A stretch of 64,000 nucleotides of DNA from NCBI RefSeq assembly GCF_000482505.1, contig NZ_AXVL01000019.1, positions 1-64,000 of the forward strand. The letters run 5' to 3'. The notes under the pieces are model-generated. The model made no database searches and had not been told where the DNA came from. It was given only the letters and a program-made list of their open reading frames with translations. Positions within the stretch are counted from its first letter, which is position 1. The number at the start of each line of letters is the position of its first letter. A program made the translations under genes and the position numbers. Positions 1 through 64,000 of the stretch are shown here, in pieces. The stretch comes from Leptotrichia trevisanii DSM 22070. Lineage in GTDB: Bacteria; Fusobacteriota; Fusobacteriia; Fusobacteriales; Leptotrichiaceae.

Positions 1-186
1 GGCAGGCTTAAAGAGGCAATTGATGCTTTCAGGAAAAACATTGCCGTGTCAAGATATTCATTTTATCAAAGGCAGATGTACAGGACTTTCGGGATGAATC
101 CTTTTTACTGTCCAGCATGCAAGGTTAAAATGATTGTATGGGAATTTTATCATTACAGATATCCGCCCCTCAAAAAATACTATTAA
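1..186 (+). CDS. C-terminal end of a transposase (IS91/Y2-like), cut by the window edge
   Basis: The frame is open from base 1 to a TAA at 184-186 and encodes 61 residues with no start inside the window. The tail contains a Cys-x-x-Cys pair (CPACK) followed by an aromatic, basic end (WEFYHYRYPPLKKYY). This resembles the C-terminus of transposases of the IS91 / Y2_Tnp type, which are HUH-family single-strand transposases, but this is pattern memory rather than an alignment. It is the only plus-strand gene in the first 30 kb, which fits an inserted element. A short inverted repeat (197-213) and a terminator-like hairpin (258-279) follow directly. Only the tail is visible, so whether the element is intact cannot be told. 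Confidence 0.5.
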   Translation, partial: GRLKEAIDAFRKNIAVSRYSFYQRQMYRTFGMNPFYCPACKVKMIVWEFYHYRYPPLKKYY

Positions 187-196
187 TATTTTATTA

Positions 197-213
197 ATCC
201 AACTAGGTTGGAT
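197..213. repeat. short inverted repeat just past the transposase stop
   Basis: ATCCAAC and GTTGGAT form a 7-bp stem around TAG, 10 bases after the transposase stop. It is followed by TGTCGTAGAC, a 10-mer that also occurs beside the hairpins at 5564-5573. Hairpins near the right end are typical of single-strand (HUH) transposons, so this may mark the element end. No target duplication can be checked because the left end is outside the window. Confidence 0.35.
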
Positions 214-257
214 ATTTTGTCGTAGACATTTGTATATTTATTTGACAAAAGAAAAGG

Positions 258-279
258 AAAAGAGGCTGATGCCTCTTTT
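258..279. terminator. bidirectional hairpin terminator between the transposase and SPFH gene
   Basis: AAAAGAGGC and GCCTCTTTT form a 9-bp perfect stem with a TGAT loop. Because the arms carry A and T runs at their outer ends, the structure could end transcription from both the plus-strand transposase and the minus-strand gene ending at 376. Confidence 0.6.
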
Positions 280-375
280 AAAATTATCAAATATATCAGT
301 AAATACCTAAAAAATATGAATTTAATTTCCTTATAAACAAAAAAAGACTGAACATTTTGTCCAGTCCCATATATC

Positions 376-1290
376 CTATTTTTGTTCCACATCTTTATCT
401 TTTTTAGCAAGTTCCGAAAATGCTGTAACCATTCCAGCCAGATTTTGCAGCTCACTTGGAATAATAATTTTTGTTGATTTTCCGTCTGCCACTTTTTCAA
501 ATGTTTCCATTCCTTTTAATGACAATACCTCTTTTGTTGGTGCAGCTTCATTTAATAATTTTAATGCTTCCGCTTGTGCTTTTTGAATTGATAAAATTGC
601 TTCCGCACGTCCTTCCGCTTCTTTTATCTGTTGTTCCTTTTTGGCTTCTGCTCTTAAAATTGCAGCCTGTTTTTCTCCTTCCGCAACCAAGATTGCTGCT
701 TCTCTTTTTGCCTGTGCTTCCAGAATGTTTGCCCTTTTTTCACGTTCCGCCTTCATTTCCTTTTCCATTGCTACACGAATATCGGCTGGTGGCAAGATGC
801 TTTTCAATTCCACACGGTTTACTTTTATTCCCCAAGGATCTGTAGCATCATCCAGTTCCTGACGCATTTTTGTGTTGATAATATCTCTCGAAGTCAATGT
901 CTGATCGACTGTCATATCTCCAATAATATTTCTCAAAGTTGTTGCTGTCAAATTTTCAATTGCTGAAAGTGGACGTTCTACTCCATAAGTGTACAGCTTT
1001 GGATCAGTTATTTGAAAATAAACAACTGTATCAATTTGCATTGTGGCGTTATCCTTTGTAATAACAGGCTGAGGAGGAAAATCCACAACTTGTTCCTTTA
1101 ACGACACACTTCTTGCAACTCTGTCAAAAAATGGATTCAGAAAACTAAGCCCTGAACTTAGGGATCTGTCATATTTCCCCAATTTTTCAATAATAAGTAC
1201 ACGTGATTCTGGCACAATCTTTACTGATTTAAAAATGTAAATTAATGCAATTACAATAAGAACAACTATAAACGGCAAAGTCCAAACCAT
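376..1290 (-). CDS. qmcA: SPFH/stomatin-family membrane protein (QmcA-like)
   Basis: A 304-residue protein with one N-terminal membrane segment (about residues 3-22), then an SPFH/band-7 domain (about 23-190, including PESRVLIIEKLGKYDRSL) and a long Ala/Glu/Lys-rich coiled coil (about 170-245, repeats of EAxAKREAAI type). The family forms oligomeric rings at the membrane and is linked to membrane organisation and FtsH-type proteolysis; this role is family knowledge, not shown here. AGGAGG lies 10 bases before the ATG. The gene lies 28 bases downstream of an NfeD-like gene on the same strand. NfeD and SPFH proteins are a well known conserved pair, which supports both calls. Confidence 0.88.
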   Translation of the reverse strand: MVWTLPFIVVLIVIALIYIFKSVKIVPESRVLIIEKLGKYDRSLSSGLSFLNPFFDRVARSVSLKEQVVDFPPQPVITKDNATMQIDTVVYFQITDPKLYTYGVERPLSAIENLTATTLRNIIGDMTVDQTLTSRDIINTKMRQELDDATDPWGIKVNRVELKSILPPADIRVAMEKEMKAEREKRANILEAQAKREAAILVAEGEKQAAILRAEAKKEQQIKEAEGRAEAILSIQKAQAEALKLLNEAAPTKEVLSLKGMETFEKVADGKSTKIIIPSELQNLAGMVTAFSELAKKDKDVEQK

Positions 1291-1318
1291 AATAATATTA
1301 CCTCCTATTTTTTTTATA

Positions 1319-1744
1319 TTATTTTCTTTCTAAAATTATTTTGTTACCTTTAAAGCCTTTAATTTTAACTATTTCCCCATTTGACAATATTTCCTCACTT
1401 ACACCTGTCCAAATGGAACCTTTAAATTTTACTTCATATTCCTTTTCAGTCTTTTTAGTATCCACTACTTTTTCAATTTTTACATCAGTCCCTTTCATGC
1501 TTGCATCAAAATTTGTCTTTCTTTGTAATTCAATGTATCTTCTCAAGACTGGACGTGTAAAAATTAGGAAAATTATCGTAAGTACAGCAAATATTAAAAA
1601 CTGTATTAGCGAATCTTCTATAAAATTTGCAAGAAACATTACAATTAAAGCTGAAAGTGCAAACCAGATTGTTACAAGTCCTGGAATAATTATTTCCAGA
1701 ATTGCTGCTGTTCCTGACAAAATTGCCCAAAATAATGCTCCCAT
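1319..1744 (-). CDS. nfeD: NfeD-like membrane protein with OB-fold tail
   Basis: A 141-residue protein with three hydrophobic segments (about residues 5-24, 27-42 and 46-64), then a soluble basic region ending in a small beta-rich domain (about 85-141, GTDVKIEKVV through GEIVKIKGFKGNKIILERK) typical of the NfeD OB fold. This is the short form without the ClpP-like protease domain. AAGGAG lies 8 bases before the ATG. It is the first gene of a two-gene operon with the SPFH protein downstream; the two are thought to act together at the membrane. Confidence 0.85.
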   Translation of the reverse strand: MGALFWAILSGTAAILEIIIPGLVTIWFALSALIVMFLANFIEDSLIQFLIFAVLTIIFLIFTRPVLRRYIELQRKTNFDASMKGTDVKIEKVVDTKKTEKEYEVKFKGSIWTGVSEEILSNGEIVKIKGFKGNKIILERK

Positions 1745-1790
1745 TTCACTATCTCCTTTTTTATTTTATAAATACTTTAATTACAAAATC

Positions 1791-1904
1791 TTAAAGTCCT
1801 GAAAAACCTACACCAACATTAATTGAATTTGTCCCTTTTCCACCTGTACTGCTACAAGCTGTAATAGTAAATATAATCATAACTGAAATAATTAACTTTT
1901 TCAT
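1791..1904 (-). CDS. 37-residue lipoprotein, copy 1
   Basis: A small gene found by reading the region upstream of nfeD. It encodes MKKLIISVMIIFTITAC followed by SSTGGKGTNSINVGVGFSGL, 37 residues in all. The N-terminus is a lipoprotein signal peptide with lipobox ITAC, so the mature peptide would be only about 21 residues and lipidated at Cys17. GAGGTG lies 8 bases before the ATG; an earlier ATG in another frame runs straight into TGA. It has the same length and plan as the next gene upstream (1953-2066), including the string NVGVG. Function unknown. The signal peptide, lipobox, ribosome site and duplicate make it likely to be real. Confidence 0.75.
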   Translation of the reverse strand: MKKLIISVMIIFTITACSSTGGKGTNSINVGVGFSGL

Positions 1905-1952
1905 TTCATCTCACCTCTTTTTCAAAGTTTTCCTATTTAAGCGACTTGGAAT

Positions 1953-2066
1953 TTAAAAATACACTCCAACTCCACCATGCAGTCCGCCAGGCCCAACACC
2001 TACATTGGCTGATAAACACGAACTTAAAGCCAAAGCTAGCAAAACTAATATCAGCAGCTTTTTCAT
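1953..2066 (-). CDS. 37-residue lipoprotein, copy 2
   Basis: Encodes MKKLLILVLLALALSSC followed by LSANVGVGPGGLHGGVGVYF, again exactly 37 residues with the lipid-attachment Cys at position 17 (lipobox LSSC). GGAGG lies 6 bases before the ATG. The mature 21 residues are rich in Gly and Val, and NVGVG is shared with the neighbouring copy, so the two look like diverged tandem duplicates. There are 48 bases between them on the same strand. Small Gly/Val lipoproteins of this kind are common in diderm genomes but their role is not known to me. Confidence 0.75.
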   Translation of the reverse strand: MKKLLILVLLALALSSCLSANVGVGPGGLHGGVGVYF

Positions 2067-2172
2067 ATTTCCTCCATTTTAAATTTATTTTACTTAATAT
2101 ATTTTACAACATAATTTTAATTTTGCAAGTTTTTTTATTCATTAAACTTGTTTGATAACCTAAATTTCAATA

Positions 2173-4818
2173 TTATCTATACAAATTCATTGACTCCTTA
2201 AATTTGGCAATTTTATTTTCAAGCTCCTCCTTTATTCTTCTTTCTTTTTCCACAGCTTCAGGTTTCGCCTTGTTTACAAAATTTTCATTAGATAATTTTT
2301 TTAACACCTTATCCAGCTCAACTTGAGTTTTTTCAATGCTTTTTTCCAGTTTTTCAATTTCCTTATCCAAATCAATTAAATCAGCAAGCGGTATATAAAT
2401 TTCAGTTGTATCAACTAATCTGAATCCTACAAGTTTCGGAATTTCCACATTAAATTCATATTTTTCAACATTTGCCAGTCTATCTAATATTTTGGCATTA
2501 TTTTGTAAAATATTCCTTGCATTTTCATCAGCTGTCTTGAAAATAACTTCAATTTTCTTAGATGGCGACACATTTGCTTCTCCACGAATATTTCTAATTG
2601 CCGAAACAATTTCCTTCAGATAGTCAAATTCCTTTTCAGCTTCAATATTTACAAACTCTTTTTCCTCTTTTGGAAAGTCTGATAACATAATTGTTTCTTC
2701 GCCAGTCTGCAATTTTTGCCAAATTTCCTCAGTAATAAATGGCATAAACGGATGTAGCATTTTCAGCCCTTTGTCAAGAACGTGTCTTAACACCCATTGT
2801 GCCATAACTTTATCACTGCCTTCCTGTCCATAAACACGTGTTTTGGCAATTTCCACATACCAGTCACAGAAATCTCCACGGAAAAATTCGTATGCCAATT
2901 TTGCAGCAGCGTCCAATTCGTATTTTTCCATATTTTCATTAATTAATTTTGAAGCAGTCTGTAATTTGGATAAAATCCATTTATCTTCAAGTTTAAATTC
3001 CGAATTATTCACAGTTGTTGAAACATCGAAATCTTCCAAATTTGACAATACAAATCTTGACGCATTCCAAACTTTATTTGCAAAAGCTGAACCCATTTCA
3101 AGCAATTTTTCTGAAAAATGGATGTCCTGCCCTTGTGAAGTATTGTATAAAAAGCTGAATCTTATTGCATCTGCACCGTATTTTGCTATTAAGTCAAGTG
3201 GATCAGGTGAATTTCCTAGAGATTTACTCATCTTTCTACCTTTTTCATCTCTTATAATTCCGTGCAAATAAACATAATTAAATGGAATTTCATCTTTTAT
3301 ATAAAGGCTCATCATTACCATTCTTGCAACCCAGAAGAATAATATGTCCGCCCCTGTAACAAGTGCATCTGTCGGAAAAAATTTTTTCAAGTCCTCAGTT
3401 TCATTTGGCCAGCCCAATGTTGAAAATGGCCATAATGCTGATGAAAACCAAGTATCAAGCACATCAGTTTCTTCTGTCAAGTTCACATCTTTTCCAAATT
3501 TTTCACGTGCCTGAATTTTTGCCTCTTCCAGACTTTTTGCCACAAAAACTGTTCCGTCTTCTGCATAATAGGCAGGTATTCTATGTCCCCACCAGATTTG
3601 ACGTGAAATTGTCCAGTCCCTTATGTTTTCCAACCAGTTGTAATAAACTTTTTCCCATCTTTTTGGTGTAATTTGAATTTTTCCATTTTTTACAACTTCC
3701 AGCGCTCTTTTTGCAAGCGGCTCCATTTTTACAAACCACTGTGTCGAAACTCTTGGCTCAATAACTGAATTACATCTGTAGCAATGCCCCACAGCATTTT
3801 TATGATCTTTTACTCCAACTAGCAGTCCCTGCTCTTCCAAATCGGCAAGTATAGCCTTTCTAGCAGCAAATCTTTCTAGCCCTTGATATTTCCCACCATT
3901 TTCATTTACATGCGCATCTTCTGTAAAAATATTTAAAAATGCAAGTCCAGTTCTTTTTGCCACTTCAAAGTCGTTAGGATCGTGTGACGGAGTCATCTTA
4001 ACTACTCCAGTCCCAAATTCCATATCCACATATTCATCTGCCACAATTGGAATTTCCCTGTTCATAAGCGGCAAAATGACAGTTTTCCCAATTAAGTGCT
4101 TGTATCTTTCATCATTTGGATTCACTGCAACTCCTGTATCTCCGAGCATTGTTTCAGGACGAGTTGTTGCAATTATCAATTCTTCGTCACTATCCTTGAT
4201 TGGGTATCTAATTTCCCAGATTTTTCCATTTTTATCCTCATGATTTACCTCGTCATCAGCAAGCGCTGTTTTGTCATGCGGACACCAGTTTACAATGTAT
4301 TCCCCACGATAAATGAGCCCGTCATTGTAAAGCTTGATGAACACTTCCTTTACAGCTTCTGAAAGCCCTTCATCCATAGTAAATCTTTCTCTTGACCAGT
4401 CTAGCGAGACTCCCAGTTTTCTAAGCTGCTTTGTAATCAGCCCGCCGTGTTTTTCCTTCCACTCCCAAGTTCTTCTCAAAAACTCATCATATCCTATTTC
4501 TTCCTTGGAAGTCCCTTCATCAGCCAGCATTCTCTCAACCTTATTTTGCGTAGCAATTCCAGCATGATCCATCCCTGGAATCCAAAGCGTATCAAACCCG
4601 CTCATTCTTTTATATCTAATAATCGCATCCTGTATTGAGTTGTTAAGCATATGACCCATATGCAGAATTCCCGTAACATTTGGTGGCGGAATCGCAATTG
4701 AATATCCTGGCTTTTCTGCATTGTGCTGTGCATTAAAATATCCTTTTTCTTCCCATATTTTATACCATTTATCTTCTATCTCGTTTGGTGAATAAACTTT
4801 GTTCAGTTCATTTGGCAT
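2173..4818 (-). CDS. valS: valyl-tRNA synthetase
   Basis: An 881-residue class I synthetase that charges tRNA-Val in the cytoplasm. The ATP-binding HIGH-type motif is HMGH at residues 53-56 (context PPPNVTGILHMGH) and the KMSKS loop is at residues 529-533. The middle insert carries the editing domain, and the C-terminal 70 or so residues form the Val-specific tRNA-binding coiled coil (DLIDLDKEIEKLEKSIEK and on). Length matches the family. GGAGG lies 8 bases before the ATG. No T-box leader was seen upstream. The gene stands alone behind the semiSWEET terminator. Confidence 0.97.
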   Translation of the reverse strand: MPNELNKVYSPNEIEDKWYKIWEEKGYFNAQHNAEKPGYSIAIPPPNVTGILHMGHMLNNSIQDAIIRYKRMSGFDTLWIPGMDHAGIATQNKVERMLADEGTSKEEIGYDEFLRRTWEWKEKHGGLITKQLRKLGVSLDWSRERFTMDEGLSEAVKEVFIKLYNDGLIYRGEYIVNWCPHDKTALADDEVNHEDKNGKIWEIRYPIKDSDEELIIATTRPETMLGDTGVAVNPNDERYKHLIGKTVILPLMNREIPIVADEYVDMEFGTGVVKMTPSHDPNDFEVAKRTGLAFLNIFTEDAHVNENGGKYQGLERFAARKAILADLEEQGLLVGVKDHKNAVGHCYRCNSVIEPRVSTQWFVKMEPLAKRALEVVKNGKIQITPKRWEKVYYNWLENIRDWTISRQIWWGHRIPAYYAEDGTVFVAKSLEEAKIQAREKFGKDVNLTEETDVLDTWFSSALWPFSTLGWPNETEDLKKFFPTDALVTGADILFFWVARMVMMSLYIKDEIPFNYVYLHGIIRDEKGRKMSKSLGNSPDPLDLIAKYGADAIRFSFLYNTSQGQDIHFSEKLLEMGSAFANKVWNASRFVLSNLEDFDVSTTVNNSEFKLEDKWILSKLQTASKLINENMEKYELDAAAKLAYEFFRGDFCDWYVEIAKTRVYGQEGSDKVMAQWVLRHVLDKGLKMLHPFMPFITEEIWQKLQTGEETIMLSDFPKEEKEFVNIEAEKEFDYLKEIVSAIRNIRGEANVSPSKKIEVIFKTADENARNILQNNAKILDRLANVEKYEFNVEIPKLVGFRLVDTTEIYIPLADLIDLDKEIEKLEKSIEKTQVELDKVLKKLSNENFVNKAKPEAVEKERRIKEELENKIAKFKESMNLYR

Positions 4819-4936
4819 TATTTTTTCCTCCTGTTTTAATTATATATATTTTTTATTTAATTTTTTTCATTTCATAAATCATATTGTATATTTTATCACA
4901 AAGCTGACTTTTTTTCTACTTTTATAAAAAAATTAA

Positions 4937-4984
4937 CAAAAAAAGCTCACTAAAATGACTAACCATCACTCAAATGAACTTTTT
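4937..4984 (-). terminator. intrinsic terminator of the semiSWEET gene
   Basis: On the minus strand, AAAAGTTCATTTGAGTGAT and GTCATTTTAGTGAGCTTTT pair with several G-U wobbles and a small internal mismatch around a GGTTA loop, then a T run. It lies directly after the stop of the gene ending at 5011 and before valS. The wobbles make it a good hairpin only on the minus strand, matching gene direction. Confidence 0.6.
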
Positions 4985-5010
4985 ATAACAAATCTTTAAA
5001 ATTAAATTGT

Positions 5011-5268
5011 TTAAAATGCTGTAATTGTTGCAAGCAATCCAAAAATTACTCCCGGCAAGTTTGCTGCTGACAAGGGATAGTCCTTTTTTTCTTTTAAAAG
5101 TCCGTAACTTGTCCATATTGTACAGTTAATCGTCGCTGCCAGCGGCTGCAGGAAAAATGTTTTATTCCCATGCAAGTTTCCCATTATTTGTGGAACATAA
5201 GACACGTACATTATTACAGAAAGTAATGTTCCAAGCCATCCTAAAATTTTTAAATTTTTTTCACTCAT
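5011..5268 (-). CDS. SemiSWEET sugar transporter (PQ-loop family)
   Basis: An 85-residue protein with three membrane helices in a single triple-helix bundle. The PQ pair is at residues 25-26 (YVPQIMGN), in the first helix as in bacterial SemiSWEETs, and an Asn in the third helix (ANLPG) matches the substrate-pocket position. The family works as dimers that move small sugars passively through the inner membrane. GGGAGAG precedes the ATG, and a strong promoter lies upstream (5317-5344). The gene is monocistronic, between its own promoter and terminator, with no sugar-use genes beside it, so the substrate cannot be guessed. Confidence 0.85.
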   Translation of the reverse strand: MSEKNLKILGWLGTLLSVIMYVSYVPQIMGNLHGNKTFFLQPLAATINCTIWTSYGLLKEKKDYPLSAANLPGVIFGLLATITAF

Positions 5269-5316
5269 TTTGCTCTCTCCCTTCTTTGTAAGTTCAATTA
5301 ACTTGTATGATTTAGT

Positions 5317-5344
5317 AGTATATCACAAAATTTTAGAAAGTCAA
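5317..5344 (-). promoter_or_regulatory. sigma-70 type promoter for the semiSWEET gene
   Basis: On the minus strand TTGACT (5339-5344) and TATACT (5317-5322) are separated by 16 bases, about 50 bases upstream of the ATG at 5268. No competing site of similar quality was seen here. Confidence 0.65.
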
Positions 5345-5369
5345 TATTTAAAATAAAATTTTTTTACCT

Positions 5370-5710
5370 TATACTAAACCCCATTTAAATAACGAATTTA
5401 TTACAAATTTTTCTAATAAAGGATATAAACCTAATATTTTCAAGTAATTTAAGATATAATTTTTATTTTTTAAACAGAGTTTAGTATAATTAATCCGTCG
5501 GAGCATTTTTCTGTGCTGGCAAAACTGTTTGAGCATAGCGAGTCTTTTGTCAGTGCAGAAAAATGTCGTAGACTAGCCATAGGTTGTAGGATTTGTGGCA
5601 ATGAGCAATCCTACGAATATAAAAAATAAAAAAGTTGAATGATTATGAATTAGCTATTGAACAATTCTATTATAAAAATTTATTCTCATTTTTAAACGGG
5701 GTTTAGTATA
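5370..5710. mobile_element. MITE-like region with TATACTAAACCCC inverted ends
   Basis: The gene-free stretch 5345-5845 holds a non-coding element. Its left end TATACTAAACCCCATTTAAA (5370-5389) is matched 19 of 20 by the reverse complement of the right end at 5691-5710. A third, inward copy of the end (5469-5489, in right-end orientation, with more mismatches) closes a smaller unit of about 120 bp, 5370-5489, almost the same size as the related element at 17607-17728. The remainder holds a two-hairpin unit (5504-5616) of a different repeat family. It may be one element that took in another, or two elements side by side. It has no reading frame. Confidence 0.65.
5504..5616 (+). repeat. single two-hairpin unit (TGTTTGAGC...AGCGAGT family)
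   Basis: Hairpin A pairs CATTTTTCTG (5504-5513) with CAGAAAAATG (5556-5565) and, inside it, CTGGCAAAA with TTTTGTCAG, leaving a loop with TGTTTGAGCATAGCGAGT. Hairpin B pairs GTAGGATT (5586-5593) with AATCCTAC (5607-5614), with a loop TGTGGCAATGAGC. The same two loops, on quite different stems, occur twice in each of the large elements at 23521-23984 and 57518-57953. This is a solo half-copy. Confidence 0.7.
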
Positions 5711-5845
5711 AAAAAGACTACTTTACAATAGACCTGTTCAACAACCTAAGTTTTTTTATTTTCACAAGGGGTCAAGATCCCTTGCTTCAGAAGATTGGTT
5801 TTATCAAATTCTAAATGCATATAGTTTTCTAACAAGTCTAATAAG

Positions 5846-5869
5846 AAAAAAGCCAGTATTTCTACCAGC
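5846..5869 (-). terminator. terminator overlapping the stop codon of the last DUF2207 gene
   Basis: On the minus strand GCTGGTA, loop GAAA, then TACTGGC and six T. The stem (two G-U pairs) includes the final Trp codon and the TAG stop. The same arrangement, weaker, is seen at the ends of the two upstream paralogs. Confidence 0.55.
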
Positions 5870-7754
5870 TTCCTCCACCTCCCCCGCCGGAACCTCCGCC
5901 AGAGAAACCGCCCCCACTAAAGAAGCCGCCTCCGCCTGAGCCACTCTTGGATGAACTAAATTTTTCACTCATTATTTGCGATTTTCCACTGCTGTAACTT
6001 CTTGAAAATGCGTTCGTAAAACTGTAGTTGTTATAGGCGTGCATATGAGTGTGGCTATTTATATAAGATTCATTTATGTCGAAGTTGTATAATTTTATTG
6101 TTTTTTTCATTAATTTTATCGCCTCATTTTTTACTCCAAGTGCTACTGCAAAAGGCAAAATTCCATTAAAATATTCGATTAATTCCTTTACATTGTCAAA
6201 TTTTCTTATCTGATTCTCTTCCGCTGTTTTTATATACATTTTCATACCTTTCAGGTATTCTTTTTTTCTCAGCCCTTCATTTGTATATTTTCCAATTAAT
6301 TTTGCATAAATAATAAATAATGCTACAAAATATGTTACAAAAACAAAAATTTCAATTCCCTGATAAAAAGCCATCCCTAAAACCGCTATAATTATTACTC
6401 CCATTAACAGTTTTTTACTAACAGTTATCCAAATTCTATGAAAAAATGATCCTAACACTATAAACACATACAATATTATAAAAGGATTGAAAATCTCAAA
6501 ATTTGTCTGTGAAAATATAAAAATCATAAAAATAGGAATTACAAAATAAAATGGAACTAAAAAACTGCCATTGTTTTTATAAATTAGTCTATGATATTTT
6601 CCCTTCAAAATTTTAATAATGCTATTTCCAGTATTATAAAGCTGTTTTTCATTATCAAAAATATTATTCTTTTTTGAAGAAAGAGCATCAAATAGCATTC
6701 TTTCCTCTTCCGACAGTTCTGTTTTCTGTGTATACACTGTCTTAGATTCCTTGTTATATTTAATTTCACCATTAATTTTTTTGGCTACTATAAAACCTTT
6801 TGACAGTAATGTAAATATTCCTGCATTTAATATTTCCGCTATGTCCCTTTCACCATTTATATATGCTGCAAACATCGGAGAAATGTCTTTCGGCAAATTA
6901 AATTCTGGAATTATAGATTTTCCTTGCGGATCCCTTCCAAAAAGATTCCACGTTATGATTGAATAAATTGTAAGAAATAATAACAAAAATGGCAAAATTA
7001 TTACTGCAGGATTGGAAAGATATACAATTTGCAGCTTATCTGCCAAAGTCGGACTTATCTTATCTGTTTTTAAATTTAGCATAAATGTAAGTCCATTATT
7101 AGCCTCCAATTCTCTAGTTCCAATATTTATTTCCCCGTTATTTTCTGAAACGCCATAATTTTCGTCTTTTTCTCCATAACTTCCAGTATAAACTTCCAAT
7201 TTTTCAATTTCATTTTTTTTGATTTCCTGTCCATCAGGAAACCTTATAGTAACGTTTGCCTCTTCAATCGGAACATTCCAGAACTGTCCAATTGCATTGT
7301 AGTAAATCTGATAAATTCCATCCTTTTCAAACACAGCATTATAAATATCGTAATTCAGCTCATATCTGCTCCCAATCCTGTCCAAATTTACAAGCTTTGT
7401 TTTGGAACCTATTCTGTACCTTATCCCTTCATAGAAATGATTTTTCGTATACTCTTCGTCCTCTCCATCTCTTTTTATCCAATTCATTTTGATAAAAGAC
7501 TTATGAACATCAAATCCAAACCTTTTTGAACGCAAAGGAATATCTCTATAAATTCCGTGCTTAGGCTCTTCGCCAAACTGGTAATCAATCACTTCATTTA
7601 CTGTCAAAGTCCCATTTTTATTAATTTGCACTGTAACTTCATAATTTCTTATTTTTTCACTATGCAATATTACTGCAGCAAGCCTGCTTGAATTAAATAA
7701 AAACATCACCATGAATATAAATAATATTGAAAATTTTTTATTTTGAAATATCAT
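5862..7754 (-). CDS. DUF2207-family membrane protein, paralog 1
   Basis: A 630-residue protein: a hydrophobic signal segment (about residues 8-29), an extracytoplasmic DUF2207 domain (about 35-235, with the family-like stretch HGIYRDIP near residue 66), a membrane helix (about 248-270, ending TWNLFGRD), a cytoplasmic-type region, further helices at about 395-475 and a Gly/Ser-rich tail ending GGGGGGSW. The tail and fold are standard for the family; function is unknown, but envelope location and linkage to LemA are recurrent. It is the last gene of the DUF2339-DUF3999-LemA-DUF2207 cluster. Its first 57 codons and 5' flank are almost identical to those of the next paralog, pointing to recent duplication or conversion. 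Confidence 0.85.
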   Translation of the reverse strand: MIFQNKKFSILFIFMVMFLFNSSRLAAVILHSEKIRNYEVTVQINKNGTLTVNEVIDYQFGEEPKHGIYRDIPLRSKRFGFDVHKSFIKMNWIKRDGEDEEYTKNHFYEGIRYRIGSKTKLVNLDRIGSRYELNYDIYNAVFEKDGIYQIYYNAIGQFWNVPIEEANVTIRFPDGQEIKKNEIEKLEVYTGSYGEKDENYGVSENNGEINIGTRELEANNGLTFMLNLKTDKISPTLADKLQIVYLSNPAVIILPFLLLFLTIYSIITWNLFGRDPQGKSIIPEFNLPKDISPMFAAYINGERDIAEILNAGIFTLLSKGFIVAKKINGEIKYNKESKTVYTQKTELSEEERMLFDALSSKKNNIFDNEKQLYNTGNSIIKILKGKYHRLIYKNNGSFLVPFYFVIPIFMIFIFSQTNFEIFNPFIILYVFIVLGSFFHRIWITVSKKLLMGVIIIAVLGMAFYQGIEIFVFVTYFVALFIIYAKLIGKYTNEGLRKKEYLKGMKMYIKTAEENQIRKFDNVKELIEYFNGILPFAVALGVKNEAIKLMKKTIKLYNFDINESYINSHTHMHAYNNYSFTNAFSRSYSSGKSQIMSEKFSSSKSGSGGGGFFSGGGFSGGGSGGGGGGSW

Positions 7755-7863
7755 ATCTTATCTATCCTTATTTTTTAGTTATTCTCAAACTCTTTCAATA
7801 ACAAACTTTAAAAATTATATATATATTTAAAATTTATTTAAAAATCAGAAAAAACCAATATCC

Positions 7864-9816
7864 CTACCAGCTTCCTCCACCTCCCCCGCCGGAACCTCCA
7901 CCAGAGAAGCCACCACCACTTGAGAATCCGCCTCCGCCAAAACCGCTTCCGCTTGAATTTCTGGAATTTTCTCTCAAAGTGCTGAATCTTTCTTCTGTTA
8001 TTTTATTATATGCATTTTCGTATCCTCTTGAAACCATGTTTGACAAAAAGAAATTATTGTATGTATTAAAATGCACTCCTCTATTTATGTAAGAATATGT
8101 ACTTTCATCAAAATCATAAAGTTTTATTGTATTCTTCATAAGTTTTACTGCTTCATTTTTTACTCCAAGAGCTACCGCATAAGGCAATATCCCTTTAAAA
8201 TAGGCTACCAGCTCATCTACATCGTTAAATTTCATAATCTGATTAGCTTCAGCAGTCTTTATGTACATTTTCATGCCATCCAAGTATTCTTTTTTTCTCA
8301 TTCCATCAACAGTATATTTTCCAATTATTTTTGAATAAACAGTATACATTGCCATAATTATTCCAATTACAATGAAATTTAAAACTCCATATATTACTGA
8401 AATAAACAATATTGTTATCCATTTAATAACTTTCAAAAATGTACTGTTATTCCCGTAAATATTCTTTATAATTGAAAAAATCATATTTAAAAGTATACCA
8501 AAGAAACTAGCAATCATAATTAACGAAACTACTCCAAAATCGCTATCAGATACTCTTGTCGTTCCACTGCTTGCTGTTGATGAAACCATAAAAACTACAA
8601 TTATACCGATAATAAATGCGATATTAAAAATGCTGTTATCCCTGTAAACTTTCTTTTTATACTCTTTTTCAAATAATCCCAATATTTTATTTGAGGCATC
8701 GTAAAGGCTTCTTTCTCTTTTGAATATATACCCAGTATCAGAAAGAGCGTTAAAAACAATCTTTTCCTCTTCTGCTAGTTCAAGCTTGCTCCTTTTACTG
8801 TTAGACAATGTATATTTTACATTTTTTCCATTACCTTCCTCATCATCAGCTTCAACATAACTTTTAGAAAGCAATGAAAGCACTCCGATTGTTAATATTT
8901 CTTTTGGTCCTCTTTCTCCATTGATGTAAGCCGCATACATGGCAGAAATATCCTTTGGTATGTTAAATTCAGGAACAATTGCCTTTTTACCCACATCTCT
9001 TCCAAATATATACCACGTTATAAATCCATAAATTGCCAGAAGTATTATTACAAGAGGCCCTACAGCAATTAAAGGATAAGCATAATAAAGTGTTTGTAAC
9101 TTATCCCAAAATGTTGGGCTTATATTATCCGTCTTTAAATTCAGACGAAAACTTAATCCATTATATGCCTCTAAAACCTTATTTGTTTTAATTTCAACAG
9201 TTCCATTATTCAAATTTGTAATATAATCTTTCCCACTTTGTCCATATTCACCTGTAAAAATATCTAATTGCCTAATTTCATTTTTTAAAACAGGTTCTCC
9301 ATTCCCAAATTTTATATTTACCGTAGCTTTTTCAATAGGAACTTGCCAAAATTGACCAATCGCATTAAAGTAAACCTGATAAATTCCATTTTTTTCAAAT
9401 ACTGCATTATAAATCACATAATTAAATTCGTATCTATTTATGCCATTTTCCACAAACCTGTCTGCAGAACCAACTCTATATCTAATCCCTTCATCAAAAA
9501 GTTTTGTAGAGTATTCTTCAGAAAAACCATTTCTCTTTATCGAATTCATTTTTATATAAGATTTGTAAATATCCACACCATTTTTCTTTGAACGTACTGG
9601 AATATCCCTATAAATCCCATGTTTTGCCGCACCGTCAAATTCATAGTCAATCACTTCATTTACAGTCAGTGTCCCATTTCTATTAATTTGCACTGTAACT
9701 TCATAATTTCTTATTTTTTCACTATGCAATATTACTGCATCAAGCCTGCTTGAATTAAATAAAAACATCACCATAAATATAAATAATATTGAAAATTTTT
9801 TATTTTGAAATATCAT
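7864..9816 (-). CDS. DUF2207-family membrane protein, paralog 2
   Basis: A 650-residue protein with the same plan as its neighbours: signal segment, DUF2207 ectodomain (HGIYRDIP near residue 66), membrane helix before TWYIFGRD, second hydrophobic block at about 395-485 and a tail ending SGGGSGGGGGGSW. The N-terminal 50 residues differ from paralog 1 at only a few sites, while the middle hydrophobic block has diverged strongly, so homogenisation seems confined to the 5' end. AAGGA precedes the ATG by about 11 bases. There are 109 bases to paralog 1, and this spacer is itself similar to the spacer upstream. Function unknown; probably an envelope protein. Confidence 0.85.
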   Translation of the reverse strand: MIFQNKKFSILFIFMVMFLFNSSRLDAVILHSEKIRNYEVTVQINRNGTLTVNEVIDYEFDGAAKHGIYRDIPVRSKKNGVDIYKSYIKMNSIKRNGFSEEYSTKLFDEGIRYRVGSADRFVENGINRYEFNYVIYNAVFEKNGIYQVYFNAIGQFWQVPIEKATVNIKFGNGEPVLKNEIRQLDIFTGEYGQSGKDYITNLNNGTVEIKTNKVLEAYNGLSFRLNLKTDNISPTFWDKLQTLYYAYPLIAVGPLVIILLAIYGFITWYIFGRDVGKKAIVPEFNIPKDISAMYAAYINGERGPKEILTIGVLSLLSKSYVEADDEEGNGKNVKYTLSNSKRSKLELAEEEKIVFNALSDTGYIFKRERSLYDASNKILGLFEKEYKKKVYRDNSIFNIAFIIGIIVVFMVSSTASSGTTRVSDSDFGVVSLIMIASFFGILLNMIFSIIKNIYGNNSTFLKVIKWITILFISVIYGVLNFIVIGIIMAMYTVYSKIIGKYTVDGMRKKEYLDGMKMYIKTAEANQIMKFNDVDELVAYFKGILPYAVALGVKNEAVKLMKNTIKLYDFDESTYSYINRGVHFNTYNNFFLSNMVSRGYENAYNKITEERFSTLRENSRNSSGSGFGGGGFSSGGGFSGGGSGGGGGGSW

Positions 9817-9923
9817 ATCTTATCTATCCTTATTTTTTAGTTATTCTAAAACTTTTTCAGTATCAAACTTTAAAAATTATACAAATTTAAAATTTATGTA
9901 AAAATCATAAAAAGCCAATATCC

Positions 9924-11876
9924 CTACCAGCTTTCTCCACCTCCTCCCCCGGAACCACCACCGGAGAAGCCACCATCACTTGAGAATCCGCCTTCACTTG
10001 CACCCATTTCTTCTCTTACTTTATCATACTCTCTTGAAATTGTATTTAACAGGAATTTGCTATCATACGAATCATAGTAAACTCTTCTGTTTATTTCCTC
10101 CTGTATATTTTCATCAAAATTATATAGGTTTATCGTATTTTTTAACAATTTTATCGCTTTATTCTTGACTCCGAGAGCAACTGCATAAGGTAAAATCCCT
10201 TTGAAATATTCCACAAGTTCATCTACATCATTAAATTTCATAATCTGATTTGCTTCGGCAGTTTTTATATACATTTTCATTCCATCAAGATGCTCTTCCT
10301 GTCTTAGACTTTTCTCCATGTATTTTTTCATAAGTTTAGAATAAATTATATACATTGCCGGAATGATTCCTATAATAACACCTATTATCCCTGTTTTTAT
10401 TAGCAGAAGTATTGCTATCCCTCCTTTTAAAATGGCAAGAAATATTTTTCTTTCTGAAAACAGGTTCTCTATAAAAATATAAATAACTGCTGCAATACCA
10501 CACGAAATAAGAAAATTAAATGCTACAAAAGCTATATCATCAAATAATCCATTTGCCCGGGAATTTGTTCCTCTGTTAATCATTCCTACAGTAATAACTA
10601 AAACCATTCCCAAAATAAAAGGATATGAGAATTTATCATTAGTTTCATATGCCCTCGACTTATATTTACTTTCAAGCATACTCATTATATTTTGTGAAGC
10701 TTCATAAAGATTCTTTTCATCTTCAAATCCACTCTTTCTATCTTTTTGATAACTGAAATAACTTTTATCTTTTTTAAATATATTCTCTTCATCATCTGAA
10801 AGTGCATTAAGAAGAGTCGCCTCTTCAGTTGAAAGTTCAGGATTTCCTTCAGTATTTGCTACGAGCCTGTATTTTACATTCTTTCCGTTTCCTTCTTTGT
10901 CCTCCGCTGTTACATAGCCTTTTGAAAGAAGTGACAGCATTCCTATCGTCAGGATTTCTTTAGGATTTTTCACACCTTTGATATATCCGGCATACATGGC
11001 AGAAATATTCTTCGGTATATTAAATTCAGGAACAATCGCTTTTCTTAAAGAAACCGGTCTAAACAGTAACCATGTTACAAATCCATATATGAAGAGCACT
11101 AAAATTACTACAGAGCCTACTGCAACAAGAGGGACTGCATAGTAAAGAACTTTCAGTTTATCAAGCCATGTAGGATTTATTTTATCTGTCTTTAAATTCA
11201 GACGGAAAGTCATTCCGTTAAGCGGTTCCAGAACTTCATTAGTTTTTATTTTTATAATCCCGCTTTTCTGAACTATAGTATAATTTTCTCCAGTTTCTCC
11301 ATATTTCCCTGTAAATACTTTCAGCTGCTGAATTTCATTTTCTTCTATAGGTTGATTATTTTCAAAACTTATAATAACGTCTCCACTTTCAATGGGAACT
11401 TTCCAGAACTGTCCTATCGGATTGAAATATACCTGATAAATTCCGTCCTTTTCAAATACCGCATTATACATTGTATAATTAAACTCATATTTGCTTACAC
11501 CTGAATCCACATATTTATCTTCAGAACCTATCTTATAAGCTATTTCTCCAGAAGATTTTTTAGTTTTATATTTTTCAGGTTCACCATTTCTTTTTACAGA
11601 ATTCATCTTTACATGGGATTTATAAATATCTATTCCGCTTTTTTTTGAGCGCAGGGGAATCCTTCTAATAATCCCACGCCTATCAAGTTTATCACCAAAA
11701 TCGTAATCTATTATTTCATTTATTGTCAATGTTCCATTTTTATTAATCTGTATTGAGACATCATATTTTTTTATTGCCTCAGCGATTAACAAACTGACAT
11801 TCAGAAAAAATAACGTGAAAAATACAAAAAATTTAGAAAAAATACTCTTCCATTCTCGGTTGCTAAAACTTTTCAT
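9924..11876 (-). CDS. DUF2207-family membrane protein, paralog 3
   Basis: A protein of 650 residues when started at MKSFSNREW; GGAAGG lies 8 bases before this ATG, so the longer upstream frame (to 11921) is not used here. It has the same domain order as paralogs 1 and 2: signal segment (about residues 12-32), DUF2207 ectodomain, helix before TWLLFRP, an extra charged insert (about 355-395) in the cytoplasmic region, a hydrophobic block (about 415-500) and a tail ending SGGGSGGGGGESW. It is the most diverged of the three intact copies. It follows the decayed fourth copy, whose readable remnant ends 51 bases upstream. Confidence 0.83.
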   Translation of the reverse strand: MKSFSNREWKSIFSKFFVFFTLFFLNVSLLIAEAIKKYDVSIQINKNGTLTINEIIDYDFGDKLDRRGIIRRIPLRSKKSGIDIYKSHVKMNSVKRNGEPEKYKTKKSSGEIAYKIGSEDKYVDSGVSKYEFNYTMYNAVFEKDGIYQVYFNPIGQFWKVPIESGDVIISFENNQPIEENEIQQLKVFTGKYGETGENYTIVQKSGIIKIKTNEVLEPLNGMTFRLNLKTDKINPTWLDKLKVLYYAVPLVAVGSVVILVLFIYGFVTWLLFRPVSLRKAIVPEFNIPKNISAMYAGYIKGVKNPKEILTIGMLSLLSKGYVTAEDKEGNGKNVKYRLVANTEGNPELSTEEATLLNALSDDEENIFKKDKSYFSYQKDRKSGFEDEKNLYEASQNIMSMLESKYKSRAYETNDKFSYPFILGMVLVITVGMINRGTNSRANGLFDDIAFVAFNFLISCGIAAVIYIFIENLFSERKIFLAILKGGIAILLLIKTGIIGVIIGIIPAMYIIYSKLMKKYMEKSLRQEEHLDGMKMYIKTAEANQIMKFNDVDELVEYFKGILPYAVALGVKNKAIKLLKNTINLYNFDENIQEEINRRVYYDSYDSKFLLNTISREYDKVREEMGASEGGFSSDGGFSGGGSGGGGGESW

Positions 11877-11927
11877 AGTAATTTCCTTCCAATATCTCGT
11901 TTGTAAATATCTCATTCCCAAACGATT

Positions 11928-13168
11928 TCATAAATTTATCATTTTTATAAATAAATATATTAAGCATATTTTCAATATGTTCCTTTTTAATCTTGACGTT
12001 TCTATAGATTTTTCCACCATCTCTACAACATGCTTCTGTACTTCCAAAGCCTACGAAAATGGTAAAATTTTTTTAAAATACAAAATCATCTCTTCTATAT
12101 TCTCAAATTTTCTAGTTTCACCACTTTTTATGTATTTCTTTAATCCTTCTAGATTTCTTTTAACTTCAATTCCTCTATCTGTATATTTTCCAATATTCTT
12201 AAAATAAAATACAAGTAGAATTGTCGTCAAAGTTACAAGCACACCCGTTATTCCAAAAGCAAATAACATAAGTCCTACCCAAAAATATATAATTCCACAG
12301 AACGCTCCTATTAAAAGAGAAATCATAAGTTTTATCAGCACTGGAAATGCTTTAGTTTTTAAAATTAAAAAAAGTATATTTGACAAAAGTATTACCCAGA
12401 AAAATATTGGAAAAAGAACAACTAATGACACAATCGCTTTCATTCCTTCAAAAATAAAAAGTAAAATTCCAAACAAAAATATTATAATTATGTAAAGTAT
12501 TTTAAACTTCCAATTTGAATTATAAAGCCTTTTATCCCATCTTTCCTTTTTTATAGACTTTATTCCAATTAAATACAAGAAAGTGTAGTTTCCTCTTCCA
12601 TCAAATTTTTCCTTCAAAACTCCAAGAATTTTAAAAAATTGCTCCATAATAGGCTTTTTATGCCCAAGAATACTGTCCTTATCATATTCAATTAAAAATT
12701 CCAGAACCATTCTCTCCTCTTCCGAAAGTTCCCACTGCCTGCACCCATAATCATTGACTTTTTGCATATTAAACCCATATTTCTTCTTGGTTATCTGTCT
12801 ATAATATTTTTCAATGTCAATAATTTCAACAGTTTTTTTATCTTTTTTTATTTCGTATTCATCTTCTGTCATTTTTGAATTTTTCTTAACTTTATTATAT
12901 TTTTTCAAGTCAACATAATCTTCAATTATTACAAATCCTTTGCTTATCAACTCCAGCAATCCAATATATACCAAATAATTTGATGTTTCTTTCTGAGAAC
13001 TATTTATATAAGCAGCCATCATTGCCGAAATTTCTTTAGGTGGCTCTGACACCGAAGTAATTTCATCGACAGAATCCTTCCCAAATTTTTCCACGTAATA
13101 TAGCTATAAATCGCCAATGTTATTAGCATTATCAATAAAATTATTATTTGAGTCAAACTTATTTCCAT
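11928..13168 (-). pseudogene. decayed DUF2207 paralog: lost ectodomain, frameshift and in-frame stop
   Basis: An ATG at 13168 with AAGGAA upstream begins MEISLTQIIILL, a membrane helix ending YITWKNLG, which corresponds to the post-ectodomain helix of the intact paralogs. The frame then ends at 13019, while the rest of the family sequence (PPKEISAMMAAYIN onward) continues in the -1 frame from about 13094 to a TAG at 12051-12053. That TAG replaces the Val of ILPYAVALGVK, and the alignable sequence (ALEVQKHVVEMVEKSI) continues after it to a TGA at 11928. So the copy lacks the roughly 240-residue ectodomain, carries one frameshift at AAATTTG (13082-13088) and one stop. It has no Gly-rich tail. 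Part could still be made as a truncated protein. Confidence 0.8.
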
Positions 13169-13205
13169 AAAGTTATTTCCTTTACGATAATTTTACTAAA
13201 ATTTT

Positions 13206-13772
13206 TTAAAACTTAACTTCTGGAACCTTTTCTGCTCCTTCTACAGCATTAAAGAACTCAGCTTTTTTAAATCCTAAAAATCCACCTATTATATTATTTG
13301 GAAAAGTTTCCACAAAAGTATTTCTATCTCTTGTTGTGCCATTATAATATTTTCTTGAACTTTGAATTTCTGTTTCTATTTGAGTCAGTTGTGACTGTAA
13401 TCTCAAAAAATTTTCATTTGCCTTCAAGTCTGGATAATTTTCTTGTAGCATCATTATTGATCTTAATGTTTTTGTCAGCTCATTTTCAAGTTTTTGAATT
13501 TTTTCAATATTATCAATATCTTTTGTATCAATTGACATCATTTGACTTCTCAATTTTACCACATTTTCCAGCGTTTCCTTTTCATGTGTTGCATACCCTT
13601 TAACTGTATTCACAAGATTAGGTATCAAATCCAGCCTTTTTTGCAAATAAACACCTATTCCGCTCCAACCTTCCTCATTCAAATTCTTCAATTTGATATA
13701 TTTATTGTAAATCCCCATTGCCATCAGAATCAAAATTACCAAAATTCCTATAAAAACAAATACAATATTCAT
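13206..13772 (-). CDS. lemA: LemA family protein
   Basis: A 188-residue protein with one N-terminal membrane helix (about residues 3-21) and a long helical domain. LemA hallmarks are LNEEGWSGIGVYLQKRLDLIPNLV near residues 34-57, the heptad-like middle with TLRSIMMLQENYPDLKANENF, and the end motif FVETFPNNIIGGFLGFKKAEFF. The family has an N-out topology with a helical bundle; its role is unclear though it often neighbours DUF2207 or HtpX genes. GAGGAG lies about 8 bases before the ATG. It sits 16 bases after the DUF3999 gene and just before the decayed DUF2207 copy. Confidence 0.93.
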   Translation of the reverse strand: MNIVFVFIGILVILILMAMGIYNKYIKLKNLNEEGWSGIGVYLQKRLDLIPNLVNTVKGYATHEKETLENVVKLRSQMMSIDTKDIDNIEKIQKLENELTKTLRSIMMLQENYPDLKANENFLRLQSQLTQIETEIQSSRKYYNGTTRDRNTFVETFPNNIIGGFLGFKKAEFFNAVEGAEKVPEVKF

Positions 13773-13788
13773 AATTCATTCTCCTCTT

Positions 13789-14961
13789 CTATTTTTTATT
13801 TTTAGCTATTTTCTTTACCATAAATCCAATTAATATTACCACAACGCTTCCTATAAAAATATTATAATAAACCGTATAATCTTTTGGCTTTGAAACACTT
13901 TTAGCATTTATTTTTTCCAATTTTCCTACCAAAACTTCATCCCGTTCCTTTATTGAATCGACAAATTCTGCAATATCGTATTCAGGCTTATTCAAGTTCT
14001 CATCTCCAAAGGTTATTTTATAATCTTCCCCTTCTGTAGCCCTAAACACAATTCTGTCTGGAACATAGTTTCCTGTTACTCCATTTATTTTGAGCGGTGA
14101 ATTATCTCCATTTTGTATTTCAACGATTATTTCAGACAATTTTGGAACAGTTTCTAAATTTATCATCAAATTTGACTTTTCTCCAACTTTAGAAATTACC
14201 CCTTCCGCATAAAAATTATCTCCGCTTCTCACAGCATAATTTCTCTGAAACTCATCATTTACATCTAGAACAATATTTTTTAACGGCAAAAACTTGCTCT
14301 TGATTTTCAAAATTGTACTTTTCCCTTCCTGCTCAACTTTATAATCCAATTTTGTTTCTACGGTTTTAAGTTTTCCAGCCTCACTACTTGACAATTTCAA
14401 AATTGCTTCACTAAAGATATTCCCTTTATCTAACGGCGTTACAACTTTATAAAATTCATATCTTTTTTCCGAAAATTCTATTGTCAAGTTTGACTTATCA
14501 GGTGTTTTATAAATTTCTCCCGAAGCTATCTGTTCCCAATCTGTACCGTTATTACTTCCAAGCAAAGTATATTCGCTGTAAAAATTTTTGGAAGAAATCA
14601 GCGCAAGCCTGTTTCCAATTATATCCTTTAACGAACTATCAGAATTAAATTTTACAATAAATTCCATTTTATCCTTTTTCGTCAATACTTCATCTATTTT
14701 TGCCCTTGCCACAATTTTTTCACTGTGCTTTTCCTGCTCTTTTCCAGTTTCGATAACATAAGGAACTTCCTTCCCATTTTTATCAATTATCCGTATATCT
14801 CCAAGATTATTTTTACTGTTCTCATAAATATCCTCTGTTAAAAAAAATTGCTTGTATGCCGACTTTCCTGTTATTTTTATAGTTTTAAAATACTGGCTGG
14901 AAAAAAGTTGAACAATTGTCAATAAAAATAAAAACAATATTATTTTATTTATTTTCTTCAT
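13789..14961 (-). CDS. DUF3999-like secreted/membrane-anchored protein
   Basis: 390 residues when started at MKKINKIILF; AAGGTGAG lies about 5 bases before this ATG, better than the start 30 bases upstream. It has a signal peptide (about 1-22), an extracytoplasmic beta-rich body beginning FKTIKITGKSAYKQFFLTED and LGDIRIIDKNGKEVPYVIE, which matches the start of DUF3999 proteins, and a C-terminal membrane helix (about 364-382) with a basic tail. The start overlaps the end of the DUF2339 gene by 17 bases, implying translational coupling. DUF2339 and DUF3999 genes are paired in many bacteria, supporting the call. The function of the pair is unknown; a role in envelope polymer handling is only a guess. 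Confidence 0.72.
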   Translation of the reverse strand: MKKINKIILFLFLLTIVQLFSSQYFKTIKITGKSAYKQFFLTEDIYENSKNNLGDIRIIDKNGKEVPYVIETGKEQEKHSEKIVARAKIDEVLTKKDKMEFIVKFNSDSSLKDIIGNRLALISSKNFYSEYTLLGSNNGTDWEQIASGEIYKTPDKSNLTIEFSEKRYEFYKVVTPLDKGNIFSEAILKLSSSEAGKLKTVETKLDYKVEQEGKSTILKIKSKFLPLKNIVLDVNDEFQRNYAVRSGDNFYAEGVISKVGEKSNLMINLETVPKLSEIIVEIQNGDNSPLKINGVTGNYVPDRIVFRATEGEDYKITFGDENLNKPEYDIAEFVDSIKERDEVLVGKLEKINAKSVSKPKDYTVYYNIFIGSVVVILIGFMVKKIAKNKK

Positions 14962-17536
14962 TTTTCTCACCTTTTCCAAAATCCTTGTCACTCAAGCTCT
15001 CTTTCACTTCCTGCTCCAATGTCTTCAAAGCCGTCTGATAAATATAGGAAGTTCCAATCAAAATAGCCCCCATACTAAAGTAAGCAATCAACTTATAGGA
15101 ATTATCAAATCGTAAGAAATCCCAAAGGAAACTTTTCGCCACAAAAAATATTCCTATTCCAAGCCCAATTCTTCTAACATTCCTATTTGGCACTCTAAAT
15201 CCTTTCCAGACTAAATATCCGCACAATAACAGTCCAACTATATCCAAAGCCAATCCAGCTCCTAAAATTAATACACCTGAATATTCATATATCCGTAAAA
15301 TAATATTTGCTACACAAAGGAAATATATTGATTCTCCGAGTATCCACAATGGTTTTTTCTCATTTTTTTTGAAAAAGCATAAATGAATATCATTTTTAGC
15401 AACCATAAATAAATATATATTTATTAAAATTGGTAAAAAGAACGGAAATATATAACTTATTGGTATTCTTTCTTTTAATATATCTGAACTCCAACCAAAA
15501 AAATACAGGATAAGATTAATCATATTTATGAATAACAAATAAATTATTTCAATTATTATCAAGAATTTCAAACTAAAACTGTCTTGTAATTTTTTCACTT
15601 TATATGTTACTGTTCTTAAAACAAAAAGCGAAACTAATAAACTCAAAAATATATCTTCACCATAATTTATCACTTTAAATGAAGTAACAGCATTAATAAC
15701 AACTTTATTTATAAAAAATATTGAATAAACAAAAATCAGATATTTAAATATTCCATTTAAAATTCTAACTTCCGTCTTGTAGCTTTTTTGTTTTATCAGG
15801 AAATAAAGCACAAATGAAAAAGATATTATCATCAAATCCTGAATATACACAAGCAAGTATTTTTCTTCCCGCACAATTAAATTACTCACTAGTGAAACTA
15901 GATAAATCGCAATTGTCCCATATCGCATTTCTTTGTTTTTATATTTTCTATAAAAGAAATACAATAGTGCAGTTTCAGCACCCCATGCAATCACAACAAA
16001 TTTTTCTGGTACAATTAACGGGATAATTAGGATAAAACTTCCTAATGCCACGATATAAAATATTTTTGCAACTTTATTGTCCTTGAGCCTGTCGCCAAAA
16101 AATCCATAAATTACTCCAACTGTTCCAACTAATATTGCTTTTAGCCAACTTGGCGTTGTATTGTCAAACAGGCTGTAAATCAATAAAAATTTTATAATTA
16201 GATTTAAACTTAGAAATATATAGTCGATTATGTTGCTTTGACGATTTTCTTTTTTGTGTGAATTTAGGAAAATGAAACTGTATGCTGTTGTAAAAATTAC
16301 GATGTAGAAAAATGCCGTAATCTTGTCGTGAATACTGTAATTTAAATAATAAACTAACCCCGTCATATTCACTACACCCGTAACAAATCCAAAAATCTTG
16401 CTGTATATCCAGTCTTTTTTCCAAGAAACTCCAAGCACAATTCCCTGCAAAATCAAAGAATATGCCAAAACATAATAAATTTGGACATTGCTCCTATTCA
16501 CCCAAATATAAGCTCCGTAAGGTAAATATCCACCAATTAGTGACAATACTCCAATTATCTGGCTATCATATCGCAATGAAAGAATCACAACCAGCCCTGT
16601 CAGTGTTACCGATATAAAAAGTCCTGCTGTCATTGGATAAAGTTTGAGATAAAGCGTGGAAAGAAGTGTAGTCAAATAAAGAATCCCAATTCCACCACCA
16701 ATCAGCCCAACTGCAAAATGCTTTTTATTTTTCTGATAAAATTTTTCTCCAGCAAAAAGAAAAAACATCCCAAGCAAATACGAAGCCGAACTTTTCACAT
16801 AATTATTTGCCAAAATTTTTGCAAACTGTGTCCGAAATACCAAAAAAACTCCCAAAAAGATTGATATTATCCCTAAAAAGTTAAAACCCTTCAAACCAAT
16901 AAGTTTTTCAAATATAAATCTTTTTTTCTCCCTTTCAAAAAGAAATTCCCCTTCCTTCAAAGCCGTTTCTTCCTTTATCTTATTATGAAACACCGAAGAT
17001 TCCTCTTGAAGAAATACCTTATTTTCAAAAGTTTTCCTATTACTTTTCTTTAAAAAATCACCAATTTTTTCATTAATTTTTTTTAATTCTTCTCTTAAAG
17101 AATCAGCTTCATCCGAAAATTCATTAGCAAGATTTCTTTCCAGCATTTTGACTTTTCTCTTCATTTTCTCTGCATAATTAGAAAGCCTTCTAGTCACTCC
17201 ACTTTCCAATTCCACATTCATTTTCTCCGCCAAAATATTCTGAAACTTATCAATCTCACTATTTCTTCTAACCTTTTTCGCTTCCTTCAATTCCTCAATA
17301 AGCACCGCATTACTATTTTTAAGCCTTCCAATTTCCTCTTCCCTAACTTTCATCTTTTCATGAAATGCCTTCAAATCCTTCGCCAGTCTTTCATTCTCTT
17401 CCAAAAGTTCCTTTTCCCTGCTTATTCCAGCCTCATTTTTTATATTTGCAATTATTGATTCTATCTCCGAATTTATTCTCCCAATTTCCTTATACTTATT
17501 CTCAAGATTCTCTAATTCTTTTAGTTTGTCAATCAT
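14945..17536 (-). CDS. DUF2339 polytopic membrane protein
   Basis: An 863-residue protein. Residues 1-185 are charged and coiled-coil rich; from about 205 to the end there is a dense array of hydrophobic helices, more than twenty by eye, beginning FNFLGIISIFLGVFLVF. The DUF2339 signature region (YLLGMFFLFAGEKFY, VGLIGGGIGILYLTT, IGVLSLIGGYLPYGAYIW) is clear. Family function is unknown. GAGGTGG lies about 7 bases before the ATG. It is the first gene of the cluster running down to 5862, and a small MITE lies between it and the gene upstream. Confidence 0.85.
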   Translation of the reverse strand: MIDKLKELENLENKYKEIGRINSEIESIIANIKNEAGISREKELLEENERLAKDLKAFHEKMKVREEEIGRLKNSNAVLIEELKEAKKVRRNSEIDKFQNILAEKMNVELESGVTRRLSNYAEKMKRKVKMLERNLANEFSDEADSLREELKKINEKIGDFLKKSNRKTFENKVFLQEESSVFHNKIKEETALKEGEFLFEREKKRFIFEKLIGLKGFNFLGIISIFLGVFLVFRTQFAKILANNYVKSSASYLLGMFFLFAGEKFYQKNKKHFAVGLIGGGIGILYLTTLLSTLYLKLYPMTAGLFISVTLTGLVVILSLRYDSQIIGVLSLIGGYLPYGAYIWVNRSNVQIYYVLAYSLILQGIVLGVSWKKDWIYSKIFGFVTGVVNMTGLVYYLNYSIHDKITAFFYIVIFTTAYSFIFLNSHKKENRQSNIIDYIFLSLNLIIKFLLIYSLFDNTTPSWLKAILVGTVGVIYGFFGDRLKDNKVAKIFYIVALGSFILIIPLIVPEKFVVIAWGAETALLYFFYRKYKNKEMRYGTIAIYLVSLVSNLIVREEKYLLVYIQDLMIISFSFVLYFLIKQKSYKTEVRILNGIFKYLIFVYSIFFINKVVINAVTSFKVINYGEDIFLSLLVSLFVLRTVTYKVKKLQDSFSLKFLIIIEIIYLLFINMINLILYFFGWSSDILKERIPISYIFPFFLPILINIYLFMVAKNDIHLCFFKKNEKKPLWILGESIYFLCVANIILRIYEYSGVLILGAGLALDIVGLLLCGYLVWKGFRVPNRNVRRIGLGIGIFFVAKSFLWDFLRFDNSYKLIAYFSMGAILIGTSYIYQTALKTLEQEVKESLSDKDFGKGEKNEENK

Positions 17537-17606
17537 TGTAAAACCACCTCAAAACTCACAAATTTTTTATAAATATATTTCTAATTTGCAAAATAATTTA
17601 TAATTT

Positions 17607-17728
17607 TATACTATTCCCTATTTAAATAGTGAATATTTAATAAATTTTCAACTATTATAAGAATATTGGTTTAAATCTTTTGTTAGAAAAGTCCGTAACA
17701 AATTCTTATTTAAATAGGATTTAATATA
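17607..17728. mobile_element. 122-bp MITE with inverted ends, copy of the 5.4-kb family
   Basis: Left end TATACTATTCCCTATTTAAA (17607-17626) is matched by the reverse complement of 17709-17728 (TATATTAAATCCTATTTAAA), and both resemble the ends at 5370 and 5710. It contains no reading frame. It lies between the DUF2339 gene and the stop of the ATPase/nuclease gene at 17743. Together with the 5.4-kb copy it brackets the DUF cluster. Confidence 0.6.
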
Positions 17729-17742
17729 AATCGAATTTAGTA

Positions 17743-19437
17743 TTAACTGTAATTTTTATCAAATTTAACTGCTACTTCTTTTCCAAAAAATACTATCCCA
17801 ATTTTCAATACATTCTCAACTCCAGAATTTTTTAATATAGAAGCATATTCTTTCTCTTCAATCTGCTGTAATGCAATATCACACTCATTCTCTAATTTTT
17901 CAAAAATTTTATCTTCACTCAAATTTTCCATTACATTTACAACCTTCAATTCCAAAATAATACCTTCTTTTCTCTTTTCCAGATTTTTAGGCTTCAAAAG
18001 TAAATCATATCTGCCTTTCCCAGCAAAATTATTTGAAGTTATCTCGTATTCATTTTTCAAAATCAAAATTATTCCAAGTATTAAGCCATGATAGAACTGC
18101 TCTTTATAAACTCCGCTTACATCAAATATTCCCACGTTTTCCAATAAAACTTCTTTTAAATATTTCTCAAAATCACTTATATTTCCTTCTCTCAAAGCAT
18201 TTGACATATACAAAAATTTCTCATAATCTTCAAAATAAATTTCTATAAACATTTCTGAGAACATTTTCAATATTTCTTCATTCGGTATTTTTAAATAGCA
18301 CATTCCATCATCTTCGATTTTCTTTCCCAGTGTTAAATATCCGCTGTGAAAAAATAAATTCCATATGTTTTTACTGTAATTTGACTCAAGATTTGAAAAA
18401 GTCATATTTTCATTTATTCGTTTATAAATTTCTTCTCTATTCAAAAGTTTTGAAAAATCATCAAAAATCTCATTTTTCAGTTTTTTTAAATATAATTTTA
18501 TCAATTCATTTCCACTCGTATTTACCCAGTACGGCTTTAATTTTTCATCATTCAGAAAATTAATAATCGACCACGGATTATAAACTTTTATATCTCCAAA
18601 CAAATATCCATTGTACCACTTCTGAACATCTTGCAATTCAAACTCCAAATTAAAATCTTTAAGAGCCTTTTCAACTTCACTTTCCGTAATCCCAAAATAT
18701 TCTGTAAATCTATTGTCTAAAATTGTATGAACTCTTAGATTATTCAATCCAGAAAATATATTTTCCTTTGCAACTCTCAAAATCCCAGTCATAATTCCCA
18801 TTTCCAGATAATTATTATCCTTTAGGACAACTCCATAAAATGTTTTAAAAAAGCTAATTGCTTCTTGGTAATAACCTTTCACGTATGAATCAATTATCGG
18901 CTGATCATACTCATCTATCAGCACCACAACTTTTTTTCCATAATATTCATATAGATATTTTGTTAAATCCAGCAAGGATAATTTCCATGTTGCTTCAGTT
19001 GCTCTGTTAAATAAAATCGAATCATATTTTTCTTTTTTTCTCGCACTTAAATTTTCCTTTACAAATTCAAATTCATCATATAAATCCGAAATTGTATTTT
19101 TTATCATCTCAAACCCATTTTCCCAGCTACTTTCATCATAATTCCTGAATGAAATCGAAATAACTGGAGCTGTCCCCTGCTTTTCAAAATACTCATTTTT
19201 AGAAATTTTTAAATTCTCAAACAGCTTTTTATTTTTATCTTTATTTTCTATATCAAAAAAATATTTTATCATCGACATATTAAGTGTTTTTCCAAATCTT
19301 CTCGGACGTGTAAACAGCTTAACTTCGCCAGGTTCTCCTATAATGCTTTTTATCAATTCTGTTTTATCAAAATAATAGTAATCCCCTTCAATCACTTTTT
19401 TAAAATCTGATATTCCTATTGGCAGTTTTTTCTTCAT
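17743..19437 (-). CDS. AAA-ATPase-like / PD-(D/E)XK nuclease-like protein (DUF1703 type)
   Basis: A 564-residue protein of the AAA_ATPase-like plus DUF1703 family. A Walker A-like stretch RPRRFGKT is at residues 44-51, a Walker B-like LIDEYDQP at 173-180 and a C-terminal PD-(D/E)XK core with Asp478 and Glu496-x-Lys498 (YDLLL ... ILELK). The N-terminus (LPIGISDFKKVIEGDYYYFDKTELI) is diagnostic. These genes are often multicopy in Fusobacteriota and Bacteroidota; the biological role is unknown, though ancestry is shared with mobile-element and defence ATPases. It is alone in its neighbourhood, 41 bases downstream of speB, with a MITE at its 3' side, consistent with an accessory gene. Confidence 0.85.
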   Translation of the reverse strand: MKKKLPIGISDFKKVIEGDYYYFDKTELIKSIIGEPGEVKLFTRPRRFGKTLNMSMIKYFFDIENKDKNKKLFENLKISKNEYFEKQGTAPVISISFRNYDESSWENGFEMIKNTISDLYDEFEFVKENLSARKKEKYDSILFNRATEATWKLSLLDLTKYLYEYYGKKVVVLIDEYDQPIIDSYVKGYYQEAISFFKTFYGVVLKDNNYLEMGIMTGILRVAKENIFSGLNNLRVHTILDNRFTEYFGITESEVEKALKDFNLEFELQDVQKWYNGYLFGDIKVYNPWSIINFLNDEKLKPYWVNTSGNELIKLYLKKLKNEIFDDFSKLLNREEIYKRINENMTFSNLESNYSKNIWNLFFHSGYLTLGKKIEDDGMCYLKIPNEEILKMFSEMFIEIYFEDYEKFLYMSNALREGNISDFEKYLKEVLLENVGIFDVSGVYKEQFYHGLILGIILILKNEYEITSNNFAGKGRYDLLLKPKNLEKRKEGIILELKVVNVMENLSEDKIFEKLENECDIALQQIEEKEYASILKNSGVENVLKIGIVFFGKEVAVKFDKNYS

Positions 19438-19478
19438 TTAACATTCCTCCCTTTTTACCTGGTCAATACCAAACTAGA

Positions 19479-20330
19479 CTATTTATAAATAAACAGCAAA
19501 ATTTCCCTAAGCAGTTTACAAGCTAGTGCCGTAGATTGCCCAGACTGATCATACACAGGAGATAATTCATTCATATCAAGCCCAACAATATTTAACTGCG
19601 AAATTTTTTCTATTGCCTTATGTAGTTCCACAAAAGTAACTCCTCCAGCTTCAGGCGTTCCAGTTCCTGGAAATTCCGATGGATCAAGTACATCTAGATC
19701 CAATGTAAAATACACAGGTTTTCCTTTTAATTTTTCTACAACTTCATCAAGTCCATCAAAATTAAATTTTGTTGTATGAAGATGTTTCTTTGCAAATTTC
19801 CATTCATCTCTTTCTCCACTTCTTATTCCAAACTGAAAGATTCTGTCATCTCCAACAATGTCCCAACATCTTCTAATTACAGAAGCATGTGAATAATACT
19901 GCCCTAAATACTCATCTCTCAAGTCTGTATGTGCGTCAAACTGGATAATGTGCAAATCTGGATATTTCTCGGCAACCGCTTTCACAGCCCCCAGTGTAAC
20001 AGAATGCTCTCCACCAATCATAAACGGAATTTTCCCATCTTTTAAAATTCTTGCTGTTTCATCCTGAATATCCTGTAGTGTACTTTCTGAATTTCCAAAC
20101 GAAAGCTCCAAATCTCCGCCATCAAAAACCTTAATATCCTCCAAATCCTTATCCTGATAAGGGCTATAAGTTTCTATCCCAAAACTCTCATTTCTCATAA
20201 CCGCCGAAGCAAATCTAGTCCCCGGCCTAAATGAAGTTGTACTGTCAAATGGTGCTCCAAAAATAGCTATTTTACTCTCATTATACTCATTGTCGCATCC
20301 TATAAATGTATGTATATTTTTATTTTTCAT
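19479..20330 (-). CDS. speB: agmatinase
   Basis: A 283-residue ureohydrolase that splits agmatine to putrescine and urea. The di-manganese ligands are visible in GGEHS (residues 106-110), DAHTD (132-136) and DLDVLDPS (211-218). Agmatinase rather than arginase is favoured by length and by the genes around it: spermidine synthase is 28 bases upstream, with an arginine decarboxylase-like gene and speD further up. AAGGAG lies about 9 bases before the ATG. The set gives arginine to agmatine to putrescine to spermidine. Confidence 0.9.
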   Translation of the reverse strand: MKNKNIHTFIGCDNEYNESKIAIFGAPFDSTTSFRPGTRFASAVMRNESFGIETYSPYQDKDLEDIKVFDGGDLELSFGNSESTLQDIQDETARILKDGKIPFMIGGEHSVTLGAVKAVAEKYPDLHIIQFDAHTDLRDEYLGQYYSHASVIRRCWDIVGDDRIFQFGIRSGERDEWKFAKKHLHTTKFNFDGLDEVVEKLKGKPVYFTLDLDVLDPSEFPGTGTPEAGGVTFVELHKAIEKISQLNIVGLDMNELSPVYDQSGQSTALACKLLREILLFIYK

Positions 20331-20358
20331 AAATTAATTCTCCTTATTGTTTTTTATT

Positions 20359-21204
20359 CTAGTTATTTATCAAGTCTTTTACATAATTTGGCAATGCAAA
20401 CGCCCCTTTATGCAATTCTGTATTATAATATCTCGTTTCTATCCCAAACTGATTCCATTCATCAGCCTTCAAATCCTCCACAGGATTATATTTTTTTGAA
20501 GCAAATCCGAACAACCAGTGTCCTGATGGATATGTCGGTATATGTAGCTGATAAACTGTTGCAAATGGGAAAACGGCCCTTAACTGTTTGTTTGCTCTTG
20601 CCGTTGCTTTAGCATCTGCCTCATAATATGGGCTTTCGTGCTGATTTACAAGAATTCCATCTTCTTTTAATGCGTTAAAGCAATTTCCATAAAATTCCCT
20701 TGTGAATAAATCTTCTCCAGGCCCGAATGGATCTGTCGAATCCACAATTACAATATCATATTTATTTGTCTTGGAACGTACAAATTTCAATCCATCCTCA
20801 TAATAAATATGAACCCTTTCGTCATCCAGTTTATTCGCTGTCCTAGGCAAATATTCACGGCAAAGATCAACAACCATCTTGTCAATTTCCACCATATCAA
20901 TTCTCTCAATATGTCCATACTTTACAAGCTCACGGACAGTACCGCCATCTCCAGCACCAATCACCAATATTTTCTTAGCCTTCGGATTTACAGCCATAGG
21001 AACGTGAGTTATCATTTCATGGTAAATAAACTCATCCTTTTCTGTCAGCATCATAAATCCATCCAATGTCAAAAACCGCCCAAACTCTGGCGACTCAAAA
21101 ATATCAATTCTCTGAAAATCACTTTTCGTACTAACCAGCTGTTTATCAACTTTTATAGAAAAACGAACATTTTTCGTATGCTCTTCTGTATACCATAATT
21201 CCAT
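20359..21204 (-). CDS. speE: spermidine synthase
   Basis: A 281-residue aminopropyltransferase that joins decarboxylated S-adenosylmethionine to putrescine. The N-terminal beta domain (ELWYTEEHTKNVRFSIKV) precedes a Rossmann domain with the motif VIGAGDGGTVRELVKY and the catalytic-site stretch VDSTDPFGPGEDLF. A C-terminal YNTELHKGAFALPNYV is typical. AAAGGAG lies about 9 bases before the ATG. It is followed at 28 bases by speB, so the two are probably cotranscribed. Confidence 0.95.
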   Translation of the reverse strand: MELWYTEEHTKNVRFSIKVDKQLVSTKSDFQRIDIFESPEFGRFLTLDGFMMLTEKDEFIYHEMITHVPMAVNPKAKKILVIGAGDGGTVRELVKYGHIERIDMVEIDKMVVDLCREYLPRTANKLDDERVHIYYEDGLKFVRSKTNKYDIVIVDSTDPFGPGEDLFTREFYGNCFNALKEDGILVNQHESPYYEADAKATARANKQLRAVFPFATVYQLHIPTYPSGHWLFGFASKKYNPVEDLKADEWNQFGIETRYYNTELHKGAFALPNYVKDLINN

Positions 21205-21363
21205 CTGCTATACTCCTTTCGATTTGTATTATCTATTTTTTATAAAAATCTTACAATAAAAAATATCTAGTATTTTATTTCAATGTTTTTTTCTTTGAAG
21301 CTTTTTTTATAAATTCCTCAAATTTTTTATTGTTTATAATTTTATTCTATTTTCTTACAATCA

Positions 21364-21894
21364 TTAAACGTTTCTCAAATAATTTTCCTTAACCTTAACC
21401 CTGTTCAGCCATCCAGTCAGAAAATCATTCTGAGTTACATTATTTTTAGCAAGAGACTTGTAATATTCACGCTGTAAATTATGATAAACAGTCAAAAATT
21501 TAGAAGAATTAACTTCATTTAAGTATTTCAATGTCATAGGCCCAACTGCTCCATCTACACTAATTACATTTTTCCCATAAACCTTATTCACAGCTTCCTG
21601 AGCCTTTTTAATCCCATATCTTCCAGCATTTACTGAAAAATCAAATATGCTGAGTGCCATTTTATCATTTTTCACTTTGTCCAGTTTTCTTGCCTTATAA
21701 TACTTTTCCTCATAAATTTTCTGTGCCATCGCTTTTGTCAAATCTCTCATATTCCCTTTATATCCACATTCTCTTGCCCGCTCTTTCGTAATTCCGTACT
21801 TTGTTTCCCCGCCTCTATCATTTTCATCATTAGAGTAACTGCCTTCAACTAGTAAAATATAATTAAAAAATTTCAAAAATCTGCTGTCAGCCAT
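21364..21894 (-). CDS. glycoside hydrolase family 108 muramidase (phage-endolysin type)
   Basis: A 176-residue protein with the GH108 catalytic signature around Glu17 (LLVEGSYSNDENDRGGETKYGIT) and a C-terminal peptidoglycan-binding_3 region (AVGPMTLKYLNEVN onward). The family cuts the glycan strands of peptidoglycan and is usually found in phages or with secretion systems. There is no signal peptide, as expected for a holin-dependent or cytoplasm-released enzyme, and no holin or other phage gene next to it. It lies inside the polyamine cluster between the decarboxylase gene and speE. The usual motif has Glu-Gly-Gly; here the residue after EG is Ser. Confidence 0.85.
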   Translation of the reverse strand: MADSRFLKFFNYILLVEGSYSNDENDRGGETKYGITKERARECGYKGNMRDLTKAMAQKIYEEKYYKARKLDKVKNDKMALSIFDFSVNAGRYGIKKAQEAVNKVYGKNVISVDGAVGPMTLKYLNEVNSSKFLTVYHNLQREYYKSLAKNNVTQNDFLTGWLNRVKVKENYLRNV

Positions 21895-21964
21895 TTTTAT
21901 TTCCTTCTTTCATTTATTTTAAGTGGATTCCGCAGACAATGTCTGCATTTTTATTTCAAAAATT

Positions 21965-23428
21965 TCACTCCAAAACAACATTTATCTTCTCAACATGCAT
22001 ATCCTCAGTTCCTGTTAATAGACATCCTTTTTCCTTTGCATATTCAATATAACTTATAATTTCCTCTGTAATTCGCTCTCCTGGTGCCAAAATCGGTATC
22101 CCTGGCGGATAAGCCATAACAAATTCCCCGCTTATTTTACCAGCACTATCTTTTATAGGAAGCATTTCTTTTTCTGAATAAAAGGCTTTTTGCGGCGGAA
22201 GCACAACATCAGGATTTATATATTCGTGATCAAACATTCCCGTTGAATCTTTTGAGTAAAGTCTTTTAATTTCAGCAAGTGAAGAAATTAGCCGCTCTAT
22301 TTCCAAACCTCTGTCCCCCGCCGAAATTATCGCCAAAATATTCCCCAAATCTCCAAATTCAATTTGAATTTCATAATCATCCCGCAAAATATCATAAACT
22401 TCAATTCCAGCAAGCCCAATATCCTTTGTATACACAGATAACTTTGTCGTATCAAAGTCATAAACTGAATCCCCGTCAATCAGTTCCTTCCCATACGCAT
22501 AATATCCACCTAGTTTATTAATTTCATTTCTGGCATATTCTGCAAATTTAACTGTTTTTTCAAAAAGTTCCCTTCCATTTATTGCCAAATTTTTTCTTGC
22601 CACATCAAGTGAAGTCATAAGCAAGTACGATGCACTCGTAGTTTGAGTCAAGTTTATAACTTGCCGAACATAATCAGCATTTATCCGCTCTCCACTTAGT
22701 AGAATCGAACTTTGCGTAAGAGAACCGCCTGTTTTGTGCATACTGATTGCCGCCATATCCGCTCCAGCTTCCATCGCTGAAATTGGTAAATTTTCATCAA
22801 AGTAAAAATGTGCCCCATGTGCCTCATCAACTAACACAAGCATATTATTTTCATGTGCCAATTTTACAATAGATTTCAAATCCGAACAAATCCCATAATA
22901 AGTGGGATTATTCACTAGTATTGCTTTTGCGTCAGGATTTTCATGAATTGCTTTTTTTACATCATTAATTGACATCCCAAGAGATATTCCCAGTTTCTTG
23001 TTAAGCCCAGGATTAATATAAACTGGAATTGCCCCGCAGATTACCATCGCATTAATAGCACTTCTATGCACATTTCTTGGAATAATGATTTTATCCCCAG
23101 CCTTACAAGTCGCCATAATCATAGCCTGCACAGCCCCAGTCGTTCCACTTACCATAAAATAAGCCTCTTTTGCCCCAAAAGCCTCCGCCGCTATATCCTG
23201 TGCCTCTTTAATAACCGAAGTTGGATGACATAAATTATCAAGCGGTTTCATCGAATTAACATCCATCTGCATCGCATCCAGCCCAATAAAATCTCGAAAC
23301 TCCTTATTTCCACGCCCTCCTTTATGCCCTGGTACATCAAATCTCACAACCCTGTTAGAAAGATGATTTTTTAACGCATCAAAAAGAACTGTCTTATTCT
23401 GTCTATCTTTATCAATATTTTTCCCCAT
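21965..23428 (-). CDS. speA: fold-type I arginine (Orn/Lys/Arg) decarboxylase
   Basis: 487 residues when started at MGKNIDKDRQ; AAAGGAG lies 8 bases before this ATG, so the 17 residues upstream are probably untranslated. It is a PLP enzyme of the Orn/Lys/Arg decarboxylase family, short Bacillus SpeA-like form without the N-terminal wing domain. The N-terminus carries RFDVPGHKGG, the PLP-binding lysine is Lys232 in SMHKTGGSLTQSS, and the C-terminal domain ends in the PPGIPILAPGERI motif. Substrate is inferred as arginine because agmatinase (speB) is in the same cluster; ornithine or lysine cannot be excluded from sequence alone. Confidence 0.82.
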   Translation of the reverse strand: MGKNIDKDRQNKTVLFDALKNHLSNRVVRFDVPGHKGGRGNKEFRDFIGLDAMQMDVNSMKPLDNLCHPTSVIKEAQDIAAEAFGAKEAYFMVSGTTGAVQAMIMATCKAGDKIIIPRNVHRSAINAMVICGAIPVYINPGLNKKLGISLGMSINDVKKAIHENPDAKAILVNNPTYYGICSDLKSIVKLAHENNMLVLVDEAHGAHFYFDENLPISAMEAGADMAAISMHKTGGSLTQSSILLSGERINADYVRQVINLTQTTSASYLLMTSLDVARKNLAINGRELFEKTVKFAEYARNEINKLGGYYAYGKELIDGDSVYDFDTTKLSVYTKDIGLAGIEVYDILRDDYEIQIEFGDLGNILAIISAGDRGLEIERLISSLAEIKRLYSKDSTGMFDHEYINPDVVLPPQKAFYSEKEMLPIKDSAGKISGEFVMAYPPGIPILAPGERITEEIISYIEYAKEKGCLLTGTEDMHVEKINVVLE

Positions 23429-23520
23429 TTCTTCAACTCCTTTCATATTTTTTAATTTATTTATAATTTTAAATTCCAAAATTTTTTATTAAACATTTAG
23501 ACAAGTTACATTTACATTTT

Positions 23521-23984
23521 GATTAGTAACTATTTTTTTATAATTTATATATTTTTTCTTTTTATTAAAGCAAAGGGGAACAATCGCCATCCCCTTTGCA
23601 ATCCCCGCTCGTCTAAGCATTTTTTGAAAACAAAAATTAAACTTGCTTCGCTCAAACAGTAATTTTTATTTCCAAAAAATCACGACATTTCTGATTCAAT
23701 TATAATAATTATTTTACTTATTATTTTCATGAATATAATAAAAAATTTTTTATAAATTTCCGAGATTTTAATTTTTCAGTAAAAGACAACATGTTTGAGC
23801 TTTTCTGTTATATTTAAATTAAATAACAACCTTATGAAATTAAAATAACTTTTGTTAAAAGCGAGTTTTGTCTTTTGCTGTAAAATTGAAATTCGAGAAG
23901 CGGGAGTGCAGAGGTATGGCGTTTGATACCTCTGCTTTAAAAAAATTAATATAAATAAAAATAAGAAAAAAACTATTATTAATC
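23521..23984. mobile_element. structured REPIN/MITE-like element, copy 1
   Basis: This fills the gene-free stretch between speA and speD. Imperfect inverted ends GATTAGTAACTATTTTTTT (left) and GATTAATAATAGTTTTTTT (reverse complement of the right end) flank four hairpins. H1: 23570-23579 with 23590-23599, loop ACAATCGCCA. H2: AAAAATTA 23632-23639 with TAATTTTT 23660-23667. H3: 23777-23789 with 23868-23880. H4: 23908-23917 with 23926-23935, loop GGCGTTTG. H1/H2 are the reverse-complement counterparts of H4/H3. Copy 2 at 57518-57953 keeps every stem with different bases. No coding frame. Confidence 0.8.
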
Positions 23985-24051
23985 AAAATACTTTAGAAAC
24001 CAAAATATAAAAAATATTTTTTTTGATATTTAATTTAAGTGTAGAATGATT

Positions 24052-24915
24052 TTAATAGATATTCATTCCGCTATAAATTTCAATCATTTCCTTCCTTAGC
24101 CTATCTGTAATTTCCAGCCTTTTTTTTGGTGCAATTTCATAGACATCCTGATTAAAAAGATAATTTTTTAATTCAATTTCCTTTATAAGCATTTTTGTAT
24201 GAAAAATATTTGACTGATATACATTTACATCAATAGCATCGTATATTTTCAGCTTTTCAGGATCAATATAGTCCTGAATTGAAGTTATGTTGTGATCTGT
24301 AAAAAATTTCTTTCCTGAAATATCCCTTGTAAATCCACGTATTCTGTAATCAATCGTAATTATATCTGAATCAAAGCTGTCTATCAGATAATTTAGTGTA
24401 TTTAATGGTGAAATTTCTCCACAAGTTGCGATGTCAATGTCTACTCTGAAAGTCGAAATTGAATTATCTGGATGGTATTCTGGGAAAGTATGCACTGTTA
24501 TGTGGCTCTTATCCAAATGAGCGTGAACTGTATCAGTATCCTGACTTGCACCACTTTTTTTTACACTATTTTCATCCATCCCAATTTCCTCAAAAAATGG
24601 CTTTCCTCTATTACAAGATTTATCAATATTTTCTGGGCTTATTCTTTCTTCCGCAATCAAAACATTCACAGATGCCCCCTGTGGTTCATAATCCTGCTTT
24701 GATATGTTCAAGACTTGTGCTCCAATCATTTCTGCCACACGGATAAGTATTTTTGTAAGTCTCTCTGAATTATACTGTTCATCAATATATGCAATATAAT
24801 CCTTCTGCTCCCTCTCTGTTTCTGCATAACAAATATCATAAATATTAAAACTTAACGTTTTTGTTAAATTATTGAATCCATATAGCTTAATTTTATTGTT
24901 TTCCAACTCATTCAT
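24052..24915 (-). CDS. speD: S-adenosylmethionine decarboxylase proenzyme, E. coli type
   Basis: 287 residues starting at [18 protein letters not shown] lies about 5 bases before this ATG, while the GTG one codon earlier is a less likely start. The proenzyme self-cleaves before Ser137 (LDKS/HITVH) to make the pyruvoyl group. The downstream block [18 protein letters not shown] and [18 protein letters not shown] matches the long class 1A form of E. coli rather than the short Bacillus/Thermotoga form. It supplies decarboxylated SAM to SpeE. It is separated from the rest of the polyamine genes by the copy-1 structured element. Confidence 0.93.
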
Positions 24916-25124
24916 CACTTCCTCTCCCTTTCCTTCATATTACACTAAAAATTCTTTTAAAAACCAAATAAATCTTTGATTTGAACTCAGTTTTAAAATG
25001 TTACTGCTTCAGTCTTAAAAATTTATTTATTTCTTCCATATTTTTATTCATTTTTGGATTTATTTTTTCGCCAAATTATAACATTTATACGTAATTTTTA
25101 CAATTAAAATTGCAAAATGAATTT

Positions 25125-25160
25125 TCAAAAAAAATCACAGCTAAATTAATAACTGTGATT
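25125..25160 (-). terminator. intrinsic terminator after the beta-propeller-like gene
   Basis: On the minus strand AATCACAG and CTGTGATT form an 8-bp perfect stem followed by a run of eight T. It is directly downstream of the gene ending at 25175. Confidence 0.75.
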
Positions 25161-25174
25161 ACAACAAAAATATT

Positions 25175-26047
25175 TTAAACCATCCTATACTTCACTATCC
25201 TATTCTCACACCCCATCACATAAATTTCATCCTCAATCACACAAATTTTCACAATTCTTTCCTTTAATATTTTTTCCTGTTTTAAAACATTGAATTTTCC
25301 ATCCGTAATTACTAATTCTCCGTTTTCCAAACCAATAAAATATTTCCCTTCAAATTCTTCAATGTATGTTACTTTTCTATCGGAAATTTTTATTGAATTA
25401 TAAAGTTCTTGATCCAGAATGTTCCATATTTCGATTTCACCATCTTCTGTTCCTGCGAAATATTGGAGTCCTACTATTTTTGAATAAGTGTGATTATTTT
25501 CGGTTTTCACTTCAAATATTTTTTTTAATTTATTTTCAAAAATACTTATGGTGTTTATATGTTTATAGTCTTCCCTGAATTTGATTATAACATTTTCCCC
25601 ACTTGTGAAAATTTTGTAATTTCCACTTTTTCTAGTTCTTGTAAGCCTTGTTGAAATAAGTTCCTCAGTATCTACATCATAGGAAAATAGGCAGTTTTTT
25701 TCAATGTAGACAATCCTGCCGCTCGTTATAAAATTCATTACTTTTATAGTATCGTTCGTATCAAATACAAGTTCAACTATTTTCTTTTTATTCCCGTCAC
25801 ACTTGTACACTTTTCCATTCGGAGTGGAAACAAAAAACATGCTTGAAACAAATAACTGATTTTTTTCTTTTATATATTTTATAATTTCACAGTTTTTTAC
25901 TTTCCCGCCACTTTCCTTTTCAAATTTATTTTTATTAAAATATATCAGCTTTTCTCCAGTCGTTATAATACGTTTATTGACTGGTTCCACGCCAAAGTCA
26001 TTTATTCTCGTTCTGTATACAATATCTTCTTCTAAAATTAATTCCAT
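25175..26047 (-). CDS. uncharacterised beta-propeller-like protein
   Basis: A 290-residue soluble protein with no signal peptide or membrane segment. It consists of repeated blocks of about 40 residues of alternating beta-strand character (for example GRIVYIEKNCLFSYDV, LQYFAGTEDGEIEIWNIL, GKYFIGLENGELVITDGKF, DEIYVMGCENRIVKYRMV), which suggests a WD40/PQQ-type propeller, though I do not recognise the family. AAGGGG precedes the ATG. It is 12 bases downstream of a small secreted-protein gene and is followed by a terminator, so the two form an operon. Function unknown. Confidence 0.65.
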   Translation of the reverse strand: MELILEEDIVYRTRINDFGVEPVNKRIITTGEKLIYFNKNKFEKESGGKVKNCEIIKYIKEKNQLFVSSMFFVSTPNGKVYKCDGNKKKIVELVFDTNDTIKVMNFITSGRIVYIEKNCLFSYDVDTEELISTRLTRTRKSGNYKIFTSGENVIIKFREDYKHINTISIFENKLKKIFEVKTENNHTYSKIVGLQYFAGTEDGEIEIWNILDQELYNSIKISDRKVTYIEEFEGKYFIGLENGELVITDGKFNVLKQEKILKERIVKICVIEDEIYVMGCENRIVKYRMV

Positions 26048-26059
26048 TTTTCCCCTTAA

Positions 26060-26599
26060 TTAATACACAATATCTTCAGTCGGATTATATCCGCTATCCT
26101 TCAATGTTTTCCGCATCTGCTCACTTGTTTTTGAGAAAATCTCATTGTTATAATACGTTTTCCAGTCCCCGTCAACCTTATTTGTGTCTAAAATATATTT
26201 AAATAGCATAAAAGTATCTTTTTTAGTTGCATCATAGGCATAAAGTCTGAAAGTATAATATCTTGGTTTTTTCTTTTCATCTTTTTTTGGAATATTTGTA
26301 GGAATTAATTTTGCAATATCATTTTCAAAATCAATTAATATTCTAAAAATATTTTCATAAGTCAATTCTCTTCTTTCACGCATATTATAAACTAATCCCA
26401 CTTCAAGATTATCTATCCCGACATAATAAGTCATAAAATCACGTTCCACATCACAGTAAACATTCCCTTTCAGACGTGAACGGCCTATCAGCTCAATTTC
26501 CTTAGTTACATATATATTCGGCTCTTTTATCCAATTGCAAGTTTTTGAAAATGAAATATTTGATACTAATAAAATAAGTAATATTATTAATTTTTTCAC
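26060..26599 (-). CDS. uncharacterised secreted protein, GTG start
   Basis: A 179-residue protein with a clear signal peptide (KKLIILLILLVSNISFSK, cleavage near residue 19) and a mature part of mixed charge with two early Cys (positions 21 and 49) that could form a disulphide. AGGAGG lies about 4 bases before the GTG start. It shares an operon with the propeller-like protein downstream (12-base gap). I do not recognise the family. Confidence 0.65.
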   Translation of the reverse strand: MKKLIILLILLVSNISFSKTCNWIKEPNIYVTKEIELIGRSRLKGNVYCDVERDFMTYYVGIDNLEVGLVYNMRERRELTYENIFRILIDFENDIAKLIPTNIPKKDEKKKPRYYTFRLYAYDATKKDTFMLFKYILDTNKVDGDWKTYYNNEIFSKTSEQMRKTLKDSGYNPTEDIVY

Positions 26600-26997
26600 T
26601 TTTCCTCCTAATGTTTACAATTTCTAGTCATTTGTAAAAGTCTATAAAACTTTGTTAATACAGCATTCTTAAATTTTGATTTTTATTATTTTTTCTGCTT
26701 TCTGAAAAAAAAGCTCATTTTTTTGTGTATAAATAGTATTATCATTCAATTTTTTAGTCTTTACCTTTACAATTTCCTATTCATAGTTTTATTTAATATA
26801 AATATTTTATAAAAATATACTTATAAATTAATTTGCAAATTTATATTTTTCGATTTTAAAATCATTTTAAATTCATTAGAATAATATTTTTATAACTTTT
26901 ATTTTTTCTTTTATTTTTATTAACATATATCACCAATAAAAGTTTACCATATTTTTTTATTAATTTCAAGATATAACAAAAAGTTAAGTTCTTACAC
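26600..26997. other. gene-free AT-rich spacer
   Basis: About 400 bases with no credible reading frame, RNA or repeat that I can see; strongly AT-rich with homopolymer runs. It presumably carries the promoter of the operon starting at 26599, but no single site stands out. Confidence 0.5.
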
Positions 26998-27025
26998 AAA
27001 AAAGAAAATCAAATTAATGATTTTC
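26998..27025 (-). terminator. terminator of the AEC transporter gene
   Basis: On the minus strand GAAAATCA, loop TTAAT, TGATTTTC then six T, directly after the stop of the gene ending at 27031. Confidence 0.7.
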
Positions 27026-27030
27026 CAGAT

Positions 27031-27993
27031 TTATATATGTATAATATTTAAAATACTCATCAAGATAGGTACTACTAATATAAATAAAATCGTACTTGTT
27101 GTAACTACATTTGTGGAATATCCAATATCTCCATTAGTTTCATTAGTCAAAATTGGCAATGCTGCAAACACTGGCGCCGCCGACTGTATCACAAACGTCT
27201 TTATTTCCAGCTCGTTCAACTGCACAAAATGTCCAGCAATTTTCAATAACACAATCATGACAATTGACGAAAATACAAATCTTCCAAGTAAAGCCAAGTT
27301 CGTATCCAAATCAAACCGGATACTGTGAAGTCCCGCATCTGCCAACACTATTCCAATATAAAGCAATGCAAGAGGTGTTACAACACTTCCAAGATATTTT
27401 GTAGTTTCCACAATCGGAGTTATTACTTTTATGCCTGACAAAAGTACAATAAAGGCTATTACAAAAGCAATAAGTGGAGGTGATAACAACTTTTTCAGAT
27501 TAAATTCACTTTTTTCATCCTCATTCCCATCCAGTGAATCACCTGCCAGAAGCATATACCCTAAAGTCCAGATTGACACAGTATTTGTGATATAATACAT
27601 TAAATAATATTTAGAAGCTGCTTCCCCAAAAAGTGCCATATTTAACGGCAGTCCAATAAATATCGTATTTGCATTGACTACTGCATTATAAAAGACTCCA
27701 CGCCGTCCTTCCCTCATCTTCACCAGCTTTATTACAAAAAAAGCTGCAACATATCCAATAATAACTGAAGCAAATGTAAAAATCAAACGATTTGACACTT
27801 CCTTCAAGGCATCCATATTCAAATATTTCAAGACTGAATAAAATATCGAACAAGGCAAAGCCACATTTGTAATAAGTTTTGACACATTTTCACTAAATGT
27901 ATGATGAAACCAGTGCCTTTTTTTCAAAATATATCCAATCGCAATCATAACAATAATAGGGAAAATACTTCCCAGTGATTTCAAAAAAATCAT
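27031..27993 (-). CDS. AEC-family (auxin efflux carrier-like) permease
   Basis: A 320-residue polytopic protein with about ten hydrophobic helices in two halves joined by a charged loop (DSLDGNEDEKSEF near residues 148-160). Family marks are the Asn/Pro-containing helices VALPCSIFYSV and ANTIFIGLPLNMALFG, and the matching second-half stretch. Bacterial members carry malate, malonate and other organic acids. AAAGGAAA precedes the ATG. It lies 160 bases downstream of glnN, separated by that gene's terminator, so is likely transcribed on its own. Substrate unknown. Confidence 0.87.
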   Translation of the reverse strand: MIFLKSLGSIFPIIVMIAIGYILKKRHWFHHTFSENVSKLITNVALPCSIFYSVLKYLNMDALKEVSNRLIFTFASVIIGYVAAFFVIKLVKMREGRRGVFYNAVVNANTIFIGLPLNMALFGEAASKYYLMYYITNTVSIWTLGYMLLAGDSLDGNEDEKSEFNLKKLLSPPLIAFVIAFIVLLSGIKVITPIVETTKYLGSVVTPLALLYIGIVLADAGLHSIRFDLDTNLALLGRFVFSSIVMIVLLKIAGHFVQLNELEIKTFVIQSAAPVFAALPILTNETNGDIGYSTNVVTTSTILFILVVPILMSILNIIHI

Positions 27994-28057
27994 TTCTAAA
28001 CTTTCCTTTCTTTACTATACTCCATCTCTTTCAAAATCAATCTTAATAATTTCGTGA

Positions 28058-28091
28058 TTTTTGAATTTGATTTTAAAACAGTTTACTATAA
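28058..28091. repeat. short intergenic repeat, copy 1
   Basis: The string TTTTGAATTTGATTTTAAAA followed by CAGTTTACTATAAA recurs with few changes at 39202-39237 and 42721-42763, always between two minus-strand genes and in the same orientation. Confidence 0.5.
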
Positions 28092-28104
28092 AAATATTAT
28101 TTTT

Positions 28105-28139
28105 AAACAAACAAAGCAAGGACTCGTTAAAGTCCCTGC
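28105..28139 (-). terminator. terminator of glnN
   Basis: On the minus strand GCAGGGACT, loop TTAACG, AGTCCTTGC (one G-U pair), then TTTGTTTGTTT. It is directly after the glnN stop at 28154. Confidence 0.75.
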
Positions 28140-28153
28140 ACTCTTTATCCATA

Positions 28154-30259
28154 TTATAACTTAAACAACAAATCAGTATAAGTTGGGAAACTCCAGTATT
28201 CCTTATCAATAACTTTTTCCAAGTTATCACAAGGGATTCTTAATGCTTCCAGTCCTGTTACCAATTTTTCTTTTGCCAAATCAGTCTGTTTTCCTAAATC
28301 TTTTTCATTTCTTACTCTATTTATTTCTTTTTCAAGCGATTTTACTTCTTTTCTCAAAGTTGTAATATTTGCCAGCACATCTTTTAATATTTCTTCCTGC
28401 TCTTTTATAAATGCCTTTCCATATTTTGAATTTTTTTCAATATGATCAGCTAATAAATTGGCATATTTTAATCCAGATGGCAAAATATTCTTATTCGCAA
28501 TATCAATCAATGTTCTTGACTCTATGCTTAACTGAGTTACATACCTGTCTGCGTAGGCATTATATCTTGCAATTGATTCCTGTTCAGAAAGCATTCCAAT
28601 TTCCTGAGTTAGTTCAAGCACATCTTTGTCTATCATTTTTCTAAGTGCTGTATTTGAAGCCACTTCGTTTGTAAGTCCACGTTTTTTAGCTTCTTTTGCC
28701 CATTCTTCGCTGTATCCGTTTCCATTGAAAATTATTCTATGGTGTTTTTTATAAGCATTTGCAATAATTTCGTTTGCTACTTTTGACAGAGATTTTTCAG
28801 TTGCTTTTTCAAGTTTATCTGCATATTCAGATAACACTTTTCCAACCATCGCATTTATCACGGCCGCAGAAGTTGCAGGTGTAGAACTTGAACCCGGCAT
28901 TCTAAACTCAAATTTATTTCCAGTAAATGCAAATGGTGAAGTTCTGTTTCTATCTCCAGCGTCCATACTGAATGTCGGCAATACATCAACTGATAAGTTC
29001 ACTTTTGATGATTCTGACACAGGTGCATCTTTTTTGTATGCAATATTATTTAAAACTGTTGTCAATTCATCTCCCAAGAAAACTGAGATAATTGCAGGCG
29101 GTGCTTCATGTCCTCCAAGTCTATGATCATTTGTAGCAGTTGCAGTTGCGTATCTTAACATTGGGTAATATCTGTCAACAGCTTCAATTACCGCAGCCAC
29201 AAAGATTAAAAATTGTGTATTTGATTTCATATCTTTTCCAGGACTGAAAAGGTTTTTACCGTCATCAGTTCCCAGTGACCAGTTGTTGTGCTTCCCTGAA
29301 CCATTTACCCCTGCGAACGGCTTTTCGTGAAGAAGTGCCACCAAATCGTGTCTTAATGCTGTTTTTTCAATAGTTTCCATTATTATCTGATTTTGATCCG
29401 ATGCCAAATTTGCTACTGAAAATAATGGTGCTACTTCAAACTGGTTAGGAGCCACTTCATTATGTCTTGTTTTTGATGGAATCCCCAATTTCCAAAGTTC
29501 AACATCAACATCACTCATAAAATTAATTACTTTTTCTTTAATTTTTCCGTAATAGTGATCACTTAGTTCCTGTCCTTTAGGTGCAGAAGCTCCAAATAAT
29601 GTTCTTCCTGTAAGCAATAAATCATCTCTTGCTTCAAACATATCTTTTTTTACCAGAAAATATTCCTGCTCTACTCCCAAAGTGTTAAATACGTGATTAG
29701 CCGTAGTATTTCCCAAAGCCCGTAAAACTCTTAATGCTTGTTCACTTATATATTTCATTGTTCTTAATAAAGGTACTTTTTTGTCCAACGCTTCACCAGT
29801 AAATGAAATAAAGGCTGTAGGAATATACAACGTAACTCCATTTTTATTTTCTCTTATAAATGGATATGAACTTGTATCCCAAATTGTATAACCTCTTGCT
29901 TCAAATGTGCTACGCAGTCCTCCATTTGGAAATGAAGATGCATCAGATTCACCTTTTATCAAGTTGCTTCCAGAAAATTTGTAAATAAGTTCCTCATTCT
30001 CAGTAGGTTCCAAAAATGAATCATGCTTTTCCGCTGTCAAGTCATTTAATGGCTGAAACCAGTGACAGAAGTGAGTAGCCCCTCTTTTAGTCGCCCAGTC
30101 CTTAATCGCATTTGCAATAACTTCAGCAGCTTCCTTTGACAATTCAGTTTCACCCAGTTGCGACGCCTTAAACTCTTTAAAAACAGCCTTGGAAACTCTT
30201 TTTTTCAAATTACTGTCCCTAAAGACATTTTCTCCAAAGCTTTTCATAGCGTTTTCCAT
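28154..30259 (-). CDS. glnN: type III glutamine synthetase
   Basis: A 701-residue enzyme, the length of GSIII and far longer than GSI (about 450 residues). It joins ammonia to glutamate using ATP. The N-terminus (FGENVFRDSNLKKRV), the GVEQEYFLV metal site, RHNEVAPNQFEVAP and the active-site loop FAGVNGSGKHNNWS are visible, together with the C-terminal helical extension typical of this class. GAGG lies about 9 bases before the ATG. It has its own strong promoter (30336-30364) and terminator. GSIII is common in Bacteroidota, Fusobacteriota and some Firmicutes. Confidence 0.95.
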   Translation of the reverse strand: MENAMKSFGENVFRDSNLKKRVSKAVFKEFKASQLGETELSKEAAEVIANAIKDWATKRGATHFCHWFQPLNDLTAEKHDSFLEPTENEELIYKFSGSNLIKGESDASSFPNGGLRSTFEARGYTIWDTSSYPFIRENKNGVTLYIPTAFISFTGEALDKKVPLLRTMKYISEQALRVLRALGNTTANHVFNTLGVEQEYFLVKKDMFEARDDLLLTGRTLFGASAPKGQELSDHYYGKIKEKVINFMSDVDVELWKLGIPSKTRHNEVAPNQFEVAPLFSVANLASDQNQIIMETIEKTALRHDLVALLHEKPFAGVNGSGKHNNWSLGTDDGKNLFSPGKDMKSNTQFLIFVAAVIEAVDRYYPMLRYATATATNDHRLGGHEAPPAIISVFLGDELTTVLNNIAYKKDAPVSESSKVNLSVDVLPTFSMDAGDRNRTSPFAFTGNKFEFRMPGSSSTPATSAAVINAMVGKVLSEYADKLEKATEKSLSKVANEIIANAYKKHHRIIFNGNGYSEEWAKEAKKRGLTNEVASNTALRKMIDKDVLELTQEIGMLSEQESIARYNAYADRYVTQLSIESRTLIDIANKNILPSGLKYANLLADHIEKNSKYGKAFIKEQEEILKDVLANITTLRKEVKSLEKEINRVRNEKDLGKQTDLAKEKLVTGLEALRIPCDNLEKVIDKEYWSFPTYTDLLFKL

Positions 30260-30335
30260 AAATTTTAACCTCTTTTCCGTATCAATTTATTATGGAACAG
30301 TGTTTTTCCACTCTCCATTTTTCTAAATATGTTTT

Positions 30336-30364
30336 ATTATACAATGTGGGAAAATATAAGTCAA
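30336..30364 (-). promoter_or_regulatory. sigma-70 type promoter of glnN
   Basis: Minus strand TTGACT (30359-30364), 17-base spacer, TATAAT (30336-30341), about 77 bases upstream of the glnN ATG. The rest of the 324-base divergent spacer to the MATE gene holds only the opposite promoter. Confidence 0.75.
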
Positions 30365-30490
30365 ATAAAAATTTTTTCCTATACTTTTTTCATTTTTATA
30401 AAAAAATATATAGTAATTCTAGCTCAAAATGAAGGGAGGAGGTTAATCTATATCTAATTTTTACATATTTTTACTTCTATTTTAAGTGAA

Positions 30491-30519
30491 TTGACTATAC
30501 TCACAAAAAAGTATGTTAT
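30491..30519 (+). promoter_or_regulatory. probable promoter of the MATE exporter operon
   Basis: Plus strand TTGACT (30491-30496), 17-base spacer, TGTTAT (30514-30519), about 65 bases upstream of the ATG at 30584. No clear operator palindrome was found for the HxlR-type regulator encoded downstream. Confidence 0.55.
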
Positions 30520-30583
30520 TCATATCAAGTAAAATAAATGTTAAAATGTTAATTAAGAAGCTAAAAAAGGAGAAAAAATAAAA

Positions 30584-31891
30584 ATGAAAGACTTAACAAA
30601 AGGAAATGAACTAAAAACTATAATTTATTTTTCTTTACCAATTTTGATAGGAAATCTATTTCAGCAAATTTATAACATTTCAGATACGATTATTGTGGGA
30701 AATTTTTTAGGAAAGGAAAGTCTTGCGGCTGTAGGTTCCAGTTATCAGATTAATGTGCTGATAATAGGTATTTCATTAGGTACAAGCATTCTAATTTCCC
30801 AATATTTTGGTGCAAAAGATATGGAAAATTTGAAAATCACGGCAAATACAGGATTTATTTTTTCCATAGTTTTATCTCTTATTGTTACAACATTAGGTTT
30901 TTTACTGTCAAACAATATCTTAATTTTAATTAATGTCCCACAAAAATTGTTACTGGAGGCAAATATCTATTTAAAATTTATTTTTATTGGAGTTGTACCA
31001 ACTTTTGGTTATAACTCCCTCACAAATACGCTAAAAGGCGTAGGTGATTCAAAAACGCCGACTTACATCTTAATTACCGCAGTGATTTTAAATATTATCC
31101 TAGATATATTTTTTGTAGCAGTACTAAATTCTGGAGTTGCAGGAGCTGCAATTGCAACTGTTATTTCACAGTTTGTTTCTTTTTTTCTTTGCTTATTTTA
31201 CATAAAATTTAAATATCCAAATTTAATTTTTCAAAAACATTATTTCAACTTAAATTTTAATATTTTAAAAGAAATACTGATTATTGGAATGCCAGCAATG
31301 TTACAGCAAGTTTTAATCAGCCTAGGATTTATTGTCATTCAAATTCTTGTAAATGGATTTGGAACAGACTGTATTGCAGCTTTTATTTCTGCTTCCCGAA
31401 TTGATTCCTTCGCAGAATTGCCATCCATAAATTTAGGACAGGCGTTGATGACTTTTACAGCTCAAAATTATGGAGCAAAAAAAATGGATAGAATAATTAA
31501 AGGTGGAAAAGATAGCCTAATTTTAGGAATCACATTTTCCATCATAATCTCAATTATTATTTTTATCTTTCCAGCATTCTTTATTTCAATATTTAACCGA
31601 AATCCTGAAGTAATTTTTATAGGAAATCAATATTTACGCATAATTTCAGCATTTTACGTAATTTTCTGCACAATGCAAATACTAAATGGATTACTACTAG
31701 GCTACGGAAAATCCTTAGTTCCACTAATAGCCTCCATTACTTCATTTTGTATGTTTCAAGTACCTCTAGCCATTTTACTTTCCAAAACATCGTTAGGCTA
31801 TAACGGAATTTGGATCGCCGCACCGATAGGCTGGACAGGAGGACTATTAATTCGAGTATGGTATTTTATAAAAATTTCTAAAAAAATATAG
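30584..31891 (+). CDS. MATE-family multidrug/cation antiporter
   Basis: A 435-residue protein with twelve hydrophobic helices in two six-helix halves. MATE marks include the N-terminal GNELKTIIYFSLPILIGNLF with QQIYNISDTIIVGNFLG, the KGVGDSKTPTYI loop and the repeat SINLGQALMTFTAQNYGAKK in the second half. It exports drugs or metabolites using a sodium or proton gradient. AAGGAG lies about 11 bases before the ATG. It is followed by an HxlR-type regulator gene, a usual partner for exporters, and a shared terminator at 32307-32357. Confidence 0.92.
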   Translation: MKDLTKGNELKTIIYFSLPILIGNLFQQIYNISDTIIVGNFLGKESLAAVGSSYQINVLIIGISLGTSILISQYFGAKDMENLKITANTGFIFSIVLSLIVTTLGFLLSNNILILINVPQKLLLEANIYLKFIFIGVVPTFGYNSLTNTLKGVGDSKTPTYILITAVILNIILDIFFVAVLNSGVAGAAIATVISQFVSFFLCLFYIKFKYPNLIFQKHYFNLNFNILKEILIIGMPAMLQQVLISLGFIVIQILVNGFGTDCIAAFISASRIDSFAELPSINLGQALMTFTAQNYGAKKMDRIIKGGKDSLILGITFSIIISIIIFIFPAFFISIFNRNPEVIFIGNQYLRIISAFYVIFCTMQILNGLLLGYGKSLVPLIASITSFCMFQVPLAILLSKTSLGYNGIWIAAPIGWTGGLLIRVWYFIKISKKI

Positions 31892-31974
31892 AAAAAACAA
31901 AAAAATTATAGTAAAATCAAGATTATTTGGTATTTTTTAAAATTTCAAATAATTTCATTGAAAGGAAAATTTAT

Positions 31975-32290
31975 ATGGAAGGAAAAATTTACACTTGTCC
32001 ATTGGAACTAACTCAAAAAATATTATCAAAAAAATGGACAGTCATCATATTATGGCTTTTAAGACACGGAAAAGTCAGAACAAAAGATTTCAAAAATCAA
32101 ATAAAAGGCAGCAACGAAAAAATGATCATCAATCACCTAAACTATTTAATTGAAGAAAAACTCATTGAAAAAAAAGGAATACGATGTTTATCCCAAAAAG
32201 ACAGAATATGTTCTTACAGAGAAGGGAAAAGATTTGTTACCTATTTTGGAACTTATGCAAAGTTATGGAAAAAAATATTATGCTAAATAA
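31975..32290 (+). pseudogene. HxlR-family transcription regulator, frameshifted at an 8-A run
   Basis: The ATG at 31975 (AAAGGAAA upstream) starts MEGKIYTCPLELTQKILSKK, the winged-helix start of the HxlR family, and stays in frame to LIEEKLIEKK. After the run of eight A (32168-32175) the frame gives a non-family tail and stops at 32286. In the next frame the family C-terminus is intact: VYPKKTEYVLTEKGKDLLPI and LELMQSYGKKYYAK, ending at 32290. Removing one A gives a continuous LIEKKEYDVYPKKTEYVLTE. This may be a real mutation, a phase-variable tract or a sequencing error. When in frame it would be about 104 residues and probably controls the MATE gene. Confidence 0.8.
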
Positions 32291-32306
32291 AAATTTGATT
32301 ATATAC

Positions 32307-32357
32307 AAAAAAGATGATAAATAATTAGTTGTTTAGGCCATTTAATATCATCTTTTT
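32307..32357 (+). terminator. terminator of the MATE-HxlR operon
   Basis: AAAAAGATGATA (32308-32319) pairs over 12 bases with TATCATCTTTTT (32346-32357), with a 26-base loop. The arm ends in the T run expected for the plus-strand operon. The loop is long, so strength is uncertain. Confidence 0.6.
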
Positions 32358-32476
32358 CTATAAATTTTATTTATGAAATATACTCCAAATCTTTGAATAT
32401 TTTCATGTGCTTTTTTTATTTAATAATTCCTTTATAACCTTATTTTTATAAATAAAATTATATTCAGATTGTATAT

Positions 32477-32800
32477 TTACTTTATTTTCCCATCTTTATA
32501 TGTTTTTCTCTTTTTATTTTTATAAGTTTCTTTCCTATCTGAAATTTCTATAATTAATATTAGCAAAACATCGTCCTTTATTTCAGCCACGATTCTATAA
32601 GAGCCTACCCTGTATCTCCATAATCCTTTTAAATTTCCAGTTAATGCCTTTCCTCTTTGCTTTGGATTTTGTGTACCTATTAAATTTTCTAAAATCCATT
32701 TTTTTATAAGTTTAGCAATAGCTTTATTTGTTTTACTTAATTTTTTTAAATCCTTTTCTGCCGATTCAGTAAACTTAACTTCATAAATTTGATTTTCCAT
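32477..32800 (-). CDS. relE: RelE/ParE-type toxin
   Basis: A 107-residue basic protein with the RelE/ParE superfamily core: YEVKFTESAEKDLKKLSKTN at the N-terminus, then GNLKGLWRYRVGSYRIVAEI and the strand VLLILIIEISDRKETY. RelE members cut mRNA on the ribosome while ParE members poison gyrase; the sequence alone does not decide which, and the basic tail (KNKKRKTYKDGKIK) is an extension. The start overlaps the antitoxin stop by one base (ATGA-type coupling), as is usual for type II modules. Confidence 0.85.
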   Translation of the reverse strand: MENQIYEVKFTESAEKDLKKLSKTNKAIAKLIKKWILENLIGTQNPKQRGKALTGNLKGLWRYRVGSYRIVAEIKDDVLLILIIEISDRKETYKNKKRKTYKDGKIK

Positions 32801-33027
32801 TATAGTTCTAACCTTTTAAAAACCTCTTCAGCAGAAGCAGTTTTTTCAGATTTTGCATTTTCCCATCTTTTTAATATTCTTTTTTCATCTTCTTCAGTTA
32901 TTTCATCATATATTTTATCTAAAATCAAATTACGGACAAAAGAAGACATATTAAGATGATTTATATTTGCATACTCTTTCAGGAATTCTAGATCCTCTTT
33001 TTCTATTCTCAATGACAATGTTGGCAT
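32800..33027 (-). CDS. relB: RelB/RHH-type antitoxin
   Basis: A 75-residue protein. The N-terminal 45 residues look like a ribbon-helix-helix domain (LSLRIEKEDLEFLKEYANIN then MSSFVRNLILDKI), and the acidic C-terminal part (EEDEKRILKRWENAKSEK) would wrap the toxin. GGAGG lies about 8 bases before the ATG. The promoter and a perfect palindrome just upstream (33040-33089) fit autorepression by the antitoxin or the complex. Confidence 0.82.
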   Translation of the reverse strand: MPTLSLRIEKEDLEFLKEYANINHLNMSSFVRNLILDKIYDEITEEDEKRILKRWENAKSEKTASAEEVFKRLEL

Positions 33028-33039
33028 TTCTATTCCTCC

Positions 33040-33063
33040 AATTGTAATATTTGTATTACAATT
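33040..33063. promoter_or_regulatory. operator palindrome of the toxin-antitoxin operon
   Basis: AATTGTAATA, TTTG, TATTACAATT: a perfect 10-bp inverted repeat. It overlaps three bases of the -10 box (33061-33066) and covers the likely transcription start, ending just before the ribosome site. This is the expected place for an RHH antitoxin to bind. Confidence 0.8.
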
Positions 33064-33089
33064 ATATCAATTCTTATTCTATTTGTCAA
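33061..33089 (-). promoter_or_regulatory. consensus sigma-70 promoter of the relBE operon
   Basis: Minus strand TTGACA (33084-33089), 17-base spacer, TATAAT (33061-33066): both boxes are perfect consensus with ideal spacing. Its -35 box overlaps the -35 box of the opposite promoter. Confidence 0.85.
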
Positions 33090-33111
33090 TATATAAAAAA
33101 TATGTTAAAAT
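33083..33111 (+). promoter_or_regulatory. promoter of the secreted-protein gene, overlapping the relBE promoter
   Basis: Plus strand TTGTCA (33083-33088), 17-base spacer, TAAAAT (33106-33111), 38 bases before the ATG at 33150. Five -35 bases (33084-33088) are also in the -35 of the minus-strand promoter, so only one polymerase could bind at a time. Confidence 0.6.
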
Positions 33112-33149
33112 AAATTCACAAACAAAACTACCAAAGGAGTTGATTACCC

Positions 33150-33797
33150 ATGAAAAAACTACTAACTTTTCTCTTACTAACACTGTCAATCCAGCTATTC
33201 TCAGCCAATTACAAAGTCGTCCTCAAAAAAGGTGTTACTTTATCACAGCAGGAAATTGCAAAAAATAACAGTGAAATTGAGATTGCAGCTAAAAGGGATT
33301 ATAATTTACTTATGCAGGCTACTATGCAAGGGGCAAATTCTATGATTTCAGGAATGTTGAATCAACAACTTTTACCAAACTCATCTGATAAGAAATTTGA
33401 AATAAAAATGAAAGCGTTTTACAGTGATTTATTTGATACTATGATGAAGAAAAGTAAGATTAATATTGAAAAAATCAGGTATGTCACAAATGATATTGTA
33501 GAGGTTACTTTAGATTTTAAGATGCCTAATACAGCGGGAAATTTACAAAAATATACACAAACAATGATTACTAACTTTTTAACTAACAACGATTTAGAAA
33601 AAATGTCAGAAGACGAATTTATGGATAAGTTTATGAAAAAAATGTTTAAGGATATGAAAAAAATGTACGAAAATACAGACAGCTATATGGCTTTAAAAGG
33701 AACAATTTACTTGGAAAAGGATAATGGAAAATGGGCGATTGCTGAACTTGACGAAAAGTTGAAAAATTATAAGGAAATGTATAAAATTACAAAATAA
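33150..33797 (+). CDS. uncharacterised secreted protein
   Basis: A 215-residue protein with a signal peptide (MKKLLTFLLLTLSIQLFSAN, cleavage near residue 19) and a Lys/Met-rich mature part. Residues 60-75 are Met/Gly/Gln rich (MQATMQGANSMISGMLNQQL), and the C-terminus ends with strands (LKGTIYLEKDNGKWAIAE) reminiscent of NTF2-like or DUF-type periplasmic proteins, but I do not recognise it. AAAGGAG lies 9 bases before the ATG. It is monocistronic with its own promoter and terminator. Confidence 0.7.
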   Translation: MKKLLTFLLLTLSIQLFSANYKVVLKKGVTLSQQEIAKNNSEIEIAAKRDYNLLMQATMQGANSMISGMLNQQLLPNSSDKKFEIKMKAFYSDLFDTMMKKSKINIEKIRYVTNDIVEVTLDFKMPNTAGNLQKYTQTMITNFLTNNDLEKMSEDEFMDKFMKKMFKDMKKMYENTDSYMALKGTIYLEKDNGKWAIAELDEKLKNYKEMYKITK

Positions 33798-33833
33798 TTC
33801 AATAAAATCTCTAAATTATAGAAATTCTATTAT

Positions 33834-33869
33834 AAAAGGGCTATCCATTTTCAGGTAGCCCTCTTTTTT
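33834..33869. terminator. bidirectional terminator between convergent genes
   Basis: AGGGCTA (33837-33843) pairs with TAGCCCT (33856-33862), extended inward by CC/GG, with an A run before and a T run after. It lies between the plus-strand secreted-protein gene and the minus-strand dehydrogenase gene. Confidence 0.8.
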
Positions 33870-33873
33870 ACAA

Positions 33874-34923
33874 TTATTTAGGTGATACTAAAATTTTAAC
33901 TTGGCTCTTTTCTTTTACAAGTGCGTCAAATCCTTCATTTACAATATTTTCAAGTTTAATTCTTTTTGTTACTAATAAATCTTTTGAGAAGTATCCCTGT
34001 TTCATTAATTCTAGTGTTTTAGGGAATACGTCACGGTATGCGATAACTCCTTTTATTGTTCTTTCCTGAATTACCACTTCGTTAGGCTGAATTGGGGCTT
34101 CTGTTTCCCAGATACTTACAACCATTAATTCTCCGTCTTTTTCAGCGGCTTCCAAAGATTGTTGCAATACAGCGGGAACACCTGTCACTTCATAAGAAAC
34201 ATTTACTCCACCATCTGTTTTTTCTTTTATAAATTCAACTGCATTTACTTTTGTAGGATCTACGATTATTGCTCCTAATTTTTTAGCAATTTCCTGTCTT
34301 TCAGGTGAAACTTCCACAGCGTAAATTTCTGTTGCTCCAGAAGCTCTCAATGCGTCGATGATAAGAAGCCCGATTGGCCCGCAACCAAAGACTGCCGCTG
34401 TATCTCCTGTATTGAATTTGCTTTGTCTAACTGCGTAAACTGCTACTGCCGCAGGTTCTGTCAATGCTCCCTGTTCATAGTCAATTTCATCTGGCAATTT
34501 ATGAGCCTGATCCTCATTTACTACTACAAATTCAGAGAATCCTCCACCTCCACCAGCAAGTCCGATAAAGTTCAAGCTAGGATCCAAATTATATTTTCCA
34601 ATTAATCCATTTTTTGCCAAAATTGGTTCAACTGTAACTCTATCTCCAACTTTGAATTTTGTAATTCCACTTCCTATTTCTACAACTTCTCCACAAAATT
34701 CATGTCCCATTGTGATAGGAGCTTTTTCATTTGTATATGGATGAGGGGTTGTAGCAGGAATGAAGATTGGTCCACCCAAATACTCGTGTAAATCACTACC
34801 ACAGATTCCTGCATATTTTACTGCAATTTTGATTTGATTTTTCCTCGTAATTTCAGGAACTTCAACTTCTTCCACTCTCACATCTTTTCTGTTATGCCAT
34901 CTTGCAGCTTTCATTAATGCCAT
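33874..34923 (-). CDS. zinc-type medium-chain dehydrogenase, (R,R)-butanediol dehydrogenase-like
   Basis: A 349-residue MDR-family alcohol dehydrogenase. Catalytic zinc ligands are in AGICGSDLHEY (Cys near residue 40) and GHEFCGEVV (His-Glu near 72-73), and the NAD-binding turn is VFGCGPIGLL near residue 178. The N-terminal FIPATTPHPYT and FIGLAGGGGGFSEFVVV resemble 2,3-butanediol dehydrogenases. The usual four-Cys structural-zinc loop is missing and replaced by ILAKNGLIGKYNLDP. AGGAGG lies 7 bases before the ATG. It is monocistronic with its own promoter. Substrate is inferred from resemblance; other secondary alcohols or polyols are possible. Confidence 0.78.
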   Translation of the reverse strand: MALMKAARWHNRKDVRVEEVEVPEITRKNQIKIAVKYAGICGSDLHEYLGGPIFIPATTPHPYTNEKAPITMGHEFCGEVVEIGSGITKFKVGDRVTVEPILAKNGLIGKYNLDPSLNFIGLAGGGGGFSEFVVVNEDQAHKLPDEIDYEQGALTEPAAVAVYAVRQSKFNTGDTAAVFGCGPIGLLIIDALRASGATEIYAVEVSPERQEIAKKLGAIIVDPTKVNAVEFIKEKTDGGVNVSYEVTGVPAVLQQSLEAAEKDGELMVVSIWETEAPIQPNEVVIQERTIKGVIAYRDVFPKTLELMKQGYFSKDLLVTKRIKLENIVNEGFDALVKEKSQVKILVSPK

Positions 34924-34987
34924 TTTGTTACCTCCTAAAATTATAATTATTAATAATATTTTTAAAATTATTGTTTGATACTTTAAT

Positions 34988-35015
34988 AGTATACCTCATT
35001 TTTTCTCAAAAGCAA
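34988..35015 (-). promoter_or_regulatory. promoter of the dehydrogenase gene
   Basis: Minus strand TTGCTT (35010-35015), 16-base spacer, TATACT (34988-34993), 64 bases upstream of the ATG at 34923. Confidence 0.55.
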
Positions 35016-35038
35016 TATTTTTCATTTATAAATTTAGA

Positions 35039-35068
35039 AAAAAAATAAGACAAGTTAATTCTTGCCTT
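35039..35068 (-). terminator. terminator of the accDA operon
   Basis: Minus strand AAGGCAAG, loop AATTAA, CTTGTCTT (one G-U pair), followed by A then a run of eight T, 17 bases after the accA stop. Confidence 0.75.
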
Positions 35069-35084
35069 ACCAAAATAATTAGTT

Positions 35085-36041
35085 CTAATCTTCAATTTCC
35101 TCAAAGAAATCTCCCATTTTTCTATATTTTTCATATCTTCTCTTTAACAGTTCACGAAGTGAATATTTATCTATTCTCTGAAATTCTTTTACAACTGCTT
35201 CTTTCAAGTTTTTAGCTGTTTCTTCAAAGTTTCTATGAGCCCCACCTAATGGCTCTTTTATAATTCCATCTATTACTCCCAGACTTTTTAGGCTAATTGC
35301 ATCCATTTTCAGACTTTTTGCTGCTTCTGCGGCTTTTGTTGAGTCGTTAAACAGGATTGAAGCACATCCTTCCGGAGAAATAACAGAATATACACTGTTT
35401 TCAAGCATCAAAATTGAGTCTGCCACACCAATTCCCAAGGCTCCTCCACTTCCACCTTCTCCAATTACAACTGTTACAATTGGCACTCGGAATCCAAACA
35501 TTTCTGACAGATTTTTAGCAATGGCTTCCCCTTGCCCTTTTTCTTCGGCTTCTATCCCAGGATATGCTCCAGCTGTGTCAATTAATGTCAAAATCGGCAA
35601 TTTAAAACGTTCTGCCATTCTCATTAATCTTAATGCCTTTCTATATCCTTCAGGGCTTGCCATACCAAAGTTTCTGTAAATATTTGAATCAATATCTCTT
35701 CCTTTTTGCTGTCCAATTATCATTATTTTATATCCATCAATTGTCGCAAGTCCGCCTACAATGGCATTATCATCTTTTGAGAGTCTATCCCCGTGCAGCT
35801 CCACAAAATCCTGTGTCAATGCCTTTATATAATCCAAAGTATACGGCCTTTTGGGATTTCTTGAAATTTGAATTCTATTCCAGGCATCCATTTCATTTTC
35901 TTCAAAATCTTTATATTTATCTTCCAGATTTTTTTCCAGTTCTGTTATTTGAGCAGAAAAATCAATGTTTCTTTCAGCTGAAAATCTTTTTAACTCGGCT
36001 ATATTATCTTCCAATTCCTTAATTTCATCTTTTATACTCAT
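35085..36041 (-). CDS. accA: acetyl-CoA carboxylase carboxyltransferase subunit alpha
   Basis: A 318-residue subunit that with AccD moves CO2 from carboxybiotin to acetyl-CoA, giving malonyl-CoA for fatty acid synthesis. Visible marks are WNRIQISRNPKRPYTLDYI, the oxyanion-hole region GAYPGIEAEEKGQGEAIAKN and IGEGGSGGALGIGVAD. AAAGGA precedes the ATG. It lies 33 bases after accD, so the pair forms an operon. accB and accC are not in this window. Confidence 0.96.
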   Translation of the reverse strand: MSIKDEIKELEDNIAELKRFSAERNIDFSAQITELEKNLEDKYKDFEENEMDAWNRIQISRNPKRPYTLDYIKALTQDFVELHGDRLSKDDNAIVGGLATIDGYKIMIIGQQKGRDIDSNIYRNFGMASPEGYRKALRLMRMAERFKLPILTLIDTAGAYPGIEAEEKGQGEAIAKNLSEMFGFRVPIVTVVIGEGGSGGALGIGVADSILMLENSVYSVISPEGCASILFNDSTKAAEAAKSLKMDAISLKSLGVIDGIIKEPLGGAHRNFEETAKNLKEAVVKEFQRIDKYSLRELLKRRYEKYRKMGDFFEEIED

Positions 36042-36074
36042 ATTTTTATCCTTTCGTTTGAAAAATTTTTAAAT

Positions 36075-36926
36075 TTACACCAATTTTTCCAATACTCTAT
36101 AAATCGTTGTTTTCAAATCTTTTCTTTCTGAAATTATATCAATCATTCCGTGTTCCAATAAAAATTCTGCCCTCTGGAAACCTTTTGGCAATTTCTGATT
36201 TACAGTCTGTTCAATAACTCTAGGCCCTGCAAAGGCAATTAAAGTATTCGGCTCTGTTATAATTACATCTCCAAGCATTGCAAAGGAGGCAGTCACTCCC
36301 CCAGTAGTTGGATCAACTGGAACTGAGATAAATGGTATTCCCGCTTCATTTAATCTTTTCACCGCTCCTGAAGTTTTTGCCATTTGCATAAGCGACAAAA
36401 TCCCTTCCTGCATTCTCGCACCACCAGAGCTGGAAACAACAACAACCGGTATTTTCTTTTTAAGCCCTCGCTCCAAAGCCCTCGTAATTCTCTCACCGAC
36501 AACAGAACCCATACTTCCACCCATAAAGCTGAATTCCATTGCCGCAATGCTCACTTCTATTCCGTTAATTGTCCCTGTTCCACTGATTACTCCATCCAGC
36601 ATTCTGCTCTTTTCACGTGCAACTTCCAATTTTTCCTCATATTGAGGAAAATTTAATACATTTTTAGAATTAAGAGTCATATCCTCTTCTATAAATGTAC
36701 CTTCATCAATTAAAAGCTCAATTCTCTCAAATGCTGTCAATCTAAAATAAGTCCCACATTTTGGACATATATTCAAATTATTTTTCAAATCCTCATTATA
36801 AATAATTTCGTTACATTGATTACATTTTTTCCACTTGTTATCATCTACAATATCAACTGTCAATTTTGATTTAGATGTTAGCGTTACATATTTATTTTTC
36901 GATTTTCTACTTGAAAATAATCCCAT
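36075..36926 (-). CDS. accD: acetyl-CoA carboxylase carboxyltransferase subunit beta
   Basis: 283 residues starting at MGLFSSRKSK; GAGGTG lies 6 bases before this ATG. The N-terminal zinc ribbon uses Cys35, Cys38, Cys54 and Cys57 (CNQC ... CPKC). The crotonase-like core shows FMGGSMGSVVGERITRA and VVSSSGGARMQEGILSLMQM. It forms an alpha2-beta2 complex with AccA, encoded next. No clear promoter was picked out upstream, though the spacer of about 100 bases is AT-rich and could hold one. Confidence 0.96.
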   Translation of the reverse strand: MGLFSSRKSKNKYVTLTSKSKLTVDIVDDNKWKKCNQCNEIIYNEDLKNNLNICPKCGTYFRLTAFERIELLIDEGTFIEEDMTLNSKNVLNFPQYEEKLEVAREKSRMLDGVISGTGTINGIEVSIAAMEFSFMGGSMGSVVGERITRALERGLKKKIPVVVVSSSGGARMQEGILSLMQMAKTSGAVKRLNEAGIPFISVPVDPTTGGVTASFAMLGDVIITEPNTLIAFAGPRVIEQTVNQKLPKGFQRAEFLLEHGMIDIISERKDLKTTIYRVLEKLV

Positions 36927-37023
36927 TTTATTCACCTCGTGTTTAAAATTAAATAACAGATATTACAATACTTTATATAATACCTCACTTCTATTAGAAA
37001 TAACTTTGTTAATTACATATCTT

Positions 37024-37980
37024 TTAAAAAAATGCCTTGTCAAAAATTGAAAACTTATAATTATCAAAAGAAAGGAAATAGCAGCAAAGGAAAAATCTGT
37101 CACTTCCATCTTTTTTTCCATACTTTTTATCTCCCACGATAAAAAGCCCTTGATTTGCCAACTGTGCTCTTATCTGGTGTTTTCGCCCTGTTATCAGTTC
37201 AATATCAAAGAGAACAATATTTTTATTATTTTTTCCCAATAAATTTAATATTTGCTGTGAATTTTTTAATTTATTAAAGTTTAACTGTTCAAAATGCGTA
37301 ATGCTTTTTTTAGATTCTCTTGAAATTGTTTTTTCAGAAACTACCACTTTACTTTCCATCGTTGTCAAATAGTTTTCAATTGTAAAATTTTTTAAATTAG
37401 AATTCTCATTATTTTCAATCTTATTTTTATTATGAACAATCGCAAAATATTTTTTATGAACCTCATTATTCCGTATCTTCTGAGAAATATACCTCAAAAA
37501 CTTTAAATTTTTACAGCCAATAACAAGTCCCGATGTTTCAAAATCCAGTCTATTTGCAAAATTAATATTTTCACTTACATAAATTTCCTTAAAAACTTCT
37601 GCAAGTCCATATTTATGCCTTGTCCCCTTATGCATTGGCACTTTTTCCCGTTTATTCACAATAAAAAAATCTTCATTTTCAAAAATAACCATTTTTTTAT
37701 ATTTTTCAAGTTCATTTTTTTGTATTTTAAATTTTTTTACTTTATCCTTTGCTTCTTCCGTCTGTTCCAGATTTGACTGAAACAAATTTTTTACAAGAAT
37801 TTTATCATTTAGCAAGAGCCTGTAGTTTTCCTTCGACTTTTTCCCATTAACTTTCACATCTCCAGCCCTTATTGCCCCAAAAATCCTGCTAAGGGGTTCA
37901 TCCTTAAAATTCTTTCTCAAATATCTGTCCAGCCGCATCCCTTCCAGCTCAGAATCTACAACAATTTCCTTTTTTTCCAA
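37024..37980 (-). CDS. RluA-family pseudouridine synthase with S4 domain, TTG start
   Basis: A 318-residue protein: an S4 RNA-binding domain (about residues 10-70, MRLDRYLRKNF) and a pseudouridine synthase core with the catalytic motif NRLDFETSGLVI (Asp near residue 145). In most family members the first residue of that motif is His; here it is Asn, while the catalytic Asp is kept. LITGRKHQIRAQLAN is the usual second motif. It starts at TTG with AGGAG about 8 bases before. RluC- and RluD-like members both fit, so no symbol is given. It is 16 bases downstream of rodA, so probably cotranscribed. Confidence 0.88.
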   Translation of the reverse strand: MEKKEIVVDSELEGMRLDRYLRKNFKDEPLSRIFGAIRAGDVKVNGKKSKENYRLLLNDKILVKNLFQSNLEQTEEAKDKVKKFKIQKNELEKYKKMVIFENEDFFIVNKREKVPMHKGTRHKYGLAEVFKEIYVSENINFANRLDFETSGLVIGCKNLKFLRYISQKIRNNEVHKKYFAIVHNKNKIENNENSNLKNFTIENYLTTMESKVVVSEKTISRESKKSITHFEQLNFNKLKNSQQILNLLGKNNKNIVLFDIELITGRKHQIRAQLANQGLFIVGDKKYGKKDGSDRFFLCCYFLSFDNYKFSIFDKAFF

Positions 37981-37996
37981 AAATTTTCTCCTGTTT

Positions 37997-39100
37997 TTAA
38001 TTACTATGAATTTTTATGCTTTCTATTATCCCAATCATTATAAATGACGCTAAAAAGGAACTTCCACCATAACTCATAAACAATAGCGGTTTTCCTGTAA
38101 CAGGTACAAGTCCGATTGTCATTCCCACATTTACAATTACATGCATAAAGAATACTCCTGAGAGTCCATAAAGTATGAGTTTTCCAAAGTCATCCTGTAT
38201 AATCCGGGCTATCCGCATTATTTCGTAAATCAACCCAAAATAAAGAAGTAACACCAACGAAGAACCTACAAATCCCAATTCTTCAGATAAAACTGAAAAA
38301 ATAAAATCTGTCTGTGCTTCTGGAAGAAATTCCAATCTACTTTGACTACCTTGCAATACCCCCTTCCCCATTACTCCTCCTGCCCCAACAGAAATTTTTG
38401 ACTGGATTACATGCCATCCGCTTCCTTTTCTATCAGTTTCAGGATGTAAAAACGTTTCCACACGTGTTCTCTGATAATCACTCAGCACAAACCTGTAAAC
38501 TGGATAAACTGACAACATAACTACTATCCCTATTATCCAAATCGGCTTCATATTTGCACCATACAAAAAAATCATAAATAAAAATGCACAAATTGTTATT
38601 AATGTTGTTCCCAGATCAGGCTGTATTAAAATTAATAAAATAAGCGGCAACGCAGGTAAAATCGCACCAACAATCTCTGTTAAATTATTAATGCCATTTT
38701 TATATTTTGTTACAATCCAATAGGCTATAATCATAATAATTGACACTTTTACAAATTCAGACGGCTGTAGCTGAAATGGCCCTAATGAAATCCATCGCTG
38801 TGCCCCTAACGTCTTTTTCCCCGCAAAACGCACAATTAACAACAAAGTTGCACCAATCCCATAAATATGCCAAATATATCTTTTTACAATTTTATAATCA
38901 ATAGATGCCAGAACAAACACCAATACTGAACCTATCCCAATCCACAGGATATTTTTTATAACCATTCCATTCTGTCTTGTCGCACTGTATACGAATACCG
39001 TGCTAATTGTTACAAGGGCATACACTATTAATAAAATCATTTTATCCATCCGAAAGACACTATGTTTTATACGATCAATCAATCTTTGACTTTGAAACAT
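37997..39100 (-). CDS. rodA: SEDS-family peptidoglycan glycosyltransferase RodA
   Basis: A 367-residue polytopic protein (about ten helices) of the FtsW/RodA/SpoVE family that polymerises glycan strands during cell elongation. Motifs include WISLGPFQLQPSEFVKVSII, LIQPDLGTTLI, the loop with QSRLEFLPEAQTDFIFSVLS and EELGF, and the terminal VTGKPLLFMSYGGSSFL. Length and the IGLVPVTGKPLPF-like end favour RodA over FtsW. AGGAG lies 7 bases before the ATG. Neighbours are a pseudouridine synthase and an M16 peptidase; no penicillin-binding protein partner is adjacent. Confidence 0.92.
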   Translation of the reverse strand: MFQSQRLIDRIKHSVFRMDKMILLIVYALVTISTVFVYSATRQNGMVIKNILWIGIGSVLVFVLASIDYKIVKRYIWHIYGIGATLLLIVRFAGKKTLGAQRWISLGPFQLQPSEFVKVSIIMIIAYWIVTKYKNGINNLTEIVGAILPALPLILLILIQPDLGTTLITICAFLFMIFLYGANMKPIWIIGIVVMLSVYPVYRFVLSDYQRTRVETFLHPETDRKGSGWHVIQSKISVGAGGVMGKGVLQGSQSRLEFLPEAQTDFIFSVLSEELGFVGSSLVLLLYFGLIYEIMRIARIIQDDFGKLILYGLSGVFFMHVIVNVGMTIGLVPVTGKPLLFMSYGGSSFLASFIMIGIIESIKIHSN

Positions 39101-39201
39101 TTTTTTCTCCTAATTTTTATTTTTTATTTAATATACTCAAACCCCTTTAAATTCAAACTGATAAAAACTAAACAAATCAAGTGACTAAATAAACGATCAC
39201 A

Positions 39202-39237
39202 ACTTTTGAATTTTGTTTTAAAACAGTCTTACTATAA
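39202..39237. repeat. short intergenic repeat, copy 2
   Basis: ACTTTTGAATTTTGTTTTAA followed by AACAGTCTTACTATAA. It overlaps the last bases of the M16 peptidase gene, so the repeat supplies that gene's stop codon. Similar copies lie at 28058 and 42721. Confidence 0.5.
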
Positions 39238-40452
39238 ATCAATATTTCCCAGAATCGTAATATTTTCCGTTAAATATCTAGTTTTTGCAAATTTATTCAC
39301 ATCTTCCAGTTTTACTGCATTTACCTGATTTTTTACTTTTTCCGCATCCAGAATTTCATTTTTTCTAATATAATAATTTCCCAGAATTCCCATTCTTGAA
39401 CGTGGATTTTCCATTGCAAATGCAATTCTGCTCATATATTTATTTTTTGCCTTCTGAAGTTCAACTTCTGTCACTCCATTTTCCCGTAACTTCTTAAATT
39501 CTGAAAGTGTTATTTCTATTGCCTTTTCATAATTTTCCAGATTCGTTCCAATGTATGTCGATGTCAAGCCTCCTGACAAATAGTATTGATTGTATGTGTA
39601 AACAGAGTAGGCTAGTCCATTTTTCTCACGGATTTCCTGAAAAAGTCTCGAGCTCATTGAACCGCCAATAACATTTGCCAAAATATCTGTATATATCTTA
39701 TTTTTACTGTTATAATCTTCACTTTGGTGAGAAATACAGATATTAACCTGATTTATCTCCTTTGAAACAGTCTTTTTCCCGCTGTTAAACGAAAAATCAA
39801 TTTTTTCACGTCTATTAACCTTTGTATCAGCCAATTTTCCAAAATACTCATCAATTTTCTGTAAAATTTCCTCTTTATCAAAATTCCCTGAAACAACAAT
39901 CAAAATATTGTCCTTTGTATATCTTTCCTTGTAATATTTTCTGATTTCATCAGCAGTAAAGCCTTTCACACTGGCTTCTGTCCCAATAATAGGCTTTCCA
40001 TACTGCCCATTTATACTGTCTGCATAATTCATTTCAAAAACCAGATCATCTGGCGAGTCCTTATACATCTTAATTTCTTCCACAATTACATCTTTTTCTT
40101 TTTCCAGTTCCTTTTCATCAATCGTAGAATTTGTAACAATATCAAACAAAATATCCACAGATTTTCCTAGAAACTGTGTCAAGGCGTTAATATAAAAAAC
40201 CGTTTCCTCCTTAGTCGTATGTGCATTCACATTTGCCCCAAGATAGTCAATCTCATCAGAAATTTCAAAATAATTCCTAGTAGGAGTCCCTTTAAAAATC
40301 ATATGCTCCAACACATGTGAAATACCTTCCTCCGTATCACTTTCATCCCTTGAGCCAGTTTTTACAAACACACCAACCGAACAGGTAGAAATGCTTTCAA
40401 GTCTGTCAAAAATAACTTCTATTCTGCTATCTGTCCTTATTTTCTCTATCAT
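39232..40452 (-). CDS. M16 family zinc peptidase
   Basis: A 406-residue protein of the pitrilysin/processing-peptidase family. The inverted zinc motif HxxEH is HVLEH at residues 46-50 and the third ligand lies in VIVEEIKMYKDSPDD (Glu125/126). The second inactive half has the usual REKNGLAYSVYTY. The length fits the single-unit bacterial form (as in B. subtilis YmxG/MlpA). Its substrate is unknown; the family degrades peptides or processes exported proteins. It is followed by rodA at about 130 bases and preceded by lptG at 43 bases. Confidence 0.92.
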   Translation of the reverse strand: MIEKIRTDSRIEVIFDRLESISTCSVGVFVKTGSRDESDTEEGISHVLEHMIFKGTPTRNYFEISDEIDYLGANVNAHTTKEETVFYINALTQFLGKSVDILFDIVTNSTIDEKELEKEKDVIVEEIKMYKDSPDDLVFEMNYADSINGQYGKPIIGTEASVKGFTADEIRKYYKERYTKDNILIVVSGNFDKEEILQKIDEYFGKLADTKVNRREKIDFSFNSGKKTVSKEINQVNICISHQSEDYNSKNKIYTDILANVIGGSMSSRLFQEIREKNGLAYSVYTYNQYYLSGGLTSTYIGTNLENYEKAIEITLSEFKKLRENGVTEVELQKAKNKYMSRIAFAMENPRSRMGILGNYYIRKNEILDAEKVKNQVNAVKLEDVNKFAKTRYLTENITILGNIDL

Positions 40453-40495
40453 ATCATTCCCTTCTTTTTCATTTTATAAAAATCAAAAATGTTTA

Positions 40496-41572
40496 TTAAT
40501 ATTCAGAATCCCTAAATAATTTTATTCCAACTATCAAAAATATAATTAATGGAATAAAACAAGCTGCATAAATTGGAACTGCCCCAGTTACTGCCATTGA
40601 ACGTAAAATCGTACTGACACCGTAATAGGCATAACCGATTATTACGGACAATCCGATATTTACAGCCGCTCCTCCCCTTACGTATCTGCTCCCCAGCGAA
40701 AGCCCAATTAGGCACATTACGAAAGAAGCCAGCGCAAACGATATTCTGTAATAAAATTCAATTCTCAAATTTAAGGAATCTGCTCCAACTCTTGTAAAAT
40801 AAACTACTTTTTCACGCAGCTCAGGCATTGTCAGATTTTTGGCCTTGACTGGACTTGCCAGAACATCTTCCATTTTTGCAACAAACTTAAATTTTTTTGT
40901 ATCAGCAGGCTTTGTTAAATTAGTCTTGTTATCATATTCCTTCAAGTCCTTAAAAGTCCATTCGTTTGTCTTAGGATTAATTTTTGCAAATGGGGAAGTA
41001 TATATTTTACTTATTTCCTTAAATCCCTTTTCAAATTTTAATATTTCGATGAACTCCATTGTTCCAGTATTTTTATTTGCATGTTCACTAAAAAGCACTG
41101 TTTTTTTGTCAATTTTTACAAAAATAAATTTTTTCTCCGACTTGACTGGTTCCTTATTGTCAATTTTTAAAGATTTTAAATTTTCCTTTTTAGTATTTGA
41201 TTTTCCTAAAGTATCATAATTTAACCAGAATACACCAAGACTTACAAGAAATGAAAAAATCATTGGAAATAGGGCTATTCTTGCGAAACTGATTCCACTT
41301 GTCTTCATTGCCGCAACTTCTAATTGCTTTGCCATCTTGCTTATACATAGAAGGCTTCCAAGCAGAACTCCAAGAGGAGCTGTATTTGTTATAATTTCAG
41401 GTGTCCCGTATCTTAAATATTTTATGGCATCATGTCCTTTAAGTTTTCCATCCATAAGCCATCCTGTAAGACTTATACTTTCAGCCAGTAAAAATATCAA
41501 AAAAAACATCATCATCCCTAAAATAAAACTTTTTACATAATTTAGAATTATATATTTGTCTAATTTATTCAT
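40496..41572 (-). CDS. lptG: LptF/LptG-family permease (probable LptG)
   Basis: A 358-residue member of the YjgP/YjgQ family with six membrane helices, three at each end, and a periplasmic beta-jellyroll between them (about residues 115-260). The start MNKLDKYIILNYVKSFILGM is typical. With LptF and LptB it extracts lipopolysaccharide from the inner membrane and passes it to LptC. It is called LptG because it follows another family member, as in E. coli lptF-lptG; sequence alone does not separate the two. AGGAGGAG lies close before the ATG, and there are 13 bases to lptF. Confidence 0.88.
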   Translation of the reverse strand: MNKLDKYIILNYVKSFILGMMMFFLIFLLAESISLTGWLMDGKLKGHDAIKYLRYGTPEIITNTAPLGVLLGSLLCISKMAKQLEVAAMKTSGISFARIALFPMIFSFLVSLGVFWLNYDTLGKSNTKKENLKSLKIDNKEPVKSEKKFIFVKIDKKTVLFSEHANKNTGTMEFIEILKFEKGFKEISKIYTSPFAKINPKTNEWTFKDLKEYDNKTNLTKPADTKKFKFVAKMEDVLASPVKAKNLTMPELREKVVYFTRVGADSLNLRIEFYYRISFALASFVMCLIGLSLGSRYVRGGAAVNIGLSVIIGYAYYGVSTILRSMAVTGAVPIYAACFIPLIIFLIVGIKLFRDSEY

Positions 41573-41585
41573 ACTCCTCCTCTCG

Positions 41586-42683
41586 TTAATTTCCCTTATA
41601 TTTTTTTATTGAATAATATATGCACAATATAAATAAAACAAAATTAGGAATCCACATTGCAATGTTTGCAGGTACATTATTTTTTAGCACCATAATTTTT
41701 GCATAACTTGCCATTCCTATATAACCAAATATAACGATTAAACTTATCCCAAAGCTTATCCCTCTTCCGCTTCGTCTATGCCCTACCGAAAGCAATACTC
41801 CCAGCCAACATAAAAACGTACTTGCAAGCGGCCCAATAAGCCTCTGGTAAATTTCCACCTGTGCCTTTAATGCCGTTTCTTTTTCTTCAGGATTTTTTAT
41901 ATTTTGTCTGTAAAATTCTTTTAATTCCTTTATGTTCATTTCCTTACGGCTTTTTTTCACTTCCTGCTTATTCTCCCTGAAAAAAGTAGTGATCGGTATT
42001 TCCTGCTCCTGATACTCAGCTGAAACTTGACTGTTACCATCCTTATCAAAGGCATATCCCTTTACTTTCCGTAATCTTATGATTCCTGGATCAAATTTTG
42101 CATTTTCTGCAAGAAATATTATTGGATATTGATTATCTCCACGTTTATTTATAATCAGAAAGTTTTTAGCCGTGGCTTTTTCATTATTTACTTCATCAAT
42201 GTAAAATCCAAATCCTTTTTCCTCATTTGTCAAAAATACTTTTTCCTCCGACAATGAATTTGGCTTTGAAGCTAGAATTTGCTTTGTCTGGGCATTTATA
42301 TTTTTCAATGCACGTGGATTTACATAAAGCTCAAGTCCAAGCCCAACAAGAGTAAGTATTACTCCAAAGATAAATGCTGGACGGATTATTCTAAAAAGTC
42401 CTATCCCAGAACCTTCCATCGCAACAATCTCATTTGTTTCCGAAAGCCCTCCATAAACAAGCATTACTCCTAAAAATGCCCCCATCGGAATTGTCTGGAC
42501 AAGAACACCCGGTACTGCATAAAACAAATAGTCAATTATAGATATAAATGGCAAATCACTTGCAAACAGCCGCTCCATAACTTCCATTACCACATTTAAC
42601 ATCATAATGAATGTAAATATGCTTATTCCAAACAATGACGGCAATATAAGTGAATTGTAAATATATCTGTCAATTATTTTCAT
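41586..42683 (-). CDS. lptF: LptF/LptG-family permease (probable LptF)
   Basis: 365 residues starting at MKIIDRYIYNSLILPSLFGI; the 14-codon upstream extension begins at a TTG inside a repeat and is not favoured. Same plan as the next gene: three helices, a periplasmic jellyroll domain, three helices (VGHRRSGRGISFGISLIVIF is the conserved start of the second block). It is part of the LptB2FG exporter. Its presence, with lptB and an LptC/A-like gene 10 kb away, shows a lipopolysaccharide-type outer membrane. Confidence 0.88.
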   Translation of the reverse strand: MKIIDRYIYNSLILPSLFGISIFTFIMMLNVVMEVMERLFASDLPFISIIDYLFYAVPGVLVQTIPMGAFLGVMLVYGGLSETNEIVAMEGSGIGLFRIIRPAFIFGVILTLVGLGLELYVNPRALKNINAQTKQILASKPNSLSEEKVFLTNEEKGFGFYIDEVNNEKATAKNFLIINKRGDNQYPIIFLAENAKFDPGIIRLRKVKGYAFDKDGNSQVSAEYQEQEIPITTFFRENKQEVKKSRKEMNIKELKEFYRQNIKNPEEKETALKAQVEIYQRLIGPLASTFLCWLGVLLSVGHRRSGRGISFGISLIVIFGYIGMASYAKIMVLKNNVPANIAMWIPNFVLFILCIYYSIKKYKGN

Positions 42684-42720
42684 TCTTATCAATTTTCCTT
42701 TTTTTATTTTTCCTTTATTC

Positions 42721-42763
42721 ACCAAAACTTTGAAGTTTGGTTTAAAAGTAGTTTTACTATAAA
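42721..42763. repeat. short intergenic repeat, copy 3, with a hairpin
   Basis: ACCAAAACTTTGAAGTTTGG is a near-perfect hairpin and is followed by TTTAAAAGTAGTTTTACTAT, matching the repeats at 28058 and 39202. It separates cvpA from lptF. Confidence 0.5.
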
Positions 42764-42772
42764 TTTTGTATA

Positions 42773-43354
42773 TTAATTAATAATTTTATTTTTTTCAAAT
42801 TCATCCATCTTAAAATTCTCATAGTTACTCAATACGTCATTTATTACCTGTTTTTCCCTCTTACTTATAACATACCCCTCCACATCATTTTTTATGAAGT
42901 TTGGAAAGGAATCTGCAAATTTTAATGCGTGCTTTGTCATAAACTGTATGGAAAAACTTTTATCTCTTAACTCCCTTATTCTTCTGCTATATCCAGAACC
43001 TGTAATAATGATTATATACACAATAATTGCAACAAAAAATATTTTCATTATGCCAAACATCATTCCATAAAATTTGTCAAATTTTTTCATTTTTATACTT
43101 TGTAAAAATTTTCCATTAATTATTAGAATAGCAGAATAAACAATACATTGGATTACAACCATAATAATAAATATTTTTAACTGATTTCTTGGATTAATCC
43201 TGTTCGAGTTTAAAAAAAACTTATAAATATGATTTGTTATAAAAATAATAAAAATATATTTAAACATATTAAAAAATTCTAAAGAAAAACCTCTTCTATA
43301 GCCAAGAATAATAAATATTACTAACAACACTATAAATCCAATATCCAATATCAT
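42773..43354 (-). CDS. cvpA: CvpA-family membrane protein
   Basis: A 193-residue protein with four hydrophobic segments (about residues 3-16, 27-45, 62-82 and 103-124) and a soluble charged C-terminus. The start ILDIGFIVLLVIFIILGYRRGFSLEF matches the CvpA/colicin V production family, in which the role is linked to envelope homeostasis. AGGAG lies about 10 bases before the ATG. It begins 5 bases after alr on the same strand, so the two are cotranscribed. Confidence 0.8.
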   Translation of the reverse strand: MILDIGFIVLLVIFIILGYRRGFSLEFFNMFKYIFIIFITNHIYKFFLNSNRINPRNQLKIFIIMVVIQCIVYSAILIINGKFLQSIKMKKFDKFYGMMFGIMKIFFVAIIVYIIIITGSGYSRRIRELRDKSFSIQFMTKHALKFADSFPNFIKNDVEGYVISKREKQVINDVLSNYENFKMDEFEKNKIIN

Positions 43355-43359
43355 TTTTC

Positions 43360-44463
43360 TTACTCCTGTTTTTCCACATAAATTCTAGGCACTCTTTGAC
43401 TTATTCCACACATAATTTCATATGAAATCGTGTTACACAGATCAGCAACTTCCACAACACTTATATTTTCTCCAAAAAATTCCACAACATCGCCTTTTTT
43501 AGCCATATTCTTCAATTCCTCAGGAAGCAAAACCATAAGCTGATCCATACAGATACGCCCTACAATTTCACATTTATGCCCTTTGTAAAAAACATAGCCT
43601 TTATTTGACAAATCACGTCTTACCCCGTCAGCATAACCAATTGAAACAGTTGCATAAGTTTTCCCGGCTTTTCCCAAATACGTATTTCCATAACTTATAA
43701 AACTATCTTCCTTCAATGTTTTTATATAGCTTATCTTTGCCAAAAGGGACATTACCGGCTTAAACTTATATGGAGCTGTTTCTTCGTCCGTAACTCCACC
43801 ATAAAGAATAATTCCCACTCTTACAAAATCCTCTATGCTATCCTGAAATTTCAGAGTTCCAAAGCTGTTGTGCAGATGTCTATATTTTATTGTTTGTATC
43901 TCACTTGATATTTTTTCACACATTGCTTTAAATTTGCTTTCCTGCAATTTTGTATAGTCTTTGTCGCTATCTGATGATGAAAAATGCGAGAAAATTCCTA
44001 TTGGATTAATATGGCTGGAATTTTTAAGAATTTCATTCAGTTTTTCAGTTTCACTTTCCTGGAAGCCTACACGCCCCATTCCAGTATCTATCTTTATAAA
44101 CACATCCGTAGTTTTCCCTTTTTCTTTCCCAGTTTTTTCCAAATATTCTATTTCCTCAAAATCTGTTACCATAAAATAAATATTTTTATCTGCAATTAAA
44201 TCCATGTACTCATTTTCCACGGGCCCCAGTATCAGCACCATAATATCATCATGAAGTTCTTTTATTTTAAGTGCCTCATCACTTGTTGCAACTGCGAAGT
44301 TTTTAATTCCCTTTTTTATCAGGGCATCACATATTTCAAGCATCCCATGTCCATAGGCATCCGCCTTTATAACTGCTATTATCTTATCCTTTGCCACAAT
44401 TTTTTCAATTTCATCAATATTGCCATATAAATTATTTATATTTATTTCTGCCCAGCATCGCAT
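43360..44463 (-). CDS. alr: alanine racemase
   Basis: A 367-residue PLP enzyme making D-alanine for peptidoglycan. The cofactor lysine is Lys33 in AVIKADAYGHG; the second-domain active site shows SIGYADGVRR, CMDQLMVLLP and the end GISQRVPRIY. The N-terminal TIM barrel and C-terminal beta domain have the normal lengths. GAAGGTG precedes the ATG. It is followed by cvpA at 5 bases. Confidence 0.95.
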   Translation of the reverse strand: MRCWAEININNLYGNIDEIEKIVAKDKIIAVIKADAYGHGMLEICDALIKKGIKNFAVATSDEALKIKELHDDIMVLILGPVENEYMDLIADKNIYFMVTDFEEIEYLEKTGKEKGKTTDVFIKIDTGMGRVGFQESETEKLNEILKNSSHINPIGIFSHFSSSDSDKDYTKLQESKFKAMCEKISSEIQTIKYRHLHNSFGTLKFQDSIEDFVRVGIILYGGVTDEETAPYKFKPVMSLLAKISYIKTLKEDSFISYGNTYLGKAGKTYATVSIGYADGVRRDLSNKGYVFYKGHKCEIVGRICMDQLMVLLPEELKNMAKKGDVVEFFGENISVVEVADLCNTISYEIMCGISQRVPRIYVEKQE

Positions 44464-44537
44464 TTTTCAATTCACCTTCTAAATTCATCTTTTTATTTAT
44501 TTTTTTAATATACGTATCATCAATACACTTTTTTCAA

Positions 44538-45509
44538 TTAAACTAAAACCTTATCTTTTTCATCATATCCATTTACTGTCTTACCAGAACTTTTTATAAC
44601 ATCTTTAGCTTTTGGCTCATTTTTACCTTTTTTCATTATATAAACCAAAGGACTTGCTACAAATACTGATGAATAAGTTCCGACAAGCATTCCTATAAAT
44701 AGAGTCATACTAAATGTCTTTAATGTGCTTCCACCAAGAATGAGCAATACAATTACAGAAAATAATGTAGTTACTGACGTATAGATTGATCTTGTAAATA
44801 CTTGATTTATAGATTTTTCTATTACTTCTCCAAACGACAATGTAACTTTATTTCTGCCTTCCCTGTTCTTTTTAATATTTTCACGAATTCTATCAAATAC
44901 AACGATTGTATCGTTAATGGAATATCCTAAAATTGTAAGAATTGCCGCAATAAATGGTGTATCTATTTCATATCTGAGCATTGCAATAACTCCAAAGGCA
45001 ATAATAACATCATGAACTAATGCCACAATTCCTGCCACCGCATAAATAAACTCAAATCTTACCGTAATATAAATAATAATTAAAATACTTCCAATTAACA
45101 ATGCCTGAATTGCATTTGCCGTCAATTCCTTACCGATTACTGCACCTACAGTTTCATTTTTCACAACTTCGTATTTTCCAGTTTTTTGACTCAATTCTGA
45201 CATTACTTTTGCTTTTTGTGTATTATTTAATTGTTCAGTTCTTATGATAACTGTATTATCTGTATCTGAAAACTGCACTCTTTTAGCTTTCATTTGGGGA
45301 ATTTCTCCAACTAGACTTCCTAATGTACTATTTACTGCATTCTGATCAATTTTTTTCTCATATTTTAGCTGCAACAATTCTCCACCTTTAAAATCCACAC
45401 CTAGATTCAGTTTTAATACAAACAGTGAAATTAACGAAATTACAACCATTACTGTTGAAATTCCCAAATAAAGTTTTCTATTTTGTATTACTTTCAAATT
45501 AATCTTCAT
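44538..45509 (-). CDS. secF: protein translocase subunit SecF
   Basis: A 323-residue polytopic protein with the SecF layout: first helix (about residues 14-31), a periplasmic domain with NLGVDFKGGELLQLKYEKKI, then five helices including VHDVIIAFGVIA, GYSINDTIVVFDRIRENIKK and the final block. It works with SecD to pull exported proteins outward using the proton or sodium gradient. Its start overlaps the secD stop by 11 bases, so the two are translationally coupled. Confidence 0.95.
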   Translation of the reverse strand: MKINLKVIQNRKLYLGISTVMVVISLISLFVLKLNLGVDFKGGELLQLKYEKKIDQNAVNSTLGSLVGEIPQMKAKRVQFSDTDNTVIIRTEQLNNTQKAKVMSELSQKTGKYEVVKNETVGAVIGKELTANAIQALLIGSILIIIYITVRFEFIYAVAGIVALVHDVIIAFGVIAMLRYEIDTPFIAAILTILGYSINDTIVVFDRIRENIKKNREGRNKVTLSFGEVIEKSINQVFTRSIYTSVTTLFSVIVLLILGGSTLKTFSMTLFIGMLVGTYSSVFVASPLVYIMKKGKNEPKAKDVIKSSGKTVNGYDEKDKVLV

Positions 45510-46713
45510 TCAAAGCTCCTTTCCAGAACAGTTGTTCCCTTTTTATATTAAATGTTTTTATAAGTAACTTTAATATTACTTTTGAAACAAATACTCCTGT
45601 AATTACCGTAGCGACTACCCCAAGTGCCAATGTTACTGCAAATCCTTTAATTGGCCCAGTTCCAAAGAAAAATAGCACTGTTGCAACAAGTAATGTTGTT
45701 ATATTTCCATCAATTATCGCAGGAAAGGCATTTTCATATCCTTTTTCCACGGCATCATGCAGTGATTCTCCAAGCCGCAGTTCCTCCTTTATTCTCTCAT
45801 AAGTAATTACATTCGAGTCAACCGCCATTCCTAACGTCAAGATAAATCCAGCAATTCCCGGAAGTGTCAAAGCCGCACCAATACCACTAAGTAATCCTAA
45901 AACTAGAACTCCATTTATTAATAATGCAATATCTGCAACAATTCCCGGCAGTTTATAAATCGCAATCATAAACACTGAAATTACACCCATTGCAATTAAT
46001 CCAGCAATTCCAGTCTGTCTTATCGAATCCACACCAAGTGTCGCTCCAACTGTTCTATTTTCAACAATTTTAATTTCCACAGGCAATGCCCCTGATTTTA
46101 ATAGATTTGCAAGGTTATTTGCTTCTTCCATTGAAAATCTTCCAGTTATAATTCCACTTCCACCGTTAATTTCACTATTGATTGTAGGTGCTGACTGTTC
46201 CTTGTTATCAAGCATTATTGCCAATTGTTTCCCAATATTTTCCCTTGTAATCTTGGCAAAAGTATTTGCCCCTTGTGAATTTAACTCAAAACTTACAGAC
46301 GGCATCCCAACCTGATCTCTTGAAACTCCTGCTGATTTTAATGCGGAACCTTCCAATAGAACAGGCCCATAAGAACCGTCCTTGTTTTTTATCCTAAATT
46401 CCAGTTTTGCTGTCGTACCAATCAGTTCAATAGCCTTTTGAGGATCTTTTATCCCCGCAAGCTCCACTATCAATTTATCATTTCCACTAAGCTGAATAAC
46501 AGGCTCAGCTACCCCAATACTATTTACCCGTCTTTCAATAATATTTCTAACCTTACTCATTGTATCAGGCTCAATTTTCCCCTGTGCCTGTAATACAACT
46601 GATGTTCCACCACGTAAATCAAGTCCCAGTTTTACTTTGTTAAAGTACAAAATAATAGCTGGAACAAAAATTACCAAAAGTAACCAAACATAATGTGATT
46701 TTTTATTCTGCAT
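45499..46713 (-). CDS. secD: protein translocase subunit SecD
   Basis: A 404-residue protein, the short Gram-positive/Fusobacterium-like form with a reduced P1 domain. Marks are KLGLDLRGGTSVVLQAQGK near the first helix, the P1 stretch NIIERRVNSIGVAEPVIQL, the SGALPVEIKIVENRTVGATLG segment, and the membrane block with TLGMAVDSNVITYERIKEEL. It partners with SecF, encoded next. Position between ruvX and secF suggests one operon with alr and cvpA further down. Confidence 0.95.
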   Translation of the reverse strand: MQNKKSHYVWLLLVIFVPAIILYFNKVKLGLDLRGGTSVVLQAQGKIEPDTMSKVRNIIERRVNSIGVAEPVIQLSGNDKLIVELAGIKDPQKAIELIGTTAKLEFRIKNKDGSYGPVLLEGSALKSAGVSRDQVGMPSVSFELNSQGANTFAKITRENIGKQLAIMLDNKEQSAPTINSEINGGSGIITGRFSMEEANNLANLLKSGALPVEIKIVENRTVGATLGVDSIRQTGIAGLIAMGVISVFMIAIYKLPGIVADIALLINGVLVLGLLSGIGAALTLPGIAGFILTLGMAVDSNVITYERIKEELRLGESLHDAVEKGYENAFPAIIDGNITTLLVATVLFFFGTGPIKGFAVTLALGVVATVITGVFVSKVILKLLIKTFNIKREQLFWKGALNED

Positions 46714-46739
46714 TTTTTCATCCTTTCTTTTTTTATTTT

Positions 46740-47156
46740 TTAACTCAATGTATCTAAATATTTTTGCAAAATGATTGACGCTGCAACCATATCTACTACT
46801 TTTCTACGTTCTTTTCCATTCTTTTTGGAATAGTTTTTTAAATAATGTTCAGCCTCTGTCGTAGTGTAACGCTCATCCATAAAGATAATCTGAATATTTG
46901 GAATACTTTTTTTTAATTCTTCCACAAATTCTTCCACTTTTTCCACTTGACGTTTCTTCATGCCATCTAGGCTTTTTGGCATTCCCACTACAACTTTTTT
47001 TGTGCCTTCATCATCCAATATTTCCTTTATTCTTTCAACGGGATTTGTCTTTGTCCTGTCAATCACTTCAAGAGCAGTCGCTAAAATTCCCAAAGGATCA
47101 CATTTTGCAACTCCAATTCTGACATCTCCCACATCTAATCCAATAAATTTTTTCAT
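46740..47156 (-). CDS. ruvX: RuvX/YqgF-family nuclease (pre-16S rRNA processing)
   Basis: A 138-residue RNase H-like protein. The fold marks FIGLDVGDVRIGVA, VVGMPKSLDGMKKRQ, the FMDERYTTTEAEHYL block and KVVDMVAASIILQKYL are all present, with the catalytic acidic residues Asp (first strand), Glu (DERYTT) and Asp (VDMVAA). The family trims the 5' end of 16S rRNA. alaS lies upstream at a gap of about 130 bases; pairing of alaS and yqgF-type genes is common. The ribosome site is weak. Confidence 0.9.
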   Translation of the reverse strand: MKKFIGLDVGDVRIGVAKCDPLGILATALEVIDRTKTNPVERIKEILDDEGTKKVVVGMPKSLDGMKKRQVEKVEEFVEELKKSIPNIQIIFMDERYTTTEAEHYLKNYSKKNGKERRKVVDMVAASIILQKYLDTLS

Positions 47157-47285
47157 TTTTTATTTCTCATTTCTTAAATATTCCACAACAAGTTTAATAT
47201 TTTATAATTTAAAAAATCAATTTTCAAAGCAAATTATTCAAATCAATTTTTTTAAAAATTTCAACTAAATCAAAATAAGCCACTA

Positions 47286-49901
47286 TTATAATTTTTCAGT
47301 TACAAACTCAAATGCCTTTTCAACAGCTTCTTTTACAGCACTTCCATCTTTTCCACCAGCCTGTGCAAAGTCAGGACGTCCTCCACCGTTCCCACCAGCG
47401 ATTTGAGCTGCAACTTTTACTATTTCTCCAGCCTTCACTTTTGAAATCAAGTCTTTTGTAACTCCAACTACGAAAATTGCCTTTCCATTGTTATTTGTTC
47501 CCAAAATGATGATTCCAGACTGCATTTTTTCTTTTCCTCTGTCTACAATCTCTTTCAATTCATCAACATTTTTATTTTCAAATGATGTTTTTAACACTTT
47601 CACACCATTTACTGTTTCAACGTTTTCAAGCATTTCATTGATTTCGTATTTTACAAGTTTTGTCTGCATTTCTTCGTATACTTTTACTGCCGCTCTCATA
47701 TCCCCAATATATTTTTCGATAATATCGACAACATTTTTTTCATCTGTTCTGAAAATATCAGATATTTCCTTTATTTTTTCTTCAAGCCTATTTACGTAAT
47801 TTAAACTCTTGTGTCCTGTTGTGGCTGTAATTCTACGTGTTCCTGAAGCAATCCCGCTTTCAGATTCAATATTGAATAATCCGATTTCTCCAGTCGATTT
47901 AACGTGCGTTCCTCCGCAAAGTTCAATGGAATATCCGTCAATTTCAACAACACGGACTATATCTCCGTATTTATCCGAGAAAAGTGCCATTGCTCCTCTT
48001 GCCTTTGCATCTTCAATATTTTCATAATTAATTTTTACCTGTAAGTTCGATAAAATAATGTCATTTACACCTTTTTCAATTTTTTCAATCATTTCTGGAC
48101 TAATTGCCTCGTAATGTGAAAAGTCAAATCTTAATTTTTCATCATCCACAAGCGATCCAGACTGCTCAACGTGTGTTCCAAGATTTTCTCTTAAAACTTT
48201 GTGTAAAATATGTGTAGCTGTATGATTTCTCTGAATATCTTTTCTACGATTTACATCAATTTGCATTTTCACTTCTACGCCTACCGCTGGAGCAATTCCC
48301 CTTGTAATTTCAACCTGATGAATAAAGACATCGTGTTTTTTAACCACATTTACAACTCTTCCTTCAAATTCTCCAGAAGTAATAATTCCCGTATCAGCAA
48401 CTTGCCCTCCAGATTCAGCATAAAACGGCGTTTTATCAAAAATCATCTCGTATCCTGAAATTCCTTCACTTTTGGCAATATGTAAAAGCGTGCTTTTTTC
48501 CTCAAAATTTTCTAAATATCCAGTAAATTCTGTTTTCCCATGTTTTTCAAAAAATTCATCTATAAATTCATCTTTTATCATATCAGAAATTGTTGTTCTA
48601 CTGTCTTTTGAACGCTGTACCTGTTCTGCCAGTTTTTTCTCAAATTCTTCTTCTGATGCTTCAAATCCTTGATTTTCCAAGATTAATTTTGTAAGTTCAA
48701 ATGGGAATCCAAAAGTATCATACAGTTTGAAAGTCAGTTCAGCTGGCAATTCCTTCTGATTTGCCCCTTTTAATTTTTGAATTTCTTCTTCCAGCATTTC
48801 AGTTCCATTTTTCAAAGTTGTTGCAAATCTTTCTTCTTCCAGTCTTATAACTTTTTCAATATATTCCTGCTTTTCAGCTAACTCTGGATATGCTTCATTC
48901 ATTGTCTCAAGAACATAAGGTACTAATTTATAAAGAAATATATCTTCTTTTTCAAAAACCTTCTGTTTTGCGGCACTTCCAGCTCCAAAGGCACGTCTTA
49001 TAATTTTTCTTAAAATATATCCACGCCCTTCGTTTGACGGCAATACTCCATCTCCAATCAAAAATACTGAGGCTCTTACGTGATCGGCAATAATTTTTAT
49101 TGCTTCCTCATTTTCATTTCCTTGAATTTCAAGTACAGATTTTATCCCTTTTATAATATTTGTAAACAAATCAGTATCAAAGTTGTTATCCTTGTTTTGC
49201 ACAACAGAAGCAATTCTTTCAAGTCCTGCCCCTGTGTCAATATTCTTTTCTGGAAGCGGCACAAGTGAACCGTCTTCAAGCCTGTTCCATTCAGTAAATA
49301 CCAGATTCCAGATTTCTAAAAATCTATCTCCATCGTCTCCCGGCTTTCTGTCAGCTTCTTCGTTATTTTTCCCCATATTCTGAGTATCGTAATAAATCTC
49401 GCTGCAAGGCCCGCAAGATCCCACAGGCCCTGCTGCCCACCAGTTGTCCTCTTCTCCAAGTTTAACAATTCTTTCTGCCGGCACTCCAATTTCCTTATTC
49501 CAAATTTCATAAGCCTCATCATCTGTTTTATACACAGACACCCAAAGTCTGTCCTCTTCCAGTTTCAATACTTTCGTTATATACTCCCAAGACCATTCAA
49601 TAGCTTCCTTTTTAAAATAATCTCCAAACGAGAAATTTCCTAACATTTCAAAAAATGTATGATGTCTAGGCGTTCTTCCTACATTTTCCAAGTCATTAGT
49701 TCTAATACATTTCTGATAAGTAGTAATTCTTTTAAATGGTGCCTCCTTTTCTCCCAAGAAAAACGGTTTAAACGGTACCATTCCTGCTACAGTCAGCAAT
49801 AAACTCTTATCATCTGGTATAAGCGATGCACTTTCAAAATGCTTATGCTCTTTTGATTTAAAAAAATCTACAAAACTTTTTCTTATTTCATTTCCTGTCA
49901 T
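47286..49901 (-). CDS. alaS: alanyl-tRNA synthetase
   Basis: An 871-residue class II synthetase. The catalytic start GNEIRKSFVDFFKSKEHK, motif-2-region QKCIRTNDLENVGRTPRHHTFFEML, the editing-site zinc motifs RNHTATHILHK and ELCGGTHVKSTGEIG, and the C-terminal GGNGGGRPDFAQAGG are all present and complete. It charges tRNA-Ala and edits mischarged Ser/Gly. The only good ribosome site (AAAGGAG) is 31 bases before the ATG, with a small hairpin between, which is unusual (see findings). Confidence 0.97.
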   Translation of the reverse strand: MTGNEIRKSFVDFFKSKEHKHFESASLIPDDKSLLLTVAGMVPFKPFFLGEKEAPFKRITTYQKCIRTNDLENVGRTPRHHTFFEMLGNFSFGDYFKKEAIEWSWEYITKVLKLEEDRLWVSVYKTDDEAYEIWNKEIGVPAERIVKLGEEDNWWAAGPVGSCGPCSEIYYDTQNMGKNNEEADRKPGDDGDRFLEIWNLVFTEWNRLEDGSLVPLPEKNIDTGAGLERIASVVQNKDNNFDTDLFTNIIKGIKSVLEIQGNENEEAIKIIADHVRASVFLIGDGVLPSNEGRGYILRKIIRRAFGAGSAAKQKVFEKEDIFLYKLVPYVLETMNEAYPELAEKQEYIEKVIRLEEERFATTLKNGTEMLEEEIQKLKGANQKELPAELTFKLYDTFGFPFELTKLILENQGFEASEEEFEKKLAEQVQRSKDSRTTISDMIKDEFIDEFFEKHGKTEFTGYLENFEEKSTLLHIAKSEGISGYEMIFDKTPFYAESGGQVADTGIITSGEFEGRVVNVVKKHDVFIHQVEITRGIAPAVGVEVKMQIDVNRRKDIQRNHTATHILHKVLRENLGTHVEQSGSLVDDEKLRFDFSHYEAISPEMIEKIEKGVNDIILSNLQVKINYENIEDAKARGAMALFSDKYGDIVRVVEIDGYSIELCGGTHVKSTGEIGLFNIESESGIASGTRRITATTGHKSLNYVNRLEEKIKEISDIFRTDEKNVVDIIEKYIGDMRAAVKVYEEMQTKLVKYEINEMLENVETVNGVKVLKTSFENKNVDELKEIVDRGKEKMQSGIIILGTNNNGKAIFVVGVTKDLISKVKAGEIVKVAAQIAGGNGGGRPDFAQAGGKDGSAVKEAVEKAFEFVTEKL

Positions 49902-49912
49902 TATTTGTTTGA

Positions 49913-49939
49913 GATTGTTGAAACAATCCCGCTCCTTTC
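49913..49939 (-). promoter_or_regulatory. distant ribosome site and hairpin in the alaS leader
   Basis: On the minus strand AAAGGAG (49933-49939) is followed by GATTGT, loop TTCA, ACAATC (49913-49928) and then the ATG at 49901. Folding of the hairpin would bring the ribosome site to about 15 bases from the start. No closer ribosome site is visible. Confidence 0.45.
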
Positions 49940-49950
49940 CTATTGTATCT

Positions 49951-50565
49951 TTATTTTATTATTGTAAAATTATTATTTTCAACCAATATTGCTTCTTTAT
50001 TATTAATCAGTTTCAAATCCAATTTATCTTTATACAGTTCAACAGTATTTCTCGAACCTTCCACAAAAGGCTCTTCCTCAAAATGAGGAACTATGTAAAA
50101 ATCTACTAGATTTAATCCTGCATAATCATCTAATTCTGTTGCCAATGTCTTGTCATCCACTATAGAGGCATACTCTATATCAGGAGCCGCTATTACTGAA
50201 CCTGCTGATTCTCCAATATATAGCAGTCCATTTTCTATTCTTTCCTTTAAATAAGGTATTAAATTTTTTCTTTTTAATTCTTGCAATAAATAAAATGTAT
50301 TTCCGCCAGAAATAAAAATTATCTTTGCTTCTGACAATTTTTCTTTTGCAATCTCTTCTGAAAAAACAGAAACATCAAAATTTTCCACTTCATATCCAAA
50401 ATCTTCAAATACCTTCTGTGTAAGATGTATGTATTTTTTATATTCATCCACATTAGTTGCTGTTGGAATAAATAATATTTTCTTACTTTCAGTATTTTTA
50501 TCTAAAAATTTTTTTACAAGTTCTATGCTTTCGTATAAAGACGATGTTAAAATCATATTTTTCAA
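49951..50565 (-). CDS. S51-family peptidase (cyanophycinase/dipeptidase E-like)
   Basis: About 204 residues. The nucleophile motif is YIGESAGSVIAAP and the glutamine-amidotransferase-like strands ILFIPTAT and IIFISGGNTFYLLQEL are typical of peptidase family S51. Dipeptidase E cuts Asp-X dipeptides; the exact substrate here is unknown. The start is uncertain: GAGAGG abuts an ATG at 50574 with no space, but lies 9 bases from a TTG at 50565 (giving MKNMILTSS), which I prefer; ATG 50556 is a third choice. The gene begins about 15 bases after the lptB stop. Confidence 0.85.
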   Translation of the reverse strand: MKNMILTSSLYESIELVKKFLDKNTESKKILFIPTATNVDEYKKYIHLTQKVFEDFGYEVENFDVSVFSEEIAKEKLSEAKIIFISGGNTFYLLQELKRKNLIPYLKERIENGLLYIGESAGSVIAAPDIEYASIVDDKTLATELDDYAGLNLVDFYIVPHFEEEPFVEGSRNTVELYKDKLDLKLINNKEAILVENNNFTIIK

Positions 50566-50579
50566 AAAAATCATCCTCT

Positions 50580-51314
50580 CTAATCAAGTTTGAAGTTATC
50601 CCCTAGATAAACTCTTCTAGCCGTTTCATCATTTGCAATCTGCTGTCCTGTTCCTGCAATCAGAATTGTGCCTTCCGCCATTATATATGCTCTTTCTGTA
50701 ATTCTCAACGTTTCACGCACGTTATGATCGGTAATTAGTATTCCAAGTCCACGTTCCTTTAACTGCATTATTATATTCTGGATATCCTCAACTGCAATCG
50801 GATCTACTCCCGCAAAAGGTTCATCCAGCAGTATAAAATCTGGATTTGTAGAAATAGTTCTAGCAATTTCCACACGTCTACGTTCCCCTCCAGAAAGTGC
50901 ATATCCCAAACTTTTCGCTACATGAGACAATTTAAATTCCTCGATAAGATTTTCCATTGTGGCAATTCTTTCTTTCTTATTAACTCCTCGCATTTCAAGA
51001 ACCGATACAATATTTTCCTCCACAGTCAAGTTCCTAAAGACAGAAGCCTCCTGAGGCAAATATCCAAGCCCAAGCCTAGCTCTCTTATACATTGGCAAAT
51101 TTGTAATTTCCTCCCCATTGTACATAACTCTGCCATGATTAGGCCTCACAATTCCTGTAATCATATAAAAGGTAGTCGTTTTTCCAGCTCCATTAGGCCC
51201 AAGCAGTCCCACAACTTCACCCTTTTCCATCGACAGGCTCACACTTTTTACAACTTCCCTGTTTTTATATATTTTCTTCAAGCTATCGGCTTCTATACTA
51301 ATTTTTCTAGCCAT
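50580..51314 (-). CDS. lptB: LPS export ABC transporter ATPase LptB
   Basis: 244 residues starting at [21 protein letters not shown] precedes this ATG, so the longer frame is not used. ABC ATPase motifs: Walker A GPNGAGKT at residues 39-46, the LptB-type Q-loop region [23 protein letters not shown], signature [13 protein letters not shown], Walker [14 protein letters not shown] and the switch His in [10 protein letters not shown]. This pattern is diagnostic for LptB. It powers LptFG (encoded at 40.5-42.7 kb). It follows the LptC/A-like gene and an unknown membrane protein. Confidence 0.95.
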
Positions 51315-51440
51315 ATCTTCTCCCATTTTAAAATTATCATTCAAATAACTTTACTTATCGAAAGTTACCACTTCGCTATATTATAAATCATTTTTACTTT
51401 TTTTTCTACTTTTTTTTAAAATTTGCAAAAAGTCAGATTA

Positions 51441-52223
51441 TTATTTTATTCTTCTATCCATATATTCCACATTCAAATATATTACACAATGTAAAATTAC
51501 AAACAATATCAATATAAAAGTTCCAAAAAATTCAAAAAAAACTGTACCAAATATTGTACTAAAAAATAAATATCCAACATTTAATCTTTCTAACATTGGG
51601 TATGTTAAACCTAAAAAACTTTCTGTAGTAAAAAAAATAAAAATTAGATATGTAATAACGAAAAATATTATTTTCAGCCAGTTTCTTTTCATCAAATGCA
51701 AATTATAATCCCAAGATTCCTTTAAATTAAACGGCCTTGCAGAAAATAACGGAATAAAATAAAACATATACAACCACAAAATTACCATTGCTATCAAATA
51801 TATTGCGAGAAAAATTAAAAGAAGTTCATCAAAAAACGTTAGATAAGGGAAAAAAGATTTTCCAATATAACTGACTATATAGTATATAAAATATAAAAAG
51901 AAAAATTTTGAAGCTGACTGTCCTAGTCTTAAATAATTTTTTTCTTCTATTTTAAAAATTACTTTTTGATAAAACAAAAAAAGTACCAAATAATAACAAA
52001 AGTTAAAAATCGAAAATAAATTTAACACAGGAAAAAGTGAAGTATTCTGAAGAAGATAACCTCCCATAATTCTAATACAATCTATTAAAAAGAAAAATAA
52101 TATCCACCACACGCCATTCCTGTCAAAAAGTAAACTTTTAAAAACAAAAAAAGTATATTTTATTTGCTGAAAAATATTTAAATTCTTTTCTGTTAATTTT
52201 TCCTGTAACTCTTTCATATCCAT
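51441..52223 (-). CDS. uncharacterised polytopic membrane protein in the lpt cluster
   Basis: A 260-residue protein, very rich in Phe, Ile and Leu, with about six membrane helices and a short charged cytoplasmic N-terminus (MDMKELQEKLTEKNLNIFQQ). A conserved-looking loop FSARPFNLKESWDYNLHLMKRNW sits between helices 4 and 5; this loop pattern is seen in DUF624/YesL- or glycerophosphoryl-phosphodiesterase-type membrane domains but I cannot assign a family. It lies between the LptC/A-like gene (100-base gap) and lptB, on the same strand, so a link to envelope assembly is possible but unproven. Confidence 0.6.
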   Translation of the reverse strand: MDMKELQEKLTEKNLNIFQQIKYTFFVFKSLLFDRNGVWWILFFFLIDCIRIMGGYLLQNTSLFPVLNLFSIFNFCYYLVLFLFYQKVIFKIEEKNYLRLGQSASKFFFLYFIYYIVSYIGKSFFPYLTFFDELLLIFLAIYLIAMVILWLYMFYFIPLFSARPFNLKESWDYNLHLMKRNWLKIIFFVITYLIFIFFTTESFLGLTYPMLERLNVGYLFFSTIFGTVFFEFFGTFILILFVILHCVIYLNVEYMDRRIK

Positions 52224-52322
52224 AATATCCCATAATCCTCTCTATTTTAATTTCAAAAATTTTTATACTGTTTCTCATAGCAAAGAAAAGTGAGTATTCT
52301 CTACCCACTTTCTCTTGTATTA

Positions 52323-54671
52323 TTAAAATTGTTTCTGGTAAGATGCACCACCGTATCTTAATGTTGCCACATTCCTATCTCCGTTTTTGCTCCATGAAAT
52401 TGGTACATCTATTGTTCCCCTGCTTACATTTACTCTTACTGATGAAGGTAAATTTCCACCGTCTTCTGGAACATAAATATTTCTTGCAGCTCTAACGAGC
52501 ATTTCGTGTGCCGATTCTGTTGGAACGCTTACATTAAAGGTTCTTTCAGCTGTGTCCATTCCAGCTTTTGCAATTGCAGTTAATGTTACTCCTCTGCTTC
52601 CACCACCATAAAACTGTTTGTTAATTCTTCCAGATACTGAAAACAGGCTTGAGTTTGAGGAACGCCATTTTATTGTAACTGGGACTCCATTTGAGGCTGT
52701 CATTGATTTTGGCAGGTTAATTCCACCTCTTGTACTTACCTCCCCTTCAGGAATTGATAATTTGCCTACTACTTCCTGAGTTGCTGCGGCATTTTTAGGA
52801 TCAGATTTTCCCTGTTCCTCGTTATTCTGGATTTCATATTGCATCTGGATATTTCCTTCATTTTCAAGAATCCTCTTATCCATATCATAAATTGCACTTT
52901 TAGACGAAATTTGCGTCTTCCCTTGATAAGTTACTACATTTCCATTTAATTTTATTTTTTTATCCTTTAAATAAATTGTAGCTTTATCCGCACTTGTGTT
53001 AATCGCCCTGAATTGTGGCAATGTACTTACAATTTTTACATTATTTCTGGCATATCCTTCTTCCTTGTTCATATCCATATACAAATAGTTTGCAGTCATT
53101 TTAGTATTATTTTTGAAATCAACCATAACCTTATCTCTTGCCAGAATCAGGTTTCTTGCCGAATCCATTTCATTATATTGGGAATCAAGCGTAACTTCCT
53201 TATAAGTCATATGCACATTTTCCTTAATTTCACTACGTGTAATACTCATATTGCTTCCGTTTTTATGCGAAACGAAATAAACTTTGGCAGTATTTCCAAT
53301 AAAGTTTACTGCTTCTGATTCCACAAGCGGCCTTGGATCATTTACAAGATCTTTTACATTTCCACGAATTTTACCTTTAACATGCCCATCAAACCTAAAT
53401 TCCTTTTTCTCAAAACTTCCACGTCCTGTGTCAGATGTAATTCTATCTCCCTGAACACTTGTCATTTCCATTTTATTTGCAAAAATATCCTTTGAAATTG
53501 TGTTCATCGTTCCATTTGCACCATGTACATTAAAGTTTTGTTTTTTTACGTTAAATGGGCCACTCATTGTAGCATCTCCTGTTGGAAATACATACACAAG
53601 TCCAGTTCCATCCATTTTATAATCGTCATAATTTGCAGTATAGTAGTCATTTGTTGTGAGTGTTTCTGTCTTTAAGTCATAAACTCCACTTCGATACGTT
53701 CCTGTCGTTTTTCTTGGCAGATAGTTATAAGTCCCGTTTCCATCACCATTTAATATTCTGGCAATTTCATCGTAGAATACGTGATCTCCTGTTACTATCA
53801 GCGTTGGACTCGTATATTTTACATGTCCTCTTCCGTCAACTTGCTTTTTCTTTACAAAGTATGAAGCGGTATCTGCTGAAATCACGCTGTTTTTACCGGT
53901 ATAGACAATATTTCCTTGCCCATCTATACGCTCATCCTTCATATAATAGTCAACTTTATTACCAGTTAGTTTATTTTCAGGATCCGTATAAATTACGTTC
54001 CCTTCTGCATTTCCAATTTTATTTATGTCATCATAACGCATTTTGTCTGCACGCAGTTCCCTTTTTGTCTGTTCTTCCTTGTAAACTGTATGCCCTTCTG
54101 CAAATGATACTTTCGTTGGATCATTATAAGTAATTTTATCTGCTGTCAAAGTCTTTTTATCTTTTTTATTATTATAGCTTGCATGCCCAATTGCCACAAT
54201 TGTTTCAAATTTTGTCGTCGTTTCAACCCTGTCCGCTTCAGAAACTGTATCATCAACAGTATTTATCAATTTTGTCCTTACTGGTGAAATTAACGTATCT
54301 CCCTGCTTCTTATATTCAACACGTTCTGTGTAAATTTCCCATTTTTTGTCCTTTGTTGTTCCAACAACTTTTTTCATTAGCGTAACATCAGATGTCTTGG
54401 TATTAACTTCCCCTTCTTTTCCAGAAATTAGCATCTTTTTCTTTACCAAGTCCACGATTACATTTTTGAACCTGATAATTTCATCTCCCTCAGATCCAAT
54501 CTGCTCATCCGCATAAATAATCGCATCATCCTTTAATCTATACACAACTTTTTTGGCTTTCATATCCTTTTGCATCTGTTCCAGCGGTGTTGGAATCTTT
54601 TTAAAGAATATCGCATATATGAAATATATCAATATTAATACCAGCCCACCATAAGCTATTTTTTTCCACAT
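52323..54671 (-). CDS. LptC/LptA-like LPS-transport protein with Ig-like C-terminus
   Basis: A 782-residue protein. It has an N-terminal membrane anchor (about residues 5-22), then an LptC-like region and a long run of OstA/LptA-type beta-jellyroll repeats (DKITYNDPTKVSFAEGHTVY, ADKMRYDDINKIGNAEGNVI, GNKVDYYMKDERIDGQGNIV and more, to about residue 610). A Gln/Asn-rich linker follows, then about 150 residues resembling atrophied bacterial Ig domains (TIKWRSSNSSLFSVSGRI ... VTLTAIAKAGMD ... FNVSVP, and a second partial copy). LptC is normally about 190 residues and LptA about 180. The gene may supply the whole periplasmic bridge in one chain. AGGAG lies before the ATG; mutS is 24 bases upstream. 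Confidence 0.75.
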   Translation of the reverse strand: MWKKIAYGGLVLILIYFIYAIFFKKIPTPLEQMQKDMKAKKVVYRLKDDAIIYADEQIGSEGDEIIRFKNVIVDLVKKKMLISGKEGEVNTKTSDVTLMKKVVGTTKDKKWEIYTERVEYKKQGDTLISPVRTKLINTVDDTVSEADRVETTTKFETIVAIGHASYNNKKDKKTLTADKITYNDPTKVSFAEGHTVYKEEQTKRELRADKMRYDDINKIGNAEGNVIYTDPENKLTGNKVDYYMKDERIDGQGNIVYTGKNSVISADTASYFVKKKQVDGRGHVKYTSPTLIVTGDHVFYDEIARILNGDGNGTYNYLPRKTTGTYRSGVYDLKTETLTTNDYYTANYDDYKMDGTGLVYVFPTGDATMSGPFNVKKQNFNVHGANGTMNTISKDIFANKMEMTSVQGDRITSDTGRGSFEKKEFRFDGHVKGKIRGNVKDLVNDPRPLVESEAVNFIGNTAKVYFVSHKNGSNMSITRSEIKENVHMTYKEVTLDSQYNEMDSARNLILARDKVMVDFKNNTKMTANYLYMDMNKEEGYARNNVKIVSTLPQFRAINTSADKATIYLKDKKIKLNGNVVTYQGKTQISSKSAIYDMDKRILENEGNIQMQYEIQNNEEQGKSDPKNAAATQEVVGKLSIPEGEVSTRGGINLPKSMTASNGVPVTIKWRSSNSSLFSVSGRINKQFYGGGSRGVTLTAIAKAGMDTAERTFNVSVPTESAHEMLVRAARNIYVPEDGGNLPSSVRVNVSRGTIDVPISWSKNGDRNVATLRYGGASYQKQF

Positions 54672-54695
54672 TATTTTTCTCCTGTTTTACCGTTT

Positions 54696-57380
54696 TTAAT
54701 TCCCATTTTTCATATTTTCCTTAAGTTCAAACAAAAATTTCATTGCATCCATCGGTGTAATATTATTTATATCATAATTTTCTATTTTATTTACAATTTC
54801 TTGCAAATTTTCCTTCTCTTCTTTAATTTGTGCCAACTTTTCCTCGTAAAATTGATTATTTTCAGCATTTTCAAGATCATTTGCAGTTTCATTTTCAAAT
54901 TCTTCTAAATCACTCTCAAATTCCAAATTTCCTCCAAAAAGTGAAAGCTGGTGAACATCCACAGTTCTCTCAATCAGCTCTTTTTTCTGCTCCAGCCGTT
55001 TCAATATTTTTTTACTTTCAATCAAAATTTCCTTTGGAAGTCCAGCCAATTTTGCCACTTCAATCCCATACGACTTATCAGCCCCACCTTTTACAATATT
55101 CCGTAAAAACATCACTTTTCCCTGCTTTTCATCCACTTCTATCCGATAATTTACAATATGTGCAAATTTATTTTCCAAATCAGTAAGCTCGTGATAATGT
55201 GTTGCAAAAACTGTCTTAGCACCGATTTTATCGTGAATATACATTGAAATAGCAGTTGCAATGGAAACTCCATCGGTTGTGGAAGTTCCACGTCCAACTT
55301 CATCCAGTATTATCAAGCTTTTCTCAGTTGCATTGTTCAGAATGTTGGAAACTTCGCTCATTTCCACCATAAACGTACTTTGTCCCGTCAAAATATCATC
55401 AGAAGCCCCAATCCGTGTCAAATATTTATCTATAATCGACAAACTCGCCTTTCTGGCAGGCACGAACGAACCAATCTGAGCCATTATGGAAATTAATGCA
55501 ATTTGCTTCATATACGTTGATTTTCCCGACATATTAGGCCCTGTCAGCACAACAAAGCTTGCCTTTTCAGTAAAAACTGTATCATTTGAAACATAATCCG
55601 TCCTTCCAATCAGTTTTTCCACAACTGGATGTCTTCCACCCTCAATTTCAAAGGAATATTCCTCATTCATTTCAGGTTTTACGTAATCATTTTCAATGGC
55701 ACTTACAGCAAAAGATACCATTACATCAATGTATGCCAGTCTTTCCGCAAGTTCTGACAAAATTTTCCGATGTTCCTTGATTTTCCCGCTAATTTCCTTA
55801 AACAAATGGTACTCCAAATCTTCGATTTTCGCTTTGGAATTTATTATTGTGTCCTCATATTTTTTCAGCTCAGGCGTAATGTATCTCTCTGAATTTGAAA
55901 GAGTCTGTTTTCTTATGTAATGTTCTGGCACCATATCCAGATTTGCTTTTGTAATTTCGATGAAGTAACCAAAAACCTTGTTAAACTTTATTTTCATATT
56001 TCGAATTCCAGTTGCTTCCCTTTCCCGCTGTTCAATATCCAGCAAAAAGTCTTTCCCAGAATTCATAATATTTCTAATTTCATCCAGTTCCGCATTGTAT
56101 CCAGATTTTATAATTCCGCCTTCACGCACTGAAAACGGTGCATCTTCATTTATACTGTCATCTATTATTTTATAACATTCAAACAAAATATTCACATCAA
56201 TATTCTGGAAAAAATCCGTATTTTTCAAAATTTTCATTATTTCAACAGCAGATTTTATCGTCTTTTTCAATGCCGTCAAATCTTTCCCATTTTCACTCCC
56301 AAAGGTTATTTTCCCCAAAAGCCGCTCTAAATCGTAAATATCCTCAAGTTTTTCCCTCAAATCTTCACGAATTAAGATATTATCAATAAAATACTGTACA
56401 TCTTCCTGTCTTTTTCTTATTTTATCAACATTTAAAAGCGGATTATTTATAAATCTTTTTAAAAGCCGTGTTCCCATCGAAGTTTTACACTCGTCTAACA
56501 CCCACAGAAGCGAGCCATAAACAGTTTTTTCCCTCTGATTTTTCAAAAGTTCCAGATTTCTGCTTGTAATCGCATTTATTTCAGCGTAATTGGAAATATT
56601 CACAAACTCAATCTTTTCTACAGTCAGCTCATGTTCAACCTGCATAGTAGCTGCATAATCAAGCGCCATCGCAGCAGCCCCAATTATTCCCTTTTTATCC
56701 TTAATTCCATAACTTTCCAGCGATACAATCTCAAAATAGTCCATAAGATACTTCGCACTGTCCCGAACTTTACTCACAAAAGTTACAACCGAATCATTCT
56801 TTTGTAAAAAATCATCTAACTTTTCCTTTATTTCCCCGTAAAAATCCTCTGTAACAAGCACTTCCTTAGGCTCAATCTTATTAATCTCATTAAATAATTT
56901 TACAAAATCATCATCCTTTTCAACTTCCGTTACCTTAAACTCTCCAGTAGTTATATCAATATACGCAATTCCAAGTTTATTTTCAATTTTCAAAATACTC
57001 ATCAAGTAATTATTGCTCTTGGCATCAAGTGCCTCCACATCCACAACCGTTCCAGGCGTTATAATCTTCACAACTTCTCGTTTTACAATTCCCTTTGCCA
57101 TCTTCGGATCTTCTGTCTGTTCACAAATCGCAACTTTATACCCTTTTGAAACAAGTTTTGTTATATATGAATCTGCCGAATGAAACGGAACCCCCGCAAG
57201 CGGTACATCCATATTCTTCTCCTTATTTCTCGAAGTAAGTGTAAGCCCCAGTTCCCGTGACGCCTTCACCGCATCCTCAAAAAACATTTCATAAAAATCA
57301 CCCAATCTAAAAAACAATATAGAATCCTCAAAATTTGATTTTATCTCCTTATATTGCCTCATAAGCGGTGTATCTGCCAT
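54696..57380 (-). CDS. mutS: DNA mismatch repair protein MutS
   Basis: An 894-residue ATPase that recognises mismatches. Domain I starts TPLMRQYKEIKSNFEDSILFFRLGDFYEMF with the mismatch-stacking Phe and Glu; the Walker A is TGPNMSGKSTYMKQ, Walker B ILDEVGRGTST, and the family end YGIEVAKLAGLPKEIL is complete. The C-terminal 90 residues are acidic and coiled, followed by the short helical tail ITPMDAMKFLFELKENMK. Length is normal. GAGG precedes the ATG. mutL is not in this window. Confidence 0.97.
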   Translation of the reverse strand: MADTPLMRQYKEIKSNFEDSILFFRLGDFYEMFFEDAVKASRELGLTLTSRNKEKNMDVPLAGVPFHSADSYITKLVSKGYKVAICEQTEDPKMAKGIVKREVVKIITPGTVVDVEALDAKSNNYLMSILKIENKLGIAYIDITTGEFKVTEVEKDDDFVKLFNEINKIEPKEVLVTEDFYGEIKEKLDDFLQKNDSVVTFVSKVRDSAKYLMDYFEIVSLESYGIKDKKGIIGAAAMALDYAATMQVEHELTVEKIEFVNISNYAEINAITSRNLELLKNQREKTVYGSLLWVLDECKTSMGTRLLKRFINNPLLNVDKIRKRQEDVQYFIDNILIREDLREKLEDIYDLERLLGKITFGSENGKDLTALKKTIKSAVEIMKILKNTDFFQNIDVNILFECYKIIDDSINEDAPFSVREGGIIKSGYNAELDEIRNIMNSGKDFLLDIEQREREATGIRNMKIKFNKVFGYFIEITKANLDMVPEHYIRKQTLSNSERYITPELKKYEDTIINSKAKIEDLEYHLFKEISGKIKEHRKILSELAERLAYIDVMVSFAVSAIENDYVKPEMNEEYSFEIEGGRHPVVEKLIGRTDYVSNDTVFTEKASFVVLTGPNMSGKSTYMKQIALISIMAQIGSFVPARKASLSIIDKYLTRIGASDDILTGQSTFMVEMSEVSNILNNATEKSLIILDEVGRGTSTTDGVSIATAISMYIHDKIGAKTVFATHYHELTDLENKFAHIVNYRIEVDEKQGKVMFLRNIVKGGADKSYGIEVAKLAGLPKEILIESKKILKRLEQKKELIERTVDVHQLSLFGGNLEFESDLEEFENETANDLENAENNQFYEEKLAQIKEEKENLQEIVNKIENYDINNITPMDAMKFLFELKENMKNGN

Positions 57381-57517
57381 CGTTATTTTACCTCTGTTCT
57401 CTTTATTTTTTTATCTTTAAATTTTATCATAGTTTATTTTCTTTTTCAATTTTTTAAAAAATTAATAAAAATTATACCCTACTTATTTCTTATTAAATTT
57501 ATTGAAAATAAATTTTT

Positions 57518-57953
57518 GTTAATAAACATTTTTTCTATATTTTATATTTTTTTCTTTTTCTATACGTAAAGGGGATCAATCGCCATCCCCTTTACAATCC
57601 CCGCTCGTCTAAGCATTTTTTGAAAACAAAATCGAAACTCGCTACGTAAAACTTCGCTCAAACAATCGATTTTATTTCCAAAAAATCACGACAATTTTAA
57701 TTTAGTTATAACAACTATTCTAATTAAAAGATTTTCGAGCAAAATTTCGTTAGAAGAAAAATAGCTGTTTGAGCTTTTGAAATATTTTTTAATTATACAT
57801 ATTTATTTAGATATAAAATAATTTTTGTTCAAAAGCGAGTTCTATTTTTCTTTTATAAGAAAGTTTTGCGGTAAGCGGGGTTGTAAGGGCATGGCGTCTG
57901 ATGCCCTTACGTTAGAAAAGATTAAAATTATAAAAGAAAAAACTATTATTAAT
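57518..57953. mobile_element. structured REPIN/MITE-like element, copy 2
   Basis: It fills the 606-base gene-free stretch upstream of mutS. H1: GTAAAGGGGA (57566-57575) with TCCCCTTTAC (57586-57595), loop TCAATCGCCA. H2: AAAATCGA (57628-57635) with TCGATTTT (57666-57673). H3: AGAAGAAAAATAG (57752-57764) with CTATTTTTCTTTT (57842-57854). H4: GTAAGGGCAT (57883-57892) with ATGCCCTTAC (57901-57910), loop GGCGTCTG. Ends TTAATAAACATTTTTTCT and ATTAATAATAGTTTTTTCT (reverse complement) are imperfect inverted repeats. No coding frame. See copy 1 at 23521-23984. Confidence 0.8.
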
Positions 57954-57986
57954 AAAAATAATCTAAAATAAATATCAAAAATATAA

Positions 57987-59189
57987 TCAGTTTATTCTTT
58001 TTAAAATTTCATCATAAACTCTCTCACAATTCCCCTTATCCACATACTTCAAAAACTTTTCTCTCAACTTATCAGACTTTTGCTTCATTTCCCTATCATA
58101 ATGAAAATTATTTTCGGAAATTTCAATTATTTCTTCAACGCATTTTTCTACAGTTTTAGCTTGTTTTCCAAATAAGTCCTTGTCTAAGTCTACGTAAGAG
58201 CCAACTTTTTCTTCGTATTCACATTTATCAAACTGAAAGAAGATGATTGGCTTGTTTAGATAATAGAAGTCGTAGGCCACGCTTGAATAGTCTGTAATTA
58301 ATAATTTTGATTTTTGAAGTTCTTCGGTTATATTTACTTCTTTTGGGAGTATTTTTATATTTTTTCCAAGTTTTATATTTCCAAAGTTTTTTAGATAATC
58401 CTGCATTAACTGATGAATGTAAATATTTAATTTAATATCATTTTTTTCCAAATAACTATTTAATTTTTTGTTTGTAATTAAATTTGCGATATTTTGGAAA
58501 TATTTTGTACCTTCAAATTTCTGGTTTTCTGAGTTTTCTGAGTTTTCTGATTTTAGCCAGTTTCTCCATGTCGGCATAAAGAATATTTGTTTTTCCATAA
58601 TTTTTAGATTGTATAATTTATCGTATCTTGGGTAACCTGTTATAACTGCTGTTTCCTTTGGAACTTCCCACCAAGTTTCTGTTTTTACTTTTTTTTCAAA
58701 TTCTGAGTCGCAGATATTTAAATCGTAAGATTTTACAAGTGCTTCTGCTACTTTTGCCGTTTTTGGATTCATTGCCTGTCGGACTTTGAAGCCTACTGTT
58801 CCATGATTCAGGAATACTTTGAATACTTTTTTGTGAAATTTATTTATTAATGGCACTACAAACAAGTATGGGACAATGTCCGCAGAAATTGAGTGGGAAA
58901 ATAATGCAACTTTTGCATTCATAAAATACAGATAGCTTTTTACACTTCCTTTTATCAATTTTTCTCCTGGAATTTTTTTTGCAATCTTTGCATTTCTGTT
59001 TATTACCCAGTACACTTCTTCCTGCTGTCTTGACCGTAAATACTCATACATCGCACGTCCATTATCCACAAAAAGTTCTCCTGCGTTTCCACCCACAAGC
59101 CATATATTTCTATTTTTGAATTTTCTTTTGTTAAATGGATAAATGAGATAAGCTATTATCATATTTATCAAGCATTTTATCTTATCCAT
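57987..59189 (-). CDS. CDP-glycerol glycerophosphotransferase-family protein (TagB/TagF-like)
   Basis: About 400 residues starting at MDKIKCLINMI; AGGAGAGG lies just before this ATG, better than the upstream start at 59231. Family marks are WLVGGNAGELFVDNGRAMYEYLR, FLNHGTVGFKVR, VITGYPRYDKLYN, FMPTWRNW and LLITDYSSVAYDFYYLNKPIIFFQFD, all in order. Such enzymes add glycerol-phosphate or related units to surface polymers. The start overlaps nothing: the GT2 gene ends 16 bases upstream. A triplet-repeat run gives SENSENSEN near residue 215. In a diderm the product is probably a phosphate-linked capsule or LPS decoration (inference). Confidence 0.85.
   Translation of the reverse strand: MDKIKCLINMIIAYLIYPFNKRKFKNRNIWLVGGNAGELFVDNGRAMYEYLRSRQQEEVYWVINRNAKIAKKIPGEKLIKGSVKSYLYFMNAKVALFSHSISADIVPYLFVVPLINKFHKKVFKVFLNHGTVGFKVRQAMNPKTAKVAEALVKSYDLNICDSEFEKKVKTETWWEVPKETAVITGYPRYDKLYNLKIMEKQIFFMPTWRNWLKSENSENSENQKFEGTKYFQNIANLITNKKLNSYLEKNDIKLNIYIHQLMQDYLKNFGNIKLGKNIKILPKEVNITEELQKSKLLITDYSSVAYDFYYLNKPIIFFQFDKCEYEEKVGSYVDLDKDLFGKQAKTVEKCVEEIIEISENNFHYDREMKQKSDKLREKFLKYVDKGNCERVYDEILKRIN
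58525..58550. repeat. tandem 9-base repeat inside the glycerophosphotransferase gene
   Basis: TTTTCTGAG occurs three times in a row (last copy lacks the final base), encoding a SEN repeat on the minus strand. The unit is a multiple of three, so gain or loss keeps the frame. Confidence 0.6.
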
Positions 59190-59205
59190 ATTCCTCTCCT
59201 GTTTT

Positions 59206-60039
59206 TTAAATTTTATATTTTGTATATCCAATTTTTCTGCCCTTCATCACAACCCTATGATATCTTTTATTTCTAGTAATAAGCATTCCGACAAAACTTC
59301 TAAATTGCCGTTTCCAGTATTTCAGAATATAAAATCTGTTTTTTCTGCCTTTTACTTCCTTTTTTACCAATGCTCCAAATCCTAGAGCATATTTATAGGC
59401 ACGTTCAAAATCGTTATAGTTTCCCTTCTTGGCTGGATGGTAAATTATGTCGTTTGCAAAATATCTTCCCTTGTAGCCTTTGTGAAGCAATGTCAGCACA
59501 TAGTCGGTTTCTTCTCCACTTCCAAAAGTTGCACCAACACCTAGATTTTCATCAAATAAAACAATGTCATCTTTACCATAATTCACAAAAAAAGTTATGG
59601 ATTTTACAGTCGTATCCACACTATCTTTCGTTATTTCCGTGTCCTTTTTCTCCATAACGCCTGTTCCATAATCTTTCCCACGTTCAAGTGTACGACACGA
59701 ATAAATCCGATAATTTTTCTTTCTTTCAAAAAATTCCGCAACTTTTTCAAGCGTATCAGGCTGATATTCACAATCATCATCAGGAAATCCGACAATTTCG
59801 CCTTTCATCAGGATAAGTCCTCTGTTTCTGTTCAAACTTAGCCCTTTTTCATCACTTTTCACATATTTTATCTTAAATTCCTCTTCATAATCTTTCACAA
59901 TTTCAAAAACTTCATTTCCTTCATTCTGATCCACCACAATCAGCTCAAAATCCTTATAAGTCTGTGTCTTTAGACTTTTTAGAAATAAATCAAGTTCAGT
60001 TGTAACATTAATTGTTGGCATTATAAGGGAAATTTTCAT
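59206..60039 (-). CDS. family 2 glycosyltransferase
   Basis: A 277-residue GT-A fold enzyme. The start KISLIMPTINVTTELDLFLKSLKTQ and ELIVVDQNE are the usual nucleotide-sugar-binding strands, and the metal-binding acidic cluster is GFPDDDCEY (Asp87-89). The end has a basic RNKRYHRVVMKGRKIGYTKY tail. Substrate unknown. AAAGGAG lies about 9 bases before the ATG. It stands in a run of surface-glycan genes, 16 bases before the glycerophosphotransferase-like gene. Confidence 0.9.
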   Translation of the reverse strand: MKISLIMPTINVTTELDLFLKSLKTQTYKDFELIVVDQNEGNEVFEIVKDYEEEFKIKYVKSDEKGLSLNRNRGLILMKGEIVGFPDDDCEYQPDTLEKVAEFFERKKNYRIYSCRTLERGKDYGTGVMEKKDTEITKDSVDTTVKSITFFVNYGKDDIVLFDENLGVGATFGSGEETDYVLTLLHKGYKGRYFANDIIYHPAKKGNYNDFERAYKYALGFGALVKKEVKGRKNRFYILKYWKRQFRSFVGMLITRNKRYHRVVMKGRKIGYTKYKI

Positions 60040-60060
60040 ATTTTACATCTCCTTTTTCTT

Positions 60061-60834
60061 TTATTTTATATCTAAAATTGTCATATATGGAAGATGATCC
60101 GACAGCTTTGTCCAGTCCTGTGTTGCATCATTAATAAAGTAACTTGCCTTTACCTTCCATTTTTTCGACTGGCTTCCAAAAATATAGTCAATACGTGGAT
60201 CCGAAAGTGTTCTTACACCACCAACATTGGATTCCATATAAGTATCTCTCCAGTCTTTCGTAATTTCTCCATAATATTTCGTCGTTGGCAAAAAATTAAA
60301 ATCTCCACTCAAAAATTTTATATCATCCTTATCAAAAAATTTCGTAAGTAAATCCAGCGACTCCATCTCTTCAGGCTTTATTTGTTGTTTAAAGTCCAAA
60401 TGCGTATTCATAACCAGCACTTTTTTCCCAAAAGTTTTTTTCGCCAGTTCTGCAACCACAAGCTGTCTTTTTTCCACTCCTTCCGATGGCAATTCATATG
60501 TGTATATCTTCTCAAGTGGATATTTTGAAATAAATGAAATTCCATATTCTCCACCATCATAATCTCTTGATTTCTTAAAGAAATAATAGTCATACCCCAG
60601 AACTTTCGCAATATCAGAAGTTATATCCCGAAAGTTACTTCTTTTCGTAAACTTGTCCACCTCCTGAAGCGACACAAAATCAGGCTCATACGTCTTAATA
60701 CTTTCCCCTAGCTTCTGTCCATTCGTAAGCCTTCCCCCATAAATATTATACGTCATTATCTTAAATTCCTTAGCCCAGCTAACAGTTGCCCCACAAATCA
60801 TAAGTGACAACAATATTTTTTTTAAATTACTCAT
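60061..60834 (-). CDS. secreted endonuclease/exonuclease/phosphatase-fold hydrolase
   Basis: 257 residues starting at MSNLKKILLSLMICGATVSWA, a clean signal peptide; AGGAGA is about 13 bases before, slightly far, but the longer frame to 60927 would bury the signal. EEP-fold motifs are all present: IMTYNIYGG, SLQEVDKFTKRSN, NTHLDFKQQ, LSGDFNFLP, DPRIDYIFGS and KLSDHLPYM. Possible activities include extracellular nuclease or sphingomyelinase-like/phosphodiester cleavage; the sequence does not decide. It is the only clearly secreted enzyme in the glycan gene run. Confidence 0.85.
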   Translation of the reverse strand: MSNLKKILLSLMICGATVSWAKEFKIMTYNIYGGRLTNGQKLGESIKTYEPDFVSLQEVDKFTKRSNFRDITSDIAKVLGYDYYFFKKSRDYDGGEYGISFISKYPLEKIYTYELPSEGVEKRQLVVAELAKKTFGKKVLVMNTHLDFKQQIKPEEMESLDLLTKFFDKDDIKFLSGDFNFLPTTKYYGEITKDWRDTYMESNVGGVRTLSDPRIDYIFGSQSKKWKVKASYFINDATQDWTKLSDHLPYMTILDIK

Positions 60835-61002
60835 TTTTCTATTGTTTCTCCTAACCCTTCTTTTTTTTATCAAAATAACAGCTTCTCTCCTACAAATTTT
60901 ATCTGTTATTTCAAATTTTTCATTCAATTATATCACTTTTTTCAGTATCTACCAAACCTTTTTATTTTTACTTTTTTATTTCTATCTAAATACTCCTTAT
61001 TT

Positions 61003-61770
61003 TTATCTCTTTTCCTTCAAATAAAACCTCGCAATTATTCTCGCCTTTTTAACCAGTTTTTTTATTCCGATTAAATGCTTCGTTTCCAAAAATAATCTAG
61101 CCTTCAAACTGCTCCAGCTATCATTCCACCAATGAATTCCGTATGTTTCAGGTTTTATACAATCATCAGAATAAACTTCCTTAAATCCATAGGGATAAAA
61201 ATATTCTTTCGGAAAAATAACTATCTCCCCATCTTTCAAAACATTTTCCCTTTTCTCACCCAAATTATATTTTTTCTCAAAAGTATACGTAAAAATCTTA
61301 GGAATCGTCCAAATCGGCTTTTTCCAAATGTCATTTTCGTAAAAATCTTTAATGTCCTTTAACACTTCATTATGCTTCGTTGTCCCAAAAATCCCAACAC
61401 TTATGTGTTTTTCATCTTCATACCCAATAAAAAAATTCATCTTCCCATTTTTAGAAAATTCATCTTCTCGTTCCAAAATCGGTGTCAAATCTTTAATTAT
61501 TTCCATATCTGTATCCACATAAATTCCAGAATTTTCATACATAAAATGCACTCTCATATAATCTGAAACATACGCCCAAAGCCTTCTTTCGTAACATTCA
61601 CGAAAAAATCTATTTTTCGCAAGGTGTTTTTCCATATCAAAATTTTTCTCATTTATCTCTATAATTTCAAAATCAGGCAGATTTTTCTTCCACGATTCCA
61701 GACATTTATAAAAAATATCTGGCTTTTTAGCATTTCCAATCCAGACATAATATATTTTTTTTTCTATCAT
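61003..61770 (-). CDS. GT32-like glycosyltransferase (OCH1/capsule type)
   Basis: A 255-residue protein with the glycosyltransferase-with-DXD layout: IYYVWIGNAKKPDIFYKCLESW at the start, RRLWAYVSDYMRVHFMYENS, then the metal-binding DxD in GIYVDTDMEI (Asp86 and Asp88) and the later YGIHWWNDSW. Bacterial members add hexoses to capsule, LPS or glycoproteins. AGGAG lies before the ATG. The gene ends 169 bases upstream of the EEP enzyme and begins 9 bases after the GNAT gene. Confidence 0.85.
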   Translation of the reverse strand: MIEKKIYYVWIGNAKKPDIFYKCLESWKKNLPDFEIIEINEKNFDMEKHLAKNRFFRECYERRLWAYVSDYMRVHFMYENSGIYVDTDMEIIKDLTPILEREDEFSKNGKMNFFIGYEDEKHISVGIFGTTKHNEVLKDIKDFYENDIWKKPIWTIPKIFTYTFEKKYNLGEKRENVLKDGEIVIFPKEYFYPYGFKEVYSDDCIKPETYGIHWWNDSWSSLKARLFLETKHLIGIKKLVKKARIIARFYLKEKR

Positions 61771-61779
61771 TATTTTCTC

Positions 61780-62253
61780 CTATTTTTCACCTTTTTTCAT
61801 AATCATCATATACTTTTTCATCGGATTTTCAGTAACATTCACAACTTCAAATCCAACTTTCTCATACAATTTCTTTGCCCCCACATTATAATCAAACACA
61901 TTTAACGTAATCGAATTGACGTCTTCATCTTGAAAAATTAAATTTATAAACTCTATCAAAGCCCTTTTTCCAAGCCCTCTTCCAGTAAGCTCAGGATTAA
62001 TCAGAAATCTTCCAATATGGATATTATCTATTTCTTTTCGTATTTTCTGAATAATCCCCACAAACTCATTCTCACAAAAAATCGAATAAATATCCTTCAA
62101 ATCATCAATTTGACTTTCTGTAAGTGGAAAATCAAGACTTTTTCCAGCCCATTGCTCAAGAAAGTTCCTTCCCTTTTCATTAGTCCATTTGACTATATCG
62201 TTTTTATTATTGTCATTTATTCCGTCTATTATTTCTATATTTTCTACTTCCAT
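61780..62253 (-). CDS. GNAT-family acetyltransferase
   Basis: 157 residues starting from the ATG at 62253; GGAG lies 10 bases before it and an adjacent TTG one codon earlier is possible. The acetyl-CoA motif is LINPELTGRGLGKRALIEF, and the end NVFDYNVGAKKLYEKVGFEVVN is the standard last strand-helix-strand. It resembles the sugar or amino-group acetylating members. It is next to glycosyltransferase genes, so acetylation of a glycan precursor is possible, though GNAT partners are too varied to be sure. Confidence 0.85.
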   Translation of the reverse strand: MEVENIEIIDGINDNNKNDIVKWTNEKGRNFLEQWAGKSLDFPLTESQIDDLKDIYSIFCENEFVGIIQKIRKEIDNIHIGRFLINPELTGRGLGKRALIEFINLIFQDEDVNSITLNVFDYNVGAKKLYEKVGFEVVNVTENPMKKYMMIMKKGEK

Positions 62254-62274
62254 CAACGATAAACTCCTATTCTC

Positions 62275-63210
62275 CTACACCAACTCATACTCAATCTCAT
62301 TTTTAATACAAAATTTCACTATTTTTTTATAAAAAGTTTCATAATCCTCATCCTTTCCAGAATTTTTAGAGGTAATTAGTGTATAAACCTTTTTTTCATT
62401 ATTTCCAAAAATTTTTAATATTCTGTATCCAAAATCTATTGTTTCACTTTTTGTATTCGGACTTGTAATCATCAACTTTTTTATATCATACTTACTGTAT
62501 TTTTCATTATCAATACTTATAAAATTACTAAATATTTTTATAATTTTCGGTGTATAAATTTTCATTCTAATTAAAGAAATAATTTCTAAAATAATAACTC
62601 CCAAAGGAATAATTATCACAAAATATTTCAAAAAAATAGCATGATAATATATTATTTTAAATATTATCAAAGCAAAAATTACCCCAATAGCATTATTTTT
62701 AAAAATATCTTTGAATTTTTCTACAAGTAATTCCTTTTTTGGAATTTCAAATACTGTATTTTCAATTTCGTTTTTTTCAAGTTGAAATTCACAAATAATT
62801 TTTTCAAGTTTTAAGCAATTTTTCTTTCCAAATAAAGAAATAACAACATAACAATAATCTATCGAAAGATATTTAACATCACCATAAAATAAATTATTCT
62901 CGTTAAATATCCTAACATTATCTTTTCCTATTCTCCTGCACCAAACTTCTTTTCCTCTTTCATAATATGTCAAAATACCATCAGAGATTAGGATTTTTTT
63001 ATTAAAAGCATAAATTGATAAAATTAAAAATATTATGATTGAAAGCAGAACAGTTAAAAAGCATTTAAAAAATATTTCATTTATTGAAAAATCCAAAGAA
63101 AATCTCCACCCCCAAAAAAACAATACTGGAATATAAACCAGTCTACACACCATTTTTAATTTCTCTATCCAATGCACTTTAAATACTTGTTCTTTTTCGC
63201 CCAATTTCAT
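62275..63210 (-). CDS. uncharacterised membrane protein, paralog of the next gene
   Basis: A 311-residue protein with two helix pairs (about residues 18-68 and 172-215), each followed by a beta-rich domain with YERGKEVWCRRI and NEKYSKYDIKKLMI, which looks like a duplicated membrane plus PH-like unit. The end FYKKIVKFCIKNEIEYELV is nearly identical to the end of the gene upstream, even at DNA level. AGGAG lies before the ATG. I do not recognise the family beyond this. It may pair with its neighbour, 26 bases away. Confidence 0.6.
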   Translation of the reverse strand: MKLGEKEQVFKVHWIEKLKMVCRLVYIPVLFFWGWRFSLDFSINEIFFKCFLTVLLSIIIFLILSIYAFNKKILISDGILTYYERGKEVWCRRIGKDNVRIFNENNLFYGDVKYLSIDYCYVVISLFGKKNCLKLEKIICEFQLEKNEIENTVFEIPKKELLVEKFKDIFKNNAIGVIFALIIFKIIYYHAIFLKYFVIIIPLGVIILEIISLIRMKIYTPKIIKIFSNFISIDNEKYSKYDIKKLMITSPNTKSETIDFGYRILKIFGNNEKKVYTLITSKNSGKDEDYETFYKKIVKFCIKNEIEYELV

Positions 63211-63236
63211 TCAGCTCCTAAAAAATTTATTCCTTT

Positions 63237-64000
63237 TTACACCAACCTATACTCAATCTCATTTTTAATACAAAATTTCACTATTTCTTTATAAAGACTT
63301 TCATAATTTTCATAAATCATATCTTTTCTGAAATTTTTAAATTCAGAATTTGGACAAGCTCCCAACGTGAATATTCTTTTTCCAAATTTTCCTATTATTT
63401 TTAATCTTCTGATTTTAAAAAGTGTTGTTAAAGTTACTATGTCTGAATTAGTAACTTTAATTTCTTTTATATCAGATTTGTTGTATTCTACATTATCAAT
63501 AATAATCACATCTTTAGTAATTTTTATAGTTCTAGGTGTAAATTTATTTAATTTTATTAGAGAAAATACATTTAAACTAACAATAACCAAATAAACAATC
63601 AAAAAGAAGGCTCTAGCATTTGCATTAACTGCTGCCAATATTAACAATAAAAATGTAACGATTGTATCGACAATGAAATTTCCAAATTTTTCTTTAATTA
63701 ATCTTTCCCTAGGAATTGTAAATAATCTGTTTTTTATTACTGTGTTATTTTTTTTATATTGAATTTCATATATTGCTTTCTCAAGTTCTATACTACCTTT
63801 AAGTCCAAGAGAGTAAATAGGGATTTCAAATTTATTTATCGACATATACTTACATTTGTACCTGCTTCTATAAGCTCTTTTTTCCTTATAGTACGTTTTG
63901 ATATTGCTTCCAGTTATCTTTGCACGATGGTACTCTCTTCCATCTTCATAATAAACTAAAATATCTTTTAAAATTACTACTTTCCGATTAAACTCAAAAT
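63237..64000 (-). CDS. uncharacterised membrane protein, 5' end beyond the window
   Basis: The frame stays open from the stop at 63237 to the right edge, and the part upstream of the internal ATG at 63845 (NRKVVILKDILVYYEDGREY) aligns with NKKILISDGILTYYERGKEV of the neighbouring paralog, so the true start lies outside. Visible parts are one helix pair (about 63600-63690) and two beta-rich PH-like blocks. The end YKEIVKFCIKNEIEYRLV matches the paralog. Function unknown. Confidence 0.65.
   Translation of the reverse strand, partial: FEFNRKVVILKDILVYYEDGREYHRAKITGSNIKTYYKEKRAYRSRYKCKYMSINKFEIPIYSLGLKGSIELEKAIYEIQYKKNNTVIKNRLFTIPRERLIKEKFGNFIVDTIVTFLLLILAAVNANARAFFLIVYLVIVSLNVFSLIKLNKFTPRTIKITKDVIIIDNVEYNKSDIKEIKVTNSDIVTLTTLFKIRRLKIIGKFGKRIFTLGACPNSEFKNFRKDMIYENYESLYKEIVKFCIKNEIEYRLV

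What the first reader, a model, noticed from the sequence alone, without database searches (positions are those of the whole stretch)
5504..5616. Solo half-unit of the hairpin family next to a MITE
Seen directly: two hairpins with loops TGTTTGAGCATAGCGAGT and TGTGGCAATGAGC on new stems (CATTTTTCTG with CAGAAAAATG; GTAGGATT with AATCCTAC), in the same order and orientation as the right halves of the large elements. The linker AAATGTCGTAGACTAGCC is related to the AAATGCTTAGACGAGCGGGG linker of the left halves read in reverse complement. This parallels solo REP versus paired REPIN in other bacteria, and shows that the basic unit is the two-hairpin block.
Basis: partly seen in the sequence, partly recalled or inferred. 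Interest (0 to 1): 0.65.

Follow-up and report, generated by a model that had tools for sequence, protein, structure and literature searches.

The report
Solo capped-hairpin repeat inside a MITE
The stretch is one copy of a two-hairpin repeat, carried here inside a small transposon-like element, whose unusual hairpin tip also sits on unrelated hairpins scattered through the genomes of many very different bacteria, which points to an overlooked, widely shared kind of mobile or structured element.

Summary
The two hairpins are real and belong to the structural family of the large-element halves: a covariance model built from 13 such halves only finds the solo unit (5497-5616) at 64.3 bits, E 2.8e-13, against 21.1 bits without base pairs, and the stems covary. 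So the two-hairpin block is the unit. Corrections: the unit lies inside, not beside, a composite MITE (5369-5711); its stems recur in near-identical type A copies, 17 of 18 examined having MITE ends, so it spread as MITE cargo rather than being a decayed half. Close pairs here are divergent in 10 of 10 cases, as in REPINs, but no REP transposase was found in the genome. Beyond the finding: the hairpin cap ACTGTYTGA-GCGNAGC-GAGTTT sits on unrelated complementary stems in several other phyla (at least 120 stretches, scan stopped at its limit; 93 of 129 sites with 6 or more stem pairs, swapped control mean 1.6). Descent, carrier and mechanism are open; I found no description in print, but key supplements could not be read.

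The parts
5497..5616 (+). two-hairpin unit (type A, short form)
   Evidence: model R1 115.8 bits (contains this copy); model R2, trained on 13 type B halves only, 64.3 bits, E 2.8e-13; sequence-only model R3 21.1 bits
5497..5573 (+). P1: GTC 5497-5499 pairs with GAC 5571-5573 of the linker
   Evidence: type C copies carry GAC with GTC instead: 3 of 24 aligned units changed on both sides
5504..5565 (+). P2: long stem 5504-5524 with 5545-5565
   Evidence: inverted repeat I4; 15 of 22 pairs of this helix changed on both sides across 24 units, 98.7% of cells paired
5524..5545 (+). cap ACTGTTTGA-GCATAGC-GAGTCT with inner 2-bp hairpin 5533-5534 with 5538-5539
   Evidence: the same cap, mostly with a GNA triloop, on unrelated stems in other genera and phyla
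5566..5585 (+). linker with TAGACTAGCC
   Evidence: near-invariant TAGNCNAGC in alignment A1
5586..5614 (+). P4: second hairpin, loop holding GGCAATGA
   Evidence: long copies carry an extra hairpin and helix before it
5369..5711 (.). composite MITE that holds the unit; TIRs 5369-5389 (+), 5469-5489 (-, internal), 5691-5711 (-)
23569..23937 (.). large element 1: left half 23569-23686 (-), right half 23764-23937 (+)
   Evidence: model matches
57565..57912 (.). large element 2: left half 57565-57692 (-), right half 57738-57912 (+)
   Evidence: model matches
5862..7754 (-). gene upstream on the - strand; a separate terminator-like site at 5870-5851 lies at its 3' end, before the unit
   Evidence: no NCBIfam family at E 0.001

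Best explanation
The locus is a solo copy of a non-coding, structure-conserved, interspersed element whose unit is a 5' hairpin with a conserved cap followed by a second hairpin. Shown: it is homologous in structure to the halves of the large elements; three sequence types share the fold with different stems; close pairs are divergent; type A copies lie at a fixed position in a composite TIR MITE. Shown as resemblance, not as descent: the cap also sits on unrelated stems in other bacterial phyla. Inferred: the cap and helix are read as a single strand (ssDNA or RNA) by a protein not yet identified, which is why stems drift freely while the cap does not; type A multiplied as cargo of the MITE, moved in trans by a TIR transposase; the wider family spreads by a route that works like REPIN spread but does not need a RAYT in this genome today.
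For: Type-B-only model finds the solo, and base pairs add 43 bits. Covariation: 24 of 37 pairs changed on both sides, score 0.590 against 0.209 +/- 0.013 shuffled and at most 0.194 slid. Strand-specific pairing: in the P1-P3 pairs of A1, G-T occurs at 13 of 27 pairs and A-C at 0; over 114 cap sites of other phyla 106 G-T and 53 A-C, over 52 sites of further genomes 62 and 24, over 26 Fusobacteriota sites 23 and 14, while 47 other hairpins of the same loci give 17 and 32. Cap: inner 2-bp stem paired in 25 of 25 caps on stems from Fusobacteriota outside the genus, in three forms (AC/GT 12, GC/GC 11, GT/AC 2). Pairs: 10 of 10 divergent here and 15 of 15 among 100 listed places of a Lachnospiraceae genome, 8 of 10 in loci of other genomes. 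MITE ends: 17 of 18 type A units have at least one, 9 have both outer ends, 21 of 27 type B units have none.
Against: No transposase was tied to the element: no PF01797 match in this genome, no PF07282, PF14239 silent but so was its control; cap within the fetched flanks of a Y1 gene in 2 of 30 loci; no recurrent neighbour protein around 120 cap loci. No clean empty site was found, so movement itself is not shown. No bias against GC skew over other phyla (80 of 177, p 0.23), where a lagging-strand mechanism might have left one. Common descent of the cap across phyla is not proved: a 22-nt cap could arise repeatedly.
Confidence: 0.6

Rival explanations
1. A classical REP/REPIN system: short palindromes moved by a REP-associated tyrosine transposase, with solos as decayed halves.
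For: Extragenic, multi-copy, stem-loops, inverted pairs; Y1 genes in 21 of 26 genomes searched.
Against: No Y1 match in the window's genome nor in G008, G026, G038, G091, G101, all of which hold caps or unit matches; cap beside 2 of 30 Y1 loci; units of about 120 to 350 nt instead of 20-40; type A solos not visibly decayed.
Confidence: 0.15
2. A family of structured RNAs transcribed from their own or neighbouring promoters (regulator, scaffold or selfish RNA), the DNA copies being a by-product.
For: G-T pairs without A-C pairs in the units of this genome; complex long forms with extra helices; a CTTGA...TCAAG second module in other phyla that could form a pseudoknot.
Against: No fixed orientation to genes: upstream gene sense 57 and antisense 55 of 112 sites; no Rfam match at the unit; no expression data at hand; promoter-like sites at the locus are not convincing (7 found, 3.1 expected).
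Confidence: 0.25
3. Transcription terminators, mRNA stabilisers or other gene-end signals.
For: Intergenic; convergent gene contexts exceed divergent ones 24 to 9.
Against: No T run after the second hairpin on the unit strand; no preference for the sense strand of the upstream gene; the upstream gene here has a separate terminator-like site.
Confidence: 0.05
4. Only an ordinary MITE family of this genus; likeness to elements elsewhere is convergence on a stable hairpin tip such as d(GCGNAGC).
For: Type A units ride in a MITE; GCGAAGC is an exceptionally stable DNA mini-hairpin (PMC4686876, passages).
Against: The conserved part is 22 nt, well beyond the 7-nt mini-hairpin; pair orientation and, in 24 of 170 sites, a second module in one fixed place recur (0 of 170 in each of three control positions).
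Confidence: 0.2

Closest known systems
REPIN / BIME (paired REP elements) with RAYT transposases (PMC3116915, PMC3733652, PMC6006769; passages read)
   Same: extragenic, many copies, hairpins, inverted pairs as the common higher order
   Different: unit several times longer; the conserved part is the hairpin tip, not a GTAG or CGTC foot; no RAYT found in this genome and caps rarely near Y1 genes; type A solos well conserved
TIR MITEs
   Same: type A copies lie in elements of 331-461 bp with terminal inverted repeats
   Different: type B units, the large elements, mostly lack those ends (21 of 27); a strand-specific fold with covariation is not expected of a plain MITE
Mobile/repeat sequence candidates (MRSC) of the 50-genome noncoding-RNA survey (PMC11109978, passages)
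   Same: structured, many copies, unfixed orientation to genes; that survey includes Leptotrichia buccalis
   Different: the one example described in the passages carries UYCCGG; its supplements could not be read, so this motif may be listed there
d(GCGNAGC) mini-hairpins (PMC4686876, passages)
   Same: GNA triloop on two pairs, as at the tip of most caps outside the genus
   Different: type A here mostly has ATA in the loop; known as a chemical structure, not as a repeat family

Membership tests
family of the large-element halves in this window (types A, B, C) | match to a model of the other type that beats sequence alone | tested here: met
   64.3 bits against 21.1
family of the large-element halves in this window (types A, B, C) | compensatory changes between types | tested here: met
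   24 of 37 pairs
REP/REPIN | RAYT gene in the genome, flanked by the repeats | tested here: not met
   no PF01797 match in the genome; cap in 2 of 30 Y1 loci of other genomes
REP/REPIN | inverted pairs | tested here: met
   10 of 10, 8 of 10 elsewhere; tandem pairs also seen in G095 and G062
REP/REPIN | 20-40 bp palindrome with GTAG or CGTC foot | tested here: not met
   unit of about 120 nt; type A begins CCGTCGG, type C CCGACGG, type B TGTCGTG
REP/REPIN | single copies more diverged than pairs | not tested
   no identity comparison of solos and pairs was made; type A copies are close to each other
TIR MITE | terminal inverted repeats at both ends | tested here: met
   5369-5389 and 5691-5711
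TIR MITE | target-site duplication and empty site | tested here: inconclusive
   ends vary as TTA/TAA; no empty site in 398 kb of one relative
Rfam families | score at or above the gathering threshold | tested here: not met
   window 0 matches; no unit or cap matched

The most novel reading that the evidence does not exclude
The unit is one branch of an ancient, bacteria-wide class of chromosomal elements defined by a conserved hairpin tip on freely drifting stems, often in divergent pairs and sometimes with a fixed second pseudoknot-like hairpin, kept or spread by a widely conserved protein that reads the tip on one strand.
Probability: 0.45. Interest if true: 0.88.

Novelty: new variant of a known kind. 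Interest (0 to 1): 0.7.

Why it matters
Repeat families of this sort are usually described one genus at a time. A tip motif shared by several phyla on unrelated stems gives a single handle (one 22-nt pattern) to count, classify and test them together, and makes a clear question testable: which protein reads this tip, and as DNA or RNA? Locally, it shows how a structured unit can be taken up by a MITE and multiplied, and that such elements differ at the same chromosomal site between related species.

Tried and rejected
RAYT partner: searched by Pfam family in this genome and in 26 others, then looked for caps near the genes; not supported. TnpB and IscB-like partners: no match (the second search had no working control). 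A recurrent neighbour protein around the cap loci of other phyla: the clusters found were mostly spurious reading frames through the repeat itself or a few large shared proteins, none tied to the caps. Rfam at gathering and at relaxed thresholds: nothing at the unit. Plasmids, phages and E. coli genomes: no blastn match to the solo unit in plasmids or phages; elements of other phyla gave only partial matches in a few plasmids, and the one also tried in phages and E. coli gave none there. Viral contigs: 2 stretches with the cap pattern. Lagging-strand bias by local GC skew: not seen overall; in the window's genus 12 of 36, p 0.065, and 11 of 35 with skew above 0.05, p 0.041. Gene-end signal: no sense preference. 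A first attempt to collect units by one regular expression failed (3 units) and was replaced. I also considered a kink-turn in the cap; the bulge does not fit the usual three bases (recalled), so I do not claim it. Searches of papers by cap sequence found nothing relevant, nor did searches by topic beyond the papers cited; one sequence hit, in PMC7072734, is an unrelated construct.

Full report
What is there. The window is contig C10, bases 1-64000, of a 2.85 Mb genome in 78 contigs, GC 31%. I take the genus to be Leptotrichia from composition and recall; no call names it. The finding's two hairpins are present. The unit runs from 5497 to 5616: an outer pairing GTC/GAC, a long stem 5504-5524 with 5545-5565 capped by TGTTTGAGCATAGCGAGT, a linker with TAGACTAGCC, and a second hairpin 5586-5614. 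It folds far better than shuffles (z -4.9).

Same family as the large elements. I aligned 24 short units of this genome: 13 of the type found in the large elements (B), 8 of the type of the finding (A), 3 of a third type (C). The named structure keeps 92.5% of cells paired; 24 of 37 pairs have a change on both sides; the covariation score is 0.590 against 0.209 +/- 0.013 in shuffles, and at most 0.194 when the partners are slid. The second hairpin is the weakest part (76.7% of cells paired) because type A has one bulged base that the alignment does not absorb. Model R1 from these rows scores the solo at 115.8 bits, but it contains that copy. The fair test is model R2, from the 13 type B rows alone: 64.3 bits, E 2.8e-13, full length. 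The same rows without base pairs give 21.1 bits over 5523-5587 only. So structure carries most of the relation.

Copies in the genome. Blastn with the solo gave 53 matching pieces; the R1 search gave 64 matches at E 0.01 or less, from 150 scored of 4595 candidates. Ten neighbouring pairs lie within 800 bases, all 10 in the order minus then plus, so that the 5' ends face each other. That counts 20 paired and 44 solo units, but both large elements of this window appear there with one half only, because their right halves score 35-39 bits; the solo number is an upper bound. Pairs join different types (A with B, B with C, A with C), which shows that the two-hairpin block is the exchangeable unit. 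Long copies of up to about 350 nt (L011, L092, L095) carry further hairpins that the short copies lack; for example AGTGCGTAGCACT plus TTTCGC/GCGAAA in type B corresponds to ATTGCGTAGCAAT plus TCTTGC/GCAAGA in type A, again with compensatory changes (read by eye).

The MITE. The TIR consensus has 63 matches in the genome at up to 2 mismatches. Around 18 type A units, 17 have at least one TIR, 9 have both outer ends, at nearly constant distances (left end about -125, internal copy about -10); of 27 type B units 21 have none, and of 7 type C units 4 have at least one (the units counted are the 52 collected by pattern, not all copies). Short elements of 117-181 bp with the same TIR pair and no unit also occur, most of them being the left part of a composite. 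The simplest history is a solo block captured by a MITE and multiplied with it; this is inference.

Turnover. In 398 kb of a relative of the genus I compared sites with both flanks conserved. Four sites carry the same element in both species (L002, L004, L046, L088; read from continuous alignments). At two sites the elements differ clearly between conserved flanks: L077 has a type B pair where the relative has a type A unit, sharing only the A-rich tail after the block; the C72 site (L012, L041) has A and C units where the relative has type B halves. Three further sites (L028, L057, L076) also differ but are harder to read. I found no clean empty site, so insertion itself is not shown.

Distribution in relatives. 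R1 has matches in 29 of 80 genomes searched: 13 of 13 of the genus (own genome included), 1 of 20 others of the family, 15 of 47 others of the order. The matches outside the genus are weak (best E 2e-5), and reading those fetched shows that most share not the whole unit but the cap: ACTGTYTGA, two inner pairs, a triloop, GAGTTT, on a different long stem. In 25 caps on stems there, the two inner pairs are formed in 25 (AC/GT 12, GC/GC 11, GT/AC 2) and the triloop is purine-N-A in all 25 (GNA in 23) (caps without 5 stem pairs were left out).

Other phyla. By uniform base frequencies I would expect about 0.2 in that collection (my arithmetic, no call). The 80 titles shown name Bacteroidota, Bacillota, Pseudomonadota, deltaproteobacterial groups, Nitrospirota, Gastranaerophilales, a Vogelbacteria genome and a MAG called Thermotoga; many are MAGs, so single labels may be wrong. 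Of 129 sites 93 have at least 6 uninterrupted pairs immediately outside the cap; with arms swapped between loci the mean is 1.57 and the maximum 4 in 200 trials; there are 87 distinct 8-nt stems. In 40 genomes chosen because they were hit or are relatives (so a biased set), a looser pattern is found in 39, with up to 133 copies (a Lachnospiraceae), 60 (Ralstonia), 51 (a Nitrospirae MAG) and 47 (Arcicella); the pattern read backwards is found in 3 of 40 (1, 23 and 3 copies; the 23 are unexplained). Close pairs: 15 of 15 minus-plus among the 100 places listed for the Lachnospiraceae, 8 of 10 in the loci (L206 is plus-plus, L235 minus-minus beside a run of N); tandem pairs also occur in G095 and G062, so the rule is strong but not universal. 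In 24 of 170 sites a second module, CTTGA followed by a hairpin with TCAAG in its loop, follows the cap hairpin on the same strand, most often 49-54 bases on; none of 170 in each of three control positions. The 24 include near-copies.

DNA or RNA. If the copies were decaying palindromes, G-T and A-C mismatches on the cap strand should be equal. In the aligned units, G-T stands at 13 of 27 pairs of P1-P3 and A-C at none; the three types are few independent lineages, so this is suggestive. In 114 cap sites of other phyla it is 106 to 53, in 52 sites of further genomes 62 to 24, in 26 Fusobacteriota sites 23 to 14, and in 47 other hairpins of the same loci 17 to 32. So the cap strand seems to be the one that matters, as RNA or single-stranded DNA. 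For DNA speaks the GCGNAGC tip, known as a very stable DNA mini-hairpin (PMC4686876, passages); for RNA the wobble pairs. I cannot decide.

What it does not look like. Orientation to genes is free: the upstream gene is sense in 57 and antisense in 55 of 112 sites; convergent contexts exceed divergent ones 24 to 9 (15 sites inside long reading frames and sites without near flanking genes were set aside). No Y1 transposase was found in this genome (the search rang in 5 of 14 control genomes), nor in 5 of 26 others, and caps lie near 2 of 30 Y1 loci. No Rfam match at a unit or cap.

Print. Searches for the cap letters and for the topic in the held open library gave nothing on this motif. I read passages of PMC3733652, PMC6006769, PMC3116915, PMC11109978, PMC4686876 and PMC7072734. 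PMC11109978 surveyed L. buccalis and has a class of mobile/repeat candidates; its supplements were out of reach, so it may hold this family. My verdict on novelty is therefore cautious.

Verdict. Observation confirmed; interpretation partly supported. Locally the locus is a MITE-borne solo unit of a well-supported structural family. Its wider meaning is the cap shared across phyla, for which mechanism and common origin are open.

Noticed in passing
window 5862-7754, 7864-9816, 9924-11921 (-): Three tandem paralogous genes of 630-665 codons, 61-91% alike in blocks of DNA; the first and second have no NCBIfam match, the third was not scanned. The first ends in a glycine/serine-rich tail.
   Followed up: partly
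window 62275-63210 and 63237-63845 (-): Two neighbouring genes share a 76-base stretch 91% alike at their 3' ends.
   Followed up: no
L410 10388-10782 against L077; L409 against L041: At orthologous intergenic sites of two species of the genus, different types of the element sit between conserved flanks, as if swapped.
   Followed up: partly
genome G092 (locus L237): The cap pattern read backwards, meant as a control, also has 23 matches in this genome with 133 caps; unexplained.
   Followed up: no
L235, L253, L277, L281: In Ralstonia and a Pasteurellaceae genome the cap hairpin is followed by a second hairpin and then a third part with GTCGCC and GAAAC, so the element may have three parts there (read by eye).
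   Followed up: no
genome G095 (locus L249): Eleven matches to the Y1 transposase family, most in reading frames of 220-320 codons, in a genome with 18 caps; the two fetched loci have no cap nearby.
   Followed up: partly
window 5870-5851 (-): Terminator-like hairpin with a T run at the end of gene 5862-7754; 1 found, 0.1 expected.
   Followed up: no

Follow-up and report, generated by a model that had tools for sequence, protein, structure and literature searches.

A probable promoter-targeting MITE with ISLre2-type ends and folding hairpin units in Leptotrichia

The window analysed here, a stretch of 64,000 nucleotides from Leptotrichia trevisanii DSM 22070, carries two copies of a non-coding element with four hairpins (H1 to H4), which raises the question of what this element is, how it came to lie where it does and whether its hairpins are maintained as structures. 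A first-pass annotation of this DNA had placed copy 1 between speA and speD, and the genes on either side of copy 1 indeed encode an Orn/Lys/Arg decarboxylase and an S-adenosylmethionine decarboxylase. All four stem pairings that it quoted, and the loops that it gave as constant, are present in both copies, and the imperfect inverted ends were recovered as 61-nt terminal arms, 77% complementary, flanking copy 1. Its description of the element as two head-to-head units also held, as the covariance model R1, built from 22 distinct left-type units, matches both halves of copy 1 and of copy 2. The features of the window are the following:

23521..23984, no strand: copy 1 core, a pair of structured units pointing away from each other, with AT-rich inverted ends; the true element limits are located outside these coordinates and have eroded at this copy
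23559..23687, minus strand: copy 1 left unit (R1, 155 bits; the unit resembles the training set of the model)
23766..23946, plus strand: copy 1 right unit, hairpins H3 and H4 (R1, 44 bits)
57518..57953, no strand: copy 2 core, with the mutS-side element boundary at about 57466-57473
57555..57693, minus strand: copy 2 left unit (R1, 146 bits; the unit is included in the training set)
57737..57922, plus strand: copy 2 right unit (R1, 49 bits)
5496..5626, plus strand: a third, single family unit of the GACGGAGC...GTCGTAGACTAGCC subtype (R1, 72 bits, E 1e-13)
57421..57449, minus strand: putative sigma-A promoter of mutS (-35 TTGAAA at 57449-57444, spacer 17, -10 TAAAAT at 57426-57421; read from the sequence)

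The left unit of copy 1 consists of a P2 stem with a capped distal hairpin followed by a P1 hairpin (H2 and H1, respectively). A role of H1 or H4 as intrinsic terminator was ruled out, since the strand following P1 is A-rich and not T-rich. The real ends of copy 1 were inferred from recent copies in a congener, G008, and the mutS-side boundary of copy 2 was set from where orthologous sites diverge. No recognisable target duplication or terminal repeat was found at the window copies, and the search for exact empty sites of both copies returned only distant or rearranged empty arrangements.

Regarding the distribution of the element, the first-pass annotation had considered that it might be limited to the window copies or belong to an already named family, and had proposed a covariance-model search. 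This search detected units in all 13 genomes of the genus examined, with 2-127 units per genome, and 69 BLAST pieces matching the element were found in the window's own genome, a recurrence well above what chance would give. No family match was obtained in Rfam at gathering or relaxed thresholds, the relaxed matches being at chance level only, and plasmid and phage records searched with the whole element gave no match. The literature consulted describes no ISLre2-derived MITE in Leptotrichia, and the supplement of PMC11109978 may list one without a name. The richest genome was that of G008, with about 127 mostly near-alike, recent units. An alignment of 20 of its copies showed that conservation continues about 60-100 bp past H1 and H4; positions 23521-23984, which had been taken as the extent of copy 1, thus cover the core and not the whole element. 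The G008 element carries non-coding units and no transposase gene, is 428-507 bp long (mostly 430-480 bp) and terminates in GACAGAGTAAAATATTTAGGGG at one side and, read inward, GATGGTTTAAAAATTTTAGGGGC at the other. In the window's own genome, the copy L022 retains the GACAGAGTAAAAT end. Judged from their sequence, the element ends belong to a known insertion-sequence type.

It should be noted that other sequences with a related end, GATAGTGTAAAAATTTTAGGGG, are found in G008 (L128-L132, L136), some of which, such as L128, may represent a shorter element of roughly 170 bp, and that in a Leptotrichia subfamily (L012, L016, L069, L070, L080, L090) conserved flanks (GGATACTTAA..) reach well past the usual ends.

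The first-pass annotation had suggested looking for target-site duplications and for a transposase gene with matching ends, and both were found within the genus: 10-bp duplications and ISLre2-type ends in G008, and ISLbu1-type transposases in congeners. Exact 10-bp direct repeats, a DDE-type signature, were present at the junctions of 29 of the 40 G008 copies examined (9 bp in two, 11 bp in one and none in eight); at two own-genome copies (L002, L012) no target duplication was seen by eye. The G008 end GACAGAGTAAAATATTTAGGGG resembles the ISLbu1-type end GACAGAGTAAAAAATATAGGGGCA, which flanks PF06782 genes (UPF0236, ISLre2 family) in 1.5-kb elements of congeners, and the GACAGAGTAAAAT..TAGGGG end is common to G008 copies and L022. 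These congener ends agree with the 24-bp perfect repeats reported for ISLbu1 of L. buccalis (PMC3942029). Ends of this type were located at L193, L194, L198, L201 and L204, and 10-bp duplications also at the ISLbu1-type loci L194, L204 and L208. The two ends of the element are unequal, the GATGGTTTAAAAATTTTAGGGGC end deviating from the ISLbu1 repeat.

PF06782 is present in five congeners (G001, G007, G010, G011, G012); neither G008 nor the window's own genome (G000) gave a match at E 1e-3, which is the principal gap in this line of evidence and implies that the transposase was either lost or undetected in genomes rich in copies. Loss after mobilisation would account for the missing gene, and the co-occurrence of a partner transposase in one genome is expected of a MITE without being part of its definition. 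No structured unit was found at the ISLbu1-type partner loci, which indicates that the hairpins are unnecessary for this transposase at its own ends. Two other partners were rejected: transposases of the IS4/IS5 type (PF01609) are absent from G008, the genome richest in copies, and IS256 (PF00872), with 15 copies in G008, has GAGAGTGTCC ends and 8-bp duplications.

To describe the sites of insertion, sigma-A-like promoters were scored around the G008 copies, eight other distances scored in the same way serving as controls. With at least 9 of 12 matches, a promoter whose -35 box lies 16-18 bp outside an element end was found for 34 of 40 copies (0-4 of 40 in the controls), and with at least 8 of 12 matches for 38 of 40, on one or both sides (8-15 of 40 in the controls). 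When distances from 0 to 40 were scanned, the mean promoter score at both ends was highest at a distance of 16-18 bp. This spacing recurs in many ISLbu1-type elements, for example with a 12/12 promoter at 16 in L199. It agrees with the report that the ISLre2 family inserts 15-17 bp ahead of the -35 box and that ISLbu1 of L. buccalis does so in both orientations (PMC3942029). In the window, copy 2 precedes the -35 box of the putative mutS promoter (TTGAAA-N17-TAAAAT) by about 17-24 bp, and relatives without the element at this site have a similar promoter; no clear promoter was found beside copy 1. At the copy-2 site of G007 (L300), an apparent TnpB-type gene with an IS605-like end, recognised by eye, replaces the element.

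Taken together, these results make it likely that the element is a Leptotrichia MITE with folding units, mobilised in trans by an ISLbu1-type transposase of the ISLre2 family and targeted to promoters. The ends, the duplication and the target are directly shown in G008. The window copies are old and their ends eroded; that they arose in the same way is inferred from the shared units, the intact end of L022 and the position of copy 2. The transposase, a Mutator-like DDE enzyme (Pfam UPF0236), would recognise the terminal inverted repeats and insert the element in either orientation, with a 10-bp target duplication, 16-18 bp upstream of a sigma-A -35 box. The body would consist of one or two structured units facing outward, one strand of which would fold and be transcribed as a small structured RNA, and units would be exchanged between copies. 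Our best guess is that the RNA or the hairpin could bind a factor or have a shielding function, so that insertions next to promoters are tolerated.

Are the hairpins maintained as structures? In the structure alignment, 97.6% of the cells are paired and 17 of the 34 pairs are altered on both sides. Four of five measures exceeded all of 500 shuffles, a control that preserves column make-up and not relatedness, and slid structures were only 46-63% paired. The claim of the first-pass annotation that the stems vary yet keep pairing was thus sustained against shuffled and slid controls, but some of the differences between copies 1 and 2 on which it relied represent whole-unit replacement. Indeed, at the copy-1 site, where the neighbouring genes are unchanged, the right unit is another one in L. 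hongkongensis (locus L213) and oral taxon 879, and other unit combinations occupy the copy-2 site in three congeners (G009, G011, G012). Such swaps at the same sites between species indicate that the stem differences between copies are in part module replacement.

Rearrangements within units were also observed. In L017 (1501-1700), the distal P2 hairpin keeps its place but has the opposite orientation to the remainder of the unit, and in L018, L024, L015, L025 and L026 extra hairpin modules are nested inside unit stems (GTAGT..GTTTAGACTAC plus TTCCCAAAT..ATTTGGGAA; TTTCGCC..GCGAAA).

The paired changes could accordingly be mutational and not selected, template switching correcting one arm of an imperfect palindrome to match the other and recombination swapping whole hairpins. 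Unit replacement between species at both window sites, the inverted hairpin of L017 and the insertions inside the stems of L018, L024 and L025 speak for this explanation, which we nevertheless regard as somewhat unlikely. Arm correction predicts no strand bias, whereas on the U strand (the minus strand for left units) P2 wobbles in Leptotrichia, counted on related sequences, are G-T in 19 cases and A-C in one over 11 clusters (sign 10:0, p 0.002; 24:0 at 95% clustering); no such bias was seen in other genera (6:6). Moreover, the internal-loop and cap sequences remain constant while the stems vary. Since the G-T mispairs lie largely on one strand, the U strand is most likely the one that folds.

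A -10-like hexamer is located exactly 18 nt before the left-type unit in 20 of 41 upstream sequence clusters, which suggests transcription as a small structured RNA; -35 support for this box is weak (9 of 41 clusters), and the box may be kept by descent. The wobble bias, the kept pairing and the -10-like box favour a folded product of the U strand, most simply an RNA. The units carried by the MITE could instead be structures of single-stranded DNA that serve, for example, in protein binding or replication. Folding of one DNA strand would give a strand bias too, and the GNA triloop of the cap takes any base at N while its closing pair covaries R-Y across genera. We consider this alternative quite unlikely, as the -10-like box just before left-type units points to transcription and as DDE transposition involves, to our knowledge, no obligatory single-stranded intermediate.

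Beyond the genus, weak model matches reduce to the cap CTGTYTGARCRNAGYGAGTTT on unrelated, well-paired stems. This cap, which lies inside the window units, was detected in 34 of the 98 Fusobacteriota genomes, representing 10 of the 29 genera, with up to about 40 per genome (loci L091-L107 and L306-L335); the reversed pattern gave one match in all. The closing pair alternates between A-T and G-C across genera, with any base at the N of the GNA triloop. The cap also occurs in four IMG/VR contigs (L336-L339).

A REP/REPIN-like origin, in which the hairpins are moved as single-stranded DNA by a Y1 (HUH, RAYT or IS200/IS605) transposase, would fit the inverted hairpin pairs, the constant loops, the dozens of copies per genome, the favoured strand and a C(GNA)G cap, which is an exceptionally stable DNA mini-hairpin (GCGNAGC), but it is highly improbable and, for Leptotrichia, largely refuted by the 10-bp duplications and ISLre2-type ends, by the lack of association between the cap and Y1 genes (PF01797) across the 98 genomes (18/34 vs 27/64, Fisher p 0.40), by seven genomes, the window's own included, that have at least 10 caps and no Y1 gene, and by the absence of a cap within about 1.5 kb of any of 30 Y1 gene loci. 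The parallel drawn by the first-pass annotation with REPINs and MITEs moved by HUH or DDE transposases therefore holds for a DDE-mobilised MITE, given the duplications and ends, and not for REPINs and HUH enzymes, the cap showing no link to Y1 genes.

In Ilyobacter polytropus, a second hairpin, GTTACTTTTC..GAAAAGTAAC, comes after the capped stem, and another hairpin of this kind is found at the opposite end of many copies; Caballeronia and Pseudoalteromonas plasmids carry second hairpins resembling these. It should be noted that the composite repeats of I. polytropus (L341-L360, L363) have inverted ends, TAAATTACTGAATTTATCC, unlike those of Leptotrichia. A further reading, tentative and in our opinion unlikely, is that the two-hairpin unit constitutes a mobile structured RNA or DNA in its own right, found across phyla, with one conserved task and riding different transposon bodies: it would have ISLre2-type ends in Leptotrichia, different inverted ends in Ilyobacter and related-looking P1 hairpins in Proteobacteria. 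Were this true, a selfish structured nucleic acid would have been captured repeatedly by promoter-seeking or other transposons. The cap common to ten Fusobacteriota genera raises the question of whether it marks one old mobile structure.

Within Leptotrichia, a gene-less element present at a fixed distance upstream of sigma-A promoters in tens to more than 100 copies per genome can rewire upstream regions genome-wide, and the family provides clean natural data on promoter choice by ISLre2-type transposases. A conserved, strand-biased structure in a passenger transposon further raises the question of whether such MITEs carry working small RNAs.

Bacterial MITEs such as Correia elements and RUP are short, non-coding sequences with terminal inverted repeats, target duplications and many copies, moved in trans; the element shares these features and would likewise move in trans. 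We know of no description, for MITEs of the Correia or RUP type, of promoter targeting and a body of one or two covarying structured units. With the RAYT-mobilised REP, REPIN and BIME sequences (PMC3733652, PMC6006769), the element shares palindromic units, often in inverted pairs, and many intergenic copies, but its units are much longer, a target duplication is present and no association with Y1 genes was seen; PMC3733652 makes no mention of Fusobacteria. The mobile or repeat candidates of PMC11109978, a survey that included Leptotrichia buccalis, are likewise covarying multi-copy structured motifs, and the one that is described in the text of that survey, MRSC-65-2, consists of one stem bearing UYCCGG and does not correspond to the element. 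The closest likeness is to ISLbu1 and the ISLre2 family (p-MULT 3, with TnGBS; PMC3942029), which share with the element the terminal repeat GACAGAGTAAAA..TAGGGG, the 10-bp duplication, measured on both, and an insertion point, used in both orientations, that precedes a sigma-A -35 box by 15-18 bp. By contrast with these insertion sequences, which lack structured units, the element contains such units, carries no gene, measures mostly 430-480 bp and has ends that differ from each other.
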